Of a stretch of DNA of 64,000 nt, positions 1 through 64,000 are shown piece after piece. Within the stretch, counting starts at the first letter, position 1, and each line of letters begins with the position of its first letter. Both the position numbers and the translations under genes were made by a program. The notes beneath the pieces were generated by a model. That model ran no database searches. It had not been told where the DNA came from and was given only the letters and a program-made list of their open reading frames with translations. This stretch comes from Woeseia oceani (GTDB taxonomy: Bacteria > Pseudomonadota > Gammaproteobacteria > Steroidobacterales > Woeseiaceae), in assembly GCF_001677435.1 (NCBI RefSeq), contig NZ_CP016268.1, positions 62,001-126,000 of the forward strand. Reading direction: 5' to 3'.

Positions 1-1
1 T

Positions 2-487
2 CTGCTGGATGGTGCGGCACCGCAGTACGCCGTATACCAGACCAGTGATGGCAAACATGTTTCCATCGGCGCGCTGGAGCCGGTGTTTCTTGAAGAACTG
101 TTGACCATTATCGGAGCAGATCCGGGTATTGCCGAACGGTTAAGCGACCAGCGCCAGTGGCCGCACATCAAAGAGCAGTTGGCGGCCATCTTTGCCCGGC
201 AGTCGCAACAAGAATGGTGCGAACGGCTGGAAGGCAGTGATGCCTGCTTTGCACCCGTGCTTAACTTTGAAGAAGCGGCTGCGCACCCACACAACAGTGC
301 GCGCAGGACTTACATCAACATAGCGGGACAGCAACAACCGGCGCCCGCTCCACGGTTCAGTCGCAGCGCGGGTGGTGAGCCGGCGCCGCCACGACGGGAA
401 GGCGCCGACACGGACCAGGTGCTGTTGCAAGCGGGGTTAAGCGCTGCTGAAATCGAGGCATTGCGTGCGGCCGGTGTACTGGGCTGA
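2..487 (+). CDS. CaiB/BaiF family CoA-transferase, C-terminal fragment
   Basis: The reading frame is open from the left edge, so only the last ~161 residues are seen. The segment beginning near AVYQTSDGKHVSIGALEP is typical of family III CoA-transferases and alpha-methylacyl-CoA racemases, where the large domain closes over the acyl-CoA; the later stretch with CFAPVLNFEEAAAHP is the family's usual C-terminal motif, followed by a segment resembling the PRFSR...PP acyl-CoA-binding tail. These enzymes move CoA between acids or racemise 2-methylacyl-CoA in the cytoplasm, but substrate cannot be told from the C-terminus. The catalytic Asp lies upstream of the window. The gene ends convergently to the next one. 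A 6-bp stem with a 3-nt loop (539-553) lies just downstream without a T-run. Confidence 0.82.
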   Translation: MLDGAAPQYAVYQTSDGKHVSIGALEPVFLEELLTIIGADPGIAERLSDQRQWPHIKEQLAAIFARQSQQEWCERLEGSDACFAPVLNFEEAAAHPHNSARRTYINIAGQQQPAPAPRFSRSAGGEPAPPRREGADTDQVLLQAGLSAAEIEALRAAGVLG

Positions 488-754
488 GCAACGCCGCACT
501 GCAAGGGCATGCCCGAGACAGACACAGACTGTTGGTCGGCCTGGATGCCAGGCAGAGCCCTTGTGACAGAGCCGTTCTGTTTTACTTAGCGCAACGAGTC
601 TCCGTCCGCGGAAGACAAGAGTACATCGGACGGGTGCGCGACCATGCCACCAGAAACTGACGCCGAACAATCGACAGTCCGTCCAGTGACAAGCCACGCA
701 GCGAGAACCGTGGTGGTGTGGCGGCTGCCGCTTACAGCGCCTGCTTCGGGAGCA

Positions 755-2050
755 TCAGCGTGTGCCATTCTGGCGGCAAGCGGCCGTGGCCTGCAGCACA
801 GCGCACAGTGGCGATGCCGGCGGCGCATCCCGCCGGTCAGGCAAACCCAGCAGCTCAAGAAACAGCGGGTAGGCATCGGTAATGCCTATCGTGCCGAGCA
901 TTTTACCGGCCGGCAGCCGTGGTCCGGCGGCGACAAAGATACCGTGCATGTCGCGATCATTGGGTGACCAGCCGTGGTCGCCCTGGTTGCTCTTGCGGCC
1001 GGGGCGACGCTTGTTGATAACCGCGTAGCCCAGATCGGCCTGCAACAAGACGTCGCCCAGACGAGGGTTGTCGCCTACATGCCAGTCGGCCGGGGCGTCT
1101 GCCGGTAACCAGGCGCGGCCATGTTGCCAGCGGGCGTTTATCGCATCACGCAGTTCGCGTGCACGGGCCGGGTCGGGTTCATCAAGGTACAGCATTGCAA
1201 ACGCTCCGCTGGCGCGCACGGTGACCCCATCAAGCTCGAGGAACTCGCTCAATACCAGCGGCTCCGGATCTTGCCGGAACTGGCTCTGGCCATGATCGGA
1301 TACCACGGCGACATGCAACTGCTCTGCAAGCCCGGCTTGTTCGATGCCATCCAGTAGCTTGCCTATCCAGCGGTCGACCTGCTCGACGGCGGCGATGCTT
1401 TCGGCCGAGCCCGGGCCATACCTGTGCGAGGCAACATCCACTTGCTCGAAATACAGGCCTATCATTTGCGGTCGCTCGGCTGCCGGCAGTGTCAGCCAGT
1501 CGAGAACCTGAGCCACGCGCTCATCACCGGGCACGCTGCCATCGAAGGCCCGCCAGTGGCTCGGCGAAACGTCACTGATCCGTGCTTCGGAACCGACGAA
1601 AAAATAGGTGGCGCTGATCATTCCGGCGCGTTCGGCTGCTACCCACAGTGGCTCGCCAGCGTACCAACGCCCATCCTGCACCGTTGTGCTGTCTTTGTAG
1701 CGATACCAGGTTTCCCGCAGGTCATCTGGAAACTCGTTGGCAACGATGCCGTGCTCGGCCGGATAGAGTCCGGTCACGATCGAATAATTATTGGGGAACG
1801 TCAATGATGGCCATACCGGCCGCACAGACTCTGCGCGTATGCCACGTGCAGAAATTCGATCGAGTGCAGGTGTTGAATAGCGCGCCTGGTAGTCGTGGCG
1901 AAAACCGTCGATGGATATCAGGAGCAAGTGCGGTTGCTGCGCGTTGTCGTCTGTTGCCGCGAAAACCGGCACGGCAGCCAGCAACATTGACGTTATACTG
2001 AGCGCCGTTGTCAGCCAGTCCACGAACCGAATACTCATAGAACTCATCAT
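755..2050 (-). CDS. Secreted type I phosphodiesterase/nucleotide pyrophosphatase (ENPP-like alkaline phosphatase superfamily)
   Basis: About 431 residues with an N-terminal hydrophobic signal ending in AVPVFA, so a periplasmic or exported enzyme. Alkaline-phosphatase-fold metal ligands are in family order: Asp48 in LISIDGF, nucleophile Thr84 in PSLTFPNNYS, Asp205 and His209 in VDVASHRYG, Asp252-His253 in VVSDHGQ and His359 in GDHGWSPND. That is the two-zinc site of nucleotide pyrophosphatase/phosphodiesterases, which split phosphodiester or pyrophosphate bonds of nucleotides or phospholipid head groups. Start chosen at 2050 because AGGA lies 6 nt upstream; an in-frame GTG at 2071 is further out. 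Divergent from the M55 peptidase gene, so both probably share the short control region at 2051-2094. Exact substrate is not determinable. Confidence 0.88.
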   Translation of the reverse strand: MMSSMSIRFVDWLTTALSITSMLLAAVPVFAATDDNAQQPHLLLISIDGFRHDYQARYSTPALDRISARGIRAESVRPVWPSLTFPNNYSIVTGLYPAEHGIVANEFPDDLRETWYRYKDSTTVQDGRWYAGEPLWVAAERAGMISATYFFVGSEARISDVSPSHWRAFDGSVPGDERVAQVLDWLTLPAAERPQMIGLYFEQVDVASHRYGPGSAESIAAVEQVDRWIGKLLDGIEQAGLAEQLHVAVVSDHGQSQFRQDPEPLVLSEFLELDGVTVRASGAFAMLYLDEPDPARARELRDAINARWQHGRAWLPADAPADWHVGDNPRLGDVLLQADLGYAVINKRRPGRKSNQGDHGWSPNDRDMHGIFVAAGPRLPAGKMLGTIGITDAYPLFLELLGLPDRRDAPPASPLCAVLQATAACRQNGTR

Positions 2051-2094
2051 ATGCATTCCTAATTGACTCACCGAGATTACCAGAGGGGCAAGAA

Positions 2095-2997
2095 ATGAAA
2101 ATGACCAGGATCATTCAGGGCGCATTACTCGCGCTGCTCGCGGCTACGGCATCCGCCCAGGAAACGGAAGCGCTGAAAGTCTACATTTCGGCGGACATGG
2201 AAGGTATCGCGGGCGTTGTGACGTCGGAGCAGCTCGGTCCTGGCGGGTTCGAGTACGAACGTTTTCGTGGTTTTATGACGGCAGAAGTGAATGCCTGCAT
2301 TGAAGCTGCGCGGGACGCGGGCGCGACTGAAATACTGGTCAGCGATTCGCACGGCAATGGGCAGAACCTGCTGATCGAAAAGCTCCCTGACGACGTGATG
2401 GTCGTACGTTCCTGGCCGCGTGAACACGGCATGATGGCCGGTATCGATGAGTCATTCGATGCCGTCATCTTTATCGGCTATCACTCCAGTACCGAGAACA
2501 AGCGCGGAGTGCGCGCGCACACAATGTCGAGCGCCAATGTTACCGGTTTGCGTATCAACGGCACGTCCATGTCCGAGGGCAGCATGAACGCGGCCATTGC
2601 CGGTCAGTTCGGTGTGCCGGTTGTCATGGTTTCGGGTGACGATGTTGCTGTCGCGGAAAATCAGGTGATCATCGGCGACATGGAAGGCGCCGTGGTCAAG
2701 TGGGCGCAAGGTTTTCACTCGGCGCGAACCCTGACGCCCGCCGCCGCCCGCGAAGTCATCCGCGAGCGTACCCTGGCCGCTCTGGCGAGGCTGGAGGATT
2801 TCAAGCCGTACGTCCTCGAAGGGCCGCTGCAACTCGATCTGAGCCTCAAGCATTACCAGCCAGTCGAGTTGCTCGGCTACCTGCCCAACGTTGAGCGACT
2901 CAATTCGCACACGGTGCGCTACGTGGCAGAGGACATGAGCGAAATCTCGCGATTCCTGACGTTCGTCACCAATTACAACATAGGTCTGCAACCATGA
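2095..2997 (+). CDS. M55 family D-aminopeptidase (DppA-like), exported
   Basis: 300 residues with a signal peptide (cleavage after ATASA, about residue 21), which is notable because Bacillus DppA is cytoplasmic. The zinc site of the M55 family is complete: Asp34 and Glu36 in SADMEG, His86 in SDSHGNG, His130 in IGYHS, Glu161 in SEGSMNAA, plus the catalytic-type His142 in RAHT. Spacing matches the Bacillus enzyme almost residue for residue. The enzyme releases N-terminal D-amino acids from short peptides such as D-Ala-D-Ala or D-Ala-Gly-Gly. It overlaps the next gene by ATGA (2994-2997), so the two are translationally coupled, suggesting a joint role in degrading peptides or peptidoglycan-derived material outside the cytoplasm. 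Confidence 0.9.
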   Translation: MKMTRIIQGALLALLAATASAQETEALKVYISADMEGIAGVVTSEQLGPGGFEYERFRGFMTAEVNACIEAARDAGATEILVSDSHGNGQNLLIEKLPDDVMVVRSWPREHGMMAGIDESFDAVIFIGYHSSTENKRGVRAHTMSSANVTGLRINGTSMSEGSMNAAIAGQFGVPVVMVSGDDVAVAENQVIIGDMEGAVVKWAQGFHSARTLTPAAAREVIRERTLAALARLEDFKPYVLEGPLQLDLSLKHYQPVELLGYLPNVERLNSHTVRYVAEDMSEISRFLTFVTNYNIGLQP

Positions 2998-4436
2998 AGT
3001 TTGTTCGTACGCTCGTACTACTCCCGACCGTCGTCGCGGCCAGCTTGCTGGCAGCGTGTACCAAGCCGCCCGCCGCCGAAGGCACGGCCATTCGCAACGT
3101 AACCGTTATCGATGCCGTGCACGGTGTGCGTGAGGCGCAGACCGTGGTTTTCAATGGCGACGAAATTATCGCGGTTGGTGCTGCGACGGATGAGCTGCCG
3201 GCGGTCGCCGAAGAAATCGACGGTAGCGGACGCTACCTGATTCCCGGGCTGTGGGACATGCACGTGCACCTGACCTACGACCCGGCGTTCACGCCGTCGA
3301 TGCCCGCGTCGTTTCTCTACTACGGCATAACAAGCGTACGGGATACCGGCGGCATGGTCGAAAACCTGCAACCGGTCATTGCTGACATGCGCGCCGAGGG
3401 GGCGCACGCACCGCGTGTCTGGTGGAGCGGTCCACTGCAGGATGGTGGCCTGGTGGTCTATGACGGAGAGTCGCGACCCCTGATCGGTCACACCAACCCC
3501 AGTCCGGATGCGGCCCGTGCCAGCGTTGCGGCGCTGGCCGATGCCGGCGCGGATTTCATCAAGATATACGAGTTGGTGCGACCGGAAGTTTTCGACGCAC
3601 TGGCGGCGGCCGCGCGCGAACGCAAGCTGCCAATCGCTGCTCACGTGCCACTCAGCATGACCGCCATGCAGGCCGGGCCTGACGTGGATTCCATGGAGCA
3701 TCTGCGCAATGTAGAGCTGGCATGCGCCAGCAATGCTGCAGAGTTACACGAGGAACGGCTGGCGATTATGGCAGCCGCAGACAATATCTCCGGATACGAA
3801 CTGCGCTCGTCATTGCATACTTTGCAGCGCCTGCCCGCCATCGCCCGCTACGATGCAACCCGCTGCGCCAACGTCATCAATTCACTGGCCGGCACGATCC
3901 AGGTGCCGACCCTGCGCCTGAACTCATTGGCCGTGCAATCCCCTTTCCCGCGCACAGATTGGCCAGCCGCTGTTGCCTTATTGCCCGCTGAACCGGCGGC
4001 GAGCTGGACTGAAACTGGCGAGAACTGGGACCAGAACGAGCGTTCGCGCAGCACCGAGTTTGGCGCCTGGAGCCTGAAGCTGGTCGCCGACATGAACAAC
4101 GCAGGGGTTCCGATCGGCGCTGGCACAGACACCCCCATAGCCTATGCGGCACCCGGCTACAGCCTGCATTCGGAACTCGAAATGCTGGTGCGTGCGGGCC
4201 TGAGTCCGCAGCAGGCGCTGGCCGCCGCCACTGTTCGCCCGGCGCAGTTCTTTGGCCTCGAGAATGAGATGGGCAGTATCGAACCCGGCAAGCGTGCCGA
4301 CTTGTTGCTGCTGAATGCCAATCCGCTGGAATCGATAGCCAATACTCGTCGTATCGATACCGTTGTCAGCCGTGGGCGTGTCATGTCGCACGATTACCTG
4401 CTCAGCAAGCTGCAGGAGGCTGTCAAACGGCCGTAA
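2994..4436 (+). CDS. Lipoprotein amidohydrolase (imidazolonepropionase-like metal-dependent hydrolase)
   Basis: 480 residues. The N-terminus is a lipoprotein signal with lipobox LLAAC, giving lipid-modified Cys22. An amidohydrolase fold follows: a small beta domain, the HxH metal motif at His90/His92 in DMHVHLTY, a candidate bridging Lys in DFIKIYE, His ligands in AAHVPLS and MEHLRN, the Asp of GAGTDTPIAYAAP, and the closing SIEPGKRADLLLLNANPL segment typical of the imidazolonepropionase/prolidase-like branch. Such enzymes hydrolyse cyclic amides or C-terminal X-Pro type dipeptides; the substrate here is unknown. Coupled by an ATGA overlap to the exported D-aminopeptidase, so both products likely act in the periplasm or at the outer membrane on the same pool of small peptides. 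Confidence 0.87.
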   Translation: MKFVRTLVLLPTVVAASLLAACTKPPAAEGTAIRNVTVIDAVHGVREAQTVVFNGDEIIAVGAATDELPAVAEEIDGSGRYLIPGLWDMHVHLTYDPAFTPSMPASFLYYGITSVRDTGGMVENLQPVIADMRAEGAHAPRVWWSGPLQDGGLVVYDGESRPLIGHTNPSPDAARASVAALADAGADFIKIYELVRPEVFDALAAAARERKLPIAAHVPLSMTAMQAGPDVDSMEHLRNVELACASNAAELHEERLAIMAAADNISGYELRSSLHTLQRLPAIARYDATRCANVINSLAGTIQVPTLRLNSLAVQSPFPRTDWPAAVALLPAEPAASWTETGENWDQNERSRSTEFGAWSLKLVADMNNAGVPIGAGTDTPIAYAAPGYSLHSELEMLVRAGLSPQQALAAATVRPAQFFGLENEMGSIEPGKRADLLLLNANPLESIANTRRIDTVVSRGRVMSHDYLLSKLQEAVKRP

Positions 4437-4444
4437 CAATCGCG

Positions 4445-4485
4445 GTGACGGCCCGTGCGCGCTCTTCATAAGCACGGGCTGTCAC
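4445..4485 (+). terminator. Long inverted repeat after the amidohydrolase gene
   Basis: A 14-bp stem with one G-T pair (GTGACgGCCCGTGC at 4445-4458 against GCACGGGCtGTCAC at 4472-4485) encloses a 13-nt loop, nine bases after the stop codon. No T-run follows, so it may be a transcript-end stabiliser or factor-assisted terminator rather than a classical intrinsic terminator. Confidence 0.4.
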
Positions 4486-4601
4486 ACATTGTTCATAAAT
4501 CTGTTACCTAACTTAAACACGACATTTCTAAAGTCTTCTCCGACATCGGGCCAGAGCATTACGGACCCGGTATCCCGACCAGCCTGTTTTACCTGATTCG
4601 T

Positions 4602-4635
4602 CGTTCTGCGCGTTGATCCCTCAATGTGCAGAACG
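4602..4635 (+). promoter_or_regulatory. Leader inverted repeat upstream of the beta-helix lipoprotein
   Basis: CGTTCTGC (4602-4609) and GCAGAACG (4628-4635) are perfect reverse complements, extended inward by a G-T and a C-G pair. The element lies 78 nt before the start codon of the lipoprotein gene at 4713, so it could fold in the mRNA leader or be an operator. Function unknown. Confidence 0.3.
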
Positions 4636-4712
4636 GTCCGGGTTCAGGCAGCGGAATTCACTAACCGGCGCACATGAGGTGTCGCCGGCACAGCCTGTCC
4701 GGAGACTGACTG

Positions 4713-6383
4713 ATGAGAACAAAACTGGCGCTCACCGCCGTCGTCGCAAGCATCGTAGCCGCAGGTTGCGGTAGTGGCGATATCAACATCGATCCGGTGA
4801 CCTCTGTCACCAACAGCAACAACACCACCAATACTGGCGGCAACAGCGGTACCACGAACCCCTGTGCGTCCTATCAGAATACCGGCGGACAGTCGATTCA
4901 GGGGACCTACGATGGCACTCACTGCACGTACTCACCGTCTTTCGTCGATGCCGGTAACAACCTCATGGTTGACCTTACACTCGCGGACCTGCCCAACGAC
5001 GGCGCGCACCTTTTCGAAGGCAGCCTGTTTGTTGGTGAGAGCCACGACAACGACGCAGATCTCGCGGCTGCCGGCATCGCTGAAGGTGGCGACGGCCCGG
5101 TCCTGACTGTTGAAGCAGGTGCCACGCTGGCTCTTCAATCCAGTGCGTCATTCATGATCATTAACCGCGGTTCGCAATTGTTTGCGGTTGGCCGTGCCGA
5201 TGCACCGATTACCTTTACCTCGCTTTCCGACATCAACGGCACTGTTGGTCCGGAAGATGTACAGCAATGGGGTGGAATGGTCATCAATGGCTTCGGCATT
5301 ACCAACAAATGTGCCTACACGGGCTCAGTCGCAACCAATGACCTCGCTACCAGCGACTGCCACGTGGACGCCGAAGGCGCAGCGGGCCTTGACGAATCGC
5401 AGTATGGCGGTGACAACAATGACGACAGCTCTGGTCGTATGGAATACGTTGTCGTCAAGCACACGGGTGCGACGGTTGGCAACGGTGATGAGCTGAACGG
5501 CATTACCTTCGGCGGTGTTGGTCGCAACACCATCGTCAACAACCTGCAGGTTTATTCGACGTTCGATGATGGCATCGAGATGTTTGGCGGCGCTGTGAAC
5601 TTCAATAACTTCGTCGGCATGTATGTTCGCGATGACGCCATCGATATCGACGAAGGTTACTCCGGCACGATCACCAATGCGCTCGTTATCCAGTCGGAAA
5701 CCGACGGCAACCATTGCATCGAAGCCGATGGTATCGGCGGTTTTGATGATCTACTGCCGGCTGAAGTCGAAGCCATGATCAGCCAGGGCATCAACAGTCG
5801 TTTCGTGATCAACAACCTGACCTGCATCATCTCGCCGAACGGCGCTGCCACCGCAACGCACGATCCAGGCGCCGGCTGGCGTTTGCGCGAAGGTCTGTTC
5901 GCGGAGATCAATGATTCACTCTTGATCGGCTCGATGCCCGCGAATGACCAGGTCAGCAGCAACGATAACTACTGCCTGCGTATCGACAACCGTACCCAGC
6001 AGGCAGCCCTTGATGGCGACCTGACGCTCAACTCTGTCGTTTTCGCCTGCGCTGAAGCAACACGTGGTCAAACGTTCGCCGATGGAACCACAACTGAACG
6101 CAGCTTTGCCGAAGCCGGTGGCAATATTTTCGCAACGATTGCCAACAATACGTCGGTAGATCCGACCGCAATGAACGACGCCGGCCTGCAATTGCTTGAA
6201 GGCACGCAGCCGATTTACTCCATCGGCTACACGACGATGCAGGTTGACGGCGCAGCCCCGGCGGGTGCTCCGCAAAGCGGCACTTTCATCGGTGGCCTGA
6301 GCTTGTCAGAGACGGACTGGACCATGGGCTGGACGTTCGGTTTGCACCCGGATAACCGTTCTCAGGCCCTGTGGTTCGAATAA
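4713..6383 (+). CDS. Putative surface lipoprotein with right-handed beta-helix-like repeats
   Basis: 556 residues. Signal peptide with lipobox VAAGC gives lipidated Cys19, followed by a low-complexity Asn/Thr/Gly linker (about residues 28-50). The middle is rich in short beta-strand turns with Asn and Asp (GITFGGVGRNTIVNNLQV, DDGIEMFGGAVNFNNF, RDDAIDIDEGYSG), the pattern of parallel beta-helix proteins. Families like this are found next to TonB-dependent receptors, usually annotated hypothetical. Shine-Dalgarno GGAG lies 9 nt before the ATG. The TonB receptor gene begins 13 nt downstream, so the pair very likely forms an operon in which the lipoprotein sits on the cell surface and captures or presents the ligand. 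Ligand and any catalytic activity are unknown. Confidence 0.7.
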   Translation: MRTKLALTAVVASIVAAGCGSGDINIDPVTSVTNSNNTTNTGGNSGTTNPCASYQNTGGQSIQGTYDGTHCTYSPSFVDAGNNLMVDLTLADLPNDGAHLFEGSLFVGESHDNDADLAAAGIAEGGDGPVLTVEAGATLALQSSASFMIINRGSQLFAVGRADAPITFTSLSDINGTVGPEDVQQWGGMVINGFGITNKCAYTGSVATNDLATSDCHVDAEGAAGLDESQYGGDNNDDSSGRMEYVVVKHTGATVGNGDELNGITFGGVGRNTIVNNLQVYSTFDDGIEMFGGAVNFNNFVGMYVRDDAIDIDEGYSGTITNALVIQSETDGNHCIEADGIGGFDDLLPAEVEAMISQGINSRFVINNLTCIISPNGAATATHDPGAGWRLREGLFAEINDSLLIGSMPANDQVSSNDNYCLRIDNRTQQAALDGDLTLNSVVFACAEATRGQTFADGTTTERSFAEAGGNIFATIANNTSVDPTAMNDAGLQLLEGTQPIYSIGYTTMQVDGAAPAGAPQSGTFIGGLSLSETDWTMGWTFGLHPDNRSQALWFE

Positions 6384-6396
6384 GCGGACTCACTTC

Positions 6397-9141
6397 ATGA
6401 TACTTATCCTGAACCCGCGGAACGCACTGCGCCTGGCAATTGCCGGCGCAGTGTTGTTACCGCCCCTGCCACTCTACGCGCAGGACGCCCGTCCACCCCT
6501 GGCGGCCCCGGAATCGCCGGCTGTAATAGAGCAGGAAGCCGGCGAGATCGAAGAAGTCGTCGTGCTCGGACGGTTTCGCAGTGCGAGCCAGCAACTGCTC
6601 GACGAGCGCCTGAATGACGATTCTGTCAGTGATGTCCTGGATGCGGACACTATCAGCCGCCTCGGTGATTCGACCGTAGCGTCGGCATTGCGCCGGGTGC
6701 CGGGCCTGTCCCTGGTCGGCGGCCGCTTTGTCTACATCCGCGGTTTGGGCGAGCGCTATTCGGCAACGTCACTGAACGGCGCGCGCATTCCGTCGCCGGA
6801 TCTGACCCGCAACGTGATTCCGCTCGATATCTTCCCGACCTCCACCGTGCAGTCGCTGAAAGTTCAGAAGACCTGGTCGCCCGAACTGCCAGCCAACTTT
6901 GGCGGCGGCAGTGTTGATATCCGCACCAAGGGTGTGCCGGATGGCTTCAACGCCAGCGTGGAAGTAGGCAGTGGCTATAACAGCAACCTCGGCGGCGATT
7001 TCCTTTCGTACCCAGGCAGCAGTGACGATGACTTCGGTTCGGATGACGGCAGCCGCGCGCTCTCGGCGGACCTCATGTCGCAGGTGCACTACTATCAGGG
7101 CAACGTCGACGTGCAGGGAATTCTCAGTCGCTTGCGCGCCGAAGACCCGAGCGCAACCCTGGCCGATGCGCAGCTGATCAACCGACAGCTCGGTTTGCAG
7201 CTCAACCGCGAGATTGGCATCGAACGCCGCGACTCAAGCCCGGATATCGGTTTGAAGGGCACCATCGGCAACAGCTTCGCCGCGGGTGACAACTTCGAGT
7301 TCGGGGTGCAGGCCAGTGCGGCATACGACACGCAGTGGCGTCAGTCACTGGAGAAAGCCCGCAGCTTTAACTTCCCGGAACAGCGTACCAATACGGAAGA
7401 TGAGTCCACACGCACCGTCAGCCTCACAGGCACGCTGAATCTCGGAATGCGTTTTACCGAAGACCACGAGTTCGAAACGACGACCTTGTACCTGCGCAAT
7501 ACGGACAATGAAACTGCCGTTCGCGATTACTTCAATGAGAACCGGGAAGTTGACGACGGCATCGGCTGGCGCAATTACCGTTTTCAGTTTGAGCAGCGCG
7601 ACATGGTCGTAAACCAGGTGAAAGGAACGCACCGATTTGGCGAGGCAACTCGCCAGATGCTGCCTGATGCATTCGGCAGTCTGTTCAACCTGGTGCCGGA
7701 AGAAACCAGCATTTCCTGGTTCCATTCCGACGCCACGGCAGAAACCAGCATTCCAAACCAGGTCGAGATCTCATCCCAGACCGTTACCGACCCTGTGACA
7801 GGTGCAGTCCAGGACGAGCTGGTGACACTGGATGCGACCGCAGCCGACTATCGCTTCACCGAACTTGATGACGAGCTGCAGAATTACGGCTGGATGGCTA
7901 CGGTCCCGTTCTACACCAGCGATTCCATCATAGAGGCGAGCTTCGGTTACCAGCACGACCGCAAAGCCCGGACCTATCGCCAGTTGCAGTTCAGCCTCGG
8001 TGCACTCAACGTAGGCGACATCGGTACTCTTGGGGGTACGCTGGACTCGGTGTTCTCAGACTCGAGCATTCTGAATCCGGACAACAACTACGTGTTCGAT
8101 ATTCGCGGTACCAACAATCAAAGCTACATCGCGGCGACCATGACCGACGCGGTCTTTGGCAAAGTTGACTGGACCTGGAAGGACAAGTGGCGAATTGCCG
8201 TAGGTGCGCGCTGGGAAGACTATCGTCAGGTTGCCCTCGACTGGAATCCATTTGGCTATTCCGAGACCAATCCGCAAGTATCAACGGATCCGGAGGTGCT
8301 GGAGCAGGGCACGTTTGCCAGCGATGATATCTTCCCGTCAGCGTCGGTTACCTACATAGGCGACCTGTGGGCAGAAACTTTCCAGTTGCGGTTCGGCTGG
8401 AGTGAAACAGCTATTCGACCGGACCTCCGTGAAATTACCGACGCCAGCTATGTTGATCCGGTGACCGATGACCTCGTCGATGGCAACCCGGGTGTTGTTC
8501 CTTCGGCCGTTAACAACTTCGATGTTCGCGCGGAATGGTTCTTCTCCAGTGGCGACAATGTCACGATGACGCTGTTCCACAAGCAGATTGACCGACCGAT
8601 CGAGTTCTTCGAATCAGCGGCCAGTGACACCACTGTGGCACGCGAGATTGTTAACGCCGAGTCTGCCGAAGTTACCGGCATTGAAATCGAAGCGTTGAAG
8701 GAACTGGGCTTTTTGGGTTCGGCCTTCGATACGATGTTTGTACAGGGCAATCTGACCGTACAGGACTCCGAACTTGTTGCCGGCCCCGATGCCGATGCGC
8801 CGACCAACAACGTCCGCGAACTGACGGGCGCGTCCAGGTACGTGGCCAACTTCGCCCTGGGCTTCGATTCGCCGGATGCGCGTCATTCCGCATCGCTGGC
8901 ATACAACGTGTTCGGTAAGCGCTTGTACGTTGCGGGCCGGAACGGCGCGCCGGATGGCTACGAGCAGCCGTTCCACTCGCTGGACCTGACTTACTCCTGG
9001 TACCCGAGCGATACGATCACGATCAAAGCCAAGGCGGCCAACCTGCTGGGCGAACAACTTGAAATTGAGCGAGCCGGCGTCGTGACCTTCGAAGAGGATC
9101 CCGGCTCCAGCTATTCGCTAAGTTTCACCTGGGCGCTGTAA
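6397..9141 (+). CDS. TonB-dependent outer-membrane receptor
   Basis: 914 residues with a signal peptide ending near LPLYAQ. A TonB-box-like stretch EEVVVLG lies at about residues 49-55, followed by a plug domain (DADTISRLGDSTVASALRR, RGLGERYSATSLNGARIPSP, FGGGSVDIRTKG), then a long barrel with alternating aromatic strands. The protein ends in YSLSFTWAL, a barrel-closing strand although the last residue is Leu rather than Phe. Such receptors import large or scarce ligands using proton-motive force passed on by TonB-ExbBD. The plug resembles the CarO/peptide or carbohydrate-type receptors of Xanthomonadales-like bacteria more than siderophore receptors, but the ligand is not determinable. Co-transcribed with the surface lipoprotein just upstream. 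Confidence 0.92.
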   Translation: MILILNPRNALRLAIAGAVLLPPLPLYAQDARPPLAAPESPAVIEQEAGEIEEVVVLGRFRSASQQLLDERLNDDSVSDVLDADTISRLGDSTVASALRRVPGLSLVGGRFVYIRGLGERYSATSLNGARIPSPDLTRNVIPLDIFPTSTVQSLKVQKTWSPELPANFGGGSVDIRTKGVPDGFNASVEVGSGYNSNLGGDFLSYPGSSDDDFGSDDGSRALSADLMSQVHYYQGNVDVQGILSRLRAEDPSATLADAQLINRQLGLQLNREIGIERRDSSPDIGLKGTIGNSFAAGDNFEFGVQASAAYDTQWRQSLEKARSFNFPEQRTNTEDESTRTVSLTGTLNLGMRFTEDHEFETTTLYLRNTDNETAVRDYFNENREVDDGIGWRNYRFQFEQRDMVVNQVKGTHRFGEATRQMLPDAFGSLFNLVPEETSISWFHSDATAETSIPNQVEISSQTVTDPVTGAVQDELVTLDATAADYRFTELDDELQNYGWMATVPFYTSDSIIEASFGYQHDRKARTYRQLQFSLGALNVGDIGTLGGTLDSVFSDSSILNPDNNYVFDIRGTNNQSYIAATMTDAVFGKVDWTWKDKWRIAVGARWEDYRQVALDWNPFGYSETNPQVSTDPEVLEQGTFASDDIFPSASVTYIGDLWAETFQLRFGWSETAIRPDLREITDASYVDPVTDDLVDGNPGVVPSAVNNFDVRAEWFFSSGDNVTMTLFHKQIDRPIEFFESAASDTTVAREIVNAESAEVTGIEIEALKELGFLGSAFDTMFVQGNLTVQDSELVAGPDADAPTNNVRELTGASRYVANFALGFDSPDARHSASLAYNVFGKRLYVAGRNGAPDGYEQPFHSLDLTYSWYPSDTITIKAKAANLLGEQLEIERAGVVTFEEDPGSSYSLSFTWAL

Positions 9142-9171
9142 ACCACCCCCCCTGGCGGGAGCATCGTCATT

Positions 9172-9236
9172 CCCGGACAGTGCTTCCGCGACCTTGCCCG
9201 GAAATCCGGGGCCGCGCTGCCTTACGGCAGCGCGGC
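9172..9236 (+). repeat. Clustered inverted repeats downstream of the TonB receptor gene (REP-like)
   Basis: GCCGCGCTGCC (9211-9221) and GGCAGCGCGGC (9226-9236) form a perfect 11-bp stem with a TTAC loop. Just upstream, CCCGGA occurs at 9172 and 9197 and its complement TCCGGG at 9205, allowing alternative pairings. No T-run follows. The placement after a highly translated gene and the GTCATTCCCGG context recall REP-type elements or factor-dependent mRNA-end structures. The rest of the 284-nt gap to 9425 shows only another small palindrome (CTGCCAG...CTGGCAG, 9318-9339). Confidence 0.4.
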
Positions 9237-9425
9237 AAGCGGGATGTCGCGCTGCCGCAAGGCAATCATCGACTGCATCATCAGCCGGTATTCCACCGCT
9301 TCCTGAATTGCTTTTTTCTGCCAGGCTTGAAGCTGGCAGGAGCGGGTGTTCGGCGGCCACACGAACGTGCACAGCCGGAGCTGACGGGTTGCTGCCCGTA
9401 CACAGTCTTGCTGCGGTTGCTGACG

Positions 9426-10415
9426 CTATTCCGGCAGGCGTTCATCGCTGCGCGGGTGGCTCGAGAACCAGCTTGCTGGCCCGCTGTCGACCAGACTGCC
9501 TGCGCGCTCTTCGAGGCGTAGCAACAGTTCGCGCAGTACGTCAGGGTTCTTGCCTTCAGACTCCAGAAACGCAAAAGCGAAAGCGTCGGCCTCGCGTTCG
9601 AAATCCCGCGAGTACTTTGCCTGCATCAACACGGTGGGCACGGAAGCGGCCAGTGCCGAGATGCTCGTGAGGTCGCCGGTCAGACTGGCGATCAATAACG
9701 CCCCTGCCGAGTTTTGCAGCACGATCCGCAACAGGTGCCGATTGGCCTGATGGCCAACTTCGTGCGCGAGCACGGCCAGGAGTTCGTCATCGGATTCAGC
9801 GAGCTCGACCATTTCGTCCGTCATGACCACGATGCCACCCGGCAACGCAAAAGCATTGGCACCAATTTTGGGTGATTTGCGGAAGACCAGTGAATACACG
9901 CCGTAGCTGTCATCGAGTGCCGTGACCCGCGCGAACAAACTCTGCAGTTCGGCTTGCCGGGACGCCGTCAGCTCGCTGTCTTCGAACAGCAGGCGATCCA
10001 TGGCTCCCAGGCTATCCGCACTCATCCGGGCATCAACATTCTGCGGGACCGCAAACGCAACATGCCGGGCGGCAACGGGCAGACCGTAAGTCAATGCCAG
10101 GTAGCCGCCGACGACCGCCACCGCCAGTGCGGCCAACGCCCATCGCCATGAGCCCTCGAGACGCCGTACCCAGCCGGCTTCGGTGTGCTGCAATCGCGCC
10201 GTGAATTCCGGATCGTCAATCAGCAATCGTCCGCCATCCGGCAGGTCCAGCGCCCAGTCGCCCTGCCCGACGGGTGCTGAAATTGACACCTGAGCGAGTT
10301 CGAAGGTTGCAATATCGCCGTTACGTTCGATATTCAGCAGCACGCCGTCGGTGCTGGCCGTGACCGGGTGCTGCCGGGCATCTACACCGTCAAAGTACCG
10401 GGCCGGCGTGCGCAT
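9426..10415 (-). CDS. M48 family membrane-associated zinc metalloprotease
   Basis: About 329 residues. A soluble N-terminal region of ~85 residues is followed by one membrane segment (residues ~91-112, WALAALAVAVVGGYLALTYG) and a peptidase M48 domain with the zinc motif HEVGH (His218, Glu219, His222) and third ligand Glu275 in EREADAFA. M48 enzymes (HtpX/BepA/LoiP relatives) degrade misfolded membrane or envelope proteins. With the single helix, the catalytic domain is probably periplasmic. Start assigned to the ATG at 10415, which overlaps the stop of the upstream DUF898 gene as TGATG; an in-frame TTG lies one codon earlier. The strong coupling with the DUF898 membrane protein suggests they act together. 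Confidence 0.85.
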   Translation of the reverse strand: MRTPARYFDGVDARQHPVTASTDGVLLNIERNGDIATFELAQVSISAPVGQGDWALDLPDGGRLLIDDPEFTARLQHTEAGWVRRLEGSWRWALAALAVAVVGGYLALTYGLPVAARHVAFAVPQNVDARMSADSLGAMDRLLFEDSELTASRQAELQSLFARVTALDDSYGVYSLVFRKSPKIGANAFALPGGIVVMTDEMVELAESDDELLAVLAHEVGHQANRHLLRIVLQNSAGALLIASLTGDLTSISALAASVPTVLMQAKYSRDFEREADAFAFAFLESEGKNPDVLRELLLRLEERAGSLVDSGPASWFSSHPRSDERLPE

Positions 10416-11500
10416 CAAAAGGCGAGATCAATGCCGACGTCGAAGGCTTCACCGACCTCTTCGCCGATGGACGAACCGGCGGGCCGCTGATCCGCGAGGA
10501 ACTGGTTCCAGTCGCCGGTCATCAGCACCTGGGTTTGGTCAGCGCGGTATTTCGCAAGCCGAATGGTCGCCCACGGTATCAACAGGCCGATCGTACAAAT
10601 AATCGCCACGATGTTGGTCACGTACAGCCAGAACATCGTGCGCACGGACATCGTGGAGACAAAGCTGTGCCCGCTCAGTGTGGTGTTGTTCCAGACGTAA
10701 TTGCGGAGTCGGACCAGGCCGTAAACGCCGACTGCGGTATAGATCAGGAATATCGGCCCGCTGACGACCAGTTGCGCCAGAACTCCGGGCGTGCCTTCCG
10801 GGGTGCCGTCGCCAAAGAGATCCGGCATCAATGGTGACAATGGAATCAGCACAAACATGAAGACGATGAAGCCAAGTATGAGGAGGCCTAACGCGGTATA
10901 GAAAATACCGAAGAACTTGCCGCTGGTGCCGTTGAACAGGAAGTGAGTCTGGCCGAAGGCGCTGTTATCGATGCCGAACTTGTGTCGCATGTACGCCGCT
11001 TGCGGTGCGCCGAGACCGAGTGTGATAACGGCCAGCAGCGCGCCGAGGTAATAGGCCGAAAACGCCCCTTTGTAATTTTTTTCAAAGCCAAAGCGAATCT
11101 GCCGGTACGAGGTGTTGCGCATCTGAAAGATTCGGGAGCGGACCACGAGGACCGGTACGAGCAACATGATCACGAGCACGACGGCCAGGCCGGCTGCTGG
11201 CGCGTAGTAAGAGGCCGTCCAGTAGATGGCCAGCACTGCGACGGCAATGAGGCGGCCGATCAGTATGGCAACGGGTTTCGCGTGATACTCGAAGCGGGCG
11301 CCGTCGAGTTCGGTGTTGTTGTAGAGGTAGCGCAGCTTGCGCACTTTTGCCCAGGCCGAATAGATGCCAAGAGTAACAATGGTCAGTGCGATATTGACTA
11401 TCCAGATACGAAAGTACTCGCCGCTGGTGCCGTGAAAGTGAACTTGTGCCGTGGCTGCCGGCGTGGATCGAACTTCGGTATGCTCCGCGTGCTCGGTCAT
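10415..11500 (-). CDS. YjgN/DUF898 family multi-pass membrane protein
   Basis: About 361 residues in two related halves, each beginning with a conserved pattern: FHGTSGEYFRIWIVNIALTI near the start and FNGTSGKFFGIFYTALGLLI in the middle, and each with WAKVRK/W-type and YLYNNTELDG-like or YVWNNTTLSG-like motifs. Eight or so hydrophobic helices indicate an inner-membrane protein. DUF898 proteins have no firmly established function. Start taken at 11500 because a GGGGG Shine-Dalgarno lies just upstream; a further in-frame ATG occurs at 11512. The stop overlaps the M48 protease start, a pairing that makes the protein a candidate partner or substrate presenter for the protease. Internal duplication is visible. 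Confidence 0.8.
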   Translation of the reverse strand: MTEHAEHTEVRSTPAATAQVHFHGTSGEYFRIWIVNIALTIVTLGIYSAWAKVRKLRYLYNNTELDGARFEYHAKPVAILIGRLIAVAVLAIYWTASYYAPAAGLAVVLVIMLLVPVLVVRSRIFQMRNTSYRQIRFGFEKNYKGAFSAYYLGALLAVITLGLGAPQAAYMRHKFGIDNSAFGQTHFLFNGTSGKFFGIFYTALGLLILGFIVFMFVLIPLSPLMPDLFGDGTPEGTPGVLAQLVVSGPIFLIYTAVGVYGLVRLRNYVWNNTTLSGHSFVSTMSVRTMFWLYVTNIVAIICTIGLLIPWATIRLAKYRADQTQVLMTGDWNQFLADQRPAGSSIGEEVGEAFDVGIDLAF

Positions 11501-11752
11501 CAGACCCCCCATTTCTTTGAGTTAGAATTTGGTGCGGTATCGACGGACCCGCAACATGCTAGTCCCCGATGCCTGTCCTAACAAGCAAGAACAAGGGATA
11601 TGCTGCTCTCCCGCCAGGGCGACAGGACGTCCGGTATGTTCCTTCGGTAACGGTAAAGAGACAAATCGGGCGGGACAGACTGTGCAACGGGACAAACCGG
11701 GGCACGGCATGCAAACTGGTCGCCATCTCAAGAACGAAACAAGGGGAATTGA

Positions 11753-13645
11753 ATGTCCATGCGTAGTTGTCAATGGCTCGCGGCAGTAACGCGTTCGCTG
11801 CAACTGGCCTGTGTATTGCTGTTGCAGGTGTCTGTTTGGGCGGCGGATGCCGAGCTCGCTGATCTTGAGCGCATCTCGACCGCGGACACGATGTACATGA
11901 TGCCGATGCGCGACGGCGTGCGCCTGGCAACCGATATCTACCGGCCGAAAGATGCCGATGGCAAGGTGCCGGTCATATTCATTAAAACGCCGTACGATTT
12001 TAACGAGATCCGCGGTGCCAGCTTGCAGTGGGCCTATCAGGCGGTCTCGCGTGGCTACGCGGTGGCCATTCAGAATGAGCGCGGCCGCTACTACTCGGAA
12101 GGCGAGTGGGAGTTGCTGGGTGATCCGCGCACCGATGGCTATGACGCGCTGACCTGGCTGGAGAAACAGCCGTGGTCCAATGGCAACGTCGGCACCGTAG
12201 GCTGTTCTTCGTCAGCGGAATGGCAGCTCGCGCTTGCCGCCCAGGATCACCCGGCCCACAAGGCCATGATTCCGATGGCCTCCGGTGCGGGCATCGGCCG
12301 TGTTGGCGAGTTTCAGGAACAAGGCAACTGGTACAAGGGCGGCGTACACCAGACCTTGTTCAGCGTCTGGCTCTATGGCGTGCAGCAGACGACCTACCCA
12401 CGCTTCCCGGCGGGCCTGTCACAGGAGCAGTTGCAGCGTTTGCGCACGATGTACGACCTGGCGCCCGACATGCCCGAGGTCAACTGGAAGAAACAACTGG
12501 CCAAGTTGCCGGCGATCGACTGGCTGGACGATGCCGGCGGCAATACCGGTCCGTTTCGTGAACTGATGGCCCGTACCCCGGCGGACAAAGCGTGGTTCGA
12601 GGGTGGCCTTTATCACGACAACGAAGACTTTGGGGTGCCCGCATTCTGGTGGAACAGCTGGTTTGATGTCAGCCAGGGCCCCAACCTTGCGCTCTACAAT
12701 CACGTTCGTTCGAACGCCAGCGACAAAGCGGTACGCGACGGCCAGTACCTGCTCGTCGCGCCAACGCTGCACTGCGGTTTTTATCGAATTCCCGAGCACG
12801 AGGACCTGGTCGCGGGTGAGCTGAATGTCGGTAACGCAAGCTTCCCGGTCTATGAGCAGATGTTCACGTTCTTCGACCATTACCTGAAGGGCAATGACGG
12901 CCGCGAGCTGAGCCGCCTGCCGCGTGTCCAGTTCTACACGATGGGCAGGAACGAATGGGAGTCGTCAGAAACCTGGCCACCGCGCGCAGTGCAAACACAA
13001 ACCTTCTACCTTGCCAGCGATGGTGCGGCGAACAGCCTGTTCGGTGACGGCCGACTTGACCGCCAGCCGGCCGCTGGCGCGGCCATGGACCGCTACACCT
13101 ACGACCCGATGAACCCCGTGCCCGCGCTGGGCGGTGGTGTTTGTTGTAATCGCGGTGCGGCCGACGGCGGCAGTTTCGACCAACGCGGTATTGAGGCGCG
13201 TGCCGACGTGCTGGTGTATTCCTCTGAACCACTGAGCGCCGATCTGCAAGTGACCGGGCACATCCGGTCGACGCTGTACGTGTCATCGAGTGCCCGTGAT
13301 ACCGACTTCACGGTGAAACTGGTGGATGTGCACCCGGATGGCACGGCTTACAACGTTGACGACACGATTTTCCGCGCACGTTATCGCGAGGGTTTTGACA
13401 AGCCGAAACTGATGGAGAATGGCGAGGTTTACGAGCTGATACTGAGCCCGATGTCGACGAGTTACCAGTTCAAGAAAGGCCATCGGGTTCGTGTCGAAGT
13501 CGCATCCAGCAAGTTTCCGCAGTACATGCGCAATCTGAACACCGGCGGAAACAATTACGATGAAACGGAAGGTGTTGAAGCACTGAATACTGTTTGGCAC
13601 AGCGCCGGGTACCCATCACGAATCGAGCTGCCGGTCCTGCCGTAG
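11753..13645 (+). CDS. Secreted CocE/NonD family hydrolase (X-Pro dipeptidyl-peptidase S15-like)
   Basis: 630 residues with a signal peptide ending near VSVWA. The alpha/beta-hydrolase S15 domain begins at MMPMRDGVRLATDIYRP, with the expected NERGRYYSEGEW segment and the nucleophile elbow GTVGCSSSAEW (Ser152 probable nucleophile; the family's usual elbow has Tyr in the next position, here Ser). Downstream come YDNE-type cap elements and a C-terminal galactose-binding-like jelly-roll (about residues 420-630, including VTGHIRSTLYVSSSARDTDF) found in cocaine esterase and X-prolyl dipeptidyl peptidases. Members cleave ester or amide bonds such as acylated beta-lactams, cocaine or X-Pro peptides. 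AAGGGGA lies 5 nt before the ATG. Specificity is open. Confidence 0.88.
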   Translation: MSMRSCQWLAAVTRSLQLACVLLLQVSVWAADAELADLERISTADTMYMMPMRDGVRLATDIYRPKDADGKVPVIFIKTPYDFNEIRGASLQWAYQAVSRGYAVAIQNERGRYYSEGEWELLGDPRTDGYDALTWLEKQPWSNGNVGTVGCSSSAEWQLALAAQDHPAHKAMIPMASGAGIGRVGEFQEQGNWYKGGVHQTLFSVWLYGVQQTTYPRFPAGLSQEQLQRLRTMYDLAPDMPEVNWKKQLAKLPAIDWLDDAGGNTGPFRELMARTPADKAWFEGGLYHDNEDFGVPAFWWNSWFDVSQGPNLALYNHVRSNASDKAVRDGQYLLVAPTLHCGFYRIPEHEDLVAGELNVGNASFPVYEQMFTFFDHYLKGNDGRELSRLPRVQFYTMGRNEWESSETWPPRAVQTQTFYLASDGAANSLFGDGRLDRQPAAGAAMDRYTYDPMNPVPALGGGVCCNRGAADGGSFDQRGIEARADVLVYSSEPLSADLQVTGHIRSTLYVSSSARDTDFTVKLVDVHPDGTAYNVDDTIFRARYREGFDKPKLMENGEVYELILSPMSTSYQFKKGHRVRVEVASSKFPQYMRNLNTGGNNYDETEGVEALNTVWHSAGYPSRIELPVLP

Positions 13646-13663
13646 CCCGTATTTCCTGCAGGC

Positions 13664-13702
13664 AAAAAAAAGGAGCCAGTCCCGGGTGGGCTGGCTCCTT
13701 TT
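13664..13702. terminator. Bidirectional intrinsic terminator
   Basis: An 11-bp stem (GGAGCCAGTCC at 13672-13682 against GGGCTGGCTCC at 13688-13698, one G-T pair) with a 5-nt loop is flanked by an A-run on the left and TTTT on the right. It lies between two convergent genes and can end transcription from both sides. Confidence 0.9.
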
Positions 13703-13714
13703 CTGTTGGACGTC

Positions 13715-16372
13715 CTACCGTTCAGGCGGCGGGTTGAATGCCTTGGAGAAAAACAGCGCATTCATCAGCAGCTTGTCAGTACCAAACCACGTGGCCCGGA
13801 ACGTCGGATTGTCCGCAAACAGGATGACGCTGCCGGCGCCTTTCCGTTCTGCGATCAAGGCGGCAGTGCCTTCCAGCTGTTGCAGGTTCGTTTCCGACGC
13901 ATAACCGGACAACAATGGCGGCGTTGCATAGGTTATGACGCTGGCGTACGGGTTGGTCGGTCGCGTCAGTACGCTGGTCGTGTTCTTGTGCAACGCGATA
14001 TTGCGCCGCTGATAACCGAAGCCCAGCGGATGTGCATTGTCGAGGTCACCGGCAAAGATCGCGCCACCGATAACGTCCAGCGCATCGCGCTTTTCCTTTT
14101 CGGCATAGCTGAAACGTTCAGGTACCTGCAGCGGGTCTTCCACGGGGGGGTGGCCGGATTCCGACAGGGCCAGCCGCAGCCCGGCGGCATCTTCCGCCAG
14201 CGGGTCTATCCAGTCGAGAACGTTGCTACGAACCCAGTCAGCACCCTGGCGTACGCCGATGATCGTACCGCCCTCGTTCACCCATTGACGGATTCGACCG
14301 GCGTATTCGGGCGCGTAGTTATCGTAGTTACCACCGACAAATACCAGGTGCGTGTACTGATTGAGCGGTACACCGCCCAGCCGGTCGCGGTCACGAATCG
14401 TCACCTTCATGTCCATGCGCTGGTCCAGCAAGTGCCAGATCTCGCCGGCGTTGTACCAGTCGAGGTCACGACCAGCGACCAGCAGAATCTCGGGCTTTTT
14501 AAGCGCTTTGAAAAACTGACCGCCGACGTCCGAGCCGCGGGTACCGATCGCGCTGCGACCGGAACTGAGCGCGTGCACGGTTACGCTGTCTTCCCGCGCG
14601 ATCGTTCGCATCAGTTCGTCGATCCTATCGCGGGCCTGTTCCTGGCGATCAAAGGCAACCACCACGCTGCCACGATCCAGGTTCACGCTGCCGCGCGTCG
14701 TTTGGACGACAAACGGATCTATCGCGACCCGCGCGAGCAAGTCCTCCGAGAGCACCCGGTTGAGCGCGCGCGGCGCGTAGTAACCGTTCCATTCGAAGGC
14801 GTAGGCATAAGCGGCTTTGTCCGGCGCACTGGCAACCGGCATCTCCAGTGCCGCCGGTTCGCCAAGCTGGCTGGAGTTAAGCCGGCGACCCGACAGGCTT
14901 GCGTAGTCGAGGCCGTAAGCGAGCGGCACGGTCCAGGTCGAGACGTCATAGAACGTGGTGTCCTCGAACTCGGTCATGGTTTCAAAGATGCTGCGGATGA
15001 GCTGATGCTGCGGCTGATCGAGCGACACGATCATGGCCTCATTGGCGCGGTAGGTAATGCCGCCTTCGGTCACGTCCTGTGCCAGCGTGCGTACCTCTAT
15101 GCGATGGAAATTGAGCAAGTCCACAAAGTGATAGAGGCGGGCGTCGTCGCCGGGCGCGGCGAACACGTACGCTTTCACGCTGTGATTGCTCGCGCGTTCG
15201 GCTGCCGAGTCGTAGAAGCTCTTCTGGAACTGGAGCAACGCATCACGTTGTTGCAGTGCGCCTTCCGCATTCGCAATGCTGGTGCGGAAATGCTTCAGAA
15301 TATTTTCGCGATAGGTGCGCAAACCGTTGCTGGTATTGCGTGCGACGCCGCGTGCTGCGCTCGCTTCGTGCAGGATGCCGATGCCGCCGTTCACCAGCGG
15401 GAAGCCGGCGCCTTTGCCGAGAAAAAAGTGATCGTAACGGTCGCCGTGAAAATACAGACGACCTTGCGAGTCCAGGAATTGCTCGGCCGGCGCCACGACG
15501 TCGGCGACGAGCTGCATGCTCTCGTCAGGGATCAGCGGGTGGGTGCGGGTCGGTATGCCGGGTGCAAAGTAGTAGGTCTGCTCACTGCCCATTTCGTGGT
15601 AATCAACCGAGACATTTGGCCGCCACTCATGCCACTTGCGCATCCACGCACGTGACTCAGGCTGAGTGACTGACAACCATTGCCGGTTGAGATCGAAACC
15701 GTAGTGGTTGGTGCGGGCGAGGCGGCCGTCGTAATCCTGTTCCATGTTGTTCGGGTCGGGATTGACGACGCGGCTGCCATACGTGTCCAGCCACGCAACG
15801 CGGTTCGCATGGCCGTCCGGGTTGAACACGGCGGTCACCAGGATCACGCTGCCGGAAAGGAGCTGATCGACCCTGGCGCCCTGTGCGGCGGCCAGGTAGT
15901 AGACCGTTGGTAACGATGCATCCATGCCACTGGCCTCGGCGCCGTGTACGCCGTAGTTGAGCCAGGTAATGACCGGCATGTCAGCCGTCACGGACTGCCG
16001 GAGCGCGGGTTCCGTCAACGCGATATGTTGCGTGCGTATGTCATCAATGCGCGCCTGATTCTCGGGAGATGTGGCAACGACAAAAAGGATTGGACGACGT
16101 TCGTGGCTGTAGCCGATGACTTCAACGCTAAGGCGGTCAGACAGGCCGGCTACCTTGTTGATGTATTCGACCAATTCGTGATGCCGGACAGGCGCTGCAC
16201 CGAGCGGACGGCCAAGGAATTGTGCGGGCGTCGGGATGCGCGTGTCGTATTGCACATCAGCCGGAAACATTTCGGCATCCGGGTCAAACGCCGCTTCCTG
16301 CGCGCTTGTCGTAGCCGCGAATAACATCCAGGCGAGCGCAAAAACTGTTCCGATTATTTTTCTGGGTCTCAC
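13715..16372 (-). CDS. Secreted M14 family zinc carboxypeptidase, large form
   Basis: 885 residues. Start set at a GTG (16372) because GGAGA lies 6 nt upstream and the protein then opens with a proper signal peptide ending in ATTSAQ; the open frame upstream is not needed. The M14 zinc site is seen as His143/Glu146 in NYGVHGAEASG and His259 in VDYHEMGSEQ, with substrate-binding Asn-Arg in FDLNRQW (229-230). A C-terminal half of some 500 residues includes a segment with VFVGGNYDNYAPEYAGRI and GGTIIGVRQGAD that resembles a glutamine-amidotransferase-like fold. M14 peptidases trim C-terminal residues from peptides. This large secreted subtype is common in marine Gammaproteobacteria and likely helps degrade external protein. 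Ends at the shared terminator. Confidence 0.88.
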   Translation of the reverse strand: MRPRKIIGTVFALAWMLFAATTSAQEAAFDPDAEMFPADVQYDTRIPTPAQFLGRPLGAAPVRHHELVEYINKVAGLSDRLSVEVIGYSHERRPILFVVATSPENQARIDDIRTQHIALTEPALRQSVTADMPVITWLNYGVHGAEASGMDASLPTVYYLAAAQGARVDQLLSGSVILVTAVFNPDGHANRVAWLDTYGSRVVNPDPNNMEQDYDGRLARTNHYGFDLNRQWLSVTQPESRAWMRKWHEWRPNVSVDYHEMGSEQTYYFAPGIPTRTHPLIPDESMQLVADVVAPAEQFLDSQGRLYFHGDRYDHFFLGKGAGFPLVNGGIGILHEASAARGVARNTSNGLRTYRENILKHFRTSIANAEGALQQRDALLQFQKSFYDSAAERASNHSVKAYVFAAPGDDARLYHFVDLLNFHRIEVRTLAQDVTEGGITYRANEAMIVSLDQPQHQLIRSIFETMTEFEDTTFYDVSTWTVPLAYGLDYASLSGRRLNSSQLGEPAALEMPVASAPDKAAYAYAFEWNGYYAPRALNRVLSEDLLARVAIDPFVVQTTRGSVNLDRGSVVVAFDRQEQARDRIDELMRTIAREDSVTVHALSSGRSAIGTRGSDVGGQFFKALKKPEILLVAGRDLDWYNAGEIWHLLDQRMDMKVTIRDRDRLGGVPLNQYTHLVFVGGNYDNYAPEYAGRIRQWVNEGGTIIGVRQGADWVRSNVLDWIDPLAEDAAGLRLALSESGHPPVEDPLQVPERFSYAEKEKRDALDVIGGAIFAGDLDNAHPLGFGYQRRNIALHKNTTSVLTRPTNPYASVITYATPPLLSGYASETNLQQLEGTAALIAERKGAGSVILFADNPTFRATWFGTDKLLMNALFFSKAFNPPPER

Positions 16373-16431
16373 AAATGATCTCCGGTCGGTGAGGGTCGAA
16401 TCGCAGCGGCCAACCTTACCGTGCATTCGTC

Positions 16432-16465
16432 TTATGGAACAATGCAGAAGGTTTATGGAGCAATG
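16432..16465 (-). promoter_or_regulatory. Imperfect 13-bp direct repeat upstream of the M14 peptidase gene
   Basis: TTATGGAACAATG (16432-16444) recurs as TTATGGAGCAATG (16453-16465), 12 of 13 identical, with starts 21 bp apart, that is two helical turns. It sits 60-93 bp upstream of the peptidase start. It could be a pair of binding sites for a regulator; no family is recognised. Confidence 0.3.
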
Positions 16466-16493
16466 TGAAAAACGGCAACTGGATTGCAGTAGC

Positions 16494-17018
16494 CTACGGC
16501 TGCCGGACGTTGCGCGCGTAATTCCACGAGCCGACGATGCGGGTGGCAGGTTGGTGACGCGGCAACGCCGCTTGCCGGTATTGTTCGAAACCGTTGAGAT
16601 TGAGGTCGGCAGGAATCTGCCAGGCTTCGCGTGCGAAATAGTTGGCGACGTACTCGGCCAGCCAGCCATCGTTACGCACATTGGTCAGAGTGTCGAGATA
16701 CTCGTCGGCAGCAAAGGCGCCTTGTTCCTGCCAGGTGTCCAGAAGATGCCCACGTGCGGTCAGCTCGCAATCGAAAGAACTCGCGCGGGCCGGATTGGCG
16801 CCGCCGATGGCGAGCTTGCAGGCGCTCAGGGTCAGGCTGTAGCTAACCCAGCTTTGCAGTACCGGGTCGTCATTCGTTAACGCCTGTTCAGCAAGGTAAA
16901 AGGTGTCGCCATCCGTCACCCCGTCGCGGAGGTAGATTTCGCCATTGCAGCCGGAGACCAACGGCAGCAGAACGGCGCAGCAGATCCCGTAGCTGTAGCG
17001 GTGCGGCGAACGGTGCAT
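16494..17018 (-). CDS. Small lipoprotein of unknown function
   Basis: 174 residues. The N-terminus has a basic start, a hydrophobic stretch and lipobox PLVSGC, so Cys24 is the probable lipid attachment site. The rest is soluble and mainly helical in appearance, with a conserved-looking DGDTFYLAEQAL motif at about residues 37-48 and two further Cys residues (around 66 and 81). No family is recognised. The start at 17018 has GGAAA 6 nt upstream; although the frame remains open far upstream into the antisense of glmU, that extension has no coding character. It is divergent from glmU and is transcribed toward the M14 peptidase gene, 121 bp away. Confidence 0.6.
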   Translation of the reverse strand: MHRSPHRYSYGICCAVLLPLVSGCNGEIYLRDGVTDGDTFYLAEQALTNDDPVLQSWVSYSLTLSACKLAIGGANPARASSFDCELTARGHLLDTWQEQGAFAADEYLDTLTNVRNDGWLAEYVANYFAREAWQIPADLNLNGFEQYRQAALPRHQPATRIVGSWNYARNVRQP

Positions 17019-17150
17019 AAGTGATTTCCGGTCAACTGCCGATGGCGCGCCGACAGCGAGAGGCCCGTAGCGAAAGTAACGCGCGCCGATGTCACAAATC
17101 AATTGCCCGGGTGCGGTATTATCCGCCCGGCATCTTTGGGAGGAAACCGT

Positions 17151-18512
17151 TTGACCATCAGCATCCTGATATTGGCCGCCGGACAGGGCACCCGCATGCG
17201 CTCGTCCCGGCCCAAAGTTCTGCAGCCGCTCGCAGGCCGGCCCCTGCTGCGACATGTCGTGGACTGTGCCCGGCAGATCGACGCCGCTGACATTTGCGTG
17301 GTTTACGGTCACGGTGGTGATCAGGTACAGGCGGCGTTTGCCGCTGACGGCTTGCGCTGGGCGCTGCAAGCCGAGCAGCTTGGCACCGGCCACGCCGTTA
17401 TGCAGGCCATGCCGGAAACTGCCGACGACAACCGCGTGCTGGTGCTGTTTGGTGATGTGCCCCTGCTGCGGCCGCAGACCCTCGAGCGACTGCTGAATGA
17501 ATGTGGCGCCGACGATCTTGGCGTGCTGACCGTGGACGTGTCGAACCCGCATGGCTACGGCCGCATCGTTCGCGAGAATGGCCGGGTTGTGCGTAACGTC
17601 GAAGAAAAAGACGCGAATGACAGCGAACGTCTGATTAAAGAGGTTAACTCCGGCGTCATGTGCGCACCGGCAAGAAAGTTCAAAGCCTGGCTGGAGCGTC
17701 TCGGTAACGACAACAGCCAGGGCGAGTACTACCTCACCGACGTGATCGCCATGGCGGTGGCGGACGGCACCGAAGTACACGGCATCAAGGCGGACAGCGT
17801 CGAAGAACTCATGGGCATCAACGACCGCCGGCAACTGGCCGAGGCCGAACGGGCACTGCAGCGCCGGCTGGTTGGCGAGCTGATGGCTGCCGGGGTTGGC
17901 TTCGCCGACCCCTCAAGGGTGGATATCCGTGGCACGTTGCGCTGCGGACAGGATGTTTTCATCGACGTTAATGCCGTTTTCGAGGGAGATGTCGTCGTCG
18001 GCGACAATGTTGTGATCGAGACGGGCAATCTCATTCGCGACAGCCGGCTCGGCGCTGGCACGGTGGTGCACGCGAACTGCCATATCGAGCAAAGCGAGGT
18101 GGGCGATGAGTGTGAAATCGGCCCGTACGCCCGACTGCGCCCCGGCACGAAGCTGGCTGAGCAGGTGAAGATCGGCAACTTCGTCGAGGTGAAGAAAAGC
18201 AATATCGCCCACGCCAGCAAGGTGAATCACCTGAGTTACATCGGTGACGCGGAAATCGGCAGCGGCGTTAACGTGGGCGCCGGTACCATCACCTGCAATT
18301 ATGACGGCGCGAACAAGCACCGGACGACAATTGGCGACGGGGCGTTCATCGGTTCCGGCGTAAATCTCGTGGCGCCGGTGGAGGTGGGCAGTGGCGCTAC
18401 GATCGGTGCGGGGTCCACCGTATCGAAGCCGGTTCCGGCCGATCAGCTGACGGTCGCGCGCGCCCGCCAGATGACCGTCCCGGGCTGGAAGAAGCCACAA
18501 AAGACCAGCTGA
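17151..18512 (+). CDS. glmU: Bifunctional GlmU: GlcN-1-P acetyltransferase and GlcNAc-1-P uridyltransferase
   Basis: 453 residues, matching the usual ~456. The N-terminal pyrophosphorylase domain carries the nucleotide loop ILAAGQGTRMRSSRPKVL and LFGDVPLL; the C-terminal half is a left-handed beta-helix of hexapeptide repeats with the acetyltransferase motifs KIGNFVEVKKS, VNHLSYIGDAEIG and NVGAGTITCNYDG. It makes UDP-GlcNAc, the precursor for peptidoglycan and lipopolysaccharide, in the cytoplasm. The start is a TTG at 17151: GGAGG sits 8 nt upstream and the protein then begins exactly at the family start, whereas the nearest in-frame ATG-type option would add 16 non-homologous residues. A TATTAT box at 17117-17122 may be its -10. 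glmS follows 144 nt downstream. Confidence 0.97.
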   Translation: MTISILILAAGQGTRMRSSRPKVLQPLAGRPLLRHVVDCARQIDAADICVVYGHGGDQVQAAFAADGLRWALQAEQLGTGHAVMQAMPETADDNRVLVLFGDVPLLRPQTLERLLNECGADDLGVLTVDVSNPHGYGRIVRENGRVVRNVEEKDANDSERLIKEVNSGVMCAPARKFKAWLERLGNDNSQGEYYLTDVIAMAVADGTEVHGIKADSVEELMGINDRRQLAEAERALQRRLVGELMAAGVGFADPSRVDIRGTLRCGQDVFIDVNAVFEGDVVVGDNVVIETGNLIRDSRLGAGTVVHANCHIEQSEVGDECEIGPYARLRPGTKLAEQVKIGNFVEVKKSNIAHASKVNHLSYIGDAEIGSGVNVGAGTITCNYDGANKHRTTIGDGAFIGSGVNLVAPVEVGSGATIGAGSTVSKPVPADQLTVARARQMTVPGWKKPQKTS

Positions 18513-18582
18513 AACTGCAATACAATCAGTAATCTGGGGCTTATACTCCGGCTCCGGTAATGCGAACTGCTGCACGCCCTGC

Positions 18583-18608
18583 GGCGAATTTTCCTGCAAC
18601 AATTCGCC
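18583..18608 (+). promoter_or_regulatory. Leader hairpin upstream of glmS
   Basis: GGCGAATT (18583-18590) and AATTCGCC (18601-18608) are perfect reverse complements with a 10-nt loop, 49 nt before the glmS start. A possible -10 box TATACT is present at 18542-18547, which would put the hairpin in the 5' untranslated leader. It could govern glmS translation or mRNA stability. Not the Gram-positive glmS ribozyme. Confidence 0.35.
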
Positions 18609-18656
18609 ACCCTGCGAGTGACAACAGCAAACGGACGGGTCCGGGAGGACTGACAA

Positions 18657-20489
18657 ATGTGTGGAATTGTCGGCGGCGTCGCCGAAAGAAACGTAGTGCC
18701 CATCCTGATGGAAGGGTTGCGCCGACTTGAATACCGCGGTTACGACTCGGCCGGCATCGCGGTCATGGAAGACTCGGGCATTGACCGTCTGCGCAGGCTC
18801 GGCAAAGTCCAGGAACTGCAGAATGCGCTGGACAAGCAACCGATACGCGGCACAACCGGTATCTCCCACACGCGCTGGGCAACCCACGGCGCACCGAGCG
18901 AACTCAATGCTCACCCGCACATGTCGCACCCCGAAATCGCGATCGTGCACAACGGCATCATCGAGAATTACGAAACGCTGCGCGAGGAACTGTCCGCGGC
19001 GGGTTACAAATTTGAATCCGACACGGACACGGAAGTTGTTGCGCACCGGATCCACCAGCATTTGCAAGACAGTGCTGACCTGGTGGCCGCGGTTCGCAAG
19101 ACCGTTGCCGAACTGGAAGGCGCTTACGCACTCGCGGTCATGAACCGCAATCAGCCCGGCAAACTGGTGCTGGCACGGGCCGGCTGCCCGGTCGTTGTTG
19201 GTCTGGGTATTGGCGAGAACTTTGTTGCGTCAGACGTTGCCGCGCTGTTGCCGGTAACCCGCAGCTTCATGTTCCTGGACGAGGGCGATATCGCCTTGGT
19301 CGAGCGTCGCCAGGTCACGGTGTTTGATGCCGCCGGCAATCAGGTCGAACGCCCGGTTAAAGAAAGTGAACTGACCGCGGATGCGGCCGAGCGCGGCAAC
19401 TACCGCCACTACATGCAAAAAGAAATTCACGAACAGGCGAGTGCGGTGGCCCGCACCTTGGCTGATCGAATCGAGAACGGCGTCGCGCTGGACACGGCGT
19501 TTGGTGAAAACGCGGCGGCGGTACTCGACAAGACCAAAGGCGTGCACATCATTGCCTGTGGCACCAGTTACCACGCCGGTCTGGTAGCACGTTACTGGAT
19601 TGAACAACTTTGCCGGATTCCGTGCTCGGTTGAGATCGCGAGTGAGTACCGCTACCGCTCGCCGGTTGTGCCGGATGGCACGCTGTTCATCAGCATCAGC
19701 CAGTCCGGTGAAACCGCCGATACGCTCGCCGCCTTGCGCGAAGCGAAAGTGTCCGGCTATGTCTCGACACTGACGATCTGCAACGCGCCCGAAAGCTCCA
19801 TGGTTCGCGAGTCCGAACTGGCGATGATGACCAACGCCGGTCCGGAGATTGGCGTTGCATCGACCAAGGCATTCACCACGCAATTGGCAGCGCTGGCATT
19901 GCTCACGATTTGCCTCGCCCGTCGGGCTGGCCTCGAAGAGCGACAAGAGCGTGCGCTGGTCGCGCAGCTCGCGGAACTGCCGGGTCTGATCGAACAGACC
20001 TTGCTGATGGACAAGTCCATCGAAGTGCTTGCCGAAAAGTTCGTCGACAAGCATCACGCCCTGTTCCTCGGCCGCGGCGTCCAGAACGCCGTCGCCATGG
20101 AAGGCGCGCTGAAGCTGAAAGAAATTTCCTACATTCACGCCGAAGCTTACGCCGCTGGCGAGCTGAAGCATGGGCCTCTGGCGCTGGTTGACGAAGACAT
20201 GCCGGTTATTGCGGTTGCACCGGATGACCAGCTGCTGGAAAAACTCAAAAGCAATCTGCAGGAAGTTCGCGCCCGCGGTGGCGAGTTGTTCGTCTTCGCC
20301 GACCCACGCGTGCACTTCGGTGAGAACGACGGCATCCACACGATGCGCATGCCGGCCCTGATCCAGGATTTCCAGGCACCGATTCTGTACACGATACCGC
20401 TGCAGCTACTGGCGTATCACGTTGCGGTACTGAAAGGTACGGACGTTGATCAGCCGAGGAATCTGGCGAAGTCGGTGACTGTAGAATAG
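18657..20489 (+). CDS. glmS: Glutamine--fructose-6-phosphate aminotransferase (isomerizing)
   Basis: 610 residues, standard length. Begins MCGIVGG, so Cys2 becomes the N-terminal nucleophile of the glutaminase domain after Met removal; [12 protein letters not shown] and HNGIIENYE are the glutamine-site motifs. Two SIS sugar-isomerase domains follow ([27 protein letters not shown]; then [20 protein letters not shown] and [10 protein letters not shown]), ending in the conserved NLAKSVTVE. It makes glucosamine-6-phosphate from fructose-6-phosphate and glutamine, the entry step to UDP-GlcNAc. GGGAGG lies 8 nt before the ATG. Together with glmU upstream it forms a hexosamine pair, as in many Gammaproteobacteria, although glmM is not in the window. 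Confidence 0.98.
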
Positions 20490-20741
20490 CTTTCAGGCCA
20501 ATTCTGGATTGTTTTCCGGAAACCGAAACTGTCAGAGACTTGAGTAAGTCATTGACTGCCCCGACGATGAGCCCGGTTGCGCGCAATTCGACGCGTTGGA
20601 AATCGATAATGCTGATCGCTTGAGACCCGATACCGGTCGCACCGGATATTCAGCGTAGCCGGGCGGCCACTGACTCAAGGTGGTGAGCAGCACCGGCAAG
20701 AAAAATTGTCTCCGTGCAGCAAAGAGCTTTGCTTGGAACGT

Positions 20742-21635
20742 TCAACGTGGCTTCTGCTGCGGATCGCCGTCAGGGTTGTTGTCAGCGGCATCCGGAAAAC
20801 GAACATCAGTAACATCAACCTTGAAGAACTCGAAGTACTGATCAGTACCGAAAAAATTTCCCGCCTCGATTCGGGTCGGCAGGTTGAAACCATGGAAGTT
20901 CCTGTACCGAGACAGGTGGCCGCCGAACGGCTGCAACTGATAACGCTTCTGCGGATTGGCATCCGACCAGCGCTGAAACACGATTTTCGCAAGATGCCCA
21001 TCGGGCTCGACAAACAGATCAACGGCTTGCTCCAGACCCTCGAACCGAAAAATCACTCTGACCAAAGACTCATCAACAGCTTCCCATTCGACGTTTTCAC
21101 TCGTTAGCAACACCGCCGGTGTCCAGAACACAGCCTCAGCCACGCAACGACCAAACGCGGACCGACGATGGTCAGCGTCGCCGCCGACACGTGCAACGGG
21201 AATAACCTGCTGCAGCCAAAAATGACTCCAGCTCATCCGGCCTTCGGCCATGTCCGAACCCGAGACTCTCATCAGCCCGGCAGCGGCACTCATTCGCCAA
21301 AGAAAACCGTACGGAGCTGCCAGTACCTGCTCGGCCTGCAAGGTCATGTCACCGGGCTGGTCGCTGCTGCCCAGTCTGAATGTCCCCTGCATCGTGACTT
21401 CGGCAACGGAGAAAAGCGGTGTTCCGGGTGCAATGGCATATCGCAGATAGCGTTGCGCTGGTGCAGGTAAGGTCTGCAGCATTGCCGGGTCGAATCGTGC
21501 CGGTTCATCAGGCTGCAACGCCGCCAACCGGGTCCAGACGGCCTGTTCTTCGCGTTGATCGAACCAGCGCCAGCACAGCATGCCCAGCAGCATGACACCA
21601 ATAATGCCGATAACAGACAAGATCAGTTCGCTCAT
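20742..21635 (-). CDS. DUF6544 family membrane-anchored protein
   Basis: 297 residues. One N-terminal transmembrane helix (about residues 4-22, LILSVIGIIGVMLLGMLC) precedes a soluble domain that begins with LPAPAQRYLRYAI and continues with TMQGTFRLG, a hallmark pair of the DUF6544 family, and later SRYRNFHGFNLPTRIEAGNFF. Family function is unknown; the fold may bind lipids, given that similar short-chain barrel patterns are common in envelope proteins. The tail after residue 280 is Asp/Asn rich and probably disordered. No Shine-Dalgarno is evident at the chosen ATG. The 252-nt gap between glmS and this gene holds only a small palindrome (AGCAAAG..CTTTGCT at 20718-20733). Confidence 0.6.
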   Translation of the reverse strand: MSELILSVIGIIGVMLLGMLCWRWFDQREEQAVWTRLAALQPDEPARFDPAMLQTLPAPAQRYLRYAIAPGTPLFSVAEVTMQGTFRLGSSDQPGDMTLQAEQVLAAPYGFLWRMSAAAGLMRVSGSDMAEGRMSWSHFWLQQVIPVARVGGDADHRRSAFGRCVAEAVFWTPAVLLTSENVEWEAVDESLVRVIFRFEGLEQAVDLFVEPDGHLAKIVFQRWSDANPQKRYQLQPFGGHLSRYRNFHGFNLPTRIEAGNFFGTDQYFEFFKVDVTDVRFPDAADNNPDGDPQQKPR

Positions 21636-21798
21636 GGAGGTTTCATGTTGACGCAGAAGAACACGCTGTCCGCTAGCTCCGCTTGGTCTTTGACGTTCAC
21701 TCTAACTATCCAGCGGTACTGTTCAAGTCGCTATTCGTACATTCCGAAATCAGAGGGTTTGCTTAACGCACCGTTTGCGTGCGGGTCGGCCAAATAAA

Positions 21799-22284
21799 TC
21801 AAGCCGGCAAGGCGGTGCTCTTGTGACTGGAATGTGCTTTCGAGCGCACGTACACCTCTTTGCTGACGCGGGCCACTGTTCGTCCGTTCTCGTCTATAAG
21901 ATCCGCTTCAAAGTGGTATGTGCTTTTGCCGAGCTGGTCGACTTCTGCACGAATCTCTTGAAGACGCTCAACGCTTACCTCAAATATTCCAGTGATCGTG
22001 CCCTTCGCCGGTTTCAGGAAATCAATCGCCGCAGATTTGTCCCAGACGATGTAACCGTTACCCAGGTTCATCGTGACAATAAAGACAAAAAACGGATCCG
22101 ACATGGCGTAGAGGCTGCCGCCGAAGTGCGTGCCGAACAGGTTGCGGTTGTACCAGCGGGCGCGCAACTCGACTTCAAAGCGGGTGAAGTCGTTGTTCGA
22201 GCTCCGCACTTTGATGCCCATGCCGAGAAACGGTGGGTACAGGTTGATCTTTCTGATCAATTTGCCGAACTTTGAGTTCTTCAT
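21799..22284 (-). CDS. DUF4442 family hotdog-fold protein (putative thioesterase)
   Basis: 161 residues. The sequence is typical of DUF4442, a hotdog-fold family related to PaaI thioesterases: an N-terminal helix-rich segment with NLYPPFLGMGIKV, the central helix motif NLFGTHFGGSLYAMSDP, and a long beta-sheet ending in SKEVYVRSKA. Members are thought to act on acyl-CoA or acyl-carrier thioesters, but substrates are mostly unknown. The His in GTHFGG stands at the usual active-site region. GGAG lies 10 nt upstream of the ATG. Gene is isolated, between a DUF6544 gene and a DUF2721 gene, all on the minus strand with gaps of about 160 nt, so each may have its own promoter. Confidence 0.8.
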   Translation of the reverse strand: MKNSKFGKLIRKINLYPPFLGMGIKVRSSNNDFTRFEVELRARWYNRNLFGTHFGGSLYAMSDPFFVFIVTMNLGNGYIVWDKSAAIDFLKPAKGTITGIFEVSVERLQEIRAEVDQLGKSTYHFEADLIDENGRTVARVSKEVYVRSKAHSSHKSTALPA

Positions 22285-22443
22285 TGTCTGTTCACTCCAG
22301 CGTTCATTCGCTGTCGATTAACCGTGGGATGTTGCCTGCCCTTGAGACGCGGCAGCACTCCCGGCGAGATCTCTGCTTGGACTATGGCTTCCTGCCACCG
22401 AGCCCGCGCCAAGCGAGCCGGCGAACGGTTTTCCGAATACGCG

Positions 22444-22923
22444 TCAGCTGTTTCCGCGGTGCTCGTATTCAGCAACCAGGTGCTCGGTGTTCTGCAGGAT
22501 CTTGCGGGTCGATACCGATACTTCAAACAGCAGGAAGAGCAACGACAAAATCAGCAAAACCATGGCAAGGACGAACAGGTAGACGATCAGCGTCCCGAGA
22601 TTGATCTGCACGAAATCGCCGACAAACAGGCTCATGACCACGACGCAAATCAACAGCGCAGAAGTCACCGACAAGCGGATAGCCCAGTTGATGGTCATGA
22701 TGCGGCGCCATAACAAGCCGGTTTCCGACATCAACATTTCTTTGTGCAGATCAGAGGTGACCAGGCCCAGCCGCCGTTGCACCACTCTGGCCCTGTCAAC
22801 CACGCGGGCCAGCCGTGTGGCCAAGACGGACAGTATCGCGCCGATACCGGTAAGCAGAAACACAGGTGCTACCGCGAGCTGTATCGCTTCTGATATCGAA
22901 CTGACGGGAAGGAAGTGGTCCAT
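22444..22923 (-). CDS. DUF2721 family membrane protein
   Basis: 159 residues with three hydrophobic segments (about 12-36, 77-100 and 106-133). The first helix is followed by a conserved basic stretch TRLARVVDRARVVQRRL, the signature of DUF2721, a small inner-membrane family of unknown role found across Proteobacteria and Cyanobacteria. GGAG occurs 10 nt before the ATG. The C-terminal ~25 residues are predicted cytosolic and charged. Neighbouring genes give no functional hint. Confidence 0.8.
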   Translation of the reverse strand: MDHFLPVSSISEAIQLAVAPVFLLTGIGAILSVLATRLARVVDRARVVQRRLGLVTSDLHKEMLMSETGLLWRRIMTINWAIRLSVTSALLICVVVMSLFVGDFVQINLGTLIVYLFVLAMVLLILSLLFLLFEVSVSTRKILQNTEHLVAEYEHRGNS

Positions 22924-23053
22924 AACAATTAAGCTCCAGCACGGGTATGGCAGGCAGAAACGCAGCCAGTTACCGTGGGGTTTGTAGCGGCTGTCGCAGA
23001 GTGGTCGCTAATGTAACAAACCGGCGCTGGAACCATAACCCTTGGGCTGTGCT

Positions 23054-23791
23054 TCACGCCGCCGGGCTTGAGGTCTGGCACGCCTCCTCAGAGTAGCGAC
23101 GGACGATGATCCCGACGATCTGCGCAGCCCATCGTGCGTACACTGGCGGGCCAGGGTGGAAGCCGTCTGCCGCCATCATGCTTCGGTCACCGGACGTGTC
23201 TACATCGCAGAGTGAACACCGTTCAATCTGTTGTGACAACCGGCGGAGGACCTCAGAAAACTGCTTTGCGCGCTGTCCGAGTACCCAGCGCAGCGGTTGG
23301 GGCAGTGCGGGAAAAAGGTGCATCGGTGGCAATGCGGACAGCACTGTGTGGCGAATGCCGAAGCGTTGCTGCAATTCGCGCAACAGAGTCTGTTGTTGTT
23401 GTTCGAAAGTATTGAGCGAGATGCCGCCAGTGACATCGTTCACGCCCAGCGAGACAACGGCGATATCAAACGTCTCCAGACCGGCAGTCGGAAGTCCGGC
23501 CAGTACCGTGCTGGTCTTGTTGCCGGTAGCGGCGGACAGCTTCCAGCGTACCGTGTAGCGATCGGCCAGTTGTGCGACGAGCTGGCCGGCCAGCGCGTCA
23601 CGCTGATCAACGGCGCCGACCCCGGCAGCGGCCGAATCGCCGAGTATCAGCAGCCGCAACAGCGGCCCGTTGCCTGCCGTGCCTTCCCGTGCACCGTCAG
23701 CCTCCGGCAAACGCGGTGTGCGCGCGCGGGTCCAGCGTCCCTGCAATAAGAGCAGCGGTGACAGTAATACGGTGATCAGCAGGAAGCGCAT
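23054..23791 (-). CDS. SGNH/GDSL hydrolase (putative secreted esterase)
   Basis: 245 residues. An N-terminal hydrophobic stretch (ITVLLSPLLLLQG) may be a signal or anchor. The four SGNH blocks are visible: catalytic Ser in LILGDSAAAGVGA (block I), the oxyanion Gly in the following turn, Asn in SLGVNDVTGG (block III) and the Asp/His pair in ADGFHPGPPVY (block V). The family hydrolyses acyl esters of lipids, polysaccharides or thioesters in the periplasm; the precise substrate is not evident. No Shine-Dalgarno is obvious at the ATG (23791). Stands alone on the minus strand, upstream of the heptamer repeat tract. Confidence 0.83.
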   Translation of the reverse strand: MRFLLITVLLSPLLLLQGRWTRARTPRLPEADGAREGTAGNGPLLRLLILGDSAAAGVGAVDQRDALAGQLVAQLADRYTVRWKLSAATGNKTSTVLAGLPTAGLETFDIAVVSLGVNDVTGGISLNTFEQQQQTLLRELQQRFGIRHTVLSALPPMHLFPALPQPLRWVLGQRAKQFSEVLRRLSQQIERCSLCDVDTSGDRSMMAADGFHPGPPVYARWAAQIVGIIVRRYSEEACQTSSPAA

Positions 23792-23881
23792 GAATCAGTA
23801 ATAACCCCAGGGCACTGGCCGATCACGAAAGCAGTCGGTCCCATCGTAACTTGCGGCCTACGGTGCATGCCGATACCTTTT

Positions 23882-24003
<122 letters not shown>

Positions 24004-24047
24004 GTACGGCATCTGGGTTCATACGCCGGCCAGCGTGGCGGCGGACA

Positions 24048-24359
24048 CTACACACTCCCTTCTGTTTCCACGACCAGAATGCGTGCGGCACCGCGCGGGC
24101 GCGCGACATGTTCTGTGCCAACCGTCGCATGAAAAATATCGCCACATTCCATTGTGACGATGTGTTCGCCGTTGTCGTCGCGGTAGTGCATGTCGACACT
24201 GCCATCGAGAACAACAAACACCTCTTCGCCATCATTCGTGTGCCACCGGTACGGCTGGTCGGTCCAGTGCAACCGGGTGGAGATGCCGTTCATCACGGCG
24301 ATCGGCAGCGCGTCCCAGGCGTTCTTGCCGATGAACTCGCGAGCTCGAATGAATTTCAT
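24048..24359 (-). CDS. Small cupin-domain protein
   Basis: 103 residues forming one cupin fold. Motif 1 is RWHTNDGEEVFVVLDGSVDM with the His and Glu ligand positions partly kept; motif 2 is GDIFHATVGTEHVARP, carrying the C-terminal His. Small single-cupin proteins of this type bind a metal ion and act in sugar, auxin-like or unknown small-molecule chemistry, or as sensors; function cannot be assigned. GGAG lies 7 nt before the ATG. The tandem heptamer array begins 45 nt beyond its stop codon, so its transcript, if not terminated, would run through the array in the CTTACGG orientation. Confidence 0.82.
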   Translation of the reverse strand: MKFIRAREFIGKNAWDALPIAVMNGISTRLHWTDQPYRWHTNDGEEVFVVLDGSVDMHYRDDNGEHIVTMECGDIFHATVGTEHVARPRGAARILVVETEGSV

Positions 24360-24471
24360 GGCATGGCTCCGCTTGTCTGTTTTGACTGTGCCGGCGGTTC
24401 AGGCACAACAGAAGTTGACCAAAAGTGCGAGGCGCTGTTTCACGCCGCGACGGTCGCACCGCCACACCTGC

Positions 24472-25086
24472 TCAGCGATCAAGCAGCGCCACCCGTTCAC
24501 CGAGCGCCAGCAGCACCACGCCGAAGACCCGGCTGACCGTCTGCTGCGAGCGGTCGATGAAGCGGCGCACAGCGGGCCGGTCCAGTGTATAGACAAAAAA
24601 CAACCAGAACAGCGCACTGATCAGAACCATGCTTGCCACCAGCAGCCCTGTCGTCCCGACCGTGGTTTGCGGCGTAATCACGACGGTAAAGACACCGAGG
24701 TAGAACAAGGTGCCTTTCGGGTTGAGCAAGTTGTTGATGAGTCCTTGCAGCAACCAGGTGCGGCGCTGCACGACCGGCGTGATGTCCGAAACCCGCAGCG
24801 ATGTTTGTTCAGGGCGAAAGCTGCTGATCCCGAGATAGATCAGGTACGCGGCACCCGCGAACTTGATGATCGAGAACACAAGGATGCTTTGCGAAATGAC
24901 CCAGCCAATTCCCAGCAGGCAATAGCTGATATGGACCAGATTGCCGCCCAGTACACCCAACGAGGTCTGCAGGCCCGCGGCGCGGCCGCCGACAATCGTG
25001 TTGCGCATGACGATCACCATGTCCGGGCCGGGACTGATCATGACCAGCACCGTGAGCGTGGCCAACAGCAGCATTTGTTCGTACAT
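24472..25086 (-). CDS. LysE/RhtB family amino-acid exporter
   Basis: 204 residues with about six hydrophobic helices. The N-terminus carries the family signature MISPGPDMVIVMRNTIVGGRAAG and the second repeat contains GLINNLLNPKGTLFYLGVF, both diagnostic of the LysE/RhtB group. These inner-membrane carriers export amino acids such as lysine, homoserine, threonine or leucine by proton antiport; substrate is unknown here. GAGG is found 11 nt upstream of the ATG. The start codon and its 5' flank are part of a ~48-bp segment that is duplicated, with decay, at 25263-25310. Confidence 0.9.
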   Translation of the reverse strand: MYEQMLLLATLTVLVMISPGPDMVIVMRNTIVGGRAAGLQTSLGVLGGNLVHISYCLLGIGWVISQSILVFSIIKFAGAAYLIYLGISSFRPEQTSLRVSDITPVVQRRTWLLQGLINNLLNPKGTLFYLGVFTVVITPQTTVGTTGLLVASMVLISALFWLFFVYTLDRPAVRRFIDRSQQTVSRVFGVVLLALGERVALLDR

Positions 25087-25115
25087 ACAACACGGTACCT
25101 CTGATCTGAATGTCG
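25065..25115. repeat. Source copy of duplicated lysE-start segment
   Basis: Bases 25065-25115, spanning the lysE start codon and its leader, align with 25263-25310 with one 3-bp deletion and only a few substitutions (shared pieces CAGCAGCA, TGTTCGTAC, ACGGTACC, CTGATCTGA). The downstream copy is non-coding. The duplication links the gene start to the repeat field that follows. Confidence 0.8.
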
Positions 25116-25481
25116 CCGGGCTTACCCTTGCTTAAAACTGAGTGTCCCCGTACTTACTGGCACTTACTGTGCTTGTCCGCAGCACTTGCTCCACTAAATT
25201 GAGTGTCCCCGTACCTGCTCTTCGGCAAATTTGAGTGTCCTGACACTTAGACACTTACTGCTACCAGCAGCAACTGTTCGTACGTACACGGTACCCCTGA
25301 TCTGAGTGTCCTGGTACTTCGCACCTAGCACCTGTCTTGGTGTTTAATCTGGGTGTCCTAATACTTGGTATTGGTGCTTATTCTGGGTGTCCTAATACTT
25401 GTATGCCCCTTTCGCAGAACGGCGGTCCGGTCCTGACACTTGCGAACGATCCTGATGGGCAACAACCAACGCTTTGCCGTT
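25103..25481. repeat. Degenerate dispersed repeat field (TGAGTGTCC units)
   Basis: The ~395-nt stretch between lysE and the next gene contains no convincing gene. It holds six copies of TGAGTGTCC or TGGGTGTCC, at 25139, 25200, 25232, 25303, 25350 and 25384, most followed by a short pyrimidine/TACTT tail. Units 5 and 6 in the series include a near-exact 19-bp repeat (CTGGGTGTCCTAATACTTG) at 25349-25367 and 25383-25401. A decayed copy of the lysE start region lies within it (25263-25310). GTGTCCCCGTAC motifs like these are also seen around transposase-related repeats in other Proteobacteria, but no transposase is present. Confidence 0.8.
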
Positions 25482-26417
25482 CTACTGTTGTTCCGGGTTC
25501 GCCGACAACAATGTGCGAGCAGCCTCGAGAACCAGCGGCCAGGTGCTTGAATCCGGGTCGATCAATTCGAAATGCCCCGAATCCGGTGCTTCGATAAGCC
25601 GCGCGTTCTCACCCCGTTCACGGGCGGCTGCAAAATAACGGCGGGCCGGCGGCGACCAGACATCGTCATGCCGGCCGACCAGCAACCGCTGCGGCGTGTC
25701 GCCCAGTGACAAGCGAACCGGGTCCGTCCAGGCGTAACGCTGCGGGTACTCGGCGGGCGAACCACCGAGCAGTTGATCAACGGCCCGATCACAGGTGCCG
25801 TCCTCGTGCAGGTAATCGAAGTCTGCGGCGGCGGCGAGGCCAAGCACGCCCTGCAGCGCCAATGGATCTGCTGAGGCGCCAGGCCCTGATCCGGCCAGGT
25901 TCTTGCGGGCAGCCAGCCACAGTGCCAGTTGGCCGCCCGAAGAGTGGCCCATCGTAATAACCCGGCCCAGATCGAGATTGTAGGCAGCAGCGATTTCGCG
26001 CAGGTGATCCGTGCCTGCCGCGACATCCGCGAAGGTGCCCGGCCAGCCACCGCCGTCATTGCCAACCCGGCGAAATTCCAGCGACCAGCTCGCGATGCCG
26101 TGTCGTGCAAGAGCGGCAGTGAGTTTGCTGCTGTGGGCAATGTCGTATTCCGCCATCCAACAACCGCCGTGGATAAACACGGCAACAGGATGCGGGCCGG
26201 GGCCCGGTGGCAGCCGCAAATCGCCGAACTGCAGCGGGTCAGTGCCGTACGGCAGGCGTGCGTCCGCGGCTGGCTGGTCGAAATGCGCGAGGTCGGCGCT
26301 TGTCAGCAGATCAGGGGTATCCATTGCGGTGGCCACGGGCAGGGCAGCAAGCAGTACGGTTACGATGAGACATTGTCGGGACTGGCGTCGCCGGGCTGTT
26401 GCAGCGGTTTTGTGCAA
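25482..26417 (-). CDS. Exported alpha/beta hydrolase (kynurenine-formamidase/esterase-like)
   Basis: 311 residues with a probable signal peptide (TVLLAALPVATA). The oxyanion motif HGGCW appears as AVFIHGGCWMAEY, the nucleophile elbow as TMGHSSGGQLALW, and the C-terminal catalytic Asp and His are likely in VGRHDDVW and DSGHFELID. This is the BD-FAE/kynurenine-formamidase-like branch of esterases. The start is a TTG at 26417 without a strong Shine-Dalgarno; it is preferred because it supplies the basic residues before the hydrophobic core, but a shorter form cannot be excluded. Lies next to the degenerate repeat field. Substrate unknown. Confidence 0.83.
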   Translation of the reverse strand: MHKTAATARRRQSRQCLIVTVLLAALPVATAMDTPDLLTSADLAHFDQPAADARLPYGTDPLQFGDLRLPPGPGPHPVAVFIHGGCWMAEYDIAHSSKLTAALARHGIASWSLEFRRVGNDGGGWPGTFADVAAGTDHLREIAAAYNLDLGRVITMGHSSGGQLALWLAARKNLAGSGPGASADPLALQGVLGLAAAADFDYLHEDGTCDRAVDQLLGGSPAEYPQRYAWTDPVRLSLGDTPQRLLVGRHDDVWSPPARRYFAAARERGENARLIEAPDSGHFELIDPDSSTWPLVLEAARTLLSANPEQQ

Positions 26418-26538
26418 GCGTCAATTCTCTACCAGTGCGTTCGGCTTTGGTGAAAAAAATCAGGTACCGCATTGTACCGCTGTTGCAGAACGCGCTAAGC
26501 GGTTTATCCGGGCGGCCGCGGTAACTTGCCTGGCTGCA

Positions 26539-27162
26539 TCACGTCAGCAGCTCGGCATACTCGCCGTGATAATCATTAATGCCATTCAGGCCAGGCCCCA
26601 CGGGACGAAACGTCCAGCCGAGACTGGCGCAGGCACGTTGATCCCATACACCGTCACCGAAATACGTGATGCTCGCCAGTTCGGCGGGCAAGGCGCGCAA
26701 AGCCGTTTGCATGATGGCGACTCGTGGCATGGCATCGTCGGCCGTGGCCAGCGGCAGGTCTGCGACGTTGAAGCCTGCGGTGTGCAGTTTCAGCAGAGCG
26801 GACTCGCGCCAGCAACCGGTCGCCAGTGCGACTGCATGCTCGTCTGACCCACGCAACCGGTCCAGGAGTTGCCGTGCGCCATCGATTTCGCGGAACGGGC
26901 CGTTGTTCTCCACGTACGCGGACAGTGAATCCAGAAACCGTCGCTGGATCGCTGTAGTCACCTCGTCCGTCGCCTCAATAGCGTTGTCCTGCAATACTTC
27001 GCGGAGGATGCCGAAATCCGATACGTGTTCGTAGTCAGCCAATTGTGAGCGAAACCGAACGTCGCCCACGATGTCGCGTATGGCTTGTCGGTACAGAACG
27101 TCGTCGGCTGACATCGAGTGCAGCAGCGTATCGTCTATATCGAAAATTACGGCGTGGATCAC
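26539..27162 (-). CDS. HAD-like phosphatase
   Basis: About 207 residues. HAD motif I is VIFDIDDTLLHS with the nucleophile Asp and the general-acid Asp two positions later, motif II is ALATGCW, motif III is probably the Arg/Lys region before IMQTAL, and motif IV is YFGDGVWD with an Asp pair. A helical cap is inserted after motif I (about residues 15-85), as in subfamily I phosphatases such as phosphoglycolate phosphatase or beta-phosphoglucomutase. Start set at the GTG at 27162 just before the motif; no strong Shine-Dalgarno is seen, so the start is uncertain. Divergent from cardiolipin synthase. Substrate unknown. Confidence 0.8.
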   Translation of the reverse strand: MIHAVIFDIDDTLLHSMSADDVLYRQAIRDIVGDVRFRSQLADYEHVSDFGILREVLQDNAIEATDEVTTAIQRRFLDSLSAYVENNGPFREIDGARQLLDRLRGSDEHAVALATGCWRESALLKLHTAGFNVADLPLATADDAMPRVAIMQTALRALPAELASITYFGDGVWDQRACASLGWTFRPVGPGLNGINDYHGEYAELLT

Positions 27163-27309
27163 GGGGCGGACTGGTAAGCAGGAATCAGCATCGCGGCATT
27201 CTGACACAAGGCCCGTATAGCGTCGACGGCGGTCGGGCGAGCGTGGTTTTTTGATCGAATCTGTGTGGCACACGCTATATAGTGATTTCTTTCATTGCCC
27301 GCGACGATC

Positions 27310-28710
27310 ATGCTGACAGCGCTGCTCGTACTGATCTACATAACGCCAGCCACGCTCGGTGTGTATCACGCGTTGCTCTACAAGCGTGATCCGCGGGCGG
27401 CGATGGGCTGGATCATGGCCTGCATCTTCGTGCCTTACGGCGGCCCGATCGCGTACTTCCTGTTCGGCATCAATCGGGTTCGTTCACGGGCACGTGGCCT
27501 GAAGCGTCGCTTGTTCTATGTCGGCTACGAAGTGGGCCAACGTGCCGCGGTGCATTCAGGCGAGGGGGAACCGGGGAAAAGCGGTGTCGGTTGGCGCATC
27601 ACCGGCCAGACCCTGACGGACGGCAATACCGTTACGCCGTTGTACAACGGCGACATCGCCTACCCGCAAATGCTCGATGCTATCGAACGCGCCAGCGAGC
27701 GCGTGTTCCTCGCGACCTACATTCTGAAAATGGACACGATCGGCACACAGTTCGCGGATGCTTTGCAGGCAGCGGTCGCGCGCGGTGTTGACGTACGGGT
27801 TCTGGTAGATGGCTTCGGTGAGCTGTATGCGTGGCCACGTCCTTCGCGAGCATTGCGCAAGCGAGGCATTGCAACCGCCAGGTTTTTGCCGCCGCGGCTG
27901 CTACCTCCCAGCGTCTATTTGAACATGCGCAATCACCGCAAGATCCTGATTGTCGATGACGCTGTTGCTTTTGCTGGCGGCATGAATATCAGCGACGACC
28001 ACGTCGAGACTGACCGCCGGAAACGCGATGTAACAGACGTGCATTTTTCAATCCGCGGACAGACCGTTGGCGAGCTTGCTGCCGTGTTTCTCGGTGACTG
28101 GAGTTTCGCTACCCGGGGCGAAGAGGATGAGGTGCCGAAGCAGGTGATGAAGCCACAAGGTGACATGCGTTGCCGGGTCGTTCCTGATGGCCCGAACGAG
28201 GCACTTGATGCGTTGGCCGTGACCATTCAGACCGTCATCAGTGCCGCGGAGCGTTCGGTCGACATCATGACACCGTACTTCCTGCCCAGTCGCGAATTGA
28301 TGGGTGCCATGGAATCGGCGGCGTTACGCGGGGTACGGGTACGACTGGTGTTGCCGGAGAAGAACAACCTGTTCTACGTGCACTGGGCACACCAGAATAT
28401 ACTTGCCGAGCTGCTGCGCTGGGATATCGAGCTTTGGTACCAGGAGCCACCGTTCTGTCACACCAAGCTGATTTGCATCGATAACGATTACACGCTGATC
28501 GGTTCCGCGAACCTCGATTCACGCAGCTTGCGACTCAACTTCGAGCTCGGCATCGAGGTCTTTTCCAGGGACCTCAACGCCGAACTCGCCGCGTATTTTC
28601 ACCGCGTTATTGCTACTGGTCGGCGCATCAACTACGACGAACTGGCCAATCGCTCCATGCCCGTGCGTTTGCGCGATTCCGCGGCGGCATTGTTCTCACC
28701 TTATCTTTGA
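27310..28710 (+). CDS. cls: Cardiolipin synthase (phospholipase D superfamily)
   Basis: 466 residues. Two N-terminal membrane helices (LIYITPATLGVY region and WIMACIFVPYGGPIAYFLFG) precede two phospholipase D domains. The HKD motifs are NHRKILIVDDAVAFAGGMNI (His209, Lys211) and CHTKLICIDNDYTLIGSANLDSRS (His384, Lys386). The protein condenses two phosphatidylglycerols, or PG with a second phospholipid, into cardiolipin at the inner membrane. The ATG at 27310 is chosen because it matches the ClsA-type start; a TTG at 27295 would add five residues. The 3' end faces nhaD with only 13 nt between. Which of the cls types (A, B, C) it is closest to is not resolved, but the two helices favour ClsA. 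Confidence 0.9.
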   Translation: MLTALLVLIYITPATLGVYHALLYKRDPRAAMGWIMACIFVPYGGPIAYFLFGINRVRSRARGLKRRLFYVGYEVGQRAAVHSGEGEPGKSGVGWRITGQTLTDGNTVTPLYNGDIAYPQMLDAIERASERVFLATYILKMDTIGTQFADALQAAVARGVDVRVLVDGFGELYAWPRPSRALRKRGIATARFLPPRLLPPSVYLNMRNHRKILIVDDAVAFAGGMNISDDHVETDRRKRDVTDVHFSIRGQTVGELAAVFLGDWSFATRGEEDEVPKQVMKPQGDMRCRVVPDGPNEALDALAVTIQTVISAAERSVDIMTPYFLPSRELMGAMESAALRGVRVRLVLPEKNNLFYVHWAHQNILAELLRWDIELWYQEPPFCHTKLICIDNDYTLIGSANLDSRSLRLNFELGIEVFSRDLNAELAAYFHRVIATGRRINYDELANRSMPVRLRDSAAALFSPYL

Positions 28711-28723
28711 GAAGCAACGCTGC

Positions 28724-30034
28724 CTATTGCAGCCACAGGTGCGTGGCGATGCTCGCCGCGTAGCCCAGTGCGATGAACGGCGTCCAGCGCAGGTGACTGA
28801 AGAACGTGTACTTGCCGCGTGCCTGCCCCATCAACGCAACACCGGCCGCGGAGCCGACCGACAACAGGCTGCCGCCGACGCCAGCGGTCAGGGTGACCAG
28901 CAACCACTGATCAAGCCCCATTTCCGGTTGCATGTGCAATACCGCCACCATGACCGGAATGTTGTCCACTATGGCTGACATGACACCCACGAGTACGTTG
29001 GCCGTAGTTGGGCCGAGCTGGATGTACATGTAGCCGGACAGGTGCCCCAGGTATCCGATGAAGGACAGGCCACCAACGCTCATGATCACGCCGAAGAAAA
29101 ACAGCAGCGTGTCCCATTCCGCACGTGCAACTTCGCGGAAACTGTCGAACGGCACGACTTCGCCGGCGGAGTGATTGCCATGATCATGGGCGTTGAGCTT
29201 GTCATGCGTTACCCGCAGGTAGTAGCCGAACAACTTGAGGTACGCGAGGCCCGTAATCATGCCGAGGAATGGCGGGAGGTGCAGGAAATTGTGGAAACAA
29301 ACTGCTGTAGTGACGGTCAGCGCGAACAAGCCGATGACGCGCTTCGCGCCGCGGCGCATGACCACTACTTCGTTCTCTACGTTCTGCGCTTCGTTGCGCA
29401 CAGCGAATGACATGAACACCGCCGGCACCATGTAGTTCACGACGGATGGCACGAACAGTGCGAAGAATTCCGTGAAGCGTACGATCCCGGCCTGCCAGAC
29501 CATCAACGTGGTGATGTCGCCGAATGGGCTGAACGCGCCACCTGCATTGGCAGCGACCACGATATTGACGCAGCCGATAGCGATGAACCGGGGATTGCCG
29601 CGGCCAACCGCGAGGATCACCGCACACATGACCAATGCGGTGGTCAGGTTGTCGATGAGTGCCGACAGGAAGAAGCTGAGAACACCGGTTATCCAGAACA
29701 GCGCTTTGTAACTAAAGCCGCGCGACAGCAACTTGCTGCGCAACGCATCGAACACCAGCCGGTCACTCATCGTGTTGACGTAGGTCATTGCGGCAAGGAG
29801 AAACAGGAACAGTTCGGCGAATTCCGTGAGGTACTCGCGTACTGCCTCATCAAGTAATTCGTGTTCCCCGGTCTGCGCGTAATACACGCCGATCACGGCC
29901 CAGATGATGCCGGCGGCGAGCATGACAGGCTTTGATTTTCGCAGGTGGGTAAATTCTTCGGTGATGACGAACGCGTAAGCGACGACAAATACGACCAGGG
30001 CGGTAATTCCAACCCAGTGTCCGGTCAGGTCCAC
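28724..30034 (-). CDS. nhaD: NhaD-type sodium:proton antiporter
   Basis: About 436 residues with ~12 hydrophobic helices. Characteristic NhaD motifs include AIDNL-type and GDITT segments: LSALIDNLTTALVMCAVILA, NAGGAFSPFGDITTLMVW and the later SAIVDNIPVMVAVL. It exchanges Na+ or Li+ for protons at the inner membrane, important in alkaline or saline habitats. Start placed at a GTG (30034) with GGAG 8 nt upstream; another GTG at 30043 would overlap that Shine-Dalgarno. Standalone gene; the 125-nt region upstream, toward the divergent... neighbour at 30160, contains no recognised cation riboswitch. Confidence 0.93.
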   Translation of the reverse strand: MDLTGHWVGITALVVFVVAYAFVITEEFTHLRKSKPVMLAAGIIWAVIGVYYAQTGEHELLDEAVREYLTEFAELFLFLLAAMTYVNTMSDRLVFDALRSKLLSRGFSYKALFWITGVLSFFLSALIDNLTTALVMCAVILAVGRGNPRFIAIGCVNIVVAANAGGAFSPFGDITTLMVWQAGIVRFTEFFALFVPSVVNYMVPAVFMSFAVRNEAQNVENEVVVMRRGAKRVIGLFALTVTTAVCFHNFLHLPPFLGMITGLAYLKLFGYYLRVTHDKLNAHDHGNHSAGEVVPFDSFREVARAEWDTLLFFFGVIMSVGGLSFIGYLGHLSGYMYIQLGPTTANVLVGVMSAIVDNIPVMVAVLHMQPEMGLDQWLLVTLTAGVGGSLLSVGSAAGVALMGQARGKYTFFSHLRWTPFIALGYAASIATHLWLQ

Positions 30035-30159
30035 AATGCACACTCCATGATGTATGGCGACCGGAAACCTGCAGATTCTGTTAGTGGCCGGATTGCGCCA
30101 AAGGCGAAATAATCACACTGACGACCTTGGCCCGCAAGCCTTAATTGGTAGCGCGAAAG

Positions 30160-30969
30160 TCAGTTGGACGGTTCTATTTGTAACGGTTTGGCTGTGCTGT
30201 GATGTTCGCCCAGAGCCGCGCGAATGAAGTCGAGTACAACTTTCCAGGTTTTGTCCGTCGGGGCACCGACGCGGGCTTCATTCAGCATGGATGAACCGTG
30301 TACTCCCGGATCAGCGACATGGGTCTGATGACCTTGCTTGCGAAACAGTTCCAGTTGCAGCGGTACGCTTGGTGCCTGCATTTCACTGATCGGGCGCAGG
30401 GCCAGCATAGGTTGCGTGACTTGGTTGCTGTATTGCTCGGGCTGGCAACCTTCCATCGCATCGCCGGCCGCGGGTGAAAACGCGAGTACGGCGTCTATGT
30501 CATCCGCGTTTTCGGCAGCGAGGCGAATCGCGAGTGCGGCGGAATAGCTGCTGCCCCAGGCGACGCGCGGTCCGGTGAAGCCGTCGCTGTCTGCGAACCG
30601 GAGCGCCGCCTGCAGATCAGGATAAGCGTCGCAATAAGAAACATCGTCGTAGCTGTGCCGCTGCGCAGCAAAACGTTCCGAGGTGCGGTTGAACATGCCG
30701 AAACGGTCGCCACCCCGACGCTGGTCTATGGCGAGTGCGTGATAGCCCTCGGCCAGCAGGCGATCGACGAGCGGACCGTACTCACCACGCGCATCACCGC
30801 CGCCCTGATGAAACAGCAGAATCAGTGGCGCGTCTTTTGGTCGATCCGGCGCAAGATAGAGGTCGCCGTATATCAGCACCCCGTCGCTGGTTTCGAAATC
30901 GACTTCGACTCCGGTCGCGCCCGCCATGGTTGCGACGAGCAGTAACGCTATCGATGTTGAAAGCCGCAT
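30160..30969 (-). CDS. Exported alpha/beta hydrolase (dienelactone-hydrolase-like)
   Basis: 269 residues with signal peptide (ending ATMAGA). The fold is seen as LILLFHQGGGDARG (oxyanion loop), IDQRRGGDRFG, nucleophile elbow VAWGSSYSAALAIR and the catalytic His in DPGVHGSSML. An early Asp-rich turn near SFSPAAGDAME is also family-like. Such enzymes hydrolyse esters or act as dipeptidyl-type peptidases; the DLH-like profile does not settle the substrate. GGGGA lies 8 nt before the ATG at 30969. Transcribed in the same direction as nhaD, 125 nt upstream of it, so the two may or may not be one unit. Confidence 0.84.
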   Translation of the reverse strand: MRLSTSIALLLVATMAGATGVEVDFETSDGVLIYGDLYLAPDRPKDAPLILLFHQGGGDARGEYGPLVDRLLAEGYHALAIDQRRGGDRFGMFNRTSERFAAQRHSYDDVSYCDAYPDLQAALRFADSDGFTGPRVAWGSSYSAALAIRLAAENADDIDAVLAFSPAAGDAMEGCQPEQYSNQVTQPMLALRPISEMQAPSVPLQLELFRKQGHQTHVADPGVHGSSMLNEARVGAPTDKTWKVVLDFIRAALGEHHSTAKPLQIEPSN

Positions 30970-31087
30970 GCCGAATGTCCCCGATACTGTGCTGCAGTGA
31001 TTCCGACTGAAAAACGCCGTAATCGTTCAGTGCCACAGCCGGCGTGACGTTACATCGAAAGTGTACTGACGTGATTGAGCGCCTCGC

Positions 31088-31822
31088 TCAGAATCGGTAC
31101 GCGGCCCCAAGACCGACGAAACTGTCCGGCGCACGGTCATTCAGTCCGAGGCCGAGGTGCACATCAAACTGCAAATCAGCGGAGCGCAAGAAAGTCATGC
31201 CACCGTTCAGATTGTGCTGCGGTCCGCCGTCTTCGGGGTAGGTGCCAAAGTACTCGAGGTACGCACCGCAGCCGCGACACCGGTCACTCACCGGCAGGCT
31301 GATACCAATGCCATTGCTGATGGCGGATTGCTCGTCGAACTCGGAGAGCAGCACCGTGCCGAACAGGTTGATACGGCCGTTATGCGCCCAGAACAGCCCG
31401 AGGGTCGGGTCAACTTCATCGCTGCTGAATTCATCGTCGCCGACCGGCAACGACAGCGACGCGAACACGCCGATAGGCGTGGTGGCTGCGTCGTCGGTCA
31501 GTTGCCATTTGACGCCGACACTTGCGTCAGTAGTGCCCGTGAAGCTGCCCGGTCCGGTATCCACTTCGTTAAACCCCGCCCAGCTGAACTGGACTTCGGC
31601 GCGTTCACCGGCACCGTAGCGCAGCAGCAATAACGGCAACGTATGCGCATCCTGCGCACTATTGATGCGCTGATACTGGTAGCCGACTTCGACTTGCCAG
31701 CGCCGGTAGTCGAGCGTCAACGGCGATGAGCTGAAGCCCGGGCGCTCGGCATTGATGTTGTCCTCGGCAATAGCGGTGACACTGAACAACAATGTCAGGA
31801 CTGGAATGATCGATTTCACCAT
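31088..31822 (-). CDS. Outer-membrane beta-barrel protein (MetA-pathway transporter-like)
   Basis: About 244 residues with a signal peptide (LLFSVTAIAE). The mature protein begins INAERPGFSSSPLTLDYRRWQVEVGYQY, the hallmark of the transporter/phenol MetA-degradation family, and continues with alternating amphipathic strands through GVFASLSLPVGDDEF and ends VGLGAAYRF with a C-terminal Phe, as in outer-membrane beta-barrels recognised by the BAM machine. It is likely a small barrel involved in uptake of hydrophobic compounds, a family-level inference. AGGGAG lies just before the ATG at 31822; upstream in-frame codons have no signal. The 265 nt upstream to the next gene shows no recognised feature. 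Confidence 0.8.
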   Translation of the reverse strand: MVKSIIPVLTLLFSVTAIAEDNINAERPGFSSSPLTLDYRRWQVEVGYQYQRINSAQDAHTLPLLLLRYGAGERAEVQFSWAGFNEVDTGPGSFTGTTDASVGVKWQLTDDAATTPIGVFASLSLPVGDDEFSSDEVDPTLGLFWAHNGRINLFGTVLLSEFDEQSAISNGIGISLPVSDRCRGCGAYLEYFGTYPEDGGPQHNLNGGMTFLRSADLQFDVHLGLGLNDRAPDSFVGLGAAYRF

Positions 31823-32087
31823 GGTCTCCCTGCGGTCGGGCGTAGTGTGGCTGCAGGCAATGGGCAAAGCAATGACTCGCGGCCGTGCGGAGCCTCAGTT
31901 GCCGCACAAGCATCATCGCGGTCTCAGCCGCCTTTTTCGCTGCACAGGGTCGGGCGTAAGCCACTGCCGACCTGTTGCAAGCGATCCGCTCGTCTGCGGA
32001 TCGCACCCGCTGGAATTTTCCCCTACCATACGGCGTCCTGTCCGCTACTGAATACCGCGACCGCTCGCGCGGGAACGGCCGAGATCG

Positions 32088-32627
32088 ATGTTTCTAACGC
32101 TTGTACGCTATCTGCGCAAAGACAGGCCGCCAGCGCGGCCACCCGAGCCGGCACGCATACTGGGCCAGCAGAACTTACGACAGGGCATCCTGGTGTCCTT
32201 GCTGATGGCGGGGTTGGCGATGGCCCTTTGGGTTTACGTGGCACTCGTGTTCGACAAGTACTTCCCATGGGTGTCGATGCTGCAAGGCATCTTGATAGGT
32301 CTTGCCATGCGCCGCGGTGGCCGTGGTGTCGACTGGCGGTTCCCGCTGGCCGCAGCCGTGATTACGGCCGCGGCAGCGGCCGCCGGCAGCTTTCTGGTGG
32401 CCCTGTTCCTCACCGGCCGGGAGTTCGGCACCGGCGCACTGGAACTGGTCAACGAAATATCGACGCACACTGTAGCTACTTTTTACACCCGTGAGTTCGG
32501 CATTATCGGTGTTATCTACATGCTGTTCGCCGCCTGTTTGGCGGCGTTCTATGCCAATCGTCGTTTGAGTACGGCGGAGGCGGTAGCGCTTCGGCGCTTG
32601 CGGCATGGCGGCGCTAATCAGAGGTAG
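32088..32627 (+). CDS. Small multi-pass membrane protein, unknown function
   Basis: 179 residues with a basic, Pro-rich N-terminus (RKDRPPARPPEPARILGQQN) followed by four hydrophobic stretches: about 33-53, 58-74, 83-110 (an Ala-rich run) and 140-157. A conserved-looking LGQQNLRQGILVS and EFGTGALELVNEI lie between. No family is recognised; a permease or DUF of the inner membrane is likely. Its stop is two bases before the start codon of the glutathione transferase, and the Shine-Dalgarno of that gene (GAGG) lies over the stop codon of this one, so the two are co-translated in an operon. Confidence 0.6.
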   Translation: MFLTLVRYLRKDRPPARPPEPARILGQQNLRQGILVSLLMAGLAMALWVYVALVFDKYFPWVSMLQGILIGLAMRRGGRGVDWRFPLAAAVITAAAAAAGSFLVALFLTGREFGTGALELVNEISTHTVATFYTREFGIIGVIYMLFAACLAAFYANRRLSTAEAVALRRLRHGGANQR

Positions 32628-32629
32628 GT

Positions 32630-33250
32630 ATGCACGAAAACCTGTGCGTTTACGGTGATTCCCGTTCCGGCAATTGCTACAAATTGCAATTGCTGTGCGC
32701 TGAGCTCGGCCTGGACTACGAGTGGCGCGAAGTCGACATTCTGGCCGGAGAAACGCACAGCAAAGAATTCTTGCGGATGAACCCGAACGGCAAGATTCCA
32801 TTGCTGCTGGTCGATAACGACTATTGCCTGCCGGAATCCAACGCGATCATGAGCTACCTCGCGGAGGGCAGCGCGCTGGTGGGTACCGACAGGCGGCAAC
32901 GGGCCGACGTACTCAGCTGGATGTTTTTCGAGCAGTACAGTCACGAGCCGTACATCGGCACGGCGCGGTTCATTATCAAGTACCTCGGCAACCCGCCGGA
33001 GCGCCGGCAGGCGCTGGAAGAAAAGCAGCAAGGTGGCTACCGCGCGCTCAACATACTTGAGCAGCAACTCGGTACGCGGGACTTCATGACTGGCGATGCG
33101 TTCACCCTCGCCGACATTGCCCTGTTTGCCTACACCCACGTGGCCGGTGAAGGCGGGTTCGATCTCAGTAACTATGCCGCGATCAATGCATGGTTTGAGC
33201 GTATTCGTTCGCGGCCGGCCTTCGTCCCGATGAGCGCTCCGGCCACCTGA
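32630..33250 (+). CDS. Glutathione S-transferase family protein
   Basis: 206 residues with a thioredoxin-like N-terminal domain, including the start CVYGDSRSGNCYKLQLL (catalytic Ser or Cys candidates in SRSGNC) and the glutathione-gamma-glutamyl binding motif LPESNAIMSYLAEG, and an all-helical C-terminal domain with FTLADIALFAYTH, the usual N-capping box. These cytoplasmic enzymes conjugate or isomerise with glutathione. Preceded by GAGG and two bases after an unidentified membrane gene; a GST-kappa/HCCA-isomerase follows 48 nt downstream, so the three form a probable glutathione-linked operon. Physiological substrate unknown. Confidence 0.88.
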   Translation: MHENLCVYGDSRSGNCYKLQLLCAELGLDYEWREVDILAGETHSKEFLRMNPNGKIPLLLVDNDYCLPESNAIMSYLAEGSALVGTDRRQRADVLSWMFFEQYSHEPYIGTARFIIKYLGNPPERRQALEEKQQGGYRALNILEQQLGTRDFMTGDAFTLADIALFAYTHVAGEGGFDLSNYAAINAWFERIRSRPAFVPMSAPAT

Positions 33251-33298
33251 GCGTGGCCTGACGCTGTCCGTTGTCAATATCGCAACCGAGTATCGCCA

Positions 33299-33880
33299 AT
33301 GTCGAAACGCGTGGAGTTCTTTTTCGATTACGTCAGCAGTTATTCCTATCTCGCGAACAGTCAGTTGGCGACTCTGGGTGCCGACGAAATCGTGTACCGG
33401 CCGATGTTACTCGGTGGTGTCCTGAAGGCCACGGGCAATACGCCGCCTATGCAGGTGCAGGCGCGGGGAAACTACCTGGTTCGCGATCTGCAGCGCTGGG
33501 CCGATCACTACCAGGTGCCGTTCCGCATGAACCCGCTGTTTCCGCAGAACACGCTCAAAGCCTTACGCCTGGCGTTGGTAGCGAAGCGTGCAGGGCGGTT
33601 CGAAGCTTTGCACCAACCCATGTTCGATGCGATCTGGGTGCATGGCCGCGATCTGAGCGACGACGCGGTGTTGCTGGATCTCGTGACGCGCGCCGGGCTG
33701 GATCCGGAACAGAGCCTGCAACAGTGTGCCGAAGATTCGATTAAAGCGGAGCTTCAGGCGAATACCGACGAGGCCGTATCCCGCGGTGCATTCGGTGCCC
33801 CAACCCTGTTTGTGAACGGTGAGATGTATTTCGGCAATGACCGGCTCGACTTTGTACGTGCCGCTCTCGCGTCGCGCTGA
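33299..33880 (+). CDS. 2-hydroxychromene-2-carboxylate isomerase (DsbA/GST-kappa family)
   Basis: 193 residues. Starts KRVEFFFDYVSSYSYLANSQL, the signature of HCCA isomerase/GST-kappa proteins, with the catalytic Ser in SSYSYL, and carries the late motif SRGAFGAPTLFVNGEMYFGNDRL with the conserved cis-Pro region and glutathione loop. Naphthalene-type HCCA isomerases act in aromatic catabolism, but many homologues in bacteria without such pathways are general glutathione-dependent oxidoreductases. In this window no aromatic-degradation genes surround it, so a glutathione-linked role is more likely. Forms the last gene of a three-gene plus-strand set. Confidence 0.87.
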   Translation: MSKRVEFFFDYVSSYSYLANSQLATLGADEIVYRPMLLGGVLKATGNTPPMQVQARGNYLVRDLQRWADHYQVPFRMNPLFPQNTLKALRLALVAKRAGRFEALHQPMFDAIWVHGRDLSDDAVLLDLVTRAGLDPEQSLQQCAEDSIKAELQANTDEAVSRGAFGAPTLFVNGEMYFGNDRLDFVRAALASR

Positions 33881-33885
33881 ATGCC

Positions 33886-34977
33886 TCAGGCGGGCAGGTA
33901 ATCCTTGCTGACATCGTGCTGGGTCGGGACGCGCGCCAGTTGCAGGTCAACGAGTTCCTGTATTTGCCGGGGCGCATCACTGTCAGCGACATAGGCGTGC
34001 GGCGCACGCCGTAGCAAGCGCCAGTCGCCTGTTTTGAGCACGCGCACGAGGTGCTCCATATTGATGCGAATGGCCTCGACGTACGGATTCTGGCCGCTGA
34101 ACAGTACTTCGATATAGCGGTAGGCGCGGTTGAACTTGGACTGCAATCGGGTCTTCAACACGTGCTGATAGAAATCCGGGGTCTTCTTGAGCAAATCCAC
34201 GCCGGATTCGTAGCGCACCGAAAAGTGGCCGGGTCGCGAATGTTCGACGGCAATACCGCCCAGCACAAATTCCTTGTAAAGGCTGTCACGGCATTTCTCC
34301 AGGTAACAGCGATCCGCCATTTGCGCTATCAGGTCGGCGGTGCCGAGCAGGTGCCCGCAGATGGAGTCACGGGGGTCATCGAGTTCAATCTTGTCGATAT
34401 CCAGTTCGTAGCCCGTGAAATGGACGATCATGCTGGCTACGGCGACGTCCCGGGCCAAACCAAGCTCGGGCAGGTAACGCCGCAGAAAATCCGCGCTGCG
34501 GGACACGTGCTGCTGGGTCAGCTGGGCGCCGTTGTGAAACTCCTTGTCACGGTCTGCGTGACGAATGTAGCCGGAGTCATGAAACAGTGACGTGATGATA
34601 GTCATCTGTGCACGGTCCGCGCCGAGACGGTCGGCTTCGTCGGCGCTTTGTTCATAGCCGGCGACCAGGCGGGCTAGCGCCAGGGTCATGTCCAGCGTGT
34701 GCTGCATGTCGTGGTAGGTCGTGTCACAACCCACGTACCCGGGAAACTGTCCTGAGAACAAGCGCTCGAAATCGTAAAAGGCGAGCCAGAGCTTGTCGAA
34801 CGGCGCACCGGGGTAGGTTGCAGAGAACAACTCGCGTACTGCTTTGCGCACCGCGTGCGGGTTGCTCACCTGTACTGTATTGGTGACGTCATAGTCGTTG
34901 CGCCGATCGTGGGACAAGATTCTGCTCTTGTTCTTATCGTTATCTGGCCGCAGCTTTAACGCTGTTGCATTACTCAC
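33886..34977 (-). CDS. HD-domain phosphohydrolase (cyclic-nucleotide-phosphodiesterase-like)
   Basis: 363 residues. A HD metal site is visible: TTYHDMQHTLDMTLALARL (first His/Asp), TSLFHDSGYIRHADRD (the HD pair), and further His residues in VHFTGYEL and GTADLIAQMADR. The YHDMQHTxDM pattern recalls class I cyclic-nucleotide phosphodiesterases (YHN..HA.DV) more than the HD-GYP type, which lacks this order and would show HDxGK and GYP. The N-terminal ~50 residues are polar and probably disordered. The C-terminus has no DNA-binding or membrane domain. The GTG start at 34977 has AGGAG 9 nt upstream. It may hydrolyse a signalling nucleotide, but this is inferred from the motif only. Confidence 0.75.
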   Translation of the reverse strand: MSNATALKLRPDNDKNKSRILSHDRRNDYDVTNTVQVSNPHAVRKAVRELFSATYPGAPFDKLWLAFYDFERLFSGQFPGYVGCDTTYHDMQHTLDMTLALARLVAGYEQSADEADRLGADRAQMTIITSLFHDSGYIRHADRDKEFHNGAQLTQQHVSRSADFLRRYLPELGLARDVAVASMIVHFTGYELDIDKIELDDPRDSICGHLLGTADLIAQMADRCYLEKCRDSLYKEFVLGGIAVEHSRPGHFSVRYESGVDLLKKTPDFYQHVLKTRLQSKFNRAYRYIEVLFSGQNPYVEAIRINMEHLVRVLKTGDWRLLRRAPHAYVADSDAPRQIQELVDLQLARVPTQHDVSKDYLPA

Positions 34978-35108
34978 GACCGTTTACTCCTGACTGGAAA
35001 CTGCGCACGCCGGCTGGCTGCTTATCAGTCCGGGGAGTAATGATACATCGGGAGAGGGAGTCGGTGACGGCCATATTACCGAAATATGTCACATCGGCGG
35101 GGATACTG

Positions 35109-35876
35109 TCACACGCGAAATTCGGCAATTACCGGGGTGTGATCGGAGGGCCGTTCCCAGCTCCGTGGTTCGCGATCCACATAACTGGCATTGCAGTAGG
35201 GCGCCAGAGCGCTACTGGCCAGAATCAGGTCGATACGCAGGCCGGCATTGCGTCGAAAACCGGCAGCACGGTAGTCCCACCAGCTGTAGGCGGCCTCCGG
35301 CTGATCGAATTCGCGAAACACATCGACGAGGCCCAGTGCGGTTAATTCGCCAAGTGCCGCACGTTCCGCCGGGCTGCAAAGTACGTCGTCGCCCCATTTG
35401 TCCGGATCGTATACATCCCGGTCTTCCGGGGCGATATTGAAGTCACCCAGCACGACCAGACGTTCATGCTGCGCCAATTCCGCCGCCAGCCAGTCCCGCA
35501 ATGCTGCCAGCCAGCCGAGCTTGTAGGCGTATTTGTCCGAGCCCACGCTCTGCCCGTTGGGAACATACAGGTTAACGACCCGGATGCCGTTGATGGTGGT
35601 CGCCAGTACCCGCCGCTGCGGGTCATCCAGGCCCGGGATGTCCGTGATTACGTCGTGCATGGACGCGCGGGCAATATTGGCAACCCCGTTATAGGTCTTC
35701 TGGCCACTCGCCAGAGCGTGATAGCCCAGTTCCGCGAACGCGTCGACGGGGAAGGCCTCGGAGACCAACTTGATCTCCTGCAAGACCAGCACATCGGGCT
35801 GCGCACTTTGCAGCCACTCGGTGACTTGCGGCAGGCGAACCTTCAGCGAGTTCACGTTCCAGGTGGCAATTTTCAT
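35109..35876 (-). CDS. xth: Exodeoxyribonuclease III
   Basis: 255 residues, matching bacterial exonuclease III length. It starts [15 protein letters not shown] and carries Glu34 in LQEIK, the Tyr/Asp/Asn active site near VNLYVPNGQ and LGDFNIAPEDRD, and the final SDHTPVIAEF. The enzyme cuts at abasic sites and degrades the 3' end of duplex DNA, in base-excision repair. The stop of prlC lies across its start (4-nt overlap), so the two genes are translated from one minus-strand transcript, with prlC first. Confidence 0.94.
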   Translation of the reverse strand: MKIATWNVNSLKVRLPQVTEWLQSAQPDVLVLQEIKLVSEAFPVDAFAELGYHALASGQKTYNGVANIARASMHDVITDIPGLDDPQRRVLATTINGIRVVNLYVPNGQSVGSDKYAYKLGWLAALRDWLAAELAQHERLVVLGDFNIAPEDRDVYDPDKWGDDVLCSPAERAALGELTALGLVDVFREFDQPEAAYSWWDYRAAGFRRNAGLRIDLILASSALAPYCNASYVDREPRSWERPSDHTPVIAEFRV

Positions 35877-37900
35877 GCGGCTATATTGATACCGCTTTGT
35901 TTTAGCAGCGCTTCGAGGGTCGGTTTGCGTCCGCGAAACGCGACGAAAGCCTGCATGAAATCACGGCTGCCGCCTACTTCCAGAATTTCCTGGCGGAAAC
36001 GCCTGGCCGTACCGGCGTCGAATACGCCGGACTCTTCAAATGCCGAGAATGCATCGGCCGCGAGAACTTCTGCCCACTTGTAGCTGTAGTAACCGGCGGC
36101 GTAACCACCCGCGAAGATGTGCGAAAAACTCTGTGGGAAGCGGTTGAACTCGGGATGCTGCACCAGCGCGACTTCGTCCCGAACCTCCGCGAGCACTGCC
36201 AGCGGCTCTGTGGGCTGTTCGGGATCAAACTCGGTGTGCAGACGAAAATCGAACAAGGCAAATTCTATCTGCCGCAGCATTGCCAACGCTGCACCACAAT
36301 GGCGGCTCTTGAGTAGCTGGTTGAACATCTCGTCGGGCAGTGGCTCACCGGTTTCATGGTGGCCGGATGCGCTGGTCAGGACATCTTTGTGCCAGGCGAA
36401 GTTCTCCATGAACTGGCTGGGCAATTCCACCGCGTCCCAGGGCACGCCGTTAATGCCGGCAAGCGCCGGGTAGTCCACCCGGGTCAGCAGGTGATGCAGC
36501 ATGTGCCCGAATTCATGGAACAGTGTGACGACGTCGGTATGTGTCAGCAGCGACACGCCAGCATCGTTTGGCGGCGAAAAATTGCAGACCAGGTAACCGA
36601 TCGGCCGGACATTTTCGCCCGCAAGATTCTTGCGCACGATGCATTCGTCGATCCACGCGCCGTTACGTTTGCCGGCACGCGCAAACAGGTCGGTGTAGAA
36701 ACCGCCGACGATGTCGCCGTTGTCATCGTGCACTTCGTAGTAGCGAACGGACGGATGCCAGGTCTGCACAGCATCGTTTCGCTTCAACGATACGCCGTAG
36801 AGTCGGGTCGCGAGCGCAAACAGCCCCTTTTTCACCCGGTCTACGGGGAAGTACTCGCGGAGCAATTCGTTGGATACCGCAAATTTCTCTTGTTTGAGCT
36901 TTTCCAGCCAGTAGCTGACATCCCAGGCTTCGACGGGCCGTCCGGCCAGCGCTTCCAGATCTTGAATTTCGCGTTTGGCAGCGGGCCGGGTCTTTTTCGC
37001 AAGTTCGCGAAGAAAGCCGATGACTTCGCCGGTATCCCCTGCCATCTTCGTCGCCAGCGAAAACTGGCCGAAATTGTTGAAGCCCACGAGCTCGGCAAGG
37101 CGGTGCCGCAACGCGAGGATCCGGTTGATATTGTTGCTGTTGTCCCACTGCGGATCTTTGGCCTGATCCGACGCGCGGGTAGCCCATGCCTTGTAGAAGG
37201 TTGCGCGGAGTTCGCGGTCGGCTGCGTGAGTGGCTACCGCCTGCCAGGTGGGGAAATCGAGCGGCATGCGAAAACCGGACTTGCCGAGATCGGTAGCCGC
37301 CTGGCGGGCCCGCGCAATCACTGATTCTGGCAGGCCTGTCAGGCGCTTCTCGTCTGCGACGTACAAATGCCAGTTGTCCGTCGAGTCCTGCACGTTCTGC
37401 TCGAAACCCGCTTGCAGGGAGGCCAGCTGCTGGCGTATCTCGCGATACTCCGCTTTCGCCTCGTCGTCGAGCGCGACCCCGCCCAAGCGGAAATCCCGCA
37501 GTGCGTGCTGAATCAGCGTGCGTTGCGTGTTGCTGGCATCGGGCGGGAGTGCGGCTGCAACCTGCTGGTAAGCGTCAAACAGCGCCTTGTTCTGCGAAAT
37601 TTCGGCGTCATGTTCGGTGAGCAACGGGAGTGCTGCGTTGTACGCATCGCGCCAGCCCGGGTCCTCAAGCACACTCTGCAGGTGAGTGACCGGCGAAAAT
37701 GCGGAGCGCAATTCATGCTGCATTTCCTCCAGCGGCTTGATCAGAGAGTCAAAGTCCAGTGGCGTTTCGGCACTGAGGAGTGCGGCAAGCTTTTGTCGAT
37801 GTGCGCTGATAAGCTCGCGGAGCGCAGGCAAAGCGTGCTCGGGCTGCAAATCTCGAAAGCGCGGCAAGCCTCCGGTATCAAGCAATGGATTAAGCATCAT
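35873..37900 (-). CDS. prlC: Oligopeptidase A (M3 family zinc metallopeptidase)
   Basis: 675 residues, as in E. coli PrlC (~680). The M3 signature [11 protein letters not shown] has the zinc His462, Glu463 and His466; the third ligand Glu is in the following helix near FMENFAWH. The protein has the thimet-oligopeptidase-like helical fold with long N-terminal helices. It is cytoplasmic and clears peptides such as signal-peptide fragments. No strong Shine-Dalgarno at the ATG. It lies head-to-head with gor across a 80-bp region that contains a perfect 5-bp inverted repeat, and it overlaps xth at its 3' end. Confidence 0.95.
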
Positions 37901-37924
37901 TTCTTATATTCATTTTTGGCTTAG

Positions 37925-37937
37925 GTGATGTTATCAC
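37925..37937. promoter_or_regulatory. Inverted repeat between divergent prlC and gor
   Basis: GTGAT (37925-37929) and ATCAC (37933-37937) are perfect reverse complements separated by GTT, with TTGG just upstream. The 13-bp palindrome is the only dyad in the 80-bp divergent spacer. Spacing (3 bp) fits neither CRP (6) nor FNR (4); a GntR-type regulator is a possibility. Undetermined. Confidence 0.35.
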
Positions 37938-37980
37938 AGCCATCATTGGCATCTGCAAACCACCTGCAACAGGAGTTTTC

Positions 37981-39327
37981 GTGACAAGACATTTTGACTT
38001 ATTGGTGATCGGCGGCGGCAGCGGCGGATTGGCACATGCACAACGTGCAGCGGAGTACGGTGCGCGAGCCGCAGTGATTGAAAACGGTCCGTTGGGTGGC
38101 ACCTGCGTCAACGTTGGCTGCGTGCCCAAAAAAGTGATGTGGTATGCCGCGCACCATCATCATCAGGTTGAACAAGCCGCCGATTTCGGCTTTGCTGTCG
38201 AGCTGCAAGGACACGACTGGTCGGCGCTGAAAACGCGCCGGGATGCTTATATCGAGCGTCTGAACGGCATCTACGAGAGCAACCTCGGGCGTCGCGACGT
38301 GGCCCTGCTGCGTGGTACGGCGAGCTTTGTCGATGACCGCACCATTGCGATCGACGGCGAAACTTACACCGCTGAGCGTATCGTCATTGCGACCGGCGGT
38401 TACCCGAGCGTGCCATCCATACCCGGCGCCGAACTGGGCATTACCTCTGATGGTTTCTTTGAGTTGGCAGAGCGCCCTGACCGCGTCGCTGTCGTCGGCA
38501 GCGGTTATATCTCGGTTGAACTGGCTGGTGTGCTCAATGGTCTGGGAGCCGAAACGCAGGTGCTTTTGCGCAAAGACGCTATTCTGCGTGACTTCGATCC
38601 CATGCTGGGCAGCGAAGCACGCGCGGCGATGGAGGCCGCTGGCGTGGTATTTGCAACTGGCTTTGTGCCTGTCTCGGTTACGAAGAGCGCTGCCGGATTG
38701 GTCGTGACCGCCGCCGATGGCCGGACCGCCGGGCCGGTTGATACGGTGCTCTGGGCCATTGGTCGTTCGCCCAATGTTGACGCGTTGAACCTTGCGGCGG
38801 CGGGGGTAGCAACGGATGACAATGGCTTTGTTCCGGTTGATGATTTTCAGGCGACAAACGTTTCGCACATCTTTGCGCTGGGCGATGTCACCGGACGCGC
38901 TGCGCTGACGCCGGTCGCTATCGCCGCGGGTCGACGTCTCGCAGATCGCCTGTACGGCGGCATGGCGGGGCGGCACCTGGAATACCGCTGTATCCCGACC
39001 GTAGTCTTTACACACCCGCCGATTGGCACCGTCGGTCTCAGCGAAGAAGAAGCCCGTGCGGAATACGGTGAAGACGTGAAGGTGTACCAGTCACGCTTCA
39101 ACCCCATGCAGTACGCGCTTAGTGAGACGAAAGTGCCTACAACGATGAAGCTGGTTACCGCCGGCGACGACGCGCGGGTCGTTGGTTGTCACATCATTGG
39201 CGATGGTGCGGATGAAATACTGCAAGGCTTTGCAGTGGCGATACGCATGGGTGCGACCAAGAAGCAGTTCGATGACACGGTGGCAATCCACCCGACCAGT
39301 GCGGAAGAACTCGTTACGATGCGTTGA
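37981..39327 (+). CDS. gor: Glutathione-disulfide reductase
   Basis: 448 residues. FAD-binding [17 protein letters not shown] is at the start, the redox-active disulfide is Cys42/Cys47 in [11 protein letters not shown], and the NADPH-binding Rossmann motif is [13 protein letters not shown]. The C-terminal dimerisation domain ends [18 protein letters not shown], including the catalytic His-Pro-Thr that is conserved in glutathione reductases. Keeps glutathione reduced at the expense of NADPH. Starts with a GTG preceded by AGGAG 5-6 nt upstream. The 3' end overlaps aroE on the other strand by 14 bp. Together with two glutathione transferase genes nearby it suggests active glutathione chemistry. 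Confidence 0.95.
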
Positions 39328-40144
39328 TCGTCATCTGGTTTAGAACCGTGATGGTATCCGGACGGACTCCGCGCCAGAGCTGAAATGATTCAGCGGCCTG
39401 TTCAACGAGCATGCCCCAGCCCATTAGCGATCTCGCCGCGCCTTGCGCCGCAGCCCACTGGCTGAACGGGGTGGCGGTGAGACCGTAGGACAGGTCGTAA
39501 CACACCGTTGCACTGCCCACGGCGGATTCCGGATAAGGCGGGTTTTCGCCTTTGAACCCGGCCGAGGTCGCATTGATGACCAGGTCATAGGGCTCATTGT
39601 CGGGCAAGTCGTTGAAACGACAGGCGGTGACTGAACCGTAGCTGGAGAAGTGGGTCGCGAGTGCCTCGGCTTTGGCCAGCGTTCGATTGGCGATAACCAG
39701 CGAGCGGGGCTGCAGGTCGAGCAAGGGGCCGGCGATGCCGCGGGTCGCGCCACCCGCGCCGAGGATCAAAATACGTGCGCCACGCAATTCGAGTTGCAGA
39801 TTGGTCGTGAGATCACGCACCAGCCCGATGCCGTCCGTGTTGTCGCCGAAGATCTTCTCGTCCTGAAAAATCAGGGTATTGACCGCTCCTGCAATACGGG
39901 CGCGGTCACTCAATTCATCGGCCAGCCTGGCGACTTCACTTTTGTGCGGTACCGTGATGTTCAGCCCGCGACCACCCGTGCGTTGAAATTGTTGTACGGC
40001 GGATTCGAGTTTATCGGGTGCCACCTGCAGCAGTTCGTATTGCATGTGTTGACCGGATTGCAAAGCAAACAGGCGGTGAATGACGGGCGAGCGGCTGTGC
40101 GAGATGGGATAGCCCATTACCCCATAACGATCCGGTGCACTCAT
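39314..40144 (-). CDS. aroE: Shikimate dehydrogenase
   Basis: About 276 residues. It starts [20 protein letters not shown], the shikimate-binding Ser pair, and includes [15 protein letters not shown] with the catalytic Lys, and the NADPH motif [10 protein letters not shown] with NRTLAKAEA. AroE reduces 3-dehydroshikimate to shikimate in aromatic amino-acid synthesis. Start taken at the ATG (40144), one codon set inside a GTG in-frame at 40153. Its stop overlaps the convergent gor gene. hemB lies upstream on the same strand, 111 nt from the aroE start, possibly in one transcript; an aroE neighbour is also seen near tsaC in E. coli, but here the two are far apart. Confidence 0.95.
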
Positions 40145-40255
40145 CGCGCCCACTCTGCCGTTGGCGAATTGTTGATCGCGCTCATTATTTTCTTCCTGCT
40201 TCCATGTCTGTCGACCGCGCGCAATTCGTGCGTCTGAGAGGTGCCATTCGGCGGA

Positions 40256-41898
<1,643 letters not shown>

Positions 41899-41902
<4 letters not shown>

Positions 41903-42633
41903 ACGGGACGAGCATGAATTGCGAAAGCTACAGACAGGCAATTGCGGAAGATCCGTCGGAGTCATTCGGCGGTGGCGCTTTGCATGCTGAGTCTTGTGCG
42001 TCGTGCCGTGCGGCCCGCGATGAACTGCAAGCGCTGGATCGGCGTATCGCCGCGGCTCTCAATATCCCTGTACCGGCGCTGGAACTGCCCGAATTGCCCG
42101 AGCCGGAGGTTGCCGCCAGCGTGAGCACGCTGCCGCAACGCCGCCGGATGAGCACGCCGACATGGTTTGGTATGGCGGCCGGAATAGCCCTGGCGGCCTA
42201 TTTTGGTCTGCAGGCACTGGCACCGGATGTCCCGCCGTTGTCGTTGGCCGACCAGGTTGTCGCTCACCTGGACCACGAGGCTGGTTCGCGGGTTATCAGC
42301 AACGATCCGGTGTCGGAACGAACCTTGAACAGCGTGGTCAGTAAAGAAGTGGTCCAAATGAGCCCGGGGATAGGGCTGATCACGTACGCACGCAGCTGTG
42401 AAATCAACGGCAGAATCATTCCACATCTGGTTATTCAGGGGGAGCGCGGCCCGGTAACCTTGCTGCTGCTGCCGGACGAACCGATCGATGGCCCGATTCC
42501 ACTTACAGGTCGCTCCATCAACGGTGTCATTCTCCCGCTCGGGGAGGGCAGCATCGCTATCATTGGCGTCAGTGACGAGCGAATTGACGACGTCAGTCAC
42601 CGTGTTATCGACTCAGTGAAATGGTCAACCTGA
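41899..42633 (+). CDS. Membrane-anchored anti-sigma factor (DUF3379-like)
   Basis: 244 residues. The N-terminal cytoplasmic part contains the zinc-type motif LHAESCASCRAARDELQAL (His-x3-Cys-x2-Cys), as in ZAS anti-sigma domains, then one transmembrane helix (PTWFGMAAGIALAAYFGLQAL, about residues 88-110) and a periplasmic domain of some 130 residues matching DUF3379. The periplasmic part includes EVVQMSPGIGLITYARSCEINGRI and ends with the VIDSVKW segment. It would bind the ECF sigma factor and release it on a periplasmic signal. ATGA overlap with the sigma gene. There are 100 nt between its stop and the hvfA-like gene, with two hairpins in the gap. Confidence 0.85.
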
Positions 42634-42666
42634 GGTGATCCGATTCGCTGAGAGGCAAACAACGTA

Positions 42667-42708
42667 AAGCCCGATTCTGGGCTTAAGCATGATGCCCGGC
42701 CTGGGCAT
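42667..42708 (+). promoter_or_regulatory. Two tandem hairpins in the leader of the HvfA-like gene
   Basis: Hairpin A: AAGCCC (42667-42672), loop GATTCT, GGGCTT (42679-42684). Hairpin B: ATGCCC (42692-42697), loop GGCCT, GGGCAT (42703-42708). Both share a GCCCG..CTGGGC core, so they are related palindromes spaced seven bases apart. They end 25 bp before the start of the HvfA-like gene. They could be operator sites of a dimeric regulator or an attenuator. Confidence 0.5.
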
Positions 42709-42733
42709 GTAAACCAGAGGTAGGAGATTAGAA

Positions 42734-43258
42734 ATGTCGAACAAGCAAATAGCGAAACCTGTTGCACTGGCCGTTGGCGCGGCTCTGGCCGGATCGTTCG
42801 CATTCGCCAGCGTTGCCAATGCTGAAACCGGCGCCAGCCCGTTCGCAATGCAGACGCTGAGCGCCGGTTACATGCTGGGCGCCGGTGAGGGCAGTTGTGG
42901 CGAAGGCAAGTGCGGCGGCGACAAGGGCGATAAGAATGCTGAAGGCAGCTGCGGCGGTGACAAAGAAAAGGGCGCCGAAGGCAGTTGCGGCGGTGACAAG
43001 GAAAAAGGCGCCGAAGGCAGCTGTGGCGGTGACAAGGAAAAAGGTGCTGAAGGCAGTTGCGGCGGTGACAAGGAGAAAGGCGCTGAAGGCAGCTGCGGCG
43101 GTGACAAGGAAAAAGGCGCCGAAGGCAGTTGCGGCGGTGACAAGGAAAAAGGCGCCGAAGGCAGCTGTGGCGGTGACAAGGAAAAAGGTGCCGAAGGTAG
43201 CTGTGGCGGTGACAAGGAAAAAGGCGCTGAAGGCAGCTGCGGCGGCAAGAAAGAATAA
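42734..43258 (+). CDS. HvfA-like RiPP metallophore precursor with expanded EGSCGG repeats
   Basis: 174 residues. A signal peptide (cleavage after VANA, residue 30) is followed by SPFAMQTLSAGYML (35-48), the leader typical of HvfA/bufferin-type precursors, then GEGSCGEGKCGG (51-62) and eight exact copies of the 12-residue unit EGSCGGDKEKGA (70-165), ending EGSCGGKKE. In known HvfA peptides, Cys in EGKCG motifs are turned into oxazolone/thioamide groups by an MNIO (DUF692) enzyme with a DUF2063-type partner, giving copper-binding peptides; that is family knowledge. Here one motif is EGKCG and the other ten Cys lie in EGSCG form, 11 in all. No MNIO or partner gene is in the window. TAGGAG stands 7 nt before the ATG; a strong terminator follows. 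Confidence 0.85.
   Translation: MSNKQIAKPVALAVGAALAGSFAFASVANAETGASPFAMQTLSAGYMLGAGEGSCGEGKCGGDKGDKNAEGSCGGDKEKGAEGSCGGDKEKGAEGSCGGDKEKGAEGSCGGDKEKGAEGSCGGDKEKGAEGSCGGDKEKGAEGSCGGDKEKGAEGSCGGDKEKGAEGSCGGKKE
42941..43228 (+). repeat. Eight tandem 36-bp units inside the HvfA-like gene
   Basis: Eight 36-bp units code for identical 12-residue repeats, but codons differ silently (AGC/AGT for Ser, TGC/TGT for Cys, GCC/GCT for Ala). Units 2 and 6 are identical in DNA, and units 3 and 7 differ only in the last codon (GCT vs GCC), which suggests a past duplication of a block of about four units. The lack of amino-acid change indicates selection on the repeat peptide; copy number may vary among strains. 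Confidence 0.95.
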
Positions 43259-43316
43259 GCGGCCAACAGCCCTTATAGCAGATCGGTCTAACGACCTGAT
43301 CGGCGCATAAAGCCTG

Positions 43317-43347
43317 AAAAGCCCGCGGAGTACCGCGGGCTTTTTTT
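43317..43347 (+). terminator. Intrinsic terminator after the HvfA-like gene
   Basis: GCCCGCGG (43321-43328) and CCGCGGGC (43333-43340) form a perfect 8-bp GC stem with an AGTA loop, preceded by AAAA and followed by seven T (43341-43347). It marks the end of the sigma/anti-sigma/hvfA-like unit, so the following tag gene is transcribed on its own. A weaker dyad (GATCGGTC..GACCTGATC, 43281-43301) lies between stop codon and terminator. Confidence 0.93.
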
Positions 43348-43512
43348 CCGTTGCTGAGTTGCAGGTGAATGTCGCTGACCCGCCGCCAGGTCGCATTGGC
43401 GTCATGCAAGACGGCAAAACTGTGCACCCTGCGCACATACTCGACGTGGGCGGTCAAACCCGGCACTGCTAGAATTCGGCTTTCCCGTAGTCCTGATCAG
43501 GGTCTCTGCGCA

Positions 43513-44106
43513 ATGAGCAAAAAGGTCAAGCGTTGCAAGTGGTCGGAAGGTGTCGGCCTTGCGTATATCGAATATCACGATACCGAATGGGGAGTCCCGG
43601 TTACCGATGACCGGACACAGTTCGAGTTTCTGATTCTGGAGGGCGCCCAGGCAGGATTGAGCTGGTCTACCATACTCAACAAGCGCGAGGGCTATCGAAA
43701 GAACTTCGCCGATTTCGACCCCGAGAAAGTTGCGCGTTTCACCGAGAAGCGCATCGCAAAAATCCTGCTCGATCCGGGTGTCGTGCGCAACCGTCTGAAA
43801 GTGCAGTCTGCGGTTAGCAACGCCCGGGCTTTCTTGTCCGTACAGGAGGAGTTCGACGGTTTTTGCAATTACATATGGGACTTCGTCGACGGCAAGCCGA
43901 AGCAAAACCGGCTGCGCCGCGACGACGATTACCCGGTCACGTCAAAGGAGTCCGACGCAATGAGCAAGGACATGAAAAAGCGTGGCTTCAGGTTTGTCGG
44001 CAGCACGATCCTTTACGCACACATGCAGGCCACCGGTCTGGTCAATGATCACCTGACTGATTGCTTTCGCTACAAGGAATGCGTCGCGCTCGGAAAAAAA
44101 CTCTGA
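43513..44106 (+). CDS. tag: DNA-3-methyladenine glycosylase I
   Basis: 197 residues, near the usual 187. It begins KRCKWSEGVGLAYIEYHDTEWGVP, with the zinc-binding Cys (about 8) and His (22), and carries the other ligands in VNDHLTDCF (His, Cys). Glu in LILEGAQAGLSWSTIL and the Trp/Tyr base pocket complete the helix-hairpin-helix-like Tag fold. It removes 3-methyladenine from alkylated DNA. The ATG at 43513 matches the family start; the open frame upstream does not. Its 3' end meets the convergent DapA-family gene with 7 nt between stops, and the A-run within its last codons is used as the T-run of a terminator on the other strand. Confidence 0.95.
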   Translation: MSKKVKRCKWSEGVGLAYIEYHDTEWGVPVTDDRTQFEFLILEGAQAGLSWSTILNKREGYRKNFADFDPEKVARFTEKRIAKILLDPGVVRNRLKVQSAVSNARAFLSVQEEFDGFCNYIWDFVDGKPKQNRLRRDDDYPVTSKESDAMSKDMKKRGFRFVGSTILYAHMQATGLVNDHLTDCFRYKECVALGKKL

Positions 44107-44117
44107 ACGCTGTTCAG
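44094..44117 (-). terminator. Compact intrinsic terminator overlapping the DapA-family stop codon
   Basis: On the minus strand CTGAAC AGC GTTCAG forms a 6-bp stem with a 3-nt loop (44103-44117), followed by AG and seven T (A-run at 44094-44100). Its 5' arm contains the TGA stop of the minus-strand gene. It sits inside the 3' end of tag. Confidence 0.55.
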
Positions 44118-45040
44118 CGGCTGCTCGCCAACCCTGGCATCGTGAAGCCCTGTGCTTCGAGAGCGGCGATAAGCCCGCGGTAGTCCTTGTTATCGAGGCT
44201 TAACAGGGGCGGACGCACCGTGCGCCACTCCGGTTTGCCGCTGTAGTGCGCCACAATCGCTTTCAAAGCGGGGATCATCGCCTTCTGCTGCACGATGCCA
44301 CGCAGGTCTGCAAGGGCCTGTTGCTTCGCGTCGGCGTCGGCTGACTGCCAGTTGCGGTACAGATCGACTATTGCCGCTGGATTTACATTGGCCGTCGCGG
44401 ATATGCAGCCCGCACCGCCGGCCCGCATGTTGTTGAGCAACAAGGTTTCCGTGCCGACAAAGATCTGAAAATCGTCCCATTGCCGTTCATGCATCAAAGC
44501 GGCATTGGCCCAGTCACCTGAGCTGTCCTTGATGCCGGCGACAGTGCCCGGGTAGTCGCGCAGCAGGCGCTCGATGAGGTCCAGACTGATGCTGACCTGC
44601 GCCACCGGCGGGATGTGATAGAGATACACGCGAAGCCTTTCGTCGCCGACCCGCTGAATGATCTCGGAATAGTTTCTGTAGAGTGCATCGTCGCCAACGC
44701 CCTTGTAGTAAAACGGGGGCAACATCAGTGTGCCCGCGCAGCCCAGTTTGGCGGCAGCGCGCGTCAGTGCCACGGAATCCGGTAAGGCGCAGCAGCCTGT
44801 TCCGGGCATCATTCTCGAGGTGTCGATACCGGCGTCAACCAGCGCTTCCAGCAGCTCGATTTTTTCCGCGACTGACAGCGAATTTGCTTCGCTGTTAGTG
44901 CCGAAAACAGCAAGACCGGTGTCTTGCGACAGCAACCAGCGACATTGCTGCACGAGAGCGTCGGCATCGACGCTCAAATCAGCGCGAAAGGGGGTGACTA
45001 CCGGCGAAAGTACGCCGGACATTCCTGTTTTCGGGTTCAT
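44114..45040 (-). CDS. Dihydrodipicolinate synthase/N-acetylneuraminate lyase family protein
   Basis: 308 residues, TIM-barrel class I lyase. Schiff-base Lys171 is in VAGIKDSSG and the catalytic Tyr141 in VYLYHIPP; the pyruvate-carboxylate loop reads FGTNSEANSLS where DapA has GTTGE, so the pyruvate-binding loop differs and the enzyme is more likely a 4-hydroxy-2-oxoglutarate, KDG- or other keto-acid aldolase than the lysine enzyme. Its ATG (45040) overlaps the stop of the upstream subtilase gene by one base (TAATG), so it is translated by coupling after a large secreted protease. Terminator at 44094-44117. Substrate unresolved. Confidence 0.85.
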   Translation of the reverse strand: MNPKTGMSGVLSPVVTPFRADLSVDADALVQQCRWLLSQDTGLAVFGTNSEANSLSVAEKIELLEALVDAGIDTSRMMPGTGCCALPDSVALTRAAAKLGCAGTLMLPPFYYKGVGDDALYRNYSEIIQRVGDERLRVYLYHIPPVAQVSISLDLIERLLRDYPGTVAGIKDSSGDWANAALMHERQWDDFQIFVGTETLLLNNMRAGGAGCISATANVNPAAIVDLYRNWQSADADAKQQALADLRGIVQQKAMIPALKAIVAHYSGKPEWRTVRPPLLSLDNKDYRGLIAALEAQGFTMPGLASSR

Positions 45041-48000
45041 TAGTTCCGTACGCTGATTACCGTAATGCCAACAAGCCCCTCCGGCGTGTTGTGCGAGATT
45101 CCGCCCAGATAAATGGTGCCGGACAGCAGGTTGCTCCAGTCAACCTGGACTGTCTCCGTTGTTCCGGACGATACCGTCGCAGGTGCGGTTACGCTCATGT
45201 TGCCGGCGTTGTCATTCAGGCCGAACTGCCAGGCAACAATGTCGTATTCAGTGCCGGGCCCGCCGGTAACCTCGTCGGTTTCGAAGCCGTGCACAAATAC
45301 GACGTAGGTGCCGGCACCCGGTAACATCAGGTTGAACTGTTCATTTGAAGTGTCGTTGCCACTCTCACCGATCTTGTTGCAGTTGATGTTGTCCGGGCAA
45401 TAGTAGACGTACATGTCGAGGTCGTCGTTGCCATCCGTTAACTCATCGAACAAGGCAAAACGCAGATAGGCCTGATTGGGCGGCACGATATAGGTGTGCG
45501 CCGTGGCGCCGGCGCCTTCGTCGCTGAACTGGAAGGTCTTGTCGGGGTCAGCCTGTACGCTGCTCCTCAGTACCAGCGGCAAATTGAGGCCGTGAACGCG
45601 TGCCTCATAGGCGCCGTCGTAGCCAAACTCAACCGGGAAACTCAAAGAACCGGTACCGCCGAACGAGCCGAATTCGGTGGGTGCGGTAAGTGACACCGGG
45701 CGCACGGCAAGCGCGCTGCGTACGGCGATGTCTTCACTGTTCCAGGTCAGGCTGCCAAAGCGCCAGCTGTTCAGCGGGCCACTGGAGTAGGTATAGGTCA
45801 CTTCGAATTCTGCGCTTTCACCGGGCGCAAGACTCAATGCCTGGGGGCTTACGACCGTTTCAATACCCGATGGAGCCACAACACTGGCCGTGTAATTGCC
45901 GGCGACGTCGCTGACATTCGTCACCCGGCGGATCACTGTTTGCGAATTTGCCAGACGACCGACCGTGATTGAGGGTTGGTTCATGTCGCTGGGGTCCAGA
46001 GACACACCGGCGGTGACCAGCTCGTCGCAACGCGCTGCCGGTATGACGGGCGAGCGAATCGCGCAGCCGAACGCGTCGTAGTCATCATCGTCTGCGTCGT
46101 AGACGAGGCCGGGGTTCAGCGCCTTGTTCGGGTCGATGTGACCTGCGCCGAAATCAAACGGTATGGCCTGCGTCGTGCCCGTTGCCTGGTTGACCTCCTG
46201 GTACGCGGAGGTCATCAGGGCGGACTTGATTGCCGTCGGGCTCCACTCCGGATGGGCTTCACGCAACAGGGCCGCAATACCGGTGACATGCGGTGCTGAC
46301 ATGGACGTGCCGGTCAGAAACGCGAAGTTTTCACCGTGCACAGAGTTGATCGCGTCAGGCGTAAAGCCCGCCAGAATATTGATGCCGGGCGCGGTCACGT
46401 CGGGTTTGAGGATGTCCTGCGACGGCCCCGGACCGCGCGAGGAAAATGAACCCATGACATTGCCGTCGTCACTGACCGCGAGAAACAGTCCTTTGTCCAG
46501 CACCACCTCGACCGTTTCGCCGGCGTTAATCTCATCGAGTATGCGATTGCCGTCTGCCTGACCAATCATCAGTACCGGAATATCCACGCTGTTGGCCGCG
46601 CCGGTCATGACCGTCGGATCGCCAGCTATGTTGGCGACCAGCATGGCGATGGCGCCGGCATCTTCAACATGCGTTGCCTTGACGGTGAAGTCGCAACCGC
46701 CGCGCTGGACCAGGGCAACCTTGCCGCTGACTTCGCTGCCATTCACCAGCGGTTCGCAGGCATCGAAGGTTGTGCCGCTGACGCCGCCTTCCAGTGTGTT
46801 GTCGTCGTCATCAACCAGTACAAGATCTTCTTCGATAGGGTCGTTGTCGCTGAGAGGCGCACCAAAATTGCCTTCCTTGACCGCGTACTTGCCGGCGAGT
46901 GATGCCGGTGCATCTATCTGCAAGGCTTCCAGTGAATGCTCACCTTCACGACTGGAGGCCGCCACGGTCATGACCCACGGTGCCCCGGCGGGCGAGCCTA
47001 CGGTGGCGAAATTCGGGCCTTCGTTGCCGGCGGCCACAACCGCCAGTACACCGGCTTTGGTCGCGGCCATCAGTGCCAGGTCATCGGGCGCAGTGGTTTC
47101 CTGCAGTGAGTTGCCGACGGAATAGTTAATGATGTCGACGCCATCAGCGACCGCGGTATCGATGGCCAGCGCAAGATCGGATGTATTACAGCTGGAGCGG
47201 GTTGCGCCCGGCCGCAGCCAGCACGCCTTGTAGGCGGCAACCCGGGCTCGCGGGGCCATGCCCTCGACACGGCCGAGTACCGTGCCGAAAATCCCGGCCT
47301 CCACTCGTTTGCCAGCGGCGGTGGTGGCAGTGTGGGTCCCGTGGCCATCAACGTCCCGTGCCGAGTAGATTTCACCTTCATCAATCGGGCCGGCGTTTTG
47401 CGCGCCCGCGAAAAAGTAGCGCGCACCGATCAGCTTGTTGTTGCAAAGGCTGGCATCGAATTCGGGCCCGGCTTCGCAACTGCCGTTCCAGTCTTCCGGT
47501 GGATCGTAGACAACTACGTCCGGCAGGCGGCTGAAGCGTCGGCATAGCCAGCGTCCGAGCAAGCTGTTTTTCGCCCAGGTCGACTCGCAGAGTCGTGGTC
47601 GCGGTGCCTCGCGGGTATCCGCCAGCATCGGGTGTTCGGGGGCAATGCCGCTGTCGATGACGCCGATCACCACACCTTCGCCGGTCAGCCCCAGATCACC
47701 ACGCAAACCGCCGTCCGAATCGAACAGGCCGAGAAACTCGGCGCTGTAGTTGGTCGACAACGGCCGGATTTCGTCTTCCCAGACCTGCTGCACTTCGGGA
47801 AGATTGCCCAGCTTGTTGGCCTGCGCTGGCGTCATGAGGGCGGCGAAACCGTTCAGGCTGTAGCGATAACTGTATACCTGCACGGCCCCCGGTCCGGCTT
47901 TGGCCAGCACGGACTGCTGTTCGTTGCCGAGCCGCTGCGCATAGCTTTGGACAGCCGCACTGTTCTTGTCAAAGCGGGATGGCGCAGACAATTTTCCGGA

Positions 48001-48210
48001 GCCCGCAATGCGTTGCTTGGCGTGGTAAACGGCGGCTGCGGGCTCACGAAGCTGCACGATGTACATCTTCGTGGATTGGGTATCTTCATCCGCAAAACGA
48101 AACGCGGCGACGGGGCCGCCTTCGCGCAGTTCGCTGGCGCCACCCGTTGTGAATGCGGCGGTCAGCAATACGCCACACAGGGCGGCGGCCATGGTTCGAA
48201 GTTCGCTCAC
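45040..48210 (-). CDS. Secreted subtilisin-like S8 serine protease with PA domain
   Basis: 1056 residues with a signal peptide, an I9-type propeptide (TKMYIVQLREPAAAVYHAK and the YRYSLNGFAALM region), then the catalytic domain: Asp186 in VIGVIDSGIAPEHP, His290 in DVDGHGTHTATTA, oxyanion Asn396 in VVAAGNEGPN and Ser636 in LTGTSMSAPHVTG. A protease-associated PA domain is inserted at about 450-575, and the C-terminus has Fn3-like and pre-peptidase C-type segments (including DDLDMYVYYCPD). This is the plant-cucumisin-like layout seen in marine bacteria that break down external protein. The GTG start at 48210 has AGGA 6 nt upstream; the earlier in-frame start gives a poor signal. One-base overlap with the DapA-family gene. 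Confidence 0.93.
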   Translation of the reverse strand: MSELRTMAAALCGVLLTAAFTTGGASELREGGPVAAFRFADEDTQSTKMYIVQLREPAAAVYHAKQRIAGSGKLSAPSRFDKNSAAVQSYAQRLGNEQQSVLAKAGPGAVQVYSYRYSLNGFAALMTPAQANKLGNLPEVQQVWEDEIRPLSTNYSAEFLGLFDSDGGLRGDLGLTGEGVVIGVIDSGIAPEHPMLADTREAPRPRLCESTWAKNSLLGRWLCRRFSRLPDVVVYDPPEDWNGSCEAGPEFDASLCNNKLIGARYFFAGAQNAGPIDEGEIYSARDVDGHGTHTATTAAGKRVEAGIFGTVLGRVEGMAPRARVAAYKACWLRPGATRSSCNTSDLALAIDTAVADGVDIINYSVGNSLQETTAPDDLALMAATKAGVLAVVAAGNEGPNFATVGSPAGAPWVMTVAASSREGEHSLEALQIDAPASLAGKYAVKEGNFGAPLSDNDPIEEDLVLVDDDDNTLEGGVSGTTFDACEPLVNGSEVSGKVALVQRGGCDFTVKATHVEDAGAIAMLVANIAGDPTVMTGAANSVDIPVLMIGQADGNRILDEINAGETVEVVLDKGLFLAVSDDGNVMGSFSSRGPGPSQDILKPDVTAPGINILAGFTPDAINSVHGENFAFLTGTSMSAPHVTGIAALLREAHPEWSPTAIKSALMTSAYQEVNQATGTTQAIPFDFGAGHIDPNKALNPGLVYDADDDDYDAFGCAIRSPVIPAARCDELVTAGVSLDPSDMNQPSITVGRLANSQTVIRRVTNVSDVAGNYTASVVAPSGIETVVSPQALSLAPGESAEFEVTYTYSSGPLNSWRFGSLTWNSEDIAVRSALAVRPVSLTAPTEFGSFGGTGSLSFPVEFGYDGAYEARVHGLNLPLVLRSSVQADPDKTFQFSDEGAGATAHTYIVPPNQAYLRFALFDELTDGNDDLDMYVYYCPDNINCNKIGESGNDTSNEQFNLMLPGAGTYVVFVHGFETDEVTGGPGTEYDIVAWQFGLNDNAGNMSVTAPATVSSGTTETVQVDWSNLLSGTIYLGGISHNTPEGLVGITVISVRN

Positions 48211-48387
48211 GTGATTTCCTGTTACCCGCCGCGTCGTCCGACGGGACACCAGTCTGCATGAAATGCATTGTGTAACCGCTTATTCCGCAACGAAGTTACC
48301 ACACTCATCAGGTAGTGGACAGATGGCCGGTTGCCGGCCCTGGCACCGTTCGGGCGGGACTGGTGCAGTGGCGTCCGGGCCTGTAGC

Positions 48388-48951
48388 TCAGGCGTCGTCC
48401 CGGTAACCTGACAGTTCGTCGGCGGAGTAAGCGACCCCCAATCCGAGCGCTATGCGATTGACGAAATTGAAATAACCCACGATCAGAGTGAGATCGAGAA
48501 TGTCACGGTCGCTCAAGCCAACCGCGCGCAAGTCGTGCAAATCGCTGTCGGTCATGGCGCCCGGCGCCGTGGTGAGTTTTTCGGCGTGCATGGCGATATT
48601 GCCCAGCCGTGGCTCCAGCGAATCCAGATTGTCGGCCGAGCACAAGGCCTGCACGGTATCGTCGTCTTTCACGTAGCGCCGCAATGCCTCGGCATGGTGC
48701 TGTACACAATAAGCGCACTCATTGCTGGCGGATACGACGACCGCAATCGCCTCGCGTTCGGCGCGCGACAGCCCGGACTTGCCGAACATGATAGTCATGT
48801 ATAAATCGAGATGGTTCTGCATTGCCTCAGGGTTGAGGCTTTGCACCTGCATGATGTTGGATATTTTGCCGCGTTGTTCGATAAGTGCGGCATAGATTCG
48901 GCCGAGCTTGTCGTCGGCGTCGTCGATACTGACTTCGTCGATCCATGCCAT
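48388..48951 (-). CDS. Carboxymuconolactone-decarboxylase/AhpD-like peroxidase-related protein
   Basis: 187 residues. The redox motif SNECAYCVQHHAEALRRYV (Cys79, Cys82, His86) marks the AhpD/CMD family of peroxidase-related proteins that act in peroxide removal using thiols. The upstream segment SLNPEAMQNHLDLYMTIMFG is also typical. The ATG at 48951 has GGAG 7 nt upstream within hemF, whose stop codon (48953-48955) precedes it by one base, so it is translated with hemF. Longer forms upstream have no sense. Confidence 0.86.
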   Translation of the reverse strand: MAWIDEVSIDDADDKLGRIYAALIEQRGKISNIMQVQSLNPEAMQNHLDLYMTIMFGKSGLSRAEREAIAVVVSASNECAYCVQHHAEALRRYVKDDDTVQALCSADNLDSLEPRLGNIAMHAEKLTTAPGAMTDSDLHDLRAVGLSDRDILDLTLIVGYFNFVNRIALGLGVAYSADELSGYRDDA

Positions 48952-48952
48952 A

Positions 48953-49891
48953 TCAGCGCTCCTTCCGATCTTCTTCCGCAAGCCAGTCGCGGGGTCGCAG
49001 GTAGTCGGTGTACAAACGCTCTTCGAGCGAGCCACTCTCCGGGGACCAGTCGTATTCCCAGCGTACCCGCGGTGGCAGGGACATCAGGATGGACTCCGTG
49101 CGCCCGCCAGACTGTAAGCCGAACAGAGTGCCGCGGTCATAAATGAGGTTGAACTCAACGTAACGACCACGCCGGTACAACTGAAATTCGCGTTCTCGCT
49201 CGCCGAACTCCGCATCCTTGCGAGCCGCTACGATAGGCAGGTAGGCCGCAAGGAAGCGGTCGCCAATTGTGCGCACGAATTCAAAAGAACGCTCGAAACC
49301 CGGTTCGTTAAGATCGTCGAAGAACAGCCCGCCGACGCCACGCGTTTCATTACGGTGCTTTAAAAAGAAGTACTCGTCGCACCACTTTTTGTAGCGGGGG
49401 TAGTAATCATCGCCGAACGGCTGACAGGCATCTCGCGCTGTGCGGTGCCAATGCAGCACGTCTTCGTGAAACGGATAATAAGGTGTCAGATCGAAGCCGC
49501 CGCCGAACCACCAGACCGGCGGTCCGTCATCCGCGACGGTTGTAAAGAAGCGGAAGTTGGCGTGCGTGGTCGGGACGTAGGGGTTTTCCGGGTGCAGGAC
49601 CAGTGACACGCCCATCGCCGTGAAGGCACGGCCGGCCAGTTCGGGCCGACTCTTGGTCGCGGACGGCGGCATGGTGTCGCCGTAGACGTGCGAGAAGCCG
49701 ACGCCGGCTTGCTCGAACACGTCGCCCTGTGTTAGCACCCGGCTTTCACCACCACCGCCACCCTGGCGTTGCCAGCTGTCGTGTTGAAACCGGCCGCTGC
49801 CATCGGTTACTTCCAGCGCGGCGCAAATGCTCTGTTGCAAGCCTTGCAGGTAGGTCTTTACGGCGTCTTGATCGGGTGCTGTCTGGTTCAT
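48953..49891 (-). CDS. hemF: Aerobic coproporphyrinogen III oxidase
   Basis: 312 residues. Motifs include [32 protein letters not shown], the conserved [17 protein letters not shown] and the [31 protein letters not shown] end block, all diagnostic. It oxidatively decarboxylates coproporphyrinogen III to protoporphyrinogen IX with oxygen, in the cytoplasm. ATGA overlap with tsaC (49888-49891) upstream and one base before the CMD gene, so tsaC-hemF-CMD are one operon, in a gammaproteobacterial order. Confidence 0.96.
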
Positions 49892-50439
49892 TGTGTGGCT
49901 GCTCTGACGATCCGGCCGCTGCAGAGGTCGCGAATTTCCGACGATCCAATGGCAGGACCGCAGCGACCCGGCACGATGGCGTCGACCAGCGGGCCGAATT
50001 GCTTGTGAAGTATATAAGAGGTCCGGGCAGGTGGTCTGCCGCTGATATTCGCGCTGGTTGAGACGATCGGCATGCCCACGATCTGGCAGAGTGCAGCGGC
50101 CACGGGGTGCGCTGTAATCCTGATGGCCACGCTCTCATGCCGGCCTTTTATCCAAACCGGCACCGCATCCGTTGCCGGCACTACCCAGGTTACCGGTCGT
50201 TCAGCGCTGCATCGAAGATCCGGTGCGTTCGCGGGCAAGTCGATCCAGCCGTCGAATTGTTCCAAAGACGCACCGATCAGCAACAGGCCCTGGAGTGGAT
50301 CGCGCTGCTTGATCTCGAGGATGCGCATGACAGCAGCGGCGTCGTCCGGCCGGCAGCCTATGCCGAAGACTCCTTCGGTCGGGTAAGCAACGACGCCGCC
50401 TGCGCGGACGAGTCGGCCGGCCCAGCGCAGCGGCATCAT
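49888..50439 (-). CDS. tsaC: L-threonylcarbamoyladenylate synthase TsaC (YrdC/Sua5 domain)
   Basis: 183 residues, the short TsaC type without a Sua5 extension. Motifs: [27 protein letters not shown] (threonine/ATP site; the family usually has KG where this has QG), and [16 protein letters not shown]. It makes threonylcarbamoyl-AMP from threonine, bicarbonate and ATP for the t6A modification of tRNAs, with TsaB, TsaD and TsaE encoded elsewhere. The ATG is six bases from the topA stop; overlaps hemF by ATGA. The dprA-smg-topA-tsaC order is common in Gammaproteobacteria. Confidence 0.94.
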
Positions 50440-50444
50440 GAAGC

Positions 50445-52949
50445 CTAACCTTCTGCGCCGTCAGTCGACTTGCCCGTCGTTTTCTTTTTCTTGGCTGCCG
50501 GGGCTGTCTTCTTCGCGACTTTTTTCTTGGCTGTTTTTTTCTTGGCCTTTTTCTTGGCTTTCTTCTTGGTCTTCTTTTTGGCTTTTTTCTTAGTTGCCGT
50601 TTTCTTGCTGCTGGCCTCTGACGCACTGACTTTTTTCTTTTTGCCGCGTCGGCCGCGCTCGGGCGCTGCCGCCAGCAATTCCTTGCACTCGTCGAGCGTC
50701 AGTGTCTTTGGTTCGCGGTCCTTCGGCACCCGTGCATTCTTCTTTTTGTCCGTGATGTACGGACCGTAGCGACCGTTCAGTACCTGAATGCCTTCTTCTT
50801 CGAAATCAAGAATAAGGCGTTCTGCGTCGATGCGCTTTTTCTCTTCTATCAGCTCCAGCGCGCGCGGTAGTTCGATGGTGTACGGATCGTCGTCACCTTT
50901 GATTGAGACGAACTTGTCGCCGTAACGCACGTAAGGCCCGAACCGGCCAACGCTTGCAGAAACCGAAAGACCGTCAGCTGTCTCGCCCAGCTTTCTCGGC
51001 AGTTTGAACAGCTCCATCGCCTCATCCAGCGTGATGTCGTTCATCTTCTGGCCAGGGCGCAGTCCGGCAAATTTGGGTTTTTCTTCGTCGTCTTTGGTGC
51101 CGATTTGTACGAACGGGCCAAATCGCCCCATGCGGACAGTGATGGGTTTGCCGGTTTTCTTGTCGGTACCCAACTCACGGGCCATCGCGACTTGTTCGCG
51201 GGTTACGTTCTCGTCCTTGTGCAATACCAGCTTGGAAAACGGTGCCCAGAATTCTTTGAGCAACGGTATCCATTCTTTCTTGCCCAAGGACACTTCATCG
51301 AGATCGTCTTCGAGCCGCGCCGTGAAGTCGTAGTCGACGTACTGCGTGAAGTGTTCGGTCAAGAAGCCGTTCACGATCCGGCCAATATCGGTAGGCAGGA
51401 AACGTTTGCCATCCATTTCGACGTACTCGCGATTCTTCAACGTCATGATAATGCTGGCGTAGGTCGAGGGCCGGCCGATACCGTATTCTTCCAGCGTCTT
51501 TACAAGGCTCGCCTCTGTGAATCGCGGCGGTGGTTCGGTGAAATGCTGTTCGGGGCGCAACTTGTCGAGCGAAATCGTATCGCCCTGGCTGATTTCGGGG
51601 AGCAGGCGATCGCCATCGTCGGTTTCGTTGTCGTCCTTGCCTTCCTGGTATACCGCCATAAAGCCGGGCTCGACCAGTACCGAGCCATTGGCACGCAACA
51701 AGTGACCTTTATCACTGTGCGGTCCGGCGGCCAGATCCAGCGCTACCGTGTCGAAAATCGCGGGCACCATCTGACAGGCCATCGTGCGTTGCCAGATCAG
51801 TGTGTAGAGTTTGAGTTGTTCTTCGTCGAGCTTGCCCTTGAGTGACTCAGGCGTAATGGCGACAGACGTCGGGCGAATGGCCTCGTGCGCTTCCTGAGCG
51901 TTTTTCGCCTTGGTCTTAAAGACGCGCGCTTCAGCCGGTACGTTCTGCGCACCGTATCGTTCGCCGATCAAGTCGCGAATTTCATCGAGAGCGGACTGCG
52001 CCAGCGTGACCGAGTCGGTACGCATGTAGGTAATGAGACCGACATTGCCCTCACCCGGCAGTTCGATACCTTCGTACAAGCGTTGCGCGACGCGCATGGT
52101 CCATTGCGTATTGAAGCCGAGCTTGCGGGACGCTTCCTGCTGCAAGGTTGAGGTCGTAAACGGCGCCGACGGGTTGCGCCGTCGTTGCTTCTTGTCGACC
52201 TTTACGGCGGTAAGCGTACCGTTGGCGGCAGCCAGCAGGGTGCTTTCGACTTCGCGGGCCGCGGCTTCGTTCTCAAAGCTGAACTGTTCAACTTTTTCGC
52301 CGCGGTAGCGAATGAGCCGGGAAACGAACGGCTGCGATTCTTTGCTGACGTCAGCTTCGATCGTCCAGTATTCCCGGGCCTTGAATGCTTCGATTTCCAG
52401 CTCGCGCTCGACGATCATGCGCAGCGCAGGGCTTTGTACCCGGCCCGCCGACAGGCCGCGCTGTACTTTTTTCCATAGCAGCGGCGACAGGTTGAAGCCG
52501 ACGAGGTAATCCAGTGCACGGCGCGCTTGCTGTGCGCAAACGAGTTCGTCCGAGATCATGCGCGGGTGTTCGATCGCTTCATTGATCGCACCTTTGGTGA
52601 TTTCATGAAAAACCACGCGGTGGACCGGCTTGTCCTTGATGACGCCTTTTTCTTTCAGAAGCTCGACCAGATGCCATGAAATGGCTTCACCTTCGCGATC
52701 AGGGTCAGTCGCGAGGTACAGGGCGTCGGACTTCTTCAGGGCTTTGATGATCGCGTTTACGTGCTTTTCGTTGCGCTCGATGATCTGGTATTTCATCGCG
52801 AAGTCGGCGTCAGTATCGACAGCACCTTCCTTCGGCACCAGGTCACGTACGTGGCCGTACGACGCCAGTACATCGAAGTCCTTGCCCAGGTACTTGCTGA
52901 TGGTTTTGGCTTTAGCCGGTGATTCGACGATGACAAGATTTCGCGACAT
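50445..52949 (-). CDS. topA: DNA topoisomerase I with lysine-rich tail
   Basis: 834 residues. Toprim domain starts VIVESPAKAKTISKYLG with the metal acidic motif YLATDPDREGEAISWHL; the active-site Tyr is in GLITYMRTDS. After the catalytic core come three topoisomerase C-terminal repeats, each starting GRFGPFV, GRFGPYV or GRYGPYI, instead of the Cys4 zinc fingers of the E. coli enzyme. The last ~60 residues are nearly pure Lys/Ala/Thr, like a histone H1 tail, likely for non-specific DNA binding. It removes negative supercoils. Separated from smg by a terminator-bearing 129-nt gap, so it has its own promoter; tsaC follows by six bases. Confidence 0.97.
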   Translation of the reverse strand: MSRNLVIVESPAKAKTISKYLGKDFDVLASYGHVRDLVPKEGAVDTDADFAMKYQIIERNEKHVNAIIKALKKSDALYLATDPDREGEAISWHLVELLKEKGVIKDKPVHRVVFHEITKGAINEAIEHPRMISDELVCAQQARRALDYLVGFNLSPLLWKKVQRGLSAGRVQSPALRMIVERELEIEAFKAREYWTIEADVSKESQPFVSRLIRYRGEKVEQFSFENEAAAREVESTLLAAANGTLTAVKVDKKQRRRNPSAPFTTSTLQQEASRKLGFNTQWTMRVAQRLYEGIELPGEGNVGLITYMRTDSVTLAQSALDEIRDLIGERYGAQNVPAEARVFKTKAKNAQEAHEAIRPTSVAITPESLKGKLDEEQLKLYTLIWQRTMACQMVPAIFDTVALDLAAGPHSDKGHLLRANGSVLVEPGFMAVYQEGKDDNETDDGDRLLPEISQGDTISLDKLRPEQHFTEPPPRFTEASLVKTLEEYGIGRPSTYASIIMTLKNREYVEMDGKRFLPTDIGRIVNGFLTEHFTQYVDYDFTARLEDDLDEVSLGKKEWIPLLKEFWAPFSKLVLHKDENVTREQVAMARELGTDKKTGKPITVRMGRFGPFVQIGTKDDEEKPKFAGLRPGQKMNDITLDEAMELFKLPRKLGETADGLSVSASVGRFGPYVRYGDKFVSIKGDDDPYTIELPRALELIEEKKRIDAERLILDFEEEGIQVLNGRYGPYITDKKKNARVPKDREPKTLTLDECKELLAAAPERGRRGKKKKVSASEASSKKTATKKKAKKKTKKKAKKKAKKKTAKKKVAKKTAPAAKKKKTTGKSTDGAEG

Positions 52950-52990
52950 GCTGATTCCGTAAGTAAAAGAACTTTGTGACGGCCTGAAGC

Positions 52991-53016
52991 AAAAAACCGC
53001 AGGCTGTGCCGCGGTT
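52991..53016 (-). terminator. Intrinsic terminator between smg and topA
   Basis: On the minus strand a 6-7-bp stem (AACCGC/GCGGTT, arms 53011-53016 and 52995-53000, with a bulged extension) is followed by six T (A-run at 52991-52996). It would end the dprA-smg transcript so that topA starts separately. Confidence 0.7.
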
Positions 53017-53078
53017 CAATTACCTGCAGAAAGTGAGCGTGTCAAGGATACGGACCGACAACGCCCCTAAACCGGCTC

Positions 53079-53555
53079 TCAGTGGATAAGCCCGGTGTTC
53101 TCCTCAAACACCAGATCTTCCATTCGCGCATAAGCCATTTCCTGGCCGGGTTGGCTGAACAAGACCATCAGAACGACCCATTTAATCTGCTCGACATCAA
53201 TGTCGGGAGACTCCAGTGCAAGCAGCCGATCAACGAGAATTTCGCGCTGTGTCGGCGAAAGAATGCCGATCTGCTCCAGATAAAGGATAAAACCACGCGC
53301 ATGGCTGTCGAGCCGTTCGCGCTCAACATCGCTGTAGACGCGGGTGGACGAGTCAGTTTGCGGATGGAAGGCCAGACTGTCGTGGTTTTCAGTCAGACCG
53401 TCGAGCCAGTCCAGCGCCCGATCAATCTCGGTACTGCCAAATCCGGCGCGGACCAATTCCCCGCGCAACACGTTCTGGTTTGGCTCGGGCTCCTCATCCG
53501 CATCGATGTAGGTCTCGAAGAGATACATCAATACGTCGAGTACGTTCTCTTTCAT
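53079..53555 (-). CDS. smg: Smg family protein (DUF494)
   Basis: 158 residues. Sequence begins KENVLDVLMYLFETYID, then RGELVRAGFGSTEIDRALDWLDGL and closes ALESPDIDVEQIKWVVLMVLFSQPG, the full DUF494/Smg signature. The role of Smg is not settled, although it is consistently linked to dprA in Gammaproteobacteria. It lies 28 nt after dprA on the same strand and is followed by a terminator. Confidence 0.93.
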   Translation of the reverse strand: MKENVLDVLMYLFETYIDADEEPEPNQNVLRGELVRAGFGSTEIDRALDWLDGLTENHDSLAFHPQTDSSTRVYSDVERERLDSHARGFILYLEQIGILSPTQREILVDRLLALESPDIDVEQIKWVVLMVLFSQPGQEMAYARMEDLVFEENTGLIH

Positions 53556-53583
53556 GCCTGGAGCGGCTCCTTAAAAATCCGTA

Positions 53584-54690
53584 TTAGCAGTGTTTCAGTC
53601 TCGAGTAATTCCCGCCCGGAAGCATTTCGACCTGTCCCTCGAGCTCCAGAATAAGGAGCATGGAGCAAACCTCATCGATCGTCAATGCGGAATTGGCGGC
53701 GAGTTCGTCGGCACTTACAGGGTCGTAGCCCATCGCCGCCAGCAGTGATTCGTGCTCCGGGTTGCGCACAACGGCGCTGTTTTCGACATGCTGGACCGTG
53801 TCTTTATGTTGCATCAGGTGGCCAACGAGCGGCTGTAATTCGTCGATGATATCGGCGGCACTTTCCACGAGTTTCGCGCCGTCGCGTATGAGTCGGTGGC
53901 AACCTCGCGCCAGTGCATTGTGTATTGAACCGGGTATGGCGAACACTTCGCGGCCCTGCTCAGAGGCCAACCTTGCTGTGATCAGTGAACCGCTCCGGTA
54001 TGCGGCTTCGATCACCAGTGTGCCGAGCGACAAGCCACTGATGAGGCGATTGCGTGCCGGAAAGTGTTCCCGGCGTGGTGGCGTGCCGAGCGGGTATTCC
54101 GACAGCAACGCTCCGTTGCTCGTGATCGCGTGTGCCAGCTCGTGATTGCTCGCCGGGTAAACGCGATCAATGCCGTGGCCAAGCACGGCAATGGTTGCCG
54201 CGCCTGCATCCAGTGCCCCGCGGTGTGCCGCACTGTCTATCCCCTGTGCCAGACCGCTGACTATTGTGAAGCCGCATTCGCCCAGATGCTTTGCGAACTG
54301 CCGGCTGTTGTTCTCGCCGCCGCGGGTGGGATTGCGGCTGCCGACGATCGCGATGGCCGGCAAATGCAGGGCATCAACCGAGCCCTTTAGATAGAGGAGT
54401 GGTGGCCAACCGCTGATCCGCCGCAACAGTTCGGGATAATCGTCACTCGTTACCGGTATTAGCCGATTGCCGGCTTCATCCGACCAGCGCAGCGCGCTTG
54501 CAAGCAGGCCCTCGTCCGGTTGCAGCAAGGCATCGGCCGTGCGCTCAGTTAAGCCGAAGCGGATCAGCGTCGCACGCTTTTCCTGCAGAATGCCAGCGGC
54601 ATCGCCAAACTCGGCAAGCAAGGCTTCCAATAGGGAGGAGGGCACGCTGGCTTGTGATAGCGCCAGCCAGGCTCGTCGTTCGTCGCTCAT
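53584..54690 (-). CDS. dprA: DNA-protecting protein DprA
   Basis: 368 residues. A short helical N-terminal domain (about 1-75) precedes the Rossmann-like DprA core with ISGWPPLLYLKGS, IAIVGSRNPTRGG, TIVSGLAQGIDSAAHRGAL, GHGIDRVYPASN and FPARNRLISGLSLGTLVIEA, and a C-terminal winged-helix DML1-like domain (about 300-368). It binds ssDNA and loads RecA in natural transformation; in many bacteria it is kept without competence. GGAG lies upstream of the ATG. smg follows by 28 nt, so both are one transcript. Confidence 0.95.
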   Translation of the reverse strand: MSDERRAWLALSQASVPSSLLEALLAEFGDAAGILQEKRATLIRFGLTERTADALLQPDEGLLASALRWSDEAGNRLIPVTSDDYPELLRRISGWPPLLYLKGSVDALHLPAIAIVGSRNPTRGGENNSRQFAKHLGECGFTIVSGLAQGIDSAAHRGALDAGAATIAVLGHGIDRVYPASNHELAHAITSNGALLSEYPLGTPPRREHFPARNRLISGLSLGTLVIEAAYRSGSLITARLASEQGREVFAIPGSIHNALARGCHRLIRDGAKLVESAADIIDELQPLVGHLMQHKDTVQHVENSAVVRNPEHESLLAAMGYDPVSADELAANSALTIDEVCSMLLILELEGQVEMLPGGNYSRLKHC

Positions 54691-54718
54691 GTGTTTGCTG
54701 CACTCCGATTACAGGCAC

Positions 54719-54752
54719 AAAAAAAGCCGGCGTTCGTGATTCGAACGCCGGC
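54719..54752 (-). terminator. Intrinsic terminator of the LysM lipoprotein gene
   Basis: An 11-bp perfect stem (arms 54726-54736 and 54742-54752) with a 5-nt loop is followed, on the minus strand, by a T-run of seven (54719-54725). It lies between the LysM gene stop and the dprA start, so it separates the two. Confidence 0.88.
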
Positions 54753-54778
54753 CCGCTGGAGCGGAGTTAATGCGCTTG

Positions 54779-55987
54779 CTACGGGCTGCGCACGGCGTCA
54801 AATACGCGAATTTCGCTGGTTGCCTGCATTACCAGGCCGTAACCGATCCGGTCGTAAACTTTGAATACCATTACCGTACCGGCTTGCTCGTCCGGCAGAC
54901 GAACTTTTTCGCCACCGAAGCTGGGCAGGAAGCCGTCTGAACCGCGGGCAAAACGGTCGCGAACTTCTTCGCCAGACTGGAATACGGTCAGTACGTCGCC
55001 CGGCGCGATGCCATCGCGGGCACCGCGATTCAGAACCACTACCTGATACTGGCCAATCAGCGATACACCATCTACCACTGAAATTATCTTGCCGTCGACG
55101 TCCGTATCCGGTGCTTTGGGGAAGAAATTCAACGGGATGTCCACAGACTCCGGAATCAGCCGGTCACCGGTCAGGGCTTCACGATTAGTATCGGTCAGGC
55201 TGACGGTAGCGGGGTCGCCGCCACGGCTGAGCGCGCCTTCGCCAACGAAGATGCCCTGATAACCCACGACCTTGTTGTCGTCCGGGTCCACCAGCTCATC
55301 GCCGACATGGACAATGCTGTAGCGAGTGCCGGGAGCAGCCGGTTCGCCGCCACGCACGTACACATCATTGCCGGCTGCGGCGATCATGCGTTGGCCGCGC
55401 GTCGCGAGTACGTAGGGCAGGCTGTCAATCTGTGAGCGCTCCAGCACCATGCCGCGTGACAGGAAAGACGCTATCTGTTCGTAAGGGATGCTGGTAACGG
55501 CGGCGTCCAGCGGCGTAATCCGTGCTTGCGGCGACAGGCGGTAAGCCGAGCCGCGCAGTGTGATGCGTGGCTGGCCGTCGATCATGACCAGGGCAAGGAC
55601 ATCACCGGGATAAATAAGGTGTGGGTTTTCGACCTGTGGATTGACGTACCAGACTTCCGGCCAGTGCCAGGGATCCTGCAGGAACTGACCTGCGATGTCC
55701 CACAGCGTGTCACCGCGTTTGACGACGTACTCATCCGGATGGCCGGATGCCAGCGGAACGCGGTTCAGCGGCTGAATATTCTGTTGCGGGGCAGTCTGTG
55801 CCGAGGTCCGGTTGGCATTCGGATCCATGGACGTAGCGCGTGCGGATGCAGGGGCCGGGCGTTCACTGCGCACCGGTGCTTCATCACGGTCGGCAAACGG
55901 GTTCAGGGAGCAGCCGGCCAGTGCCGCCGTCAAAACTAGGGACGACAGGCGGATGCCGGTTTTCGTACGTGGATGGCTAAAGGACAT
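54779..55987 (-). CDS. LysM-domain lipoprotein
   Basis: 402 residues. Basic start, hydrophobic stretch and lipobox LAGC give lipidated Cys26; then a Pro/Ala/Thr/Gln-rich linker to about residue 80 and a single LysM domain (YVVKRGDTLWDIAGQFLQDP, WYVNPQVENPHLIYPGDVLAL). The following ~270 residues form a beta-rich domain of unknown function with VVGYQGIFVGEGAL and GVSLIGQYQVVVLNRGARDGIAPGDVL. Such proteins are regularly encoded just upstream of dprA and are believed to bind peptidoglycan. The start at 55987 is chosen over an ATG six codons further out. Divergent from def. Confidence 0.88.
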   Translation of the reverse strand: MSFSHPRTKTGIRLSSLVLTAALAGCSLNPFADRDEAPVRSERPAPASARATSMDPNANRTSAQTAPQQNIQPLNRVPLASGHPDEYVVKRGDTLWDIAGQFLQDPWHWPEVWYVNPQVENPHLIYPGDVLALVMIDGQPRITLRGSAYRLSPQARITPLDAAVTSIPYEQIASFLSRGMVLERSQIDSLPYVLATRGQRMIAAAGNDVYVRGGEPAAPGTRYSIVHVGDELVDPDDNKVVGYQGIFVGEGALSRGGDPATVSLTDTNREALTGDRLIPESVDIPLNFFPKAPDTDVDGKIISVVDGVSLIGQYQVVVLNRGARDGIAPGDVLTVFQSGEEVRDRFARGSDGFLPSFGGEKVRLPDEQAGTVMVFKVYDRIGYGLVMQATSEIRVFDAVRSP

Positions 55988-56013
55988 GATCGACGGCGGC
56001 TCCATTGTGAAAT

Positions 56014-56050
56014 CTGACCTGTCGGCGGACAGGCGTTGCTATAATATGTC
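56014..56050. promoter_or_regulatory. Divergent promoter region between LysM gene and def
   Basis: A perfect TATAAT at 56040-56045 on the plus strand overlaps a TATTAT on the minus strand (56041-56046), so both directions could use the same AT-rich melting site. A 6-bp palindrome, CCTGTC/GACAGG (56018-56033), lies next to the box. No good -35 at 17 bp from the plus-strand box was found. A 10-bp palindrome CTTAATTAAG occurs further down at 56115-56124. Confidence 0.35.
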
Positions 56051-56210
56051 GTGTCGACGCCTTGCAAGCTGCCAAACGCGTCACAATTCCACCCCCGCGG
56101 GGCCTTTGGCGGCGCTTAATTAAGGCGGCATTGTCCGCTATCTTATTCAATAAAGTCAAAAATTTAGCATTAGTTTGTAGTAACTTACGCGAGTTTTGAC
56201 CGTACCTGTT

Positions 56211-56735
56211 ATGGCTATACTGAAAATACTTGAGTTTCCCGATCCGCGCCTGCGTACCAAGGCGGCGCCCGTCGACGTTGTGGATGACGCGCTGCGCGAC
56301 CTGATCGATGACATGTTCGAGACCATGTATCAGGCTCCCGGGATCGGGCTGGCTGCGACCCAGGTCGATGTCCACAAGCGATTGCTGGTGGCTGACGTTT
56401 CCGCAGAAAAGACCGATCCCTACGTATTGATCAACCCGCAGATACTGGAAATGGACGGCGTTGCGGTGGCCGAGGAAGGCTGCTTGTCCGTACCGGGATA
56501 CTACGAAGAGGTTGAACGCGCCGAACACATTCGGGTGAGTTACCTGGACCGTGACGGCAAACGCGTAGAGCAGGACATGCAAGGTTTGCTCGCCGTGTGT
56601 GTCCAGCACGAAATGGATCACCTTGAAGGCAAACTGTTCGTCGACTACTTGTCCGAAGCCAAGCGTCAACGAATCAGGAAGCGTCTGGAAAAAGACCGCC
56701 GCAGCCGCGTGCCTGCCGCTGCCGCTGTTCTCTGA
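56211..56735 (+). CDS. def: Peptide deformylase
   Basis: 174 residues. All three conserved motifs are present: GIGLAATQ (about 44-51), EGCLSVPG with the metal Cys, and QHEMDHLEG with the two His and catalytic Glu. It removes the N-formyl group from nascent proteins, in the cytoplasm. Start set at the ATG that yields [14 protein letters not shown]; the TTG five codons further out is less likely. The C-terminus is Ala/Arg rich. It heads the def-fmt-rsmB-DUF4390-ntrY-ntrX series on the plus strand. Confidence 0.95.
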
Positions 56736-56767
56736 CCGTACCGTACGCGCGTCAGCAGAACACGATC

Positions 56768-57718
56768 ATGACCGACCCAAGAGTGGTGTTTGCCGGTACG
56801 CCGGATTTTGCCCGAGCGTCCCTGGCAGCACTGGTCGACTCGGGTCTGCGGCCGCTGGCTGTCTACACGCAGCCGGATCGCCCTAAGGGCCGCGGCCGAG
56901 GCGTTGCGGCGTCCGCGGTCAAAGCGTTCGCCCTGGAACACGGGCTGCTAATCCGCCAGCCGCTGTCACTCAAGCCAGCCGCCGTACAGCAGGAACTGGC
57001 CGACCTGAAGCCCGACCTGATTATCGTTGCCGCCTACGGGCTGATCTTTCCGCAAGCCGTGCTGGATATACCGCGACTCGGTTGCCTTAACGTGCATGCG
57101 TCGCTGTTGCCGCGCTGGCGTGGCGCTGCACCCATTCAGGCGGCGATCCTCGCTGGCGATAGCCAGACCGGGATCAGTCTCATGCAGATGGAGGCCGGTT
57201 TGGATACCGGGCCGGTCTTTGCAATGTCTTCTATCCCTATTGCTGCCGATGAAACAGCCGGTGAACTGCACGACCGTCTGGCGGCGCTCGGCGGGGAGCT
57301 GCTGGTCGGGCAATTGGACAACATTCTCGCTGGCCGTCTGTCAGCGCATGCGCAGGACGAAACGCTTGCCAGCTATGCCGGCAAGATAGAGACCAGTGAC
57401 AGCGTACTCGACTGGCAGCGCCCCGCGATTGAGCTTGCGCGCGCGGTGCGGGCGTACTCGCCGGTACCGGGCGCGCGCTTCATGCTGGACGACGAACTCA
57501 TCAAGTGCTGGACGGCGACCGTGCAGGCCTCTGTCACAGCTCCCGCCGGCGAAATTGTCGCCGCCGGTCGCGACGGTATCGATGTTGCGTGCGGTGACGG
57601 TGTGCTGCGCTTGCACGAGGTACAGCGCGCCGGTCGCCGCCGGGTCAGCGCGGCGGAGTTCGCAGCACAACGACCGCTGGTCGGGCTGTCACTCCTGCCT
57701 GCACCCGATTCAAACTGA
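56768..57718 (+). CDS. fmt: Methionyl-tRNA formyltransferase
   Basis: 316 residues. The formyl-transfer core has the motif NVHASLLPRWRGAAPIQAA, with the catalytic Asn/His/Asp set (Asn, His here and the Asp in MEAGLDTGPV), and a C-terminal oligonucleotide-binding domain. It adds the formyl group to Met-tRNAfMet, the partner reaction to Def. Stop and the rsmB start overlap as TGATG at 57716-57720. Confidence 0.96.
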   Translation: MTDPRVVFAGTPDFARASLAALVDSGLRPLAVYTQPDRPKGRGRGVAASAVKAFALEHGLLIRQPLSLKPAAVQQELADLKPDLIIVAAYGLIFPQAVLDIPRLGCLNVHASLLPRWRGAAPIQAAILAGDSQTGISLMQMEAGLDTGPVFAMSSIPIAADETAGELHDRLAALGGELLVGQLDNILAGRLSAHAQDETLASYAGKIETSDSVLDWQRPAIELARAVRAYSPVPGARFMLDDELIKCWTATVQASVTAPAGEIVAAGRDGIDVACGDGVLRLHEVQRAGRRRVSAAEFAAQRPLVGLSLLPAPDSN

Positions 57719-59043
57719 TGGCGGCCAGCAAGAGCGGGGTCTTGTTGCGCGCTGAGGCTGCGAAAGCGGTCAATGCCGTACGCAGCAACGGCCGCTCGCT
57801 CGACGAAGCACTGGCCACCGCAGAGCAGCGGGTGGCGAGCGCGGATCATCCGCTATTGCGGCACCTGTGCTACGAGACCTTACGTCACCATTGGCAACTG
57901 CGGGCGCAAATCGCCGCTCTGCTGTCGAAGCCATTGGCGCGGCGGGATGCGCTGATTGAGGACCTGATTGCTGTCGGTCTCGCGCAACTGCAGCACACCC
58001 GGGTCGCGCCGCACGCTGCTGTGTCACAGACCGTCGAGGCAGTAAGGCTGCTGCGGCTGCCGAAATTTGCCGGCCTGGTGAACGCTGTCTTGCGCCGCTA
58101 TCAACGCGAAACCCCGGTCGGTGAGGGCGACGAAGCACAGTGCAACCACCCGCTGTGGCTGTTGCAGCGCCTGCAAGCCGACTGGCCGGAGCAGTGGCCG
58201 GCGATAGTTGCCGCCAACAATGAGCGTGCGCCAATGTGGCTGCGGCTCAAGCCCGGGCCCATAGACCCGGAGACCTATGCTGTTGGTCTGGACACGCCGG
58301 CGGGGATGACGCCTGGTCTGGATTCGGCGCTGTGTCTGGCCGAGGCATTGCCGGTGGATGAGCTGCCCGGCTTTTCGGCAGGCACGGTGTCAGTCCAGGA
58401 CGGTGCCGCCCAGCTTGCCGCCCCCTGGCTGTTGGACGGCTACGGCAATGGCCGAATTCTGGATGCCTGCGCCGCGCCCGGTGGAAAAACTGCACATCTA
58501 TTGGAACTGGCGGGGCCCAATGCGGTTCTAACAGCGATCGACAGTGATGCCGCGCGCCTCGAGCGGGTGCGCGAAACGCTCGATCGAACAGGTGGAAATG
58601 CAACCCTGGTCTGTGCTGATGCATCTAAGCCAGAGGCGTGGTGGGATGGAGTCCCGTTCGAGCGCATCCTGCTGGATGCGCCGTGTTCCGCCAGCGGGGT
58701 AATAAGAAGGCACCCGGACATACGCCTGCTGCGTCGTGACTCGGATATCGAGGCGCTGGCAGGTCGGCAGCTCGACATGCTGTCGGCGTTGTGGCCGTTG
58801 CTCGCGCCGGGTGGACGCCTGCTGTATGTCACTTGTTCAGTGTTTGCCGCAGAAAATGACGTGGTCGTGTCAAAGTTCCTCATGGGGCAGGCCGATGCGC
58901 AAGAGGAAGCTTTGTTGCCAAATAACAACGTCCGCGCTCTAATGTGCCGCAAGGTTGCGGGCTGGCAGATATTGCCCGGCACAGAGCGCCTGGATGGTTT
59001 CTACTTCGCCTGTCTTACAAAAGCATCAGTAACCCCCGAATGA
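57718..59043 (+). CDS. rsmB: 16S rRNA m5C967 methyltransferase
   Basis: 441 residues. The N-terminal NusB-like domain (about 1-140) is followed by the SAM methyltransferase core with DACAAPGGKTAHLLEL, the catalytic Cys in LLDAPCSASGVIRRHPD and the second Cys in LYVTCSVF. It methylates C967 of 16S rRNA. The stop overlaps the DUF4390 start as ATGA. Confidence 0.95.
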   Translation: MAASKSGVLLRAEAAKAVNAVRSNGRSLDEALATAEQRVASADHPLLRHLCYETLRHHWQLRAQIAALLSKPLARRDALIEDLIAVGLAQLQHTRVAPHAAVSQTVEAVRLLRLPKFAGLVNAVLRRYQRETPVGEGDEAQCNHPLWLLQRLQADWPEQWPAIVAANNERAPMWLRLKPGPIDPETYAVGLDTPAGMTPGLDSALCLAEALPVDELPGFSAGTVSVQDGAAQLAAPWLLDGYGNGRILDACAAPGGKTAHLLELAGPNAVLTAIDSDAARLERVRETLDRTGGNATLVCADASKPEAWWDGVPFERILLDAPCSASGVIRRHPDIRLLRRDSDIEALAGRQLDMLSALWPLLAPGGRLLYVTCSVFAAENDVVVSKFLMGQADAQEEALLPNNNVRALMCRKVAGWQILPGTERLDGFYFACLTKASVTPE

Positions 59044-59627
59044 GCCGAGCACTGAATACCCGCTTCGCCGCCTTGCTGACCCTGCTGTTTATGCTGGGGC
59101 TGGCAACCGCGCTTGCGCAAAGCCGTGGCGATCGGCAGGGGTATTTTCAGGTTCGGTCGGCGAGCACCCATCTGGCAGAGGGGGTGCAGGTGCTGGATGC
59201 GCGATTGCAACTGGTCCTGAGCGATGAAGCGCTGAACGCGCTCAACAACGGCGTGCCGCTGACCATTGAATTGAACCTGGAGGTCATTCGCGTACGCCGC
59301 TTCATGCCGGACGCCGTCGACGCTGAACTCGATCTTCGTTACGAACTGGAATACCGGCCGCTAAGCCAGCGCTATATCGTGCGCAATCTCAACAGTTCCA
59401 ATCAGGACTCATTCGCAACCCTGTATTCGGCGTTGAACAGCCTGGGCCGATTGGAAAATCTGCCAGTGGTCGATGATGCGATTCTGGATCCTGACAGCCG
59501 CTACCGCATGCGCCTGCAGGCACTGCTCAGTACTCAACAATACCCTGCACCACTGCGCATGCTGTTTTTCTGGCGCGACCAATGGCAATTGAAGAGTGAC
59601 TGGTTCGAATGGCAACTCGAACGCTAA
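59040..59627 (+). CDS. DUF4390 family exported protein
   Basis: 195 residues. A signal peptide ends near TALAQS, followed by a compact beta-sandwich-like sequence: FQVRSASTHLAEGVQVLDARLQLVLSDEALNALNNGVPLTIEL, a pattern of DUF4390, which is regularly found between rsmB and ntrY in Gammaproteobacteria. Role unknown; the placement suggests a link with the sensor kinase that follows. ATGA overlap with rsmB, 19-nt overlap with ntrY. Confidence 0.85.
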   Translation: MSRALNTRFAALLTLLFMLGLATALAQSRGDRQGYFQVRSASTHLAEGVQVLDARLQLVLSDEALNALNNGVPLTIELNLEVIRVRRFMPDAVDAELDLRYELEYRPLSQRYIVRNLNSSNQDSFATLYSALNSLGRLENLPVVDDAILDPDSRYRMRLQALLSTQQYPAPLRMLFFWRDQWQLKSDWFEWQLER

Positions 59628-61840
59628 AGCGCTTCCTCTACGGAACGCTCGGGGCACTGGGCTTCGGGCTGGCATTGGGCGCGCTCTATTTGCTGAGCCG
59701 TACGGCGCAGAACTCGCAGGAATTCGATCGCCTGTACGTCTACATCCTGCTGATCAACGTTGCCGGCGTTCTGGTGTTGTTCGCGCTGATGGTGGGCAAT
59801 CTCGCGCGTTTGTTCCGCGACTACCGAGCCCACGTGCCAGGCTCGAAACTCAAAGCCCGCATGGTGGCGATGTTCGTTGGTCTCGCTGCTGTACCGCTGC
59901 TGGTGGTGTTCTATTTTTCGATGCAGTTTATCAATCGCGGTATCGATACCTGGTTTAACGTCGAAGTCGAGGCCGGGCTGGATGACGCGCTCGCGCTCAG
60001 CAGGGCGGCGCTGGAAATGCAGATGCGTGACCAGCTCGAAAGCACTACGCGCATTGCCGAGCATCTGGAACAGGTCAGCTTCAGCCAGGTTATTTTCGAA
60101 CTAAGCAATTTGCGCCGGCAGAGCGGGGCCAACGAAATCACGTTGTTCGGTCGCAACCGCCAGATTCTGGCGACCAGTTCCGATCTGGCCGCAGGTGCCG
60201 TCCCGGTTGCGCCCACGGACGAAGTCTTGTTGCAGATTCAGCAGAACCGGCCCTATGTGCGCCTCTACCCGTTGCAGGAAGGACGTTACGAAATACGCAC
60301 GGCAGTGCCGATCGGCAGTCGCAATCGTCCGGAACTGATCGGCTTGTTGCAGGCACGTTACCCGGTATCGGAACGTATCAGTCGCATGGCCGACAGCGTC
60401 GATTCGTCCTACAGTGACTACAAGCTCGCGGAATACCTGCGGGAACCATTGAAGCGCAGCTTCACGATGACCCTGACGGTTGTCCTGATGCTCTCGCTGC
60501 TCGCCTCGATCTACGGCGCATTCGTTTTTTCGCGACGCATTATCGCGCCGATCCAGGACCTGGTGGCGGGTACCCGGGCGGTTGCAAAAGGCGATTTTGA
60601 TACCCGATTGCCAACCCCGTCGCGCGATGAGATCGGTTTTCTGATCAGCTCGTTCAATGACATGACGCAACGCTTGTCGACGGCGCGCCGCCAGGCCAGC
60701 CTCAGCCAGGCGCAGGTGGAAGCGGAACGTGCGAACCTTGAGGTTATTCTCGCGCGCCTGTCCACGGGGGTCGTTTCGCTGGAGTCCGATCTTCGAATCA
60801 GGACGGCGAATCAGGCAGCCGGGGCCATTCTCAACGTCAACCTGGAAACGCGGGTCGGCGAATTTCTGCCCGATGTCGCTCGTGGTGAGCCCTTGCTGGA
60901 GCAATTCGTGGATGTCGCGCGGGTACGCCTCAACGCCGGTGAGCGCGAGTGGCGCGAGCAGATCGTGTTGCGCGGTGAGGTTGGCCGACGTGTGCTGACC
61001 TGCGCGTGTACTGCTTTGCCCGGTGACGAGGACCACGACCCGGGGTTTGTGGTCGTGTTTGATGACATCACTGCACTGCTGCAGGCGCAGCGTGATGCGG
61101 CGTGGGGCGAAGTCGCCAGGCGACTGGCGCACGAAATCAAGAACCCGCTGACGCCCATACAGTTGTCGGCCGAGCGATTACGCCGCAAGTACCTGAAGAC
61201 CATGTCGCCGGATGAGGCGCAGATTCTCGATCGGGCAACGCATACGATTGTGCAGCAAGTGGAAGCGATGAAGGAGATGGTCAACGCCTTCAGCGAATAC
61301 GCGCGTGCGCCGGACATGGATATCAACAAGTTCAGTATCAGTCGGCTGGCGCATGAAGTGGTCGACCTGTACCGCGCCCAGGAAAGCAACGTCAAGATTG
61401 TGCTCGATATCGAGGGCGAACTGCCGGACGTCGAGGCCGATATGGGCCGCATGCGACAGATACTGCACAATTTGCTGCGCAATTCGATTGAAGCTCTTGA
61501 GAATGGCGATGACGGCCGCATCGACGTAAGCTTTCGCACGACTGAACACATCGGCGTACAAGTAATAGAAATAGTCGTCGAAGATAACGGACCCGGATTC
61601 AAGCTTGGCCCACTAAGCCAGATATTCGATCCGTACGTCACAACGAAGCCCAAGGGCACCGGACTCGGCCTCGCCATCGTTAAAAAACTGGTTGAGGAAC
61701 ATGCCGGCGTCATCGAAGCAGAAAACAGGGAACAGGGGGGTGCGATCATTCGCATACTCCTGCCAGTCAGTGAATCCGCACGCGAAGCAATGATCGCAAT
61801 GATGCCGGGACGCGCAGAAAAACGGAGGGAAAGAGCATGA
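59609..61840 (+). CDS. ntrY: NtrY-type membrane sensor histidine kinase
   Basis: 743 residues. Three N-terminal helices (TLGALGFGLALGALYLL, YVYILLINVAGVLVLFALM, MVAMFVGLAAVPLLVVFYF), a periplasmic sensor of about 200 residues, a fourth helix (LTVVLMLSLLASIYGAFVF), HAMP (IIAPIQDLVAGTRAV), PAS, and HisKA with the phospho-acceptor His508 in RLAHEIKNPLTPIQLSAERL, then a HATPase with DNGPGF and GTGLGLAIVKKLVEEHGG-type G boxes. It would phosphorylate the NtrX partner. ATGA overlap with ntrX. Signal unknown; NtrYX systems control nitrogen, respiration or envelope genes in different bacteria. Confidence 0.93.
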   Translation: MATRTLKRFLYGTLGALGFGLALGALYLLSRTAQNSQEFDRLYVYILLINVAGVLVLFALMVGNLARLFRDYRAHVPGSKLKARMVAMFVGLAAVPLLVVFYFSMQFINRGIDTWFNVEVEAGLDDALALSRAALEMQMRDQLESTTRIAEHLEQVSFSQVIFELSNLRRQSGANEITLFGRNRQILATSSDLAAGAVPVAPTDEVLLQIQQNRPYVRLYPLQEGRYEIRTAVPIGSRNRPELIGLLQARYPVSERISRMADSVDSSYSDYKLAEYLREPLKRSFTMTLTVVLMLSLLASIYGAFVFSRRIIAPIQDLVAGTRAVAKGDFDTRLPTPSRDEIGFLISSFNDMTQRLSTARRQASLSQAQVEAERANLEVILARLSTGVVSLESDLRIRTANQAAGAILNVNLETRVGEFLPDVARGEPLLEQFVDVARVRLNAGEREWREQIVLRGEVGRRVLTCACTALPGDEDHDPGFVVVFDDITALLQAQRDAAWGEVARRLAHEIKNPLTPIQLSAERLRRKYLKTMSPDEAQILDRATHTIVQQVEAMKEMVNAFSEYARAPDMDINKFSISRLAHEVVDLYRAQESNVKIVLDIEGELPDVEADMGRMRQILHNLLRNSIEALENGDDGRIDVSFRTTEHIGVQVIEIVVEDNGPGFKLGPLSQIFDPYVTTKPKGTGLGLAIVKKLVEEHAGVIEAENREQGGAIIRILLPVSESAREAMIAMMPGRAEKRRERA

Positions 61841-63207
61841 GCACGTCACATGTGCTGGTTGTGGACGATGAGTCCGACATACGCGCGTTGATATCGGAAA
61901 TCCTCACAGAGGAAGGCTATAAGGTGACGGTGGCCCAGGATGCCGCCGCCGCACGCGCGGCACGCGCTGCTGACCGTTTCAGCCTGGTGTTACTTGATAT
62001 CTGGATGCCGGACACGGATGGCATCAGCTTGCTTCGCGAATGGTCCGAACAGGGTGCGCTCGACTGCCCGGTCGTGATCATGTCCGGACATGGCACGGTC
62101 GACACCGCGGTCGAGGCGACCCGCCTGGGTGCCTTCGATTTTGTGGAGAAGCCGCTGTCAATCGCCAAGCTGCTGCGCACCGTCGAACGGGCGCTGGAGG
62201 ATGCCCGGCGTAAAGCCGGAACATCGCGGCACACGCTGCCGTCATTGCTGGCACCGGTTGGCCGCAGCAAGATGATGAAGAGTCTCCGCGAGACCGTTCA
62301 GCAGTATGCCGGTCACGAATCACCGGTCTTGCTGTTCGGTGAGCCGGGGACCGGGCGCGGTGCGTTTGCCCGATATATCCATGCCATGAGCAATCGCTCG
62401 GACGGCGACATAGAGATTCTGCTGGCGGCCTCGCTGACGGAGAGCAATGCGGAAGAACAGCTCCTGGGCAGTGAAGATCAATCCGGCATCAACCCGGGCT
62501 ATTTTGAGCGCGCTGCTGGCGGCACGCTGATTATCGAAGAACTCACCGACCTGAGCGATGCCGCACAAAAGCTGATTATCGGCATCCTGGAACAAGGTCG
62601 TTTCATGCGCAAAGGCGGCAATCAGCCGATCGAACTGCGGACCCGCGTACTGGCCACGGTCAGCGCGGATTTTGAAGCGGCACTGGACGCCGGCCGCCTG
62701 CGACGCGAGCTGTTCGCCAATCTGAATGTCCTGAGTCTGCGGGTCCCACCGTTGCGGGAATATTCAGAAGACGTGCCGGAGCTGTTGTCCTACTACGTCG
62801 ACAAGCTCGTGGACAGTGAAGATCTGCGGTTCCGCCGCTTCAGTGTGGCGGCGCAGAACCGGCTGCGAAACTATCCGTGGCCGGACAATGTGCGTGAGCT
62901 CAAAAACCTGGTTCGACGGTTGTTGATGACCGGAACCGACGAAGAGATCACGCTGGATGAAATCGAGCGTGAAGTCAGTGCAGTAGCGCGCGCCGATGAG
63001 CCGTTGGTCAAGCAGGATCTGCTGGCCCTGCCGTTACGCGAAGCGCGTGAGCAGTTCGAGCGGGCCTATTTGCAACAACAGCTGGTGTTGTGTGACGGCA
63101 AGGTCGGCAAGCTGGCAAAACGCGTCGGTATGGAACGAACGCACCTGTACCGCAAACTGCGTTCACTCGGCGTCGATTTTCGTTCGGTTAGTGGTGCTGA
63201 CGACTGA
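61837..63207 (+). CDS. ntrX: NtrX-like response regulator with degenerate AAA+ domain
   Basis: 456 residues. Receiver domain with phospho-acceptor Asp54 in LVLLDIWMPD, and the Lys in FVEKPLS. The central AAA+ domain is altered: Walker A is GEPGTGRGAF (Lys replaced by Arg174), no GAFTGA loop for sigma-54 contact is found after it, and Walker B reads GGTLIIEEL instead of the usual FLDEI. The remaining sensor motifs are loosely kept, and a Fis-type helix-turn-helix (about 425-447, GKVGKLAKRVGMERTHLYRKL) ends the protein. It therefore likely acts as a DNA-binding factor that does not activate sigma-54 promoters. Partner of NtrY by ATGA overlap. Confidence 0.93.
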   Translation: MSTSHVLVVDDESDIRALISEILTEEGYKVTVAQDAAAARAARAADRFSLVLLDIWMPDTDGISLLREWSEQGALDCPVVIMSGHGTVDTAVEATRLGAFDFVEKPLSIAKLLRTVERALEDARRKAGTSRHTLPSLLAPVGRSKMMKSLRETVQQYAGHESPVLLFGEPGTGRGAFARYIHAMSNRSDGDIEILLAASLTESNAEEQLLGSEDQSGINPGYFERAAGGTLIIEELTDLSDAAQKLIIGILEQGRFMRKGGNQPIELRTRVLATVSADFEAALDAGRLRRELFANLNVLSLRVPPLREYSEDVPELLSYYVDKLVDSEDLRFRRFSVAAQNRLRNYPWPDNVRELKNLVRRLLMTGTDEEITLDEIEREVSAVARADEPLVKQDLLALPLREAREQFERAYLQQQLVLCDGKVGKLAKRVGMERTHLYRKLRSLGVDFRSVSGADD

Positions 63208-63225
63208 CTGTCGGCACGACCGGCA

Positions 63226-64000
63226 TCATTGACCGTTCAGCAGGCGACCGTCGTCAGTAAAGATCAACCCGGAGTCGGTCAGATCGGCAGCGCTCAGGTC
63301 ACGTATCACCTGTAATGCTTTTTGCGTCGGGTCCAGCCGCGGTCCGCCCGGCCGGACCTGCACGGTCGAGTGAATGCGGCCTTCGATAAAGCGACCCTGA
63401 TAGTTCAGTTCGGCTTCGAGGATTGGTGCGACGCCCTTCAGGCCGCTGACACTGATGCCGTAATACGTGGCGAAGTTACCCAGGCTGTAGGCGATCAACC
63501 GGTCCTTGTAGAGTTCCATTGCGCGCACGACGTGCGGGCCGTGACCGAAGACCAGGTCGGCACCGGCGTCCACGGCCAGCCGCGCAAAACGCACGACGTC
63601 ACCGCGCGGTTCGCCGTAATACTCTTCCTCGCCAAATGGCACATGCAGTACGTCACGACCTTCGGCTCCGCCGTGAAAGCTGACGATAACAATGTCGTGA
63701 CTCCCGGCAAATTCAGCAATGGTAGCGGCAGCTTTCTCATAGTCGTGCAGTAGGTTCGACTCCTGCGTGACAGCAAACGCGAGTACCGCAACGGACAGCC
63801 GGTGCACACTCAAGCTCGCGAAATCACCTTCCCTGCCGGAGTGCAGGATGCCGTACTGATCCAGCGTATGCATCGTTGCGCTGCGCCCTTCCTCACCGAA
63901 ATCCCGGGCGTGGTTGTTGGCAAGGCTCAGCACGTCGAAGCCGGCATCGACGTAATGCTGTGCGTACCGTGTTGGCGAGCGAAACAGGTAGCACGCGGCA
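63226..64000 (-). CDS. CapA family protein (poly-gamma-glutamate/capsule-type), 3' fragment
   Basis: About 257 residues are present; the frame remains open to the right edge, so the N-terminus is outside. The metallophosphatase-like CapA fold shows in DVLSLANNHARDFGEEG (metal Asn-His), VSFHGGAEG and VFGHGPHVVRAMELY (two further His), and SLGNFATYYG. CapA-like proteins are membrane-linked enzymes needed for poly-gamma-glutamate or capsule release; in many Proteobacteria their role is unknown. Convergent with ntrX, 18 nt between stop codons. Confidence 0.87.
   Translation of the reverse strand, partial: AACYLFRSPTRYAQHYVDAGFDVLSLANNHARDFGEEGRSATMHTLDQYGILHSGREGDFASLSVHRLSVAVLAFAVTQESNLLHDYEKAAATIAEFAGSHDIVIVSFHGGAEGRDVLHVPFGEEEYYGEPRGDVVRFARLAVDAGADLVFGHGPHVVRAMELYKDRLIAYSLGNFATYYGISVSGLKGVAPILEAELNYQGRFIEGRIHSTVQVRPGGPRLDPTQKALQVIRDLSAADLTDSGLIFTDDGRLLNGQ

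Follow-up and report, generated by a model that had tools for sequence, protein, structure and literature searches.

An EGSCG-repeat HvfA-family precursor in a putative ECF sigma factor operon of Woeseia oceani, its unlinked hvfBCX operon and a promoter-like motif common to both

The analysed stretch of DNA (the window; 64,000 nucleotides, corresponding to C1:62001-126000 of a genome with a single contig of 4,059,891 bases) was found to encode an HvfA-family precursor in a unit with genes for an extracytoplasmic function (ECF) sigma factor and a DUF3379 protein, while the only HvfBCX set of the same genome is encoded 2.37 Mb away. At the sequence level, one precursor and one HvfBCX set are unlinked, co-occur among related genomes, share a promoter-like motif and retain a conserved gene order. 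The combined reading, which we hold to be highly probable, is that of a dispersed HvfA/captophorin-type system, matured in trans and united by one ECF regulon. The features on which this reading is based are listed in Table 1.

Table 1. Features of the window and of the distant MNIO locus (window positions, except those prefixed C1, which are contig positions).
Feature	Position	Strand	Basis or remark
Promoter-like dyad GTAATA-N16-GGTC before sigma gene	41354..41379	+	Only match in window
ECF sigma factor, 171 aa	41387..41902	+	Sigma70_r2 and r4_2; NF009170 203 bits, cut-off 197
DUF3379 protein, 244 aa, putative membrane anti-sigma factor	41899..42633	+	PF11859 93.1 bits, cut-off 33.2
Small hairpin GCCC-loop-GGGC between DUF3379 and precursor genes	42694..42706	+	Conserved in related loci
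Precursor ORF, 174 aa	42734-43258	+	Uninterrupted
Sec-type signal peptide, residues 1-30, cleavage after ANA	42734..42823	+	By eye; kept in precursor alignment
Conserved post-signal segment ETGASPFAMQTLSAGYMLGA	42824..42883	+	Alignment of 24 precursors
Eight exact EGSCGGDKEKGA repeats	42941..43228	+	36-nt period
Intrinsic-terminator-like 9-bp stem, 4-nt loop and T tract, 3' of precursor	43320..43347	+	By eye; not listed by motif scan
ORF of 1069 aa, secreted subtilisin-like serine protease	45040-48249	-	By eye
Dyad before MNIO operon	C1:2477004-2477029		GTAATA-N16-GGTC match
MNIO	C1:2477103-2477888		PF05114, E 4.6e-100
DUF2063 protein	C1:2477956-2478213		Beside MNIO

The precursor contains 11 Cys, carried by ten EGSCG motifs and one EGKCG motif, and its array comprises eight copies of a 12-residue unit that are identical at the protein level, exactly as given in the preliminary description. 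At the DNA level, the eight copies represent seven distinct versions with eight variable nucleotide positions, all of which are third codon positions, indicative of a selected coding sequence that is neither a chance nor a purely mutational product. Tandem Repeats Finder reported the array with a period of 36 (8.5 copies, score 505) and, in a second row, with a period of 108 (score 516). The leader contains the segment SPFAMQTLSAGYML, and an alignment of 24 precursors, read by eye (20 of the 48 sigma-linked precursors, i.e. this one and 19 relatives, together with four others; the row of L011 lacks the first Met) showed the Sec-type signal peptide and leader typical of the HvfA family to be conserved, with P36, F37 and Y46 of the post-signal segment being invariant.

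The earlier assignment as an HvfA-type precursor was supported by the leader and by the NCBIfam domain model NF050137 (KCGExKCG_twice; 27.6 bits, above its cut-off of 19.5, at residues 52-77), which NCBIfam describes as 'HvfA family oxazolone/thioamide-modified RiPP metallophore'. The protein scored below the cut-off of the HvfA equivalog NF050188 (14.8 against 95 bits), so that the strict label 'HvfA' does not apply; the four other precursors scanned with this model (L008, L009, L016 and L049) also scored below 95 bits, the best reaching 79.5. A Pfam search of the precursor protein gave no match, and its AlphaFold2 model exhibited no fold (mean pLDDT 45.9) and no visible beta-helix.

The precursor had been described as an orphan, for which any modifying enzymes would have to act in trans. 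The first part of this description is correct as far as the neighbourhood is concerned, since the window encodes neither an MNIO nor a DUF2063 protein; true orphan status is ruled out by the single MNIO and single DUF2063 matches found in a profile search of the same genome, and the precursor gene comes third in a conserved sigma-DUF3379-precursor unit. The RiPP reading had also been made dependent on the presence of an MNIO in the genome, where one was indeed found. The gene order at the distant locus is nth (a name that we presume from its protein sequence), DUF1841, MNIO, DUF2063 and DoxX. The last three products pass the HvfB (418.7 bits, cut-off 360), HvfC (301.8 bits, cut-off 142) and HvfX (231.6 bits, cut-off 80) equivalogs, respectively, and the genome thereby encodes the cognate HvfB enzyme and HvfC partner of the HvfA family. 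The best solved relative of the MNIO is 3bww, which is 72.4% identical to HvfB in the available part of the Haemophilus report (PMC13419390).

No EGxCG ORF was found among the ORFs of the MNIO locus, in contrast to one-operon HvfABCX systems in which the precursor gene adjoins that of the MNIO, and NF050137 matched a single ORF in the genome, namely the precursor, which has no paralogue by this model. As the sole hvfBCX set, complete apart from a precursor gene, lies 2.37 Mb away, modification, if any, must occur in trans, in agreement with the earlier proposal. The BufA2 profile had no match in this genome and the DUF2282 profile none over the cut-off (13.1 against 22.4 bits), leaving the MNIO with no other known substrate.

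The co-occurrence of precursor and enzyme was assessed in 60 genomes, including that of W. oceani, which were searched with NF050137, PF05114 and PF11859, after which loci were fetched and their ORFs read. HvfB-type MNIOs, defined by at least 58% identity to the W. oceani MNIO, were present in 41 genomes. A precursor was found in 38 of these as opposed to none of the 19 remaining genomes (Fisher P=7.5e-13, which overstates the association because the genomes are related), and in 30/32 as opposed to 0/11 when only genomes at least 90% complete were counted. Eight of the 19 belong to one small-genome genus, so that the comparison comprises fewer independent events than rows, and two of the 19 (G045 and G055) possess only a divergent MNIO. 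With NF050137 (E up to 1), 38 genomes gave a match; upon reading of the loci, G056 was dropped (L054 lacks such an ORF; a second weak match was left unread) and G012 (L046), missed by the model, was added. Regex matches in L048 and L098 were set aside as chance. Absence from the 19 genomes was based on NF050137 (E up to 1), with the locus itself read in G007 and G058. An HvfB-type MNIO without a detected precursor was observed in G036 (77% complete), G053 and G056.

The physical separation of precursor and enzyme genes also recurs. Among the 41 HvfB-type MNIO loci, some of which extend only 0.7-1.2 kb upstream, the precursor gene adjoins that of the MNIO only in G050, a genome without DUF3379. 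Both genes were located on one contig only in G000 and G009, far apart in each case, and in G050; draft genomes show the split only as separate contigs and as MNIO flanks without a precursor. DUF3379 is present in 33 of the 38 precursor genomes, in 32 of which the precursor and DUF3379 HMM matches are 219-575 bases apart on one contig, the 33rd (G012) having been identified by reading of the locus. In G007 and G058, the sigma-DUF3379 pair is retained while MNIO and precursor are both absent; in G007, a homologue (by eye) of the gene located 3' of the W. oceani precursor stands 144 nt after DUF3379. We take this gene to be DNA-3-methyladenine-glycosylase-like.

These distributions bear on the proposal, also raised in the preliminary description, that the protein is an unmodified secreted Cys-repeat protein, which would bind metal via free thiols and would have retained an HvfA leader only by descent. 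The departure of EGSCG from the EGKCG consensus, the lack of nearby enzyme genes and the unfolded AlphaFold2 model would agree with such a protein, but it would leave the HvfBC pair without a recognised substrate and would not account for the lack of NF050137 matches (E up to 1) in all 19 genomes without an HvfB-type MNIO, the missing precursor at the matching place in G007, the conserved post-signal leader, or the promoter-like motif common to the precursor operon and the enzyme genes. We therefore judge an unmodified protein to be decidedly unlikely and favour the dispersed system matured in trans.

The gene order around the precursor was examined in relatives of the sigma factor, a short protein with sigma regions 2 and 4, as is characteristic of ECF factors. 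When named genomes were scanned with this protein as the query, the best 80 of 178 relatives comprised 49 loci with 65-78% identity, all from metagenome-assembled genomes labelled as Woeseiaceae or at phylum, class or order level, and 31 loci with 47-54% identity, largely of Glaciecola-/Alteromonas-type. An EGxCG ORF was present 3' of the sigma gene in 47 of the 49 close loci; the other two (L106 and L107), whose contigs end 812 and 849 bp past sigma, were set aside from this count. None of the 31 more distant loci, drawn from the same best 80, encodes an EGxCG precursor after sigma, a distribution in agreement with a host from the Woeseiaceae. The sigma-DUF3379-precursor triad, located apart from hvfBCX, thus recurs in Woeseiaceae-type genomes, with 38-97 nt between the DUF3379 stop codon and the precursor ATG (n=45). 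A chance co-occurrence, with the precursor as a remnant and HvfBC serving an unrecognised substrate, might be suspected from the three genomes that possess an MNIO without a recognised precursor; such a remnant would be at odds with the purely synonymous variation among the repeats and with the precursors found in 47/49 related sigma loci (the remaining two are truncated), and is regarded as extremely improbable.

The DUF3379 protein possesses, at the sequence level, the attributes of a membrane anti-sigma partner, i.e. a gene overlapping that of the sigma factor (its start overlaps the sigma stop by 4 nt), a predicted helix (residues 88-107, taken by eye as a membrane helix) and a zinc-type motif (H29-x3-C33-x2-C36). 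The H-x3-C-x2-C motif was observed in this protein and in 38 of 45 related DUF3379 ORFs, being absent from seven; four of the 49 and one of the 31 loci without a DUF3379 ORF in the size range are left out of these counts. The motif fits a putative metal- or thiol-sensing function, the chemistry of which is tentative in view of the seven relatives without it. The AlphaFold2 model (mean pLDDT 75.6) had no Foldseek match in the PDB at E up to 0.001, with RseB and MucB as weak partial matches, and a literature search covering few subscription journals yielded no paper on, or role for, DUF3379.

Between the DUF3379 and precursor genes, a GCCC-N3..9-GGGC element ends 20-28 nt 5' of the precursor ATG in 44/48 loci, compared with 0.3 expected from shuffled sequences. 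This hairpin, located just 5' of the precursor ribosome-binding site, may set the precursor level relative to that of the sigma and anti-sigma factors. In L103, an inverted repeat, GGTGTCAGGT...ACCTGACACC, takes the place of the usual hairpin and may represent a small mobile element. A scan of positions 41200-43500 for sigma-70-like sites gave none, a result that says little given that only 0.7 would be expected from shuffles.

The promoter-like dyad GTAATA-N16-GGTC was identified 5' of the sigma gene in 49/49 loci (48 relatives and W. oceani, L146 being excluded for having no upstream sequence; shuffles ~0.1) and 5' of the HvfB-type MNIO gene in 32/41 loci (shuffles 0.03). A spacing of 16 was observed in all 81 sites, even though 12-20 was allowed. 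In W. oceani, the dyad ends 7 nt 5' of the sigma ATG, suggesting a leaderless sigma transcript. None of the eight divergent MNIO loci has a dyad in this position, and a separate dyad directly before the precursor was rejected, as none was present in the 48 upstream stretches between DUF3379 and precursor (shuffles ~0.1). Presence of the MNIO dyad was shown to track that of DUF3379, the dyad being found in 31/33 genomes possessing DUF3379 as opposed to 1/8 genomes without it (P=1.2e-5, kinship ignored); among the nine MNIO loci lacking the dyad, two (G046 and G049) are in genomes with DUF3379. The dyad common to the sigma and MNIO operons suggests that one stress-sensing sigma factor switches both loci on. 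Among the 31 more distant loci (from the best 80 of 178 sigma relatives), the exact dyad precedes sigma in only one (L155). Many of the distant loci L152-L182 were seen by eye to carry a variant upstream motif, GAAATAA...GGTC.

The extent of the putative regulon was explored in W. oceani, where a loose form of the dyad (spacers of 14-18) gave 27 matches as opposed to 23 for the reversed control. Of these 27 sites, 12 have a spacing of 16 and four fit the tight form with flanking constraints, and this 16-nt class with flanking constraints alone stands out. A position weight matrix, the training set of which included the sigma and MNIO sites, scored these two at 23.3 and 23.2, followed by 20.3 for the site of a secreted AhpC/TSA redoxin gene, 19.2 for that of a gene encoding a small DoxX protein and 12.9 for that of a VTT/pyridine-nucleotide oxidoreductase gene; the other seven N16 sites scored 5.8 or less. 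The exact dyad was conserved at 13 of 15 redoxin orthologues of at least 54% identity, as opposed to none of 15 redoxin-like loci below 50% identity (five at 38-49% and ten below 33%). The second DoxX gene was poorly conserved, with only one counterpart (G049, 34% identity) among 39 relatives.

In five relatives with DUF3379, the tight pattern gave 27 sites as opposed to five for the reversed pattern. Targets of 21 of these sites comprised sigma (five), MNIO (five), AhpC/TSA redoxin orthologues (two), other thioredoxin-fold proteins (three), DUF547 (two), and DUF1223, DUF3179, YHS and a BufA2 bufferin precursor (one each), the redoxin, sigma and MNIO targets being recognised from their sequences. 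The other six sites precede a PLP-decarboxylase-like gene, a TPP enzyme gene and two small genes without recognisable function, or lie inside ORFs (two). The predicted theme of this putative regulon is secreted thiol and metal proteins, together with a second class of MNIO precursor in G009. The latter (L243:957-1445), a BufA2-family bufferin precursor (128.3 bits, cut-off 60), is encoded upstream of a second, divergent MNIO and has a dyad 56 nt before its ORF start.

The dyad may alternatively be the site of another regulator, in which case precursor and enzymes would cooperate while the adjacent sigma factor would not be their common switch. G054, in which a dyad stands before both the MNIO and the precursor gene but no DUF3379 was detected, and the six sites that precede unrelated or unclear genes or fall within ORFs are in line with this possibility, and the link between sigma factor and dyad is drawn from sequence. 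Another regulator would be harder to reconcile with the invariant spacing in all 81 sites, with an apparently autoregulatory position before sigma in every one of the 49 loci, and with the correlation between dyad and DUF3379. We deem it unlikely and retain the adjacent ECF factor as the probable common switch.

In the proposed mechanism, the sigma factor is expected to be held by the membrane-bound DUF3379 protein until envelope metal or thiol stress releases it. The freed sigma factor would drive its own operon, ending in the precursor gene, and the distant hvfBCX operon via GTAATA-N16-GGTC, with secreted thiol-redox proteins being induced alongside. HvfB-HvfC would oxidise the Cys residues of the EGSCG and EGKCG motifs in the cytoplasm, by analogy to 5-thiooxazole formation, and the peptide would then be exported by Sec and sequester copper, its probable ligand, in or outside the periplasm. 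A broader and rather doubtful version is that of a RiPP encoded by a regulon and not by a gene cluster, in which one sigma switch would feed precursor classes (the EGSCG type in this family, and also the BufA2 type in G009) to unlinked or separate MNIO enzymes. In this version, since the precursor is made from the operon of the putative sensor, free metal sensed by DUF3379 might be depleted by the mature peptide, which would close a feedback loop.

Comparison with known systems, based on the available parts of the cited reports, suggests a variant of these systems with dispersed genes, for which modification, ligand and inducer are proposed by analogy. HvfABCX of nontypeable Haemophilus influenzae likewise comprises a secreted EGKCG-repeat precursor, an HvfB MNIO, an HvfC partner and a DoxX-like HvfX, although there the genes form one hvf operon and the precursor has three AEGKCGEGKCG motifs (PMC13419390), in contrast to the 2.37-Mb split and mostly EGSCG core described here. 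ECF control of such operons is already known: RpoE2 of H. influenzae controls msrAB and a DoxX/COG3220/DUF2063/periplasmic-protein cluster under HOCl (PMC7907618), and SigE of Neisseria meningitidis, with MseR bearing a zinc-type motif, acts over a corresponding cluster and MsrAB (PMC2893595, PMC3240639). In Neisseria, sigma, anti-sigma and cluster constitute one operon, whereas here the enzyme genes are remote and the precursor gene belongs to the sigma operon; Haemophilus has an intact cluster separate from rpoE2, and its anti-sigma factor HrsE has 67 aa, as opposed to the 244-aa DUF3379 partner. The redox member also differs, being MsrAB in those regulons and a conserved redoxin here.

A survey of bufferins reports precursors unlinked to an MNIO, genomes in which one MNIO pair is accompanied by several precursors, and a rarity of precursors in genomes without an MNIO (PMC12452194). 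Its stand-alone bufferin and Buf_EGKCG precursors share their unlinked state with the present precursor; the available text gives sigma and NrsF genes for Buf1 clusters but mentions neither a link to DUF3379 nor a shared promoter or conserved split for EGKCG precursors. Fontiphorin and the captophorins are likewise Lys-Cys type substrates, which carry 5-thiooxazoles and bind Cu, but their genes are clustered, and the string EGSCG is absent from the available main text (PMC13097082). A literature search, in which few subscription journals were covered, found no conserved precursor-enzyme split bridged by a sigma regulon and nothing on Woeseia with DUF692; for EGSCG, the matches listed were all on other subjects by title.

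The Lys-to-Ser change in the core and the number of repeats had been considered unlike known arrays, a view that does not stand, as both were found to be common among related precursors, so that neither is special to W. oceani. Across 47 related precursors, the residue before Cys is Ser in 316 of 385 cases and Lys in 25, and the residue after it is Gly in 384, while one relative (L031) has 11 copies of a 10-residue EGSCG unit; in the sequences compared, EGSCG is a local family rule. With regard to length, Buf_EGKCG proteins reach 506 residues, the longest having 58 Cys (PMC12452194). According to the available text on FonBC, the enzyme tolerates replacement of the Lys by Ala, Arg or Thr and prefers a small residue after Cys, whereas Glu or Phe in place of Lys severely impairs processing; Ser is not among the variants it names (PMC13097082). 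By analogy with this tolerance, Ser-Cys-Gly would be a plausible substrate, although a core of one EGKCG and ten EGSCG motifs could be a poor one.

Mining of enzyme neighbourhoods would encounter the two loci separately, as an orphan precursor and as an enzyme without substrate; the promoter-like dyad joins them and may offer a route to the discovery of dispersed systems. It also predicts joint induction of precursor, enzymes and secreted thioredoxin-fold proteins by envelope copper or thiol stress. The related precursors represent a natural series of Ser-Cys cores from which acceptance by HvfB-type enzymes could be assessed, and the putative anti-sigma reading predicts a function for DUF3379 proteins.

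Additional precursors were observed in several relatives. Two EGKCG precursors (L049:2227-2853 in G040:C21 and L008:1216-1710 in G054:C48) have a C-terminal Gly-rich stretch, a hydrophobic helix and an Arg-rich tail, which we take to resemble GlyGly-CTERM sorting tags, and their sequences suggest that they are possibly surface-anchored metallophores. Dyad-like sites with scores of 16.7 and 19.5, respectively, are located ~100 bp upstream. Two second HvfA-type precursors (L009:1444-2109 in G006:C233 and L016:1282-1650 in G032:C2) have EGACGEGSCG cores, another leader and no dyad.
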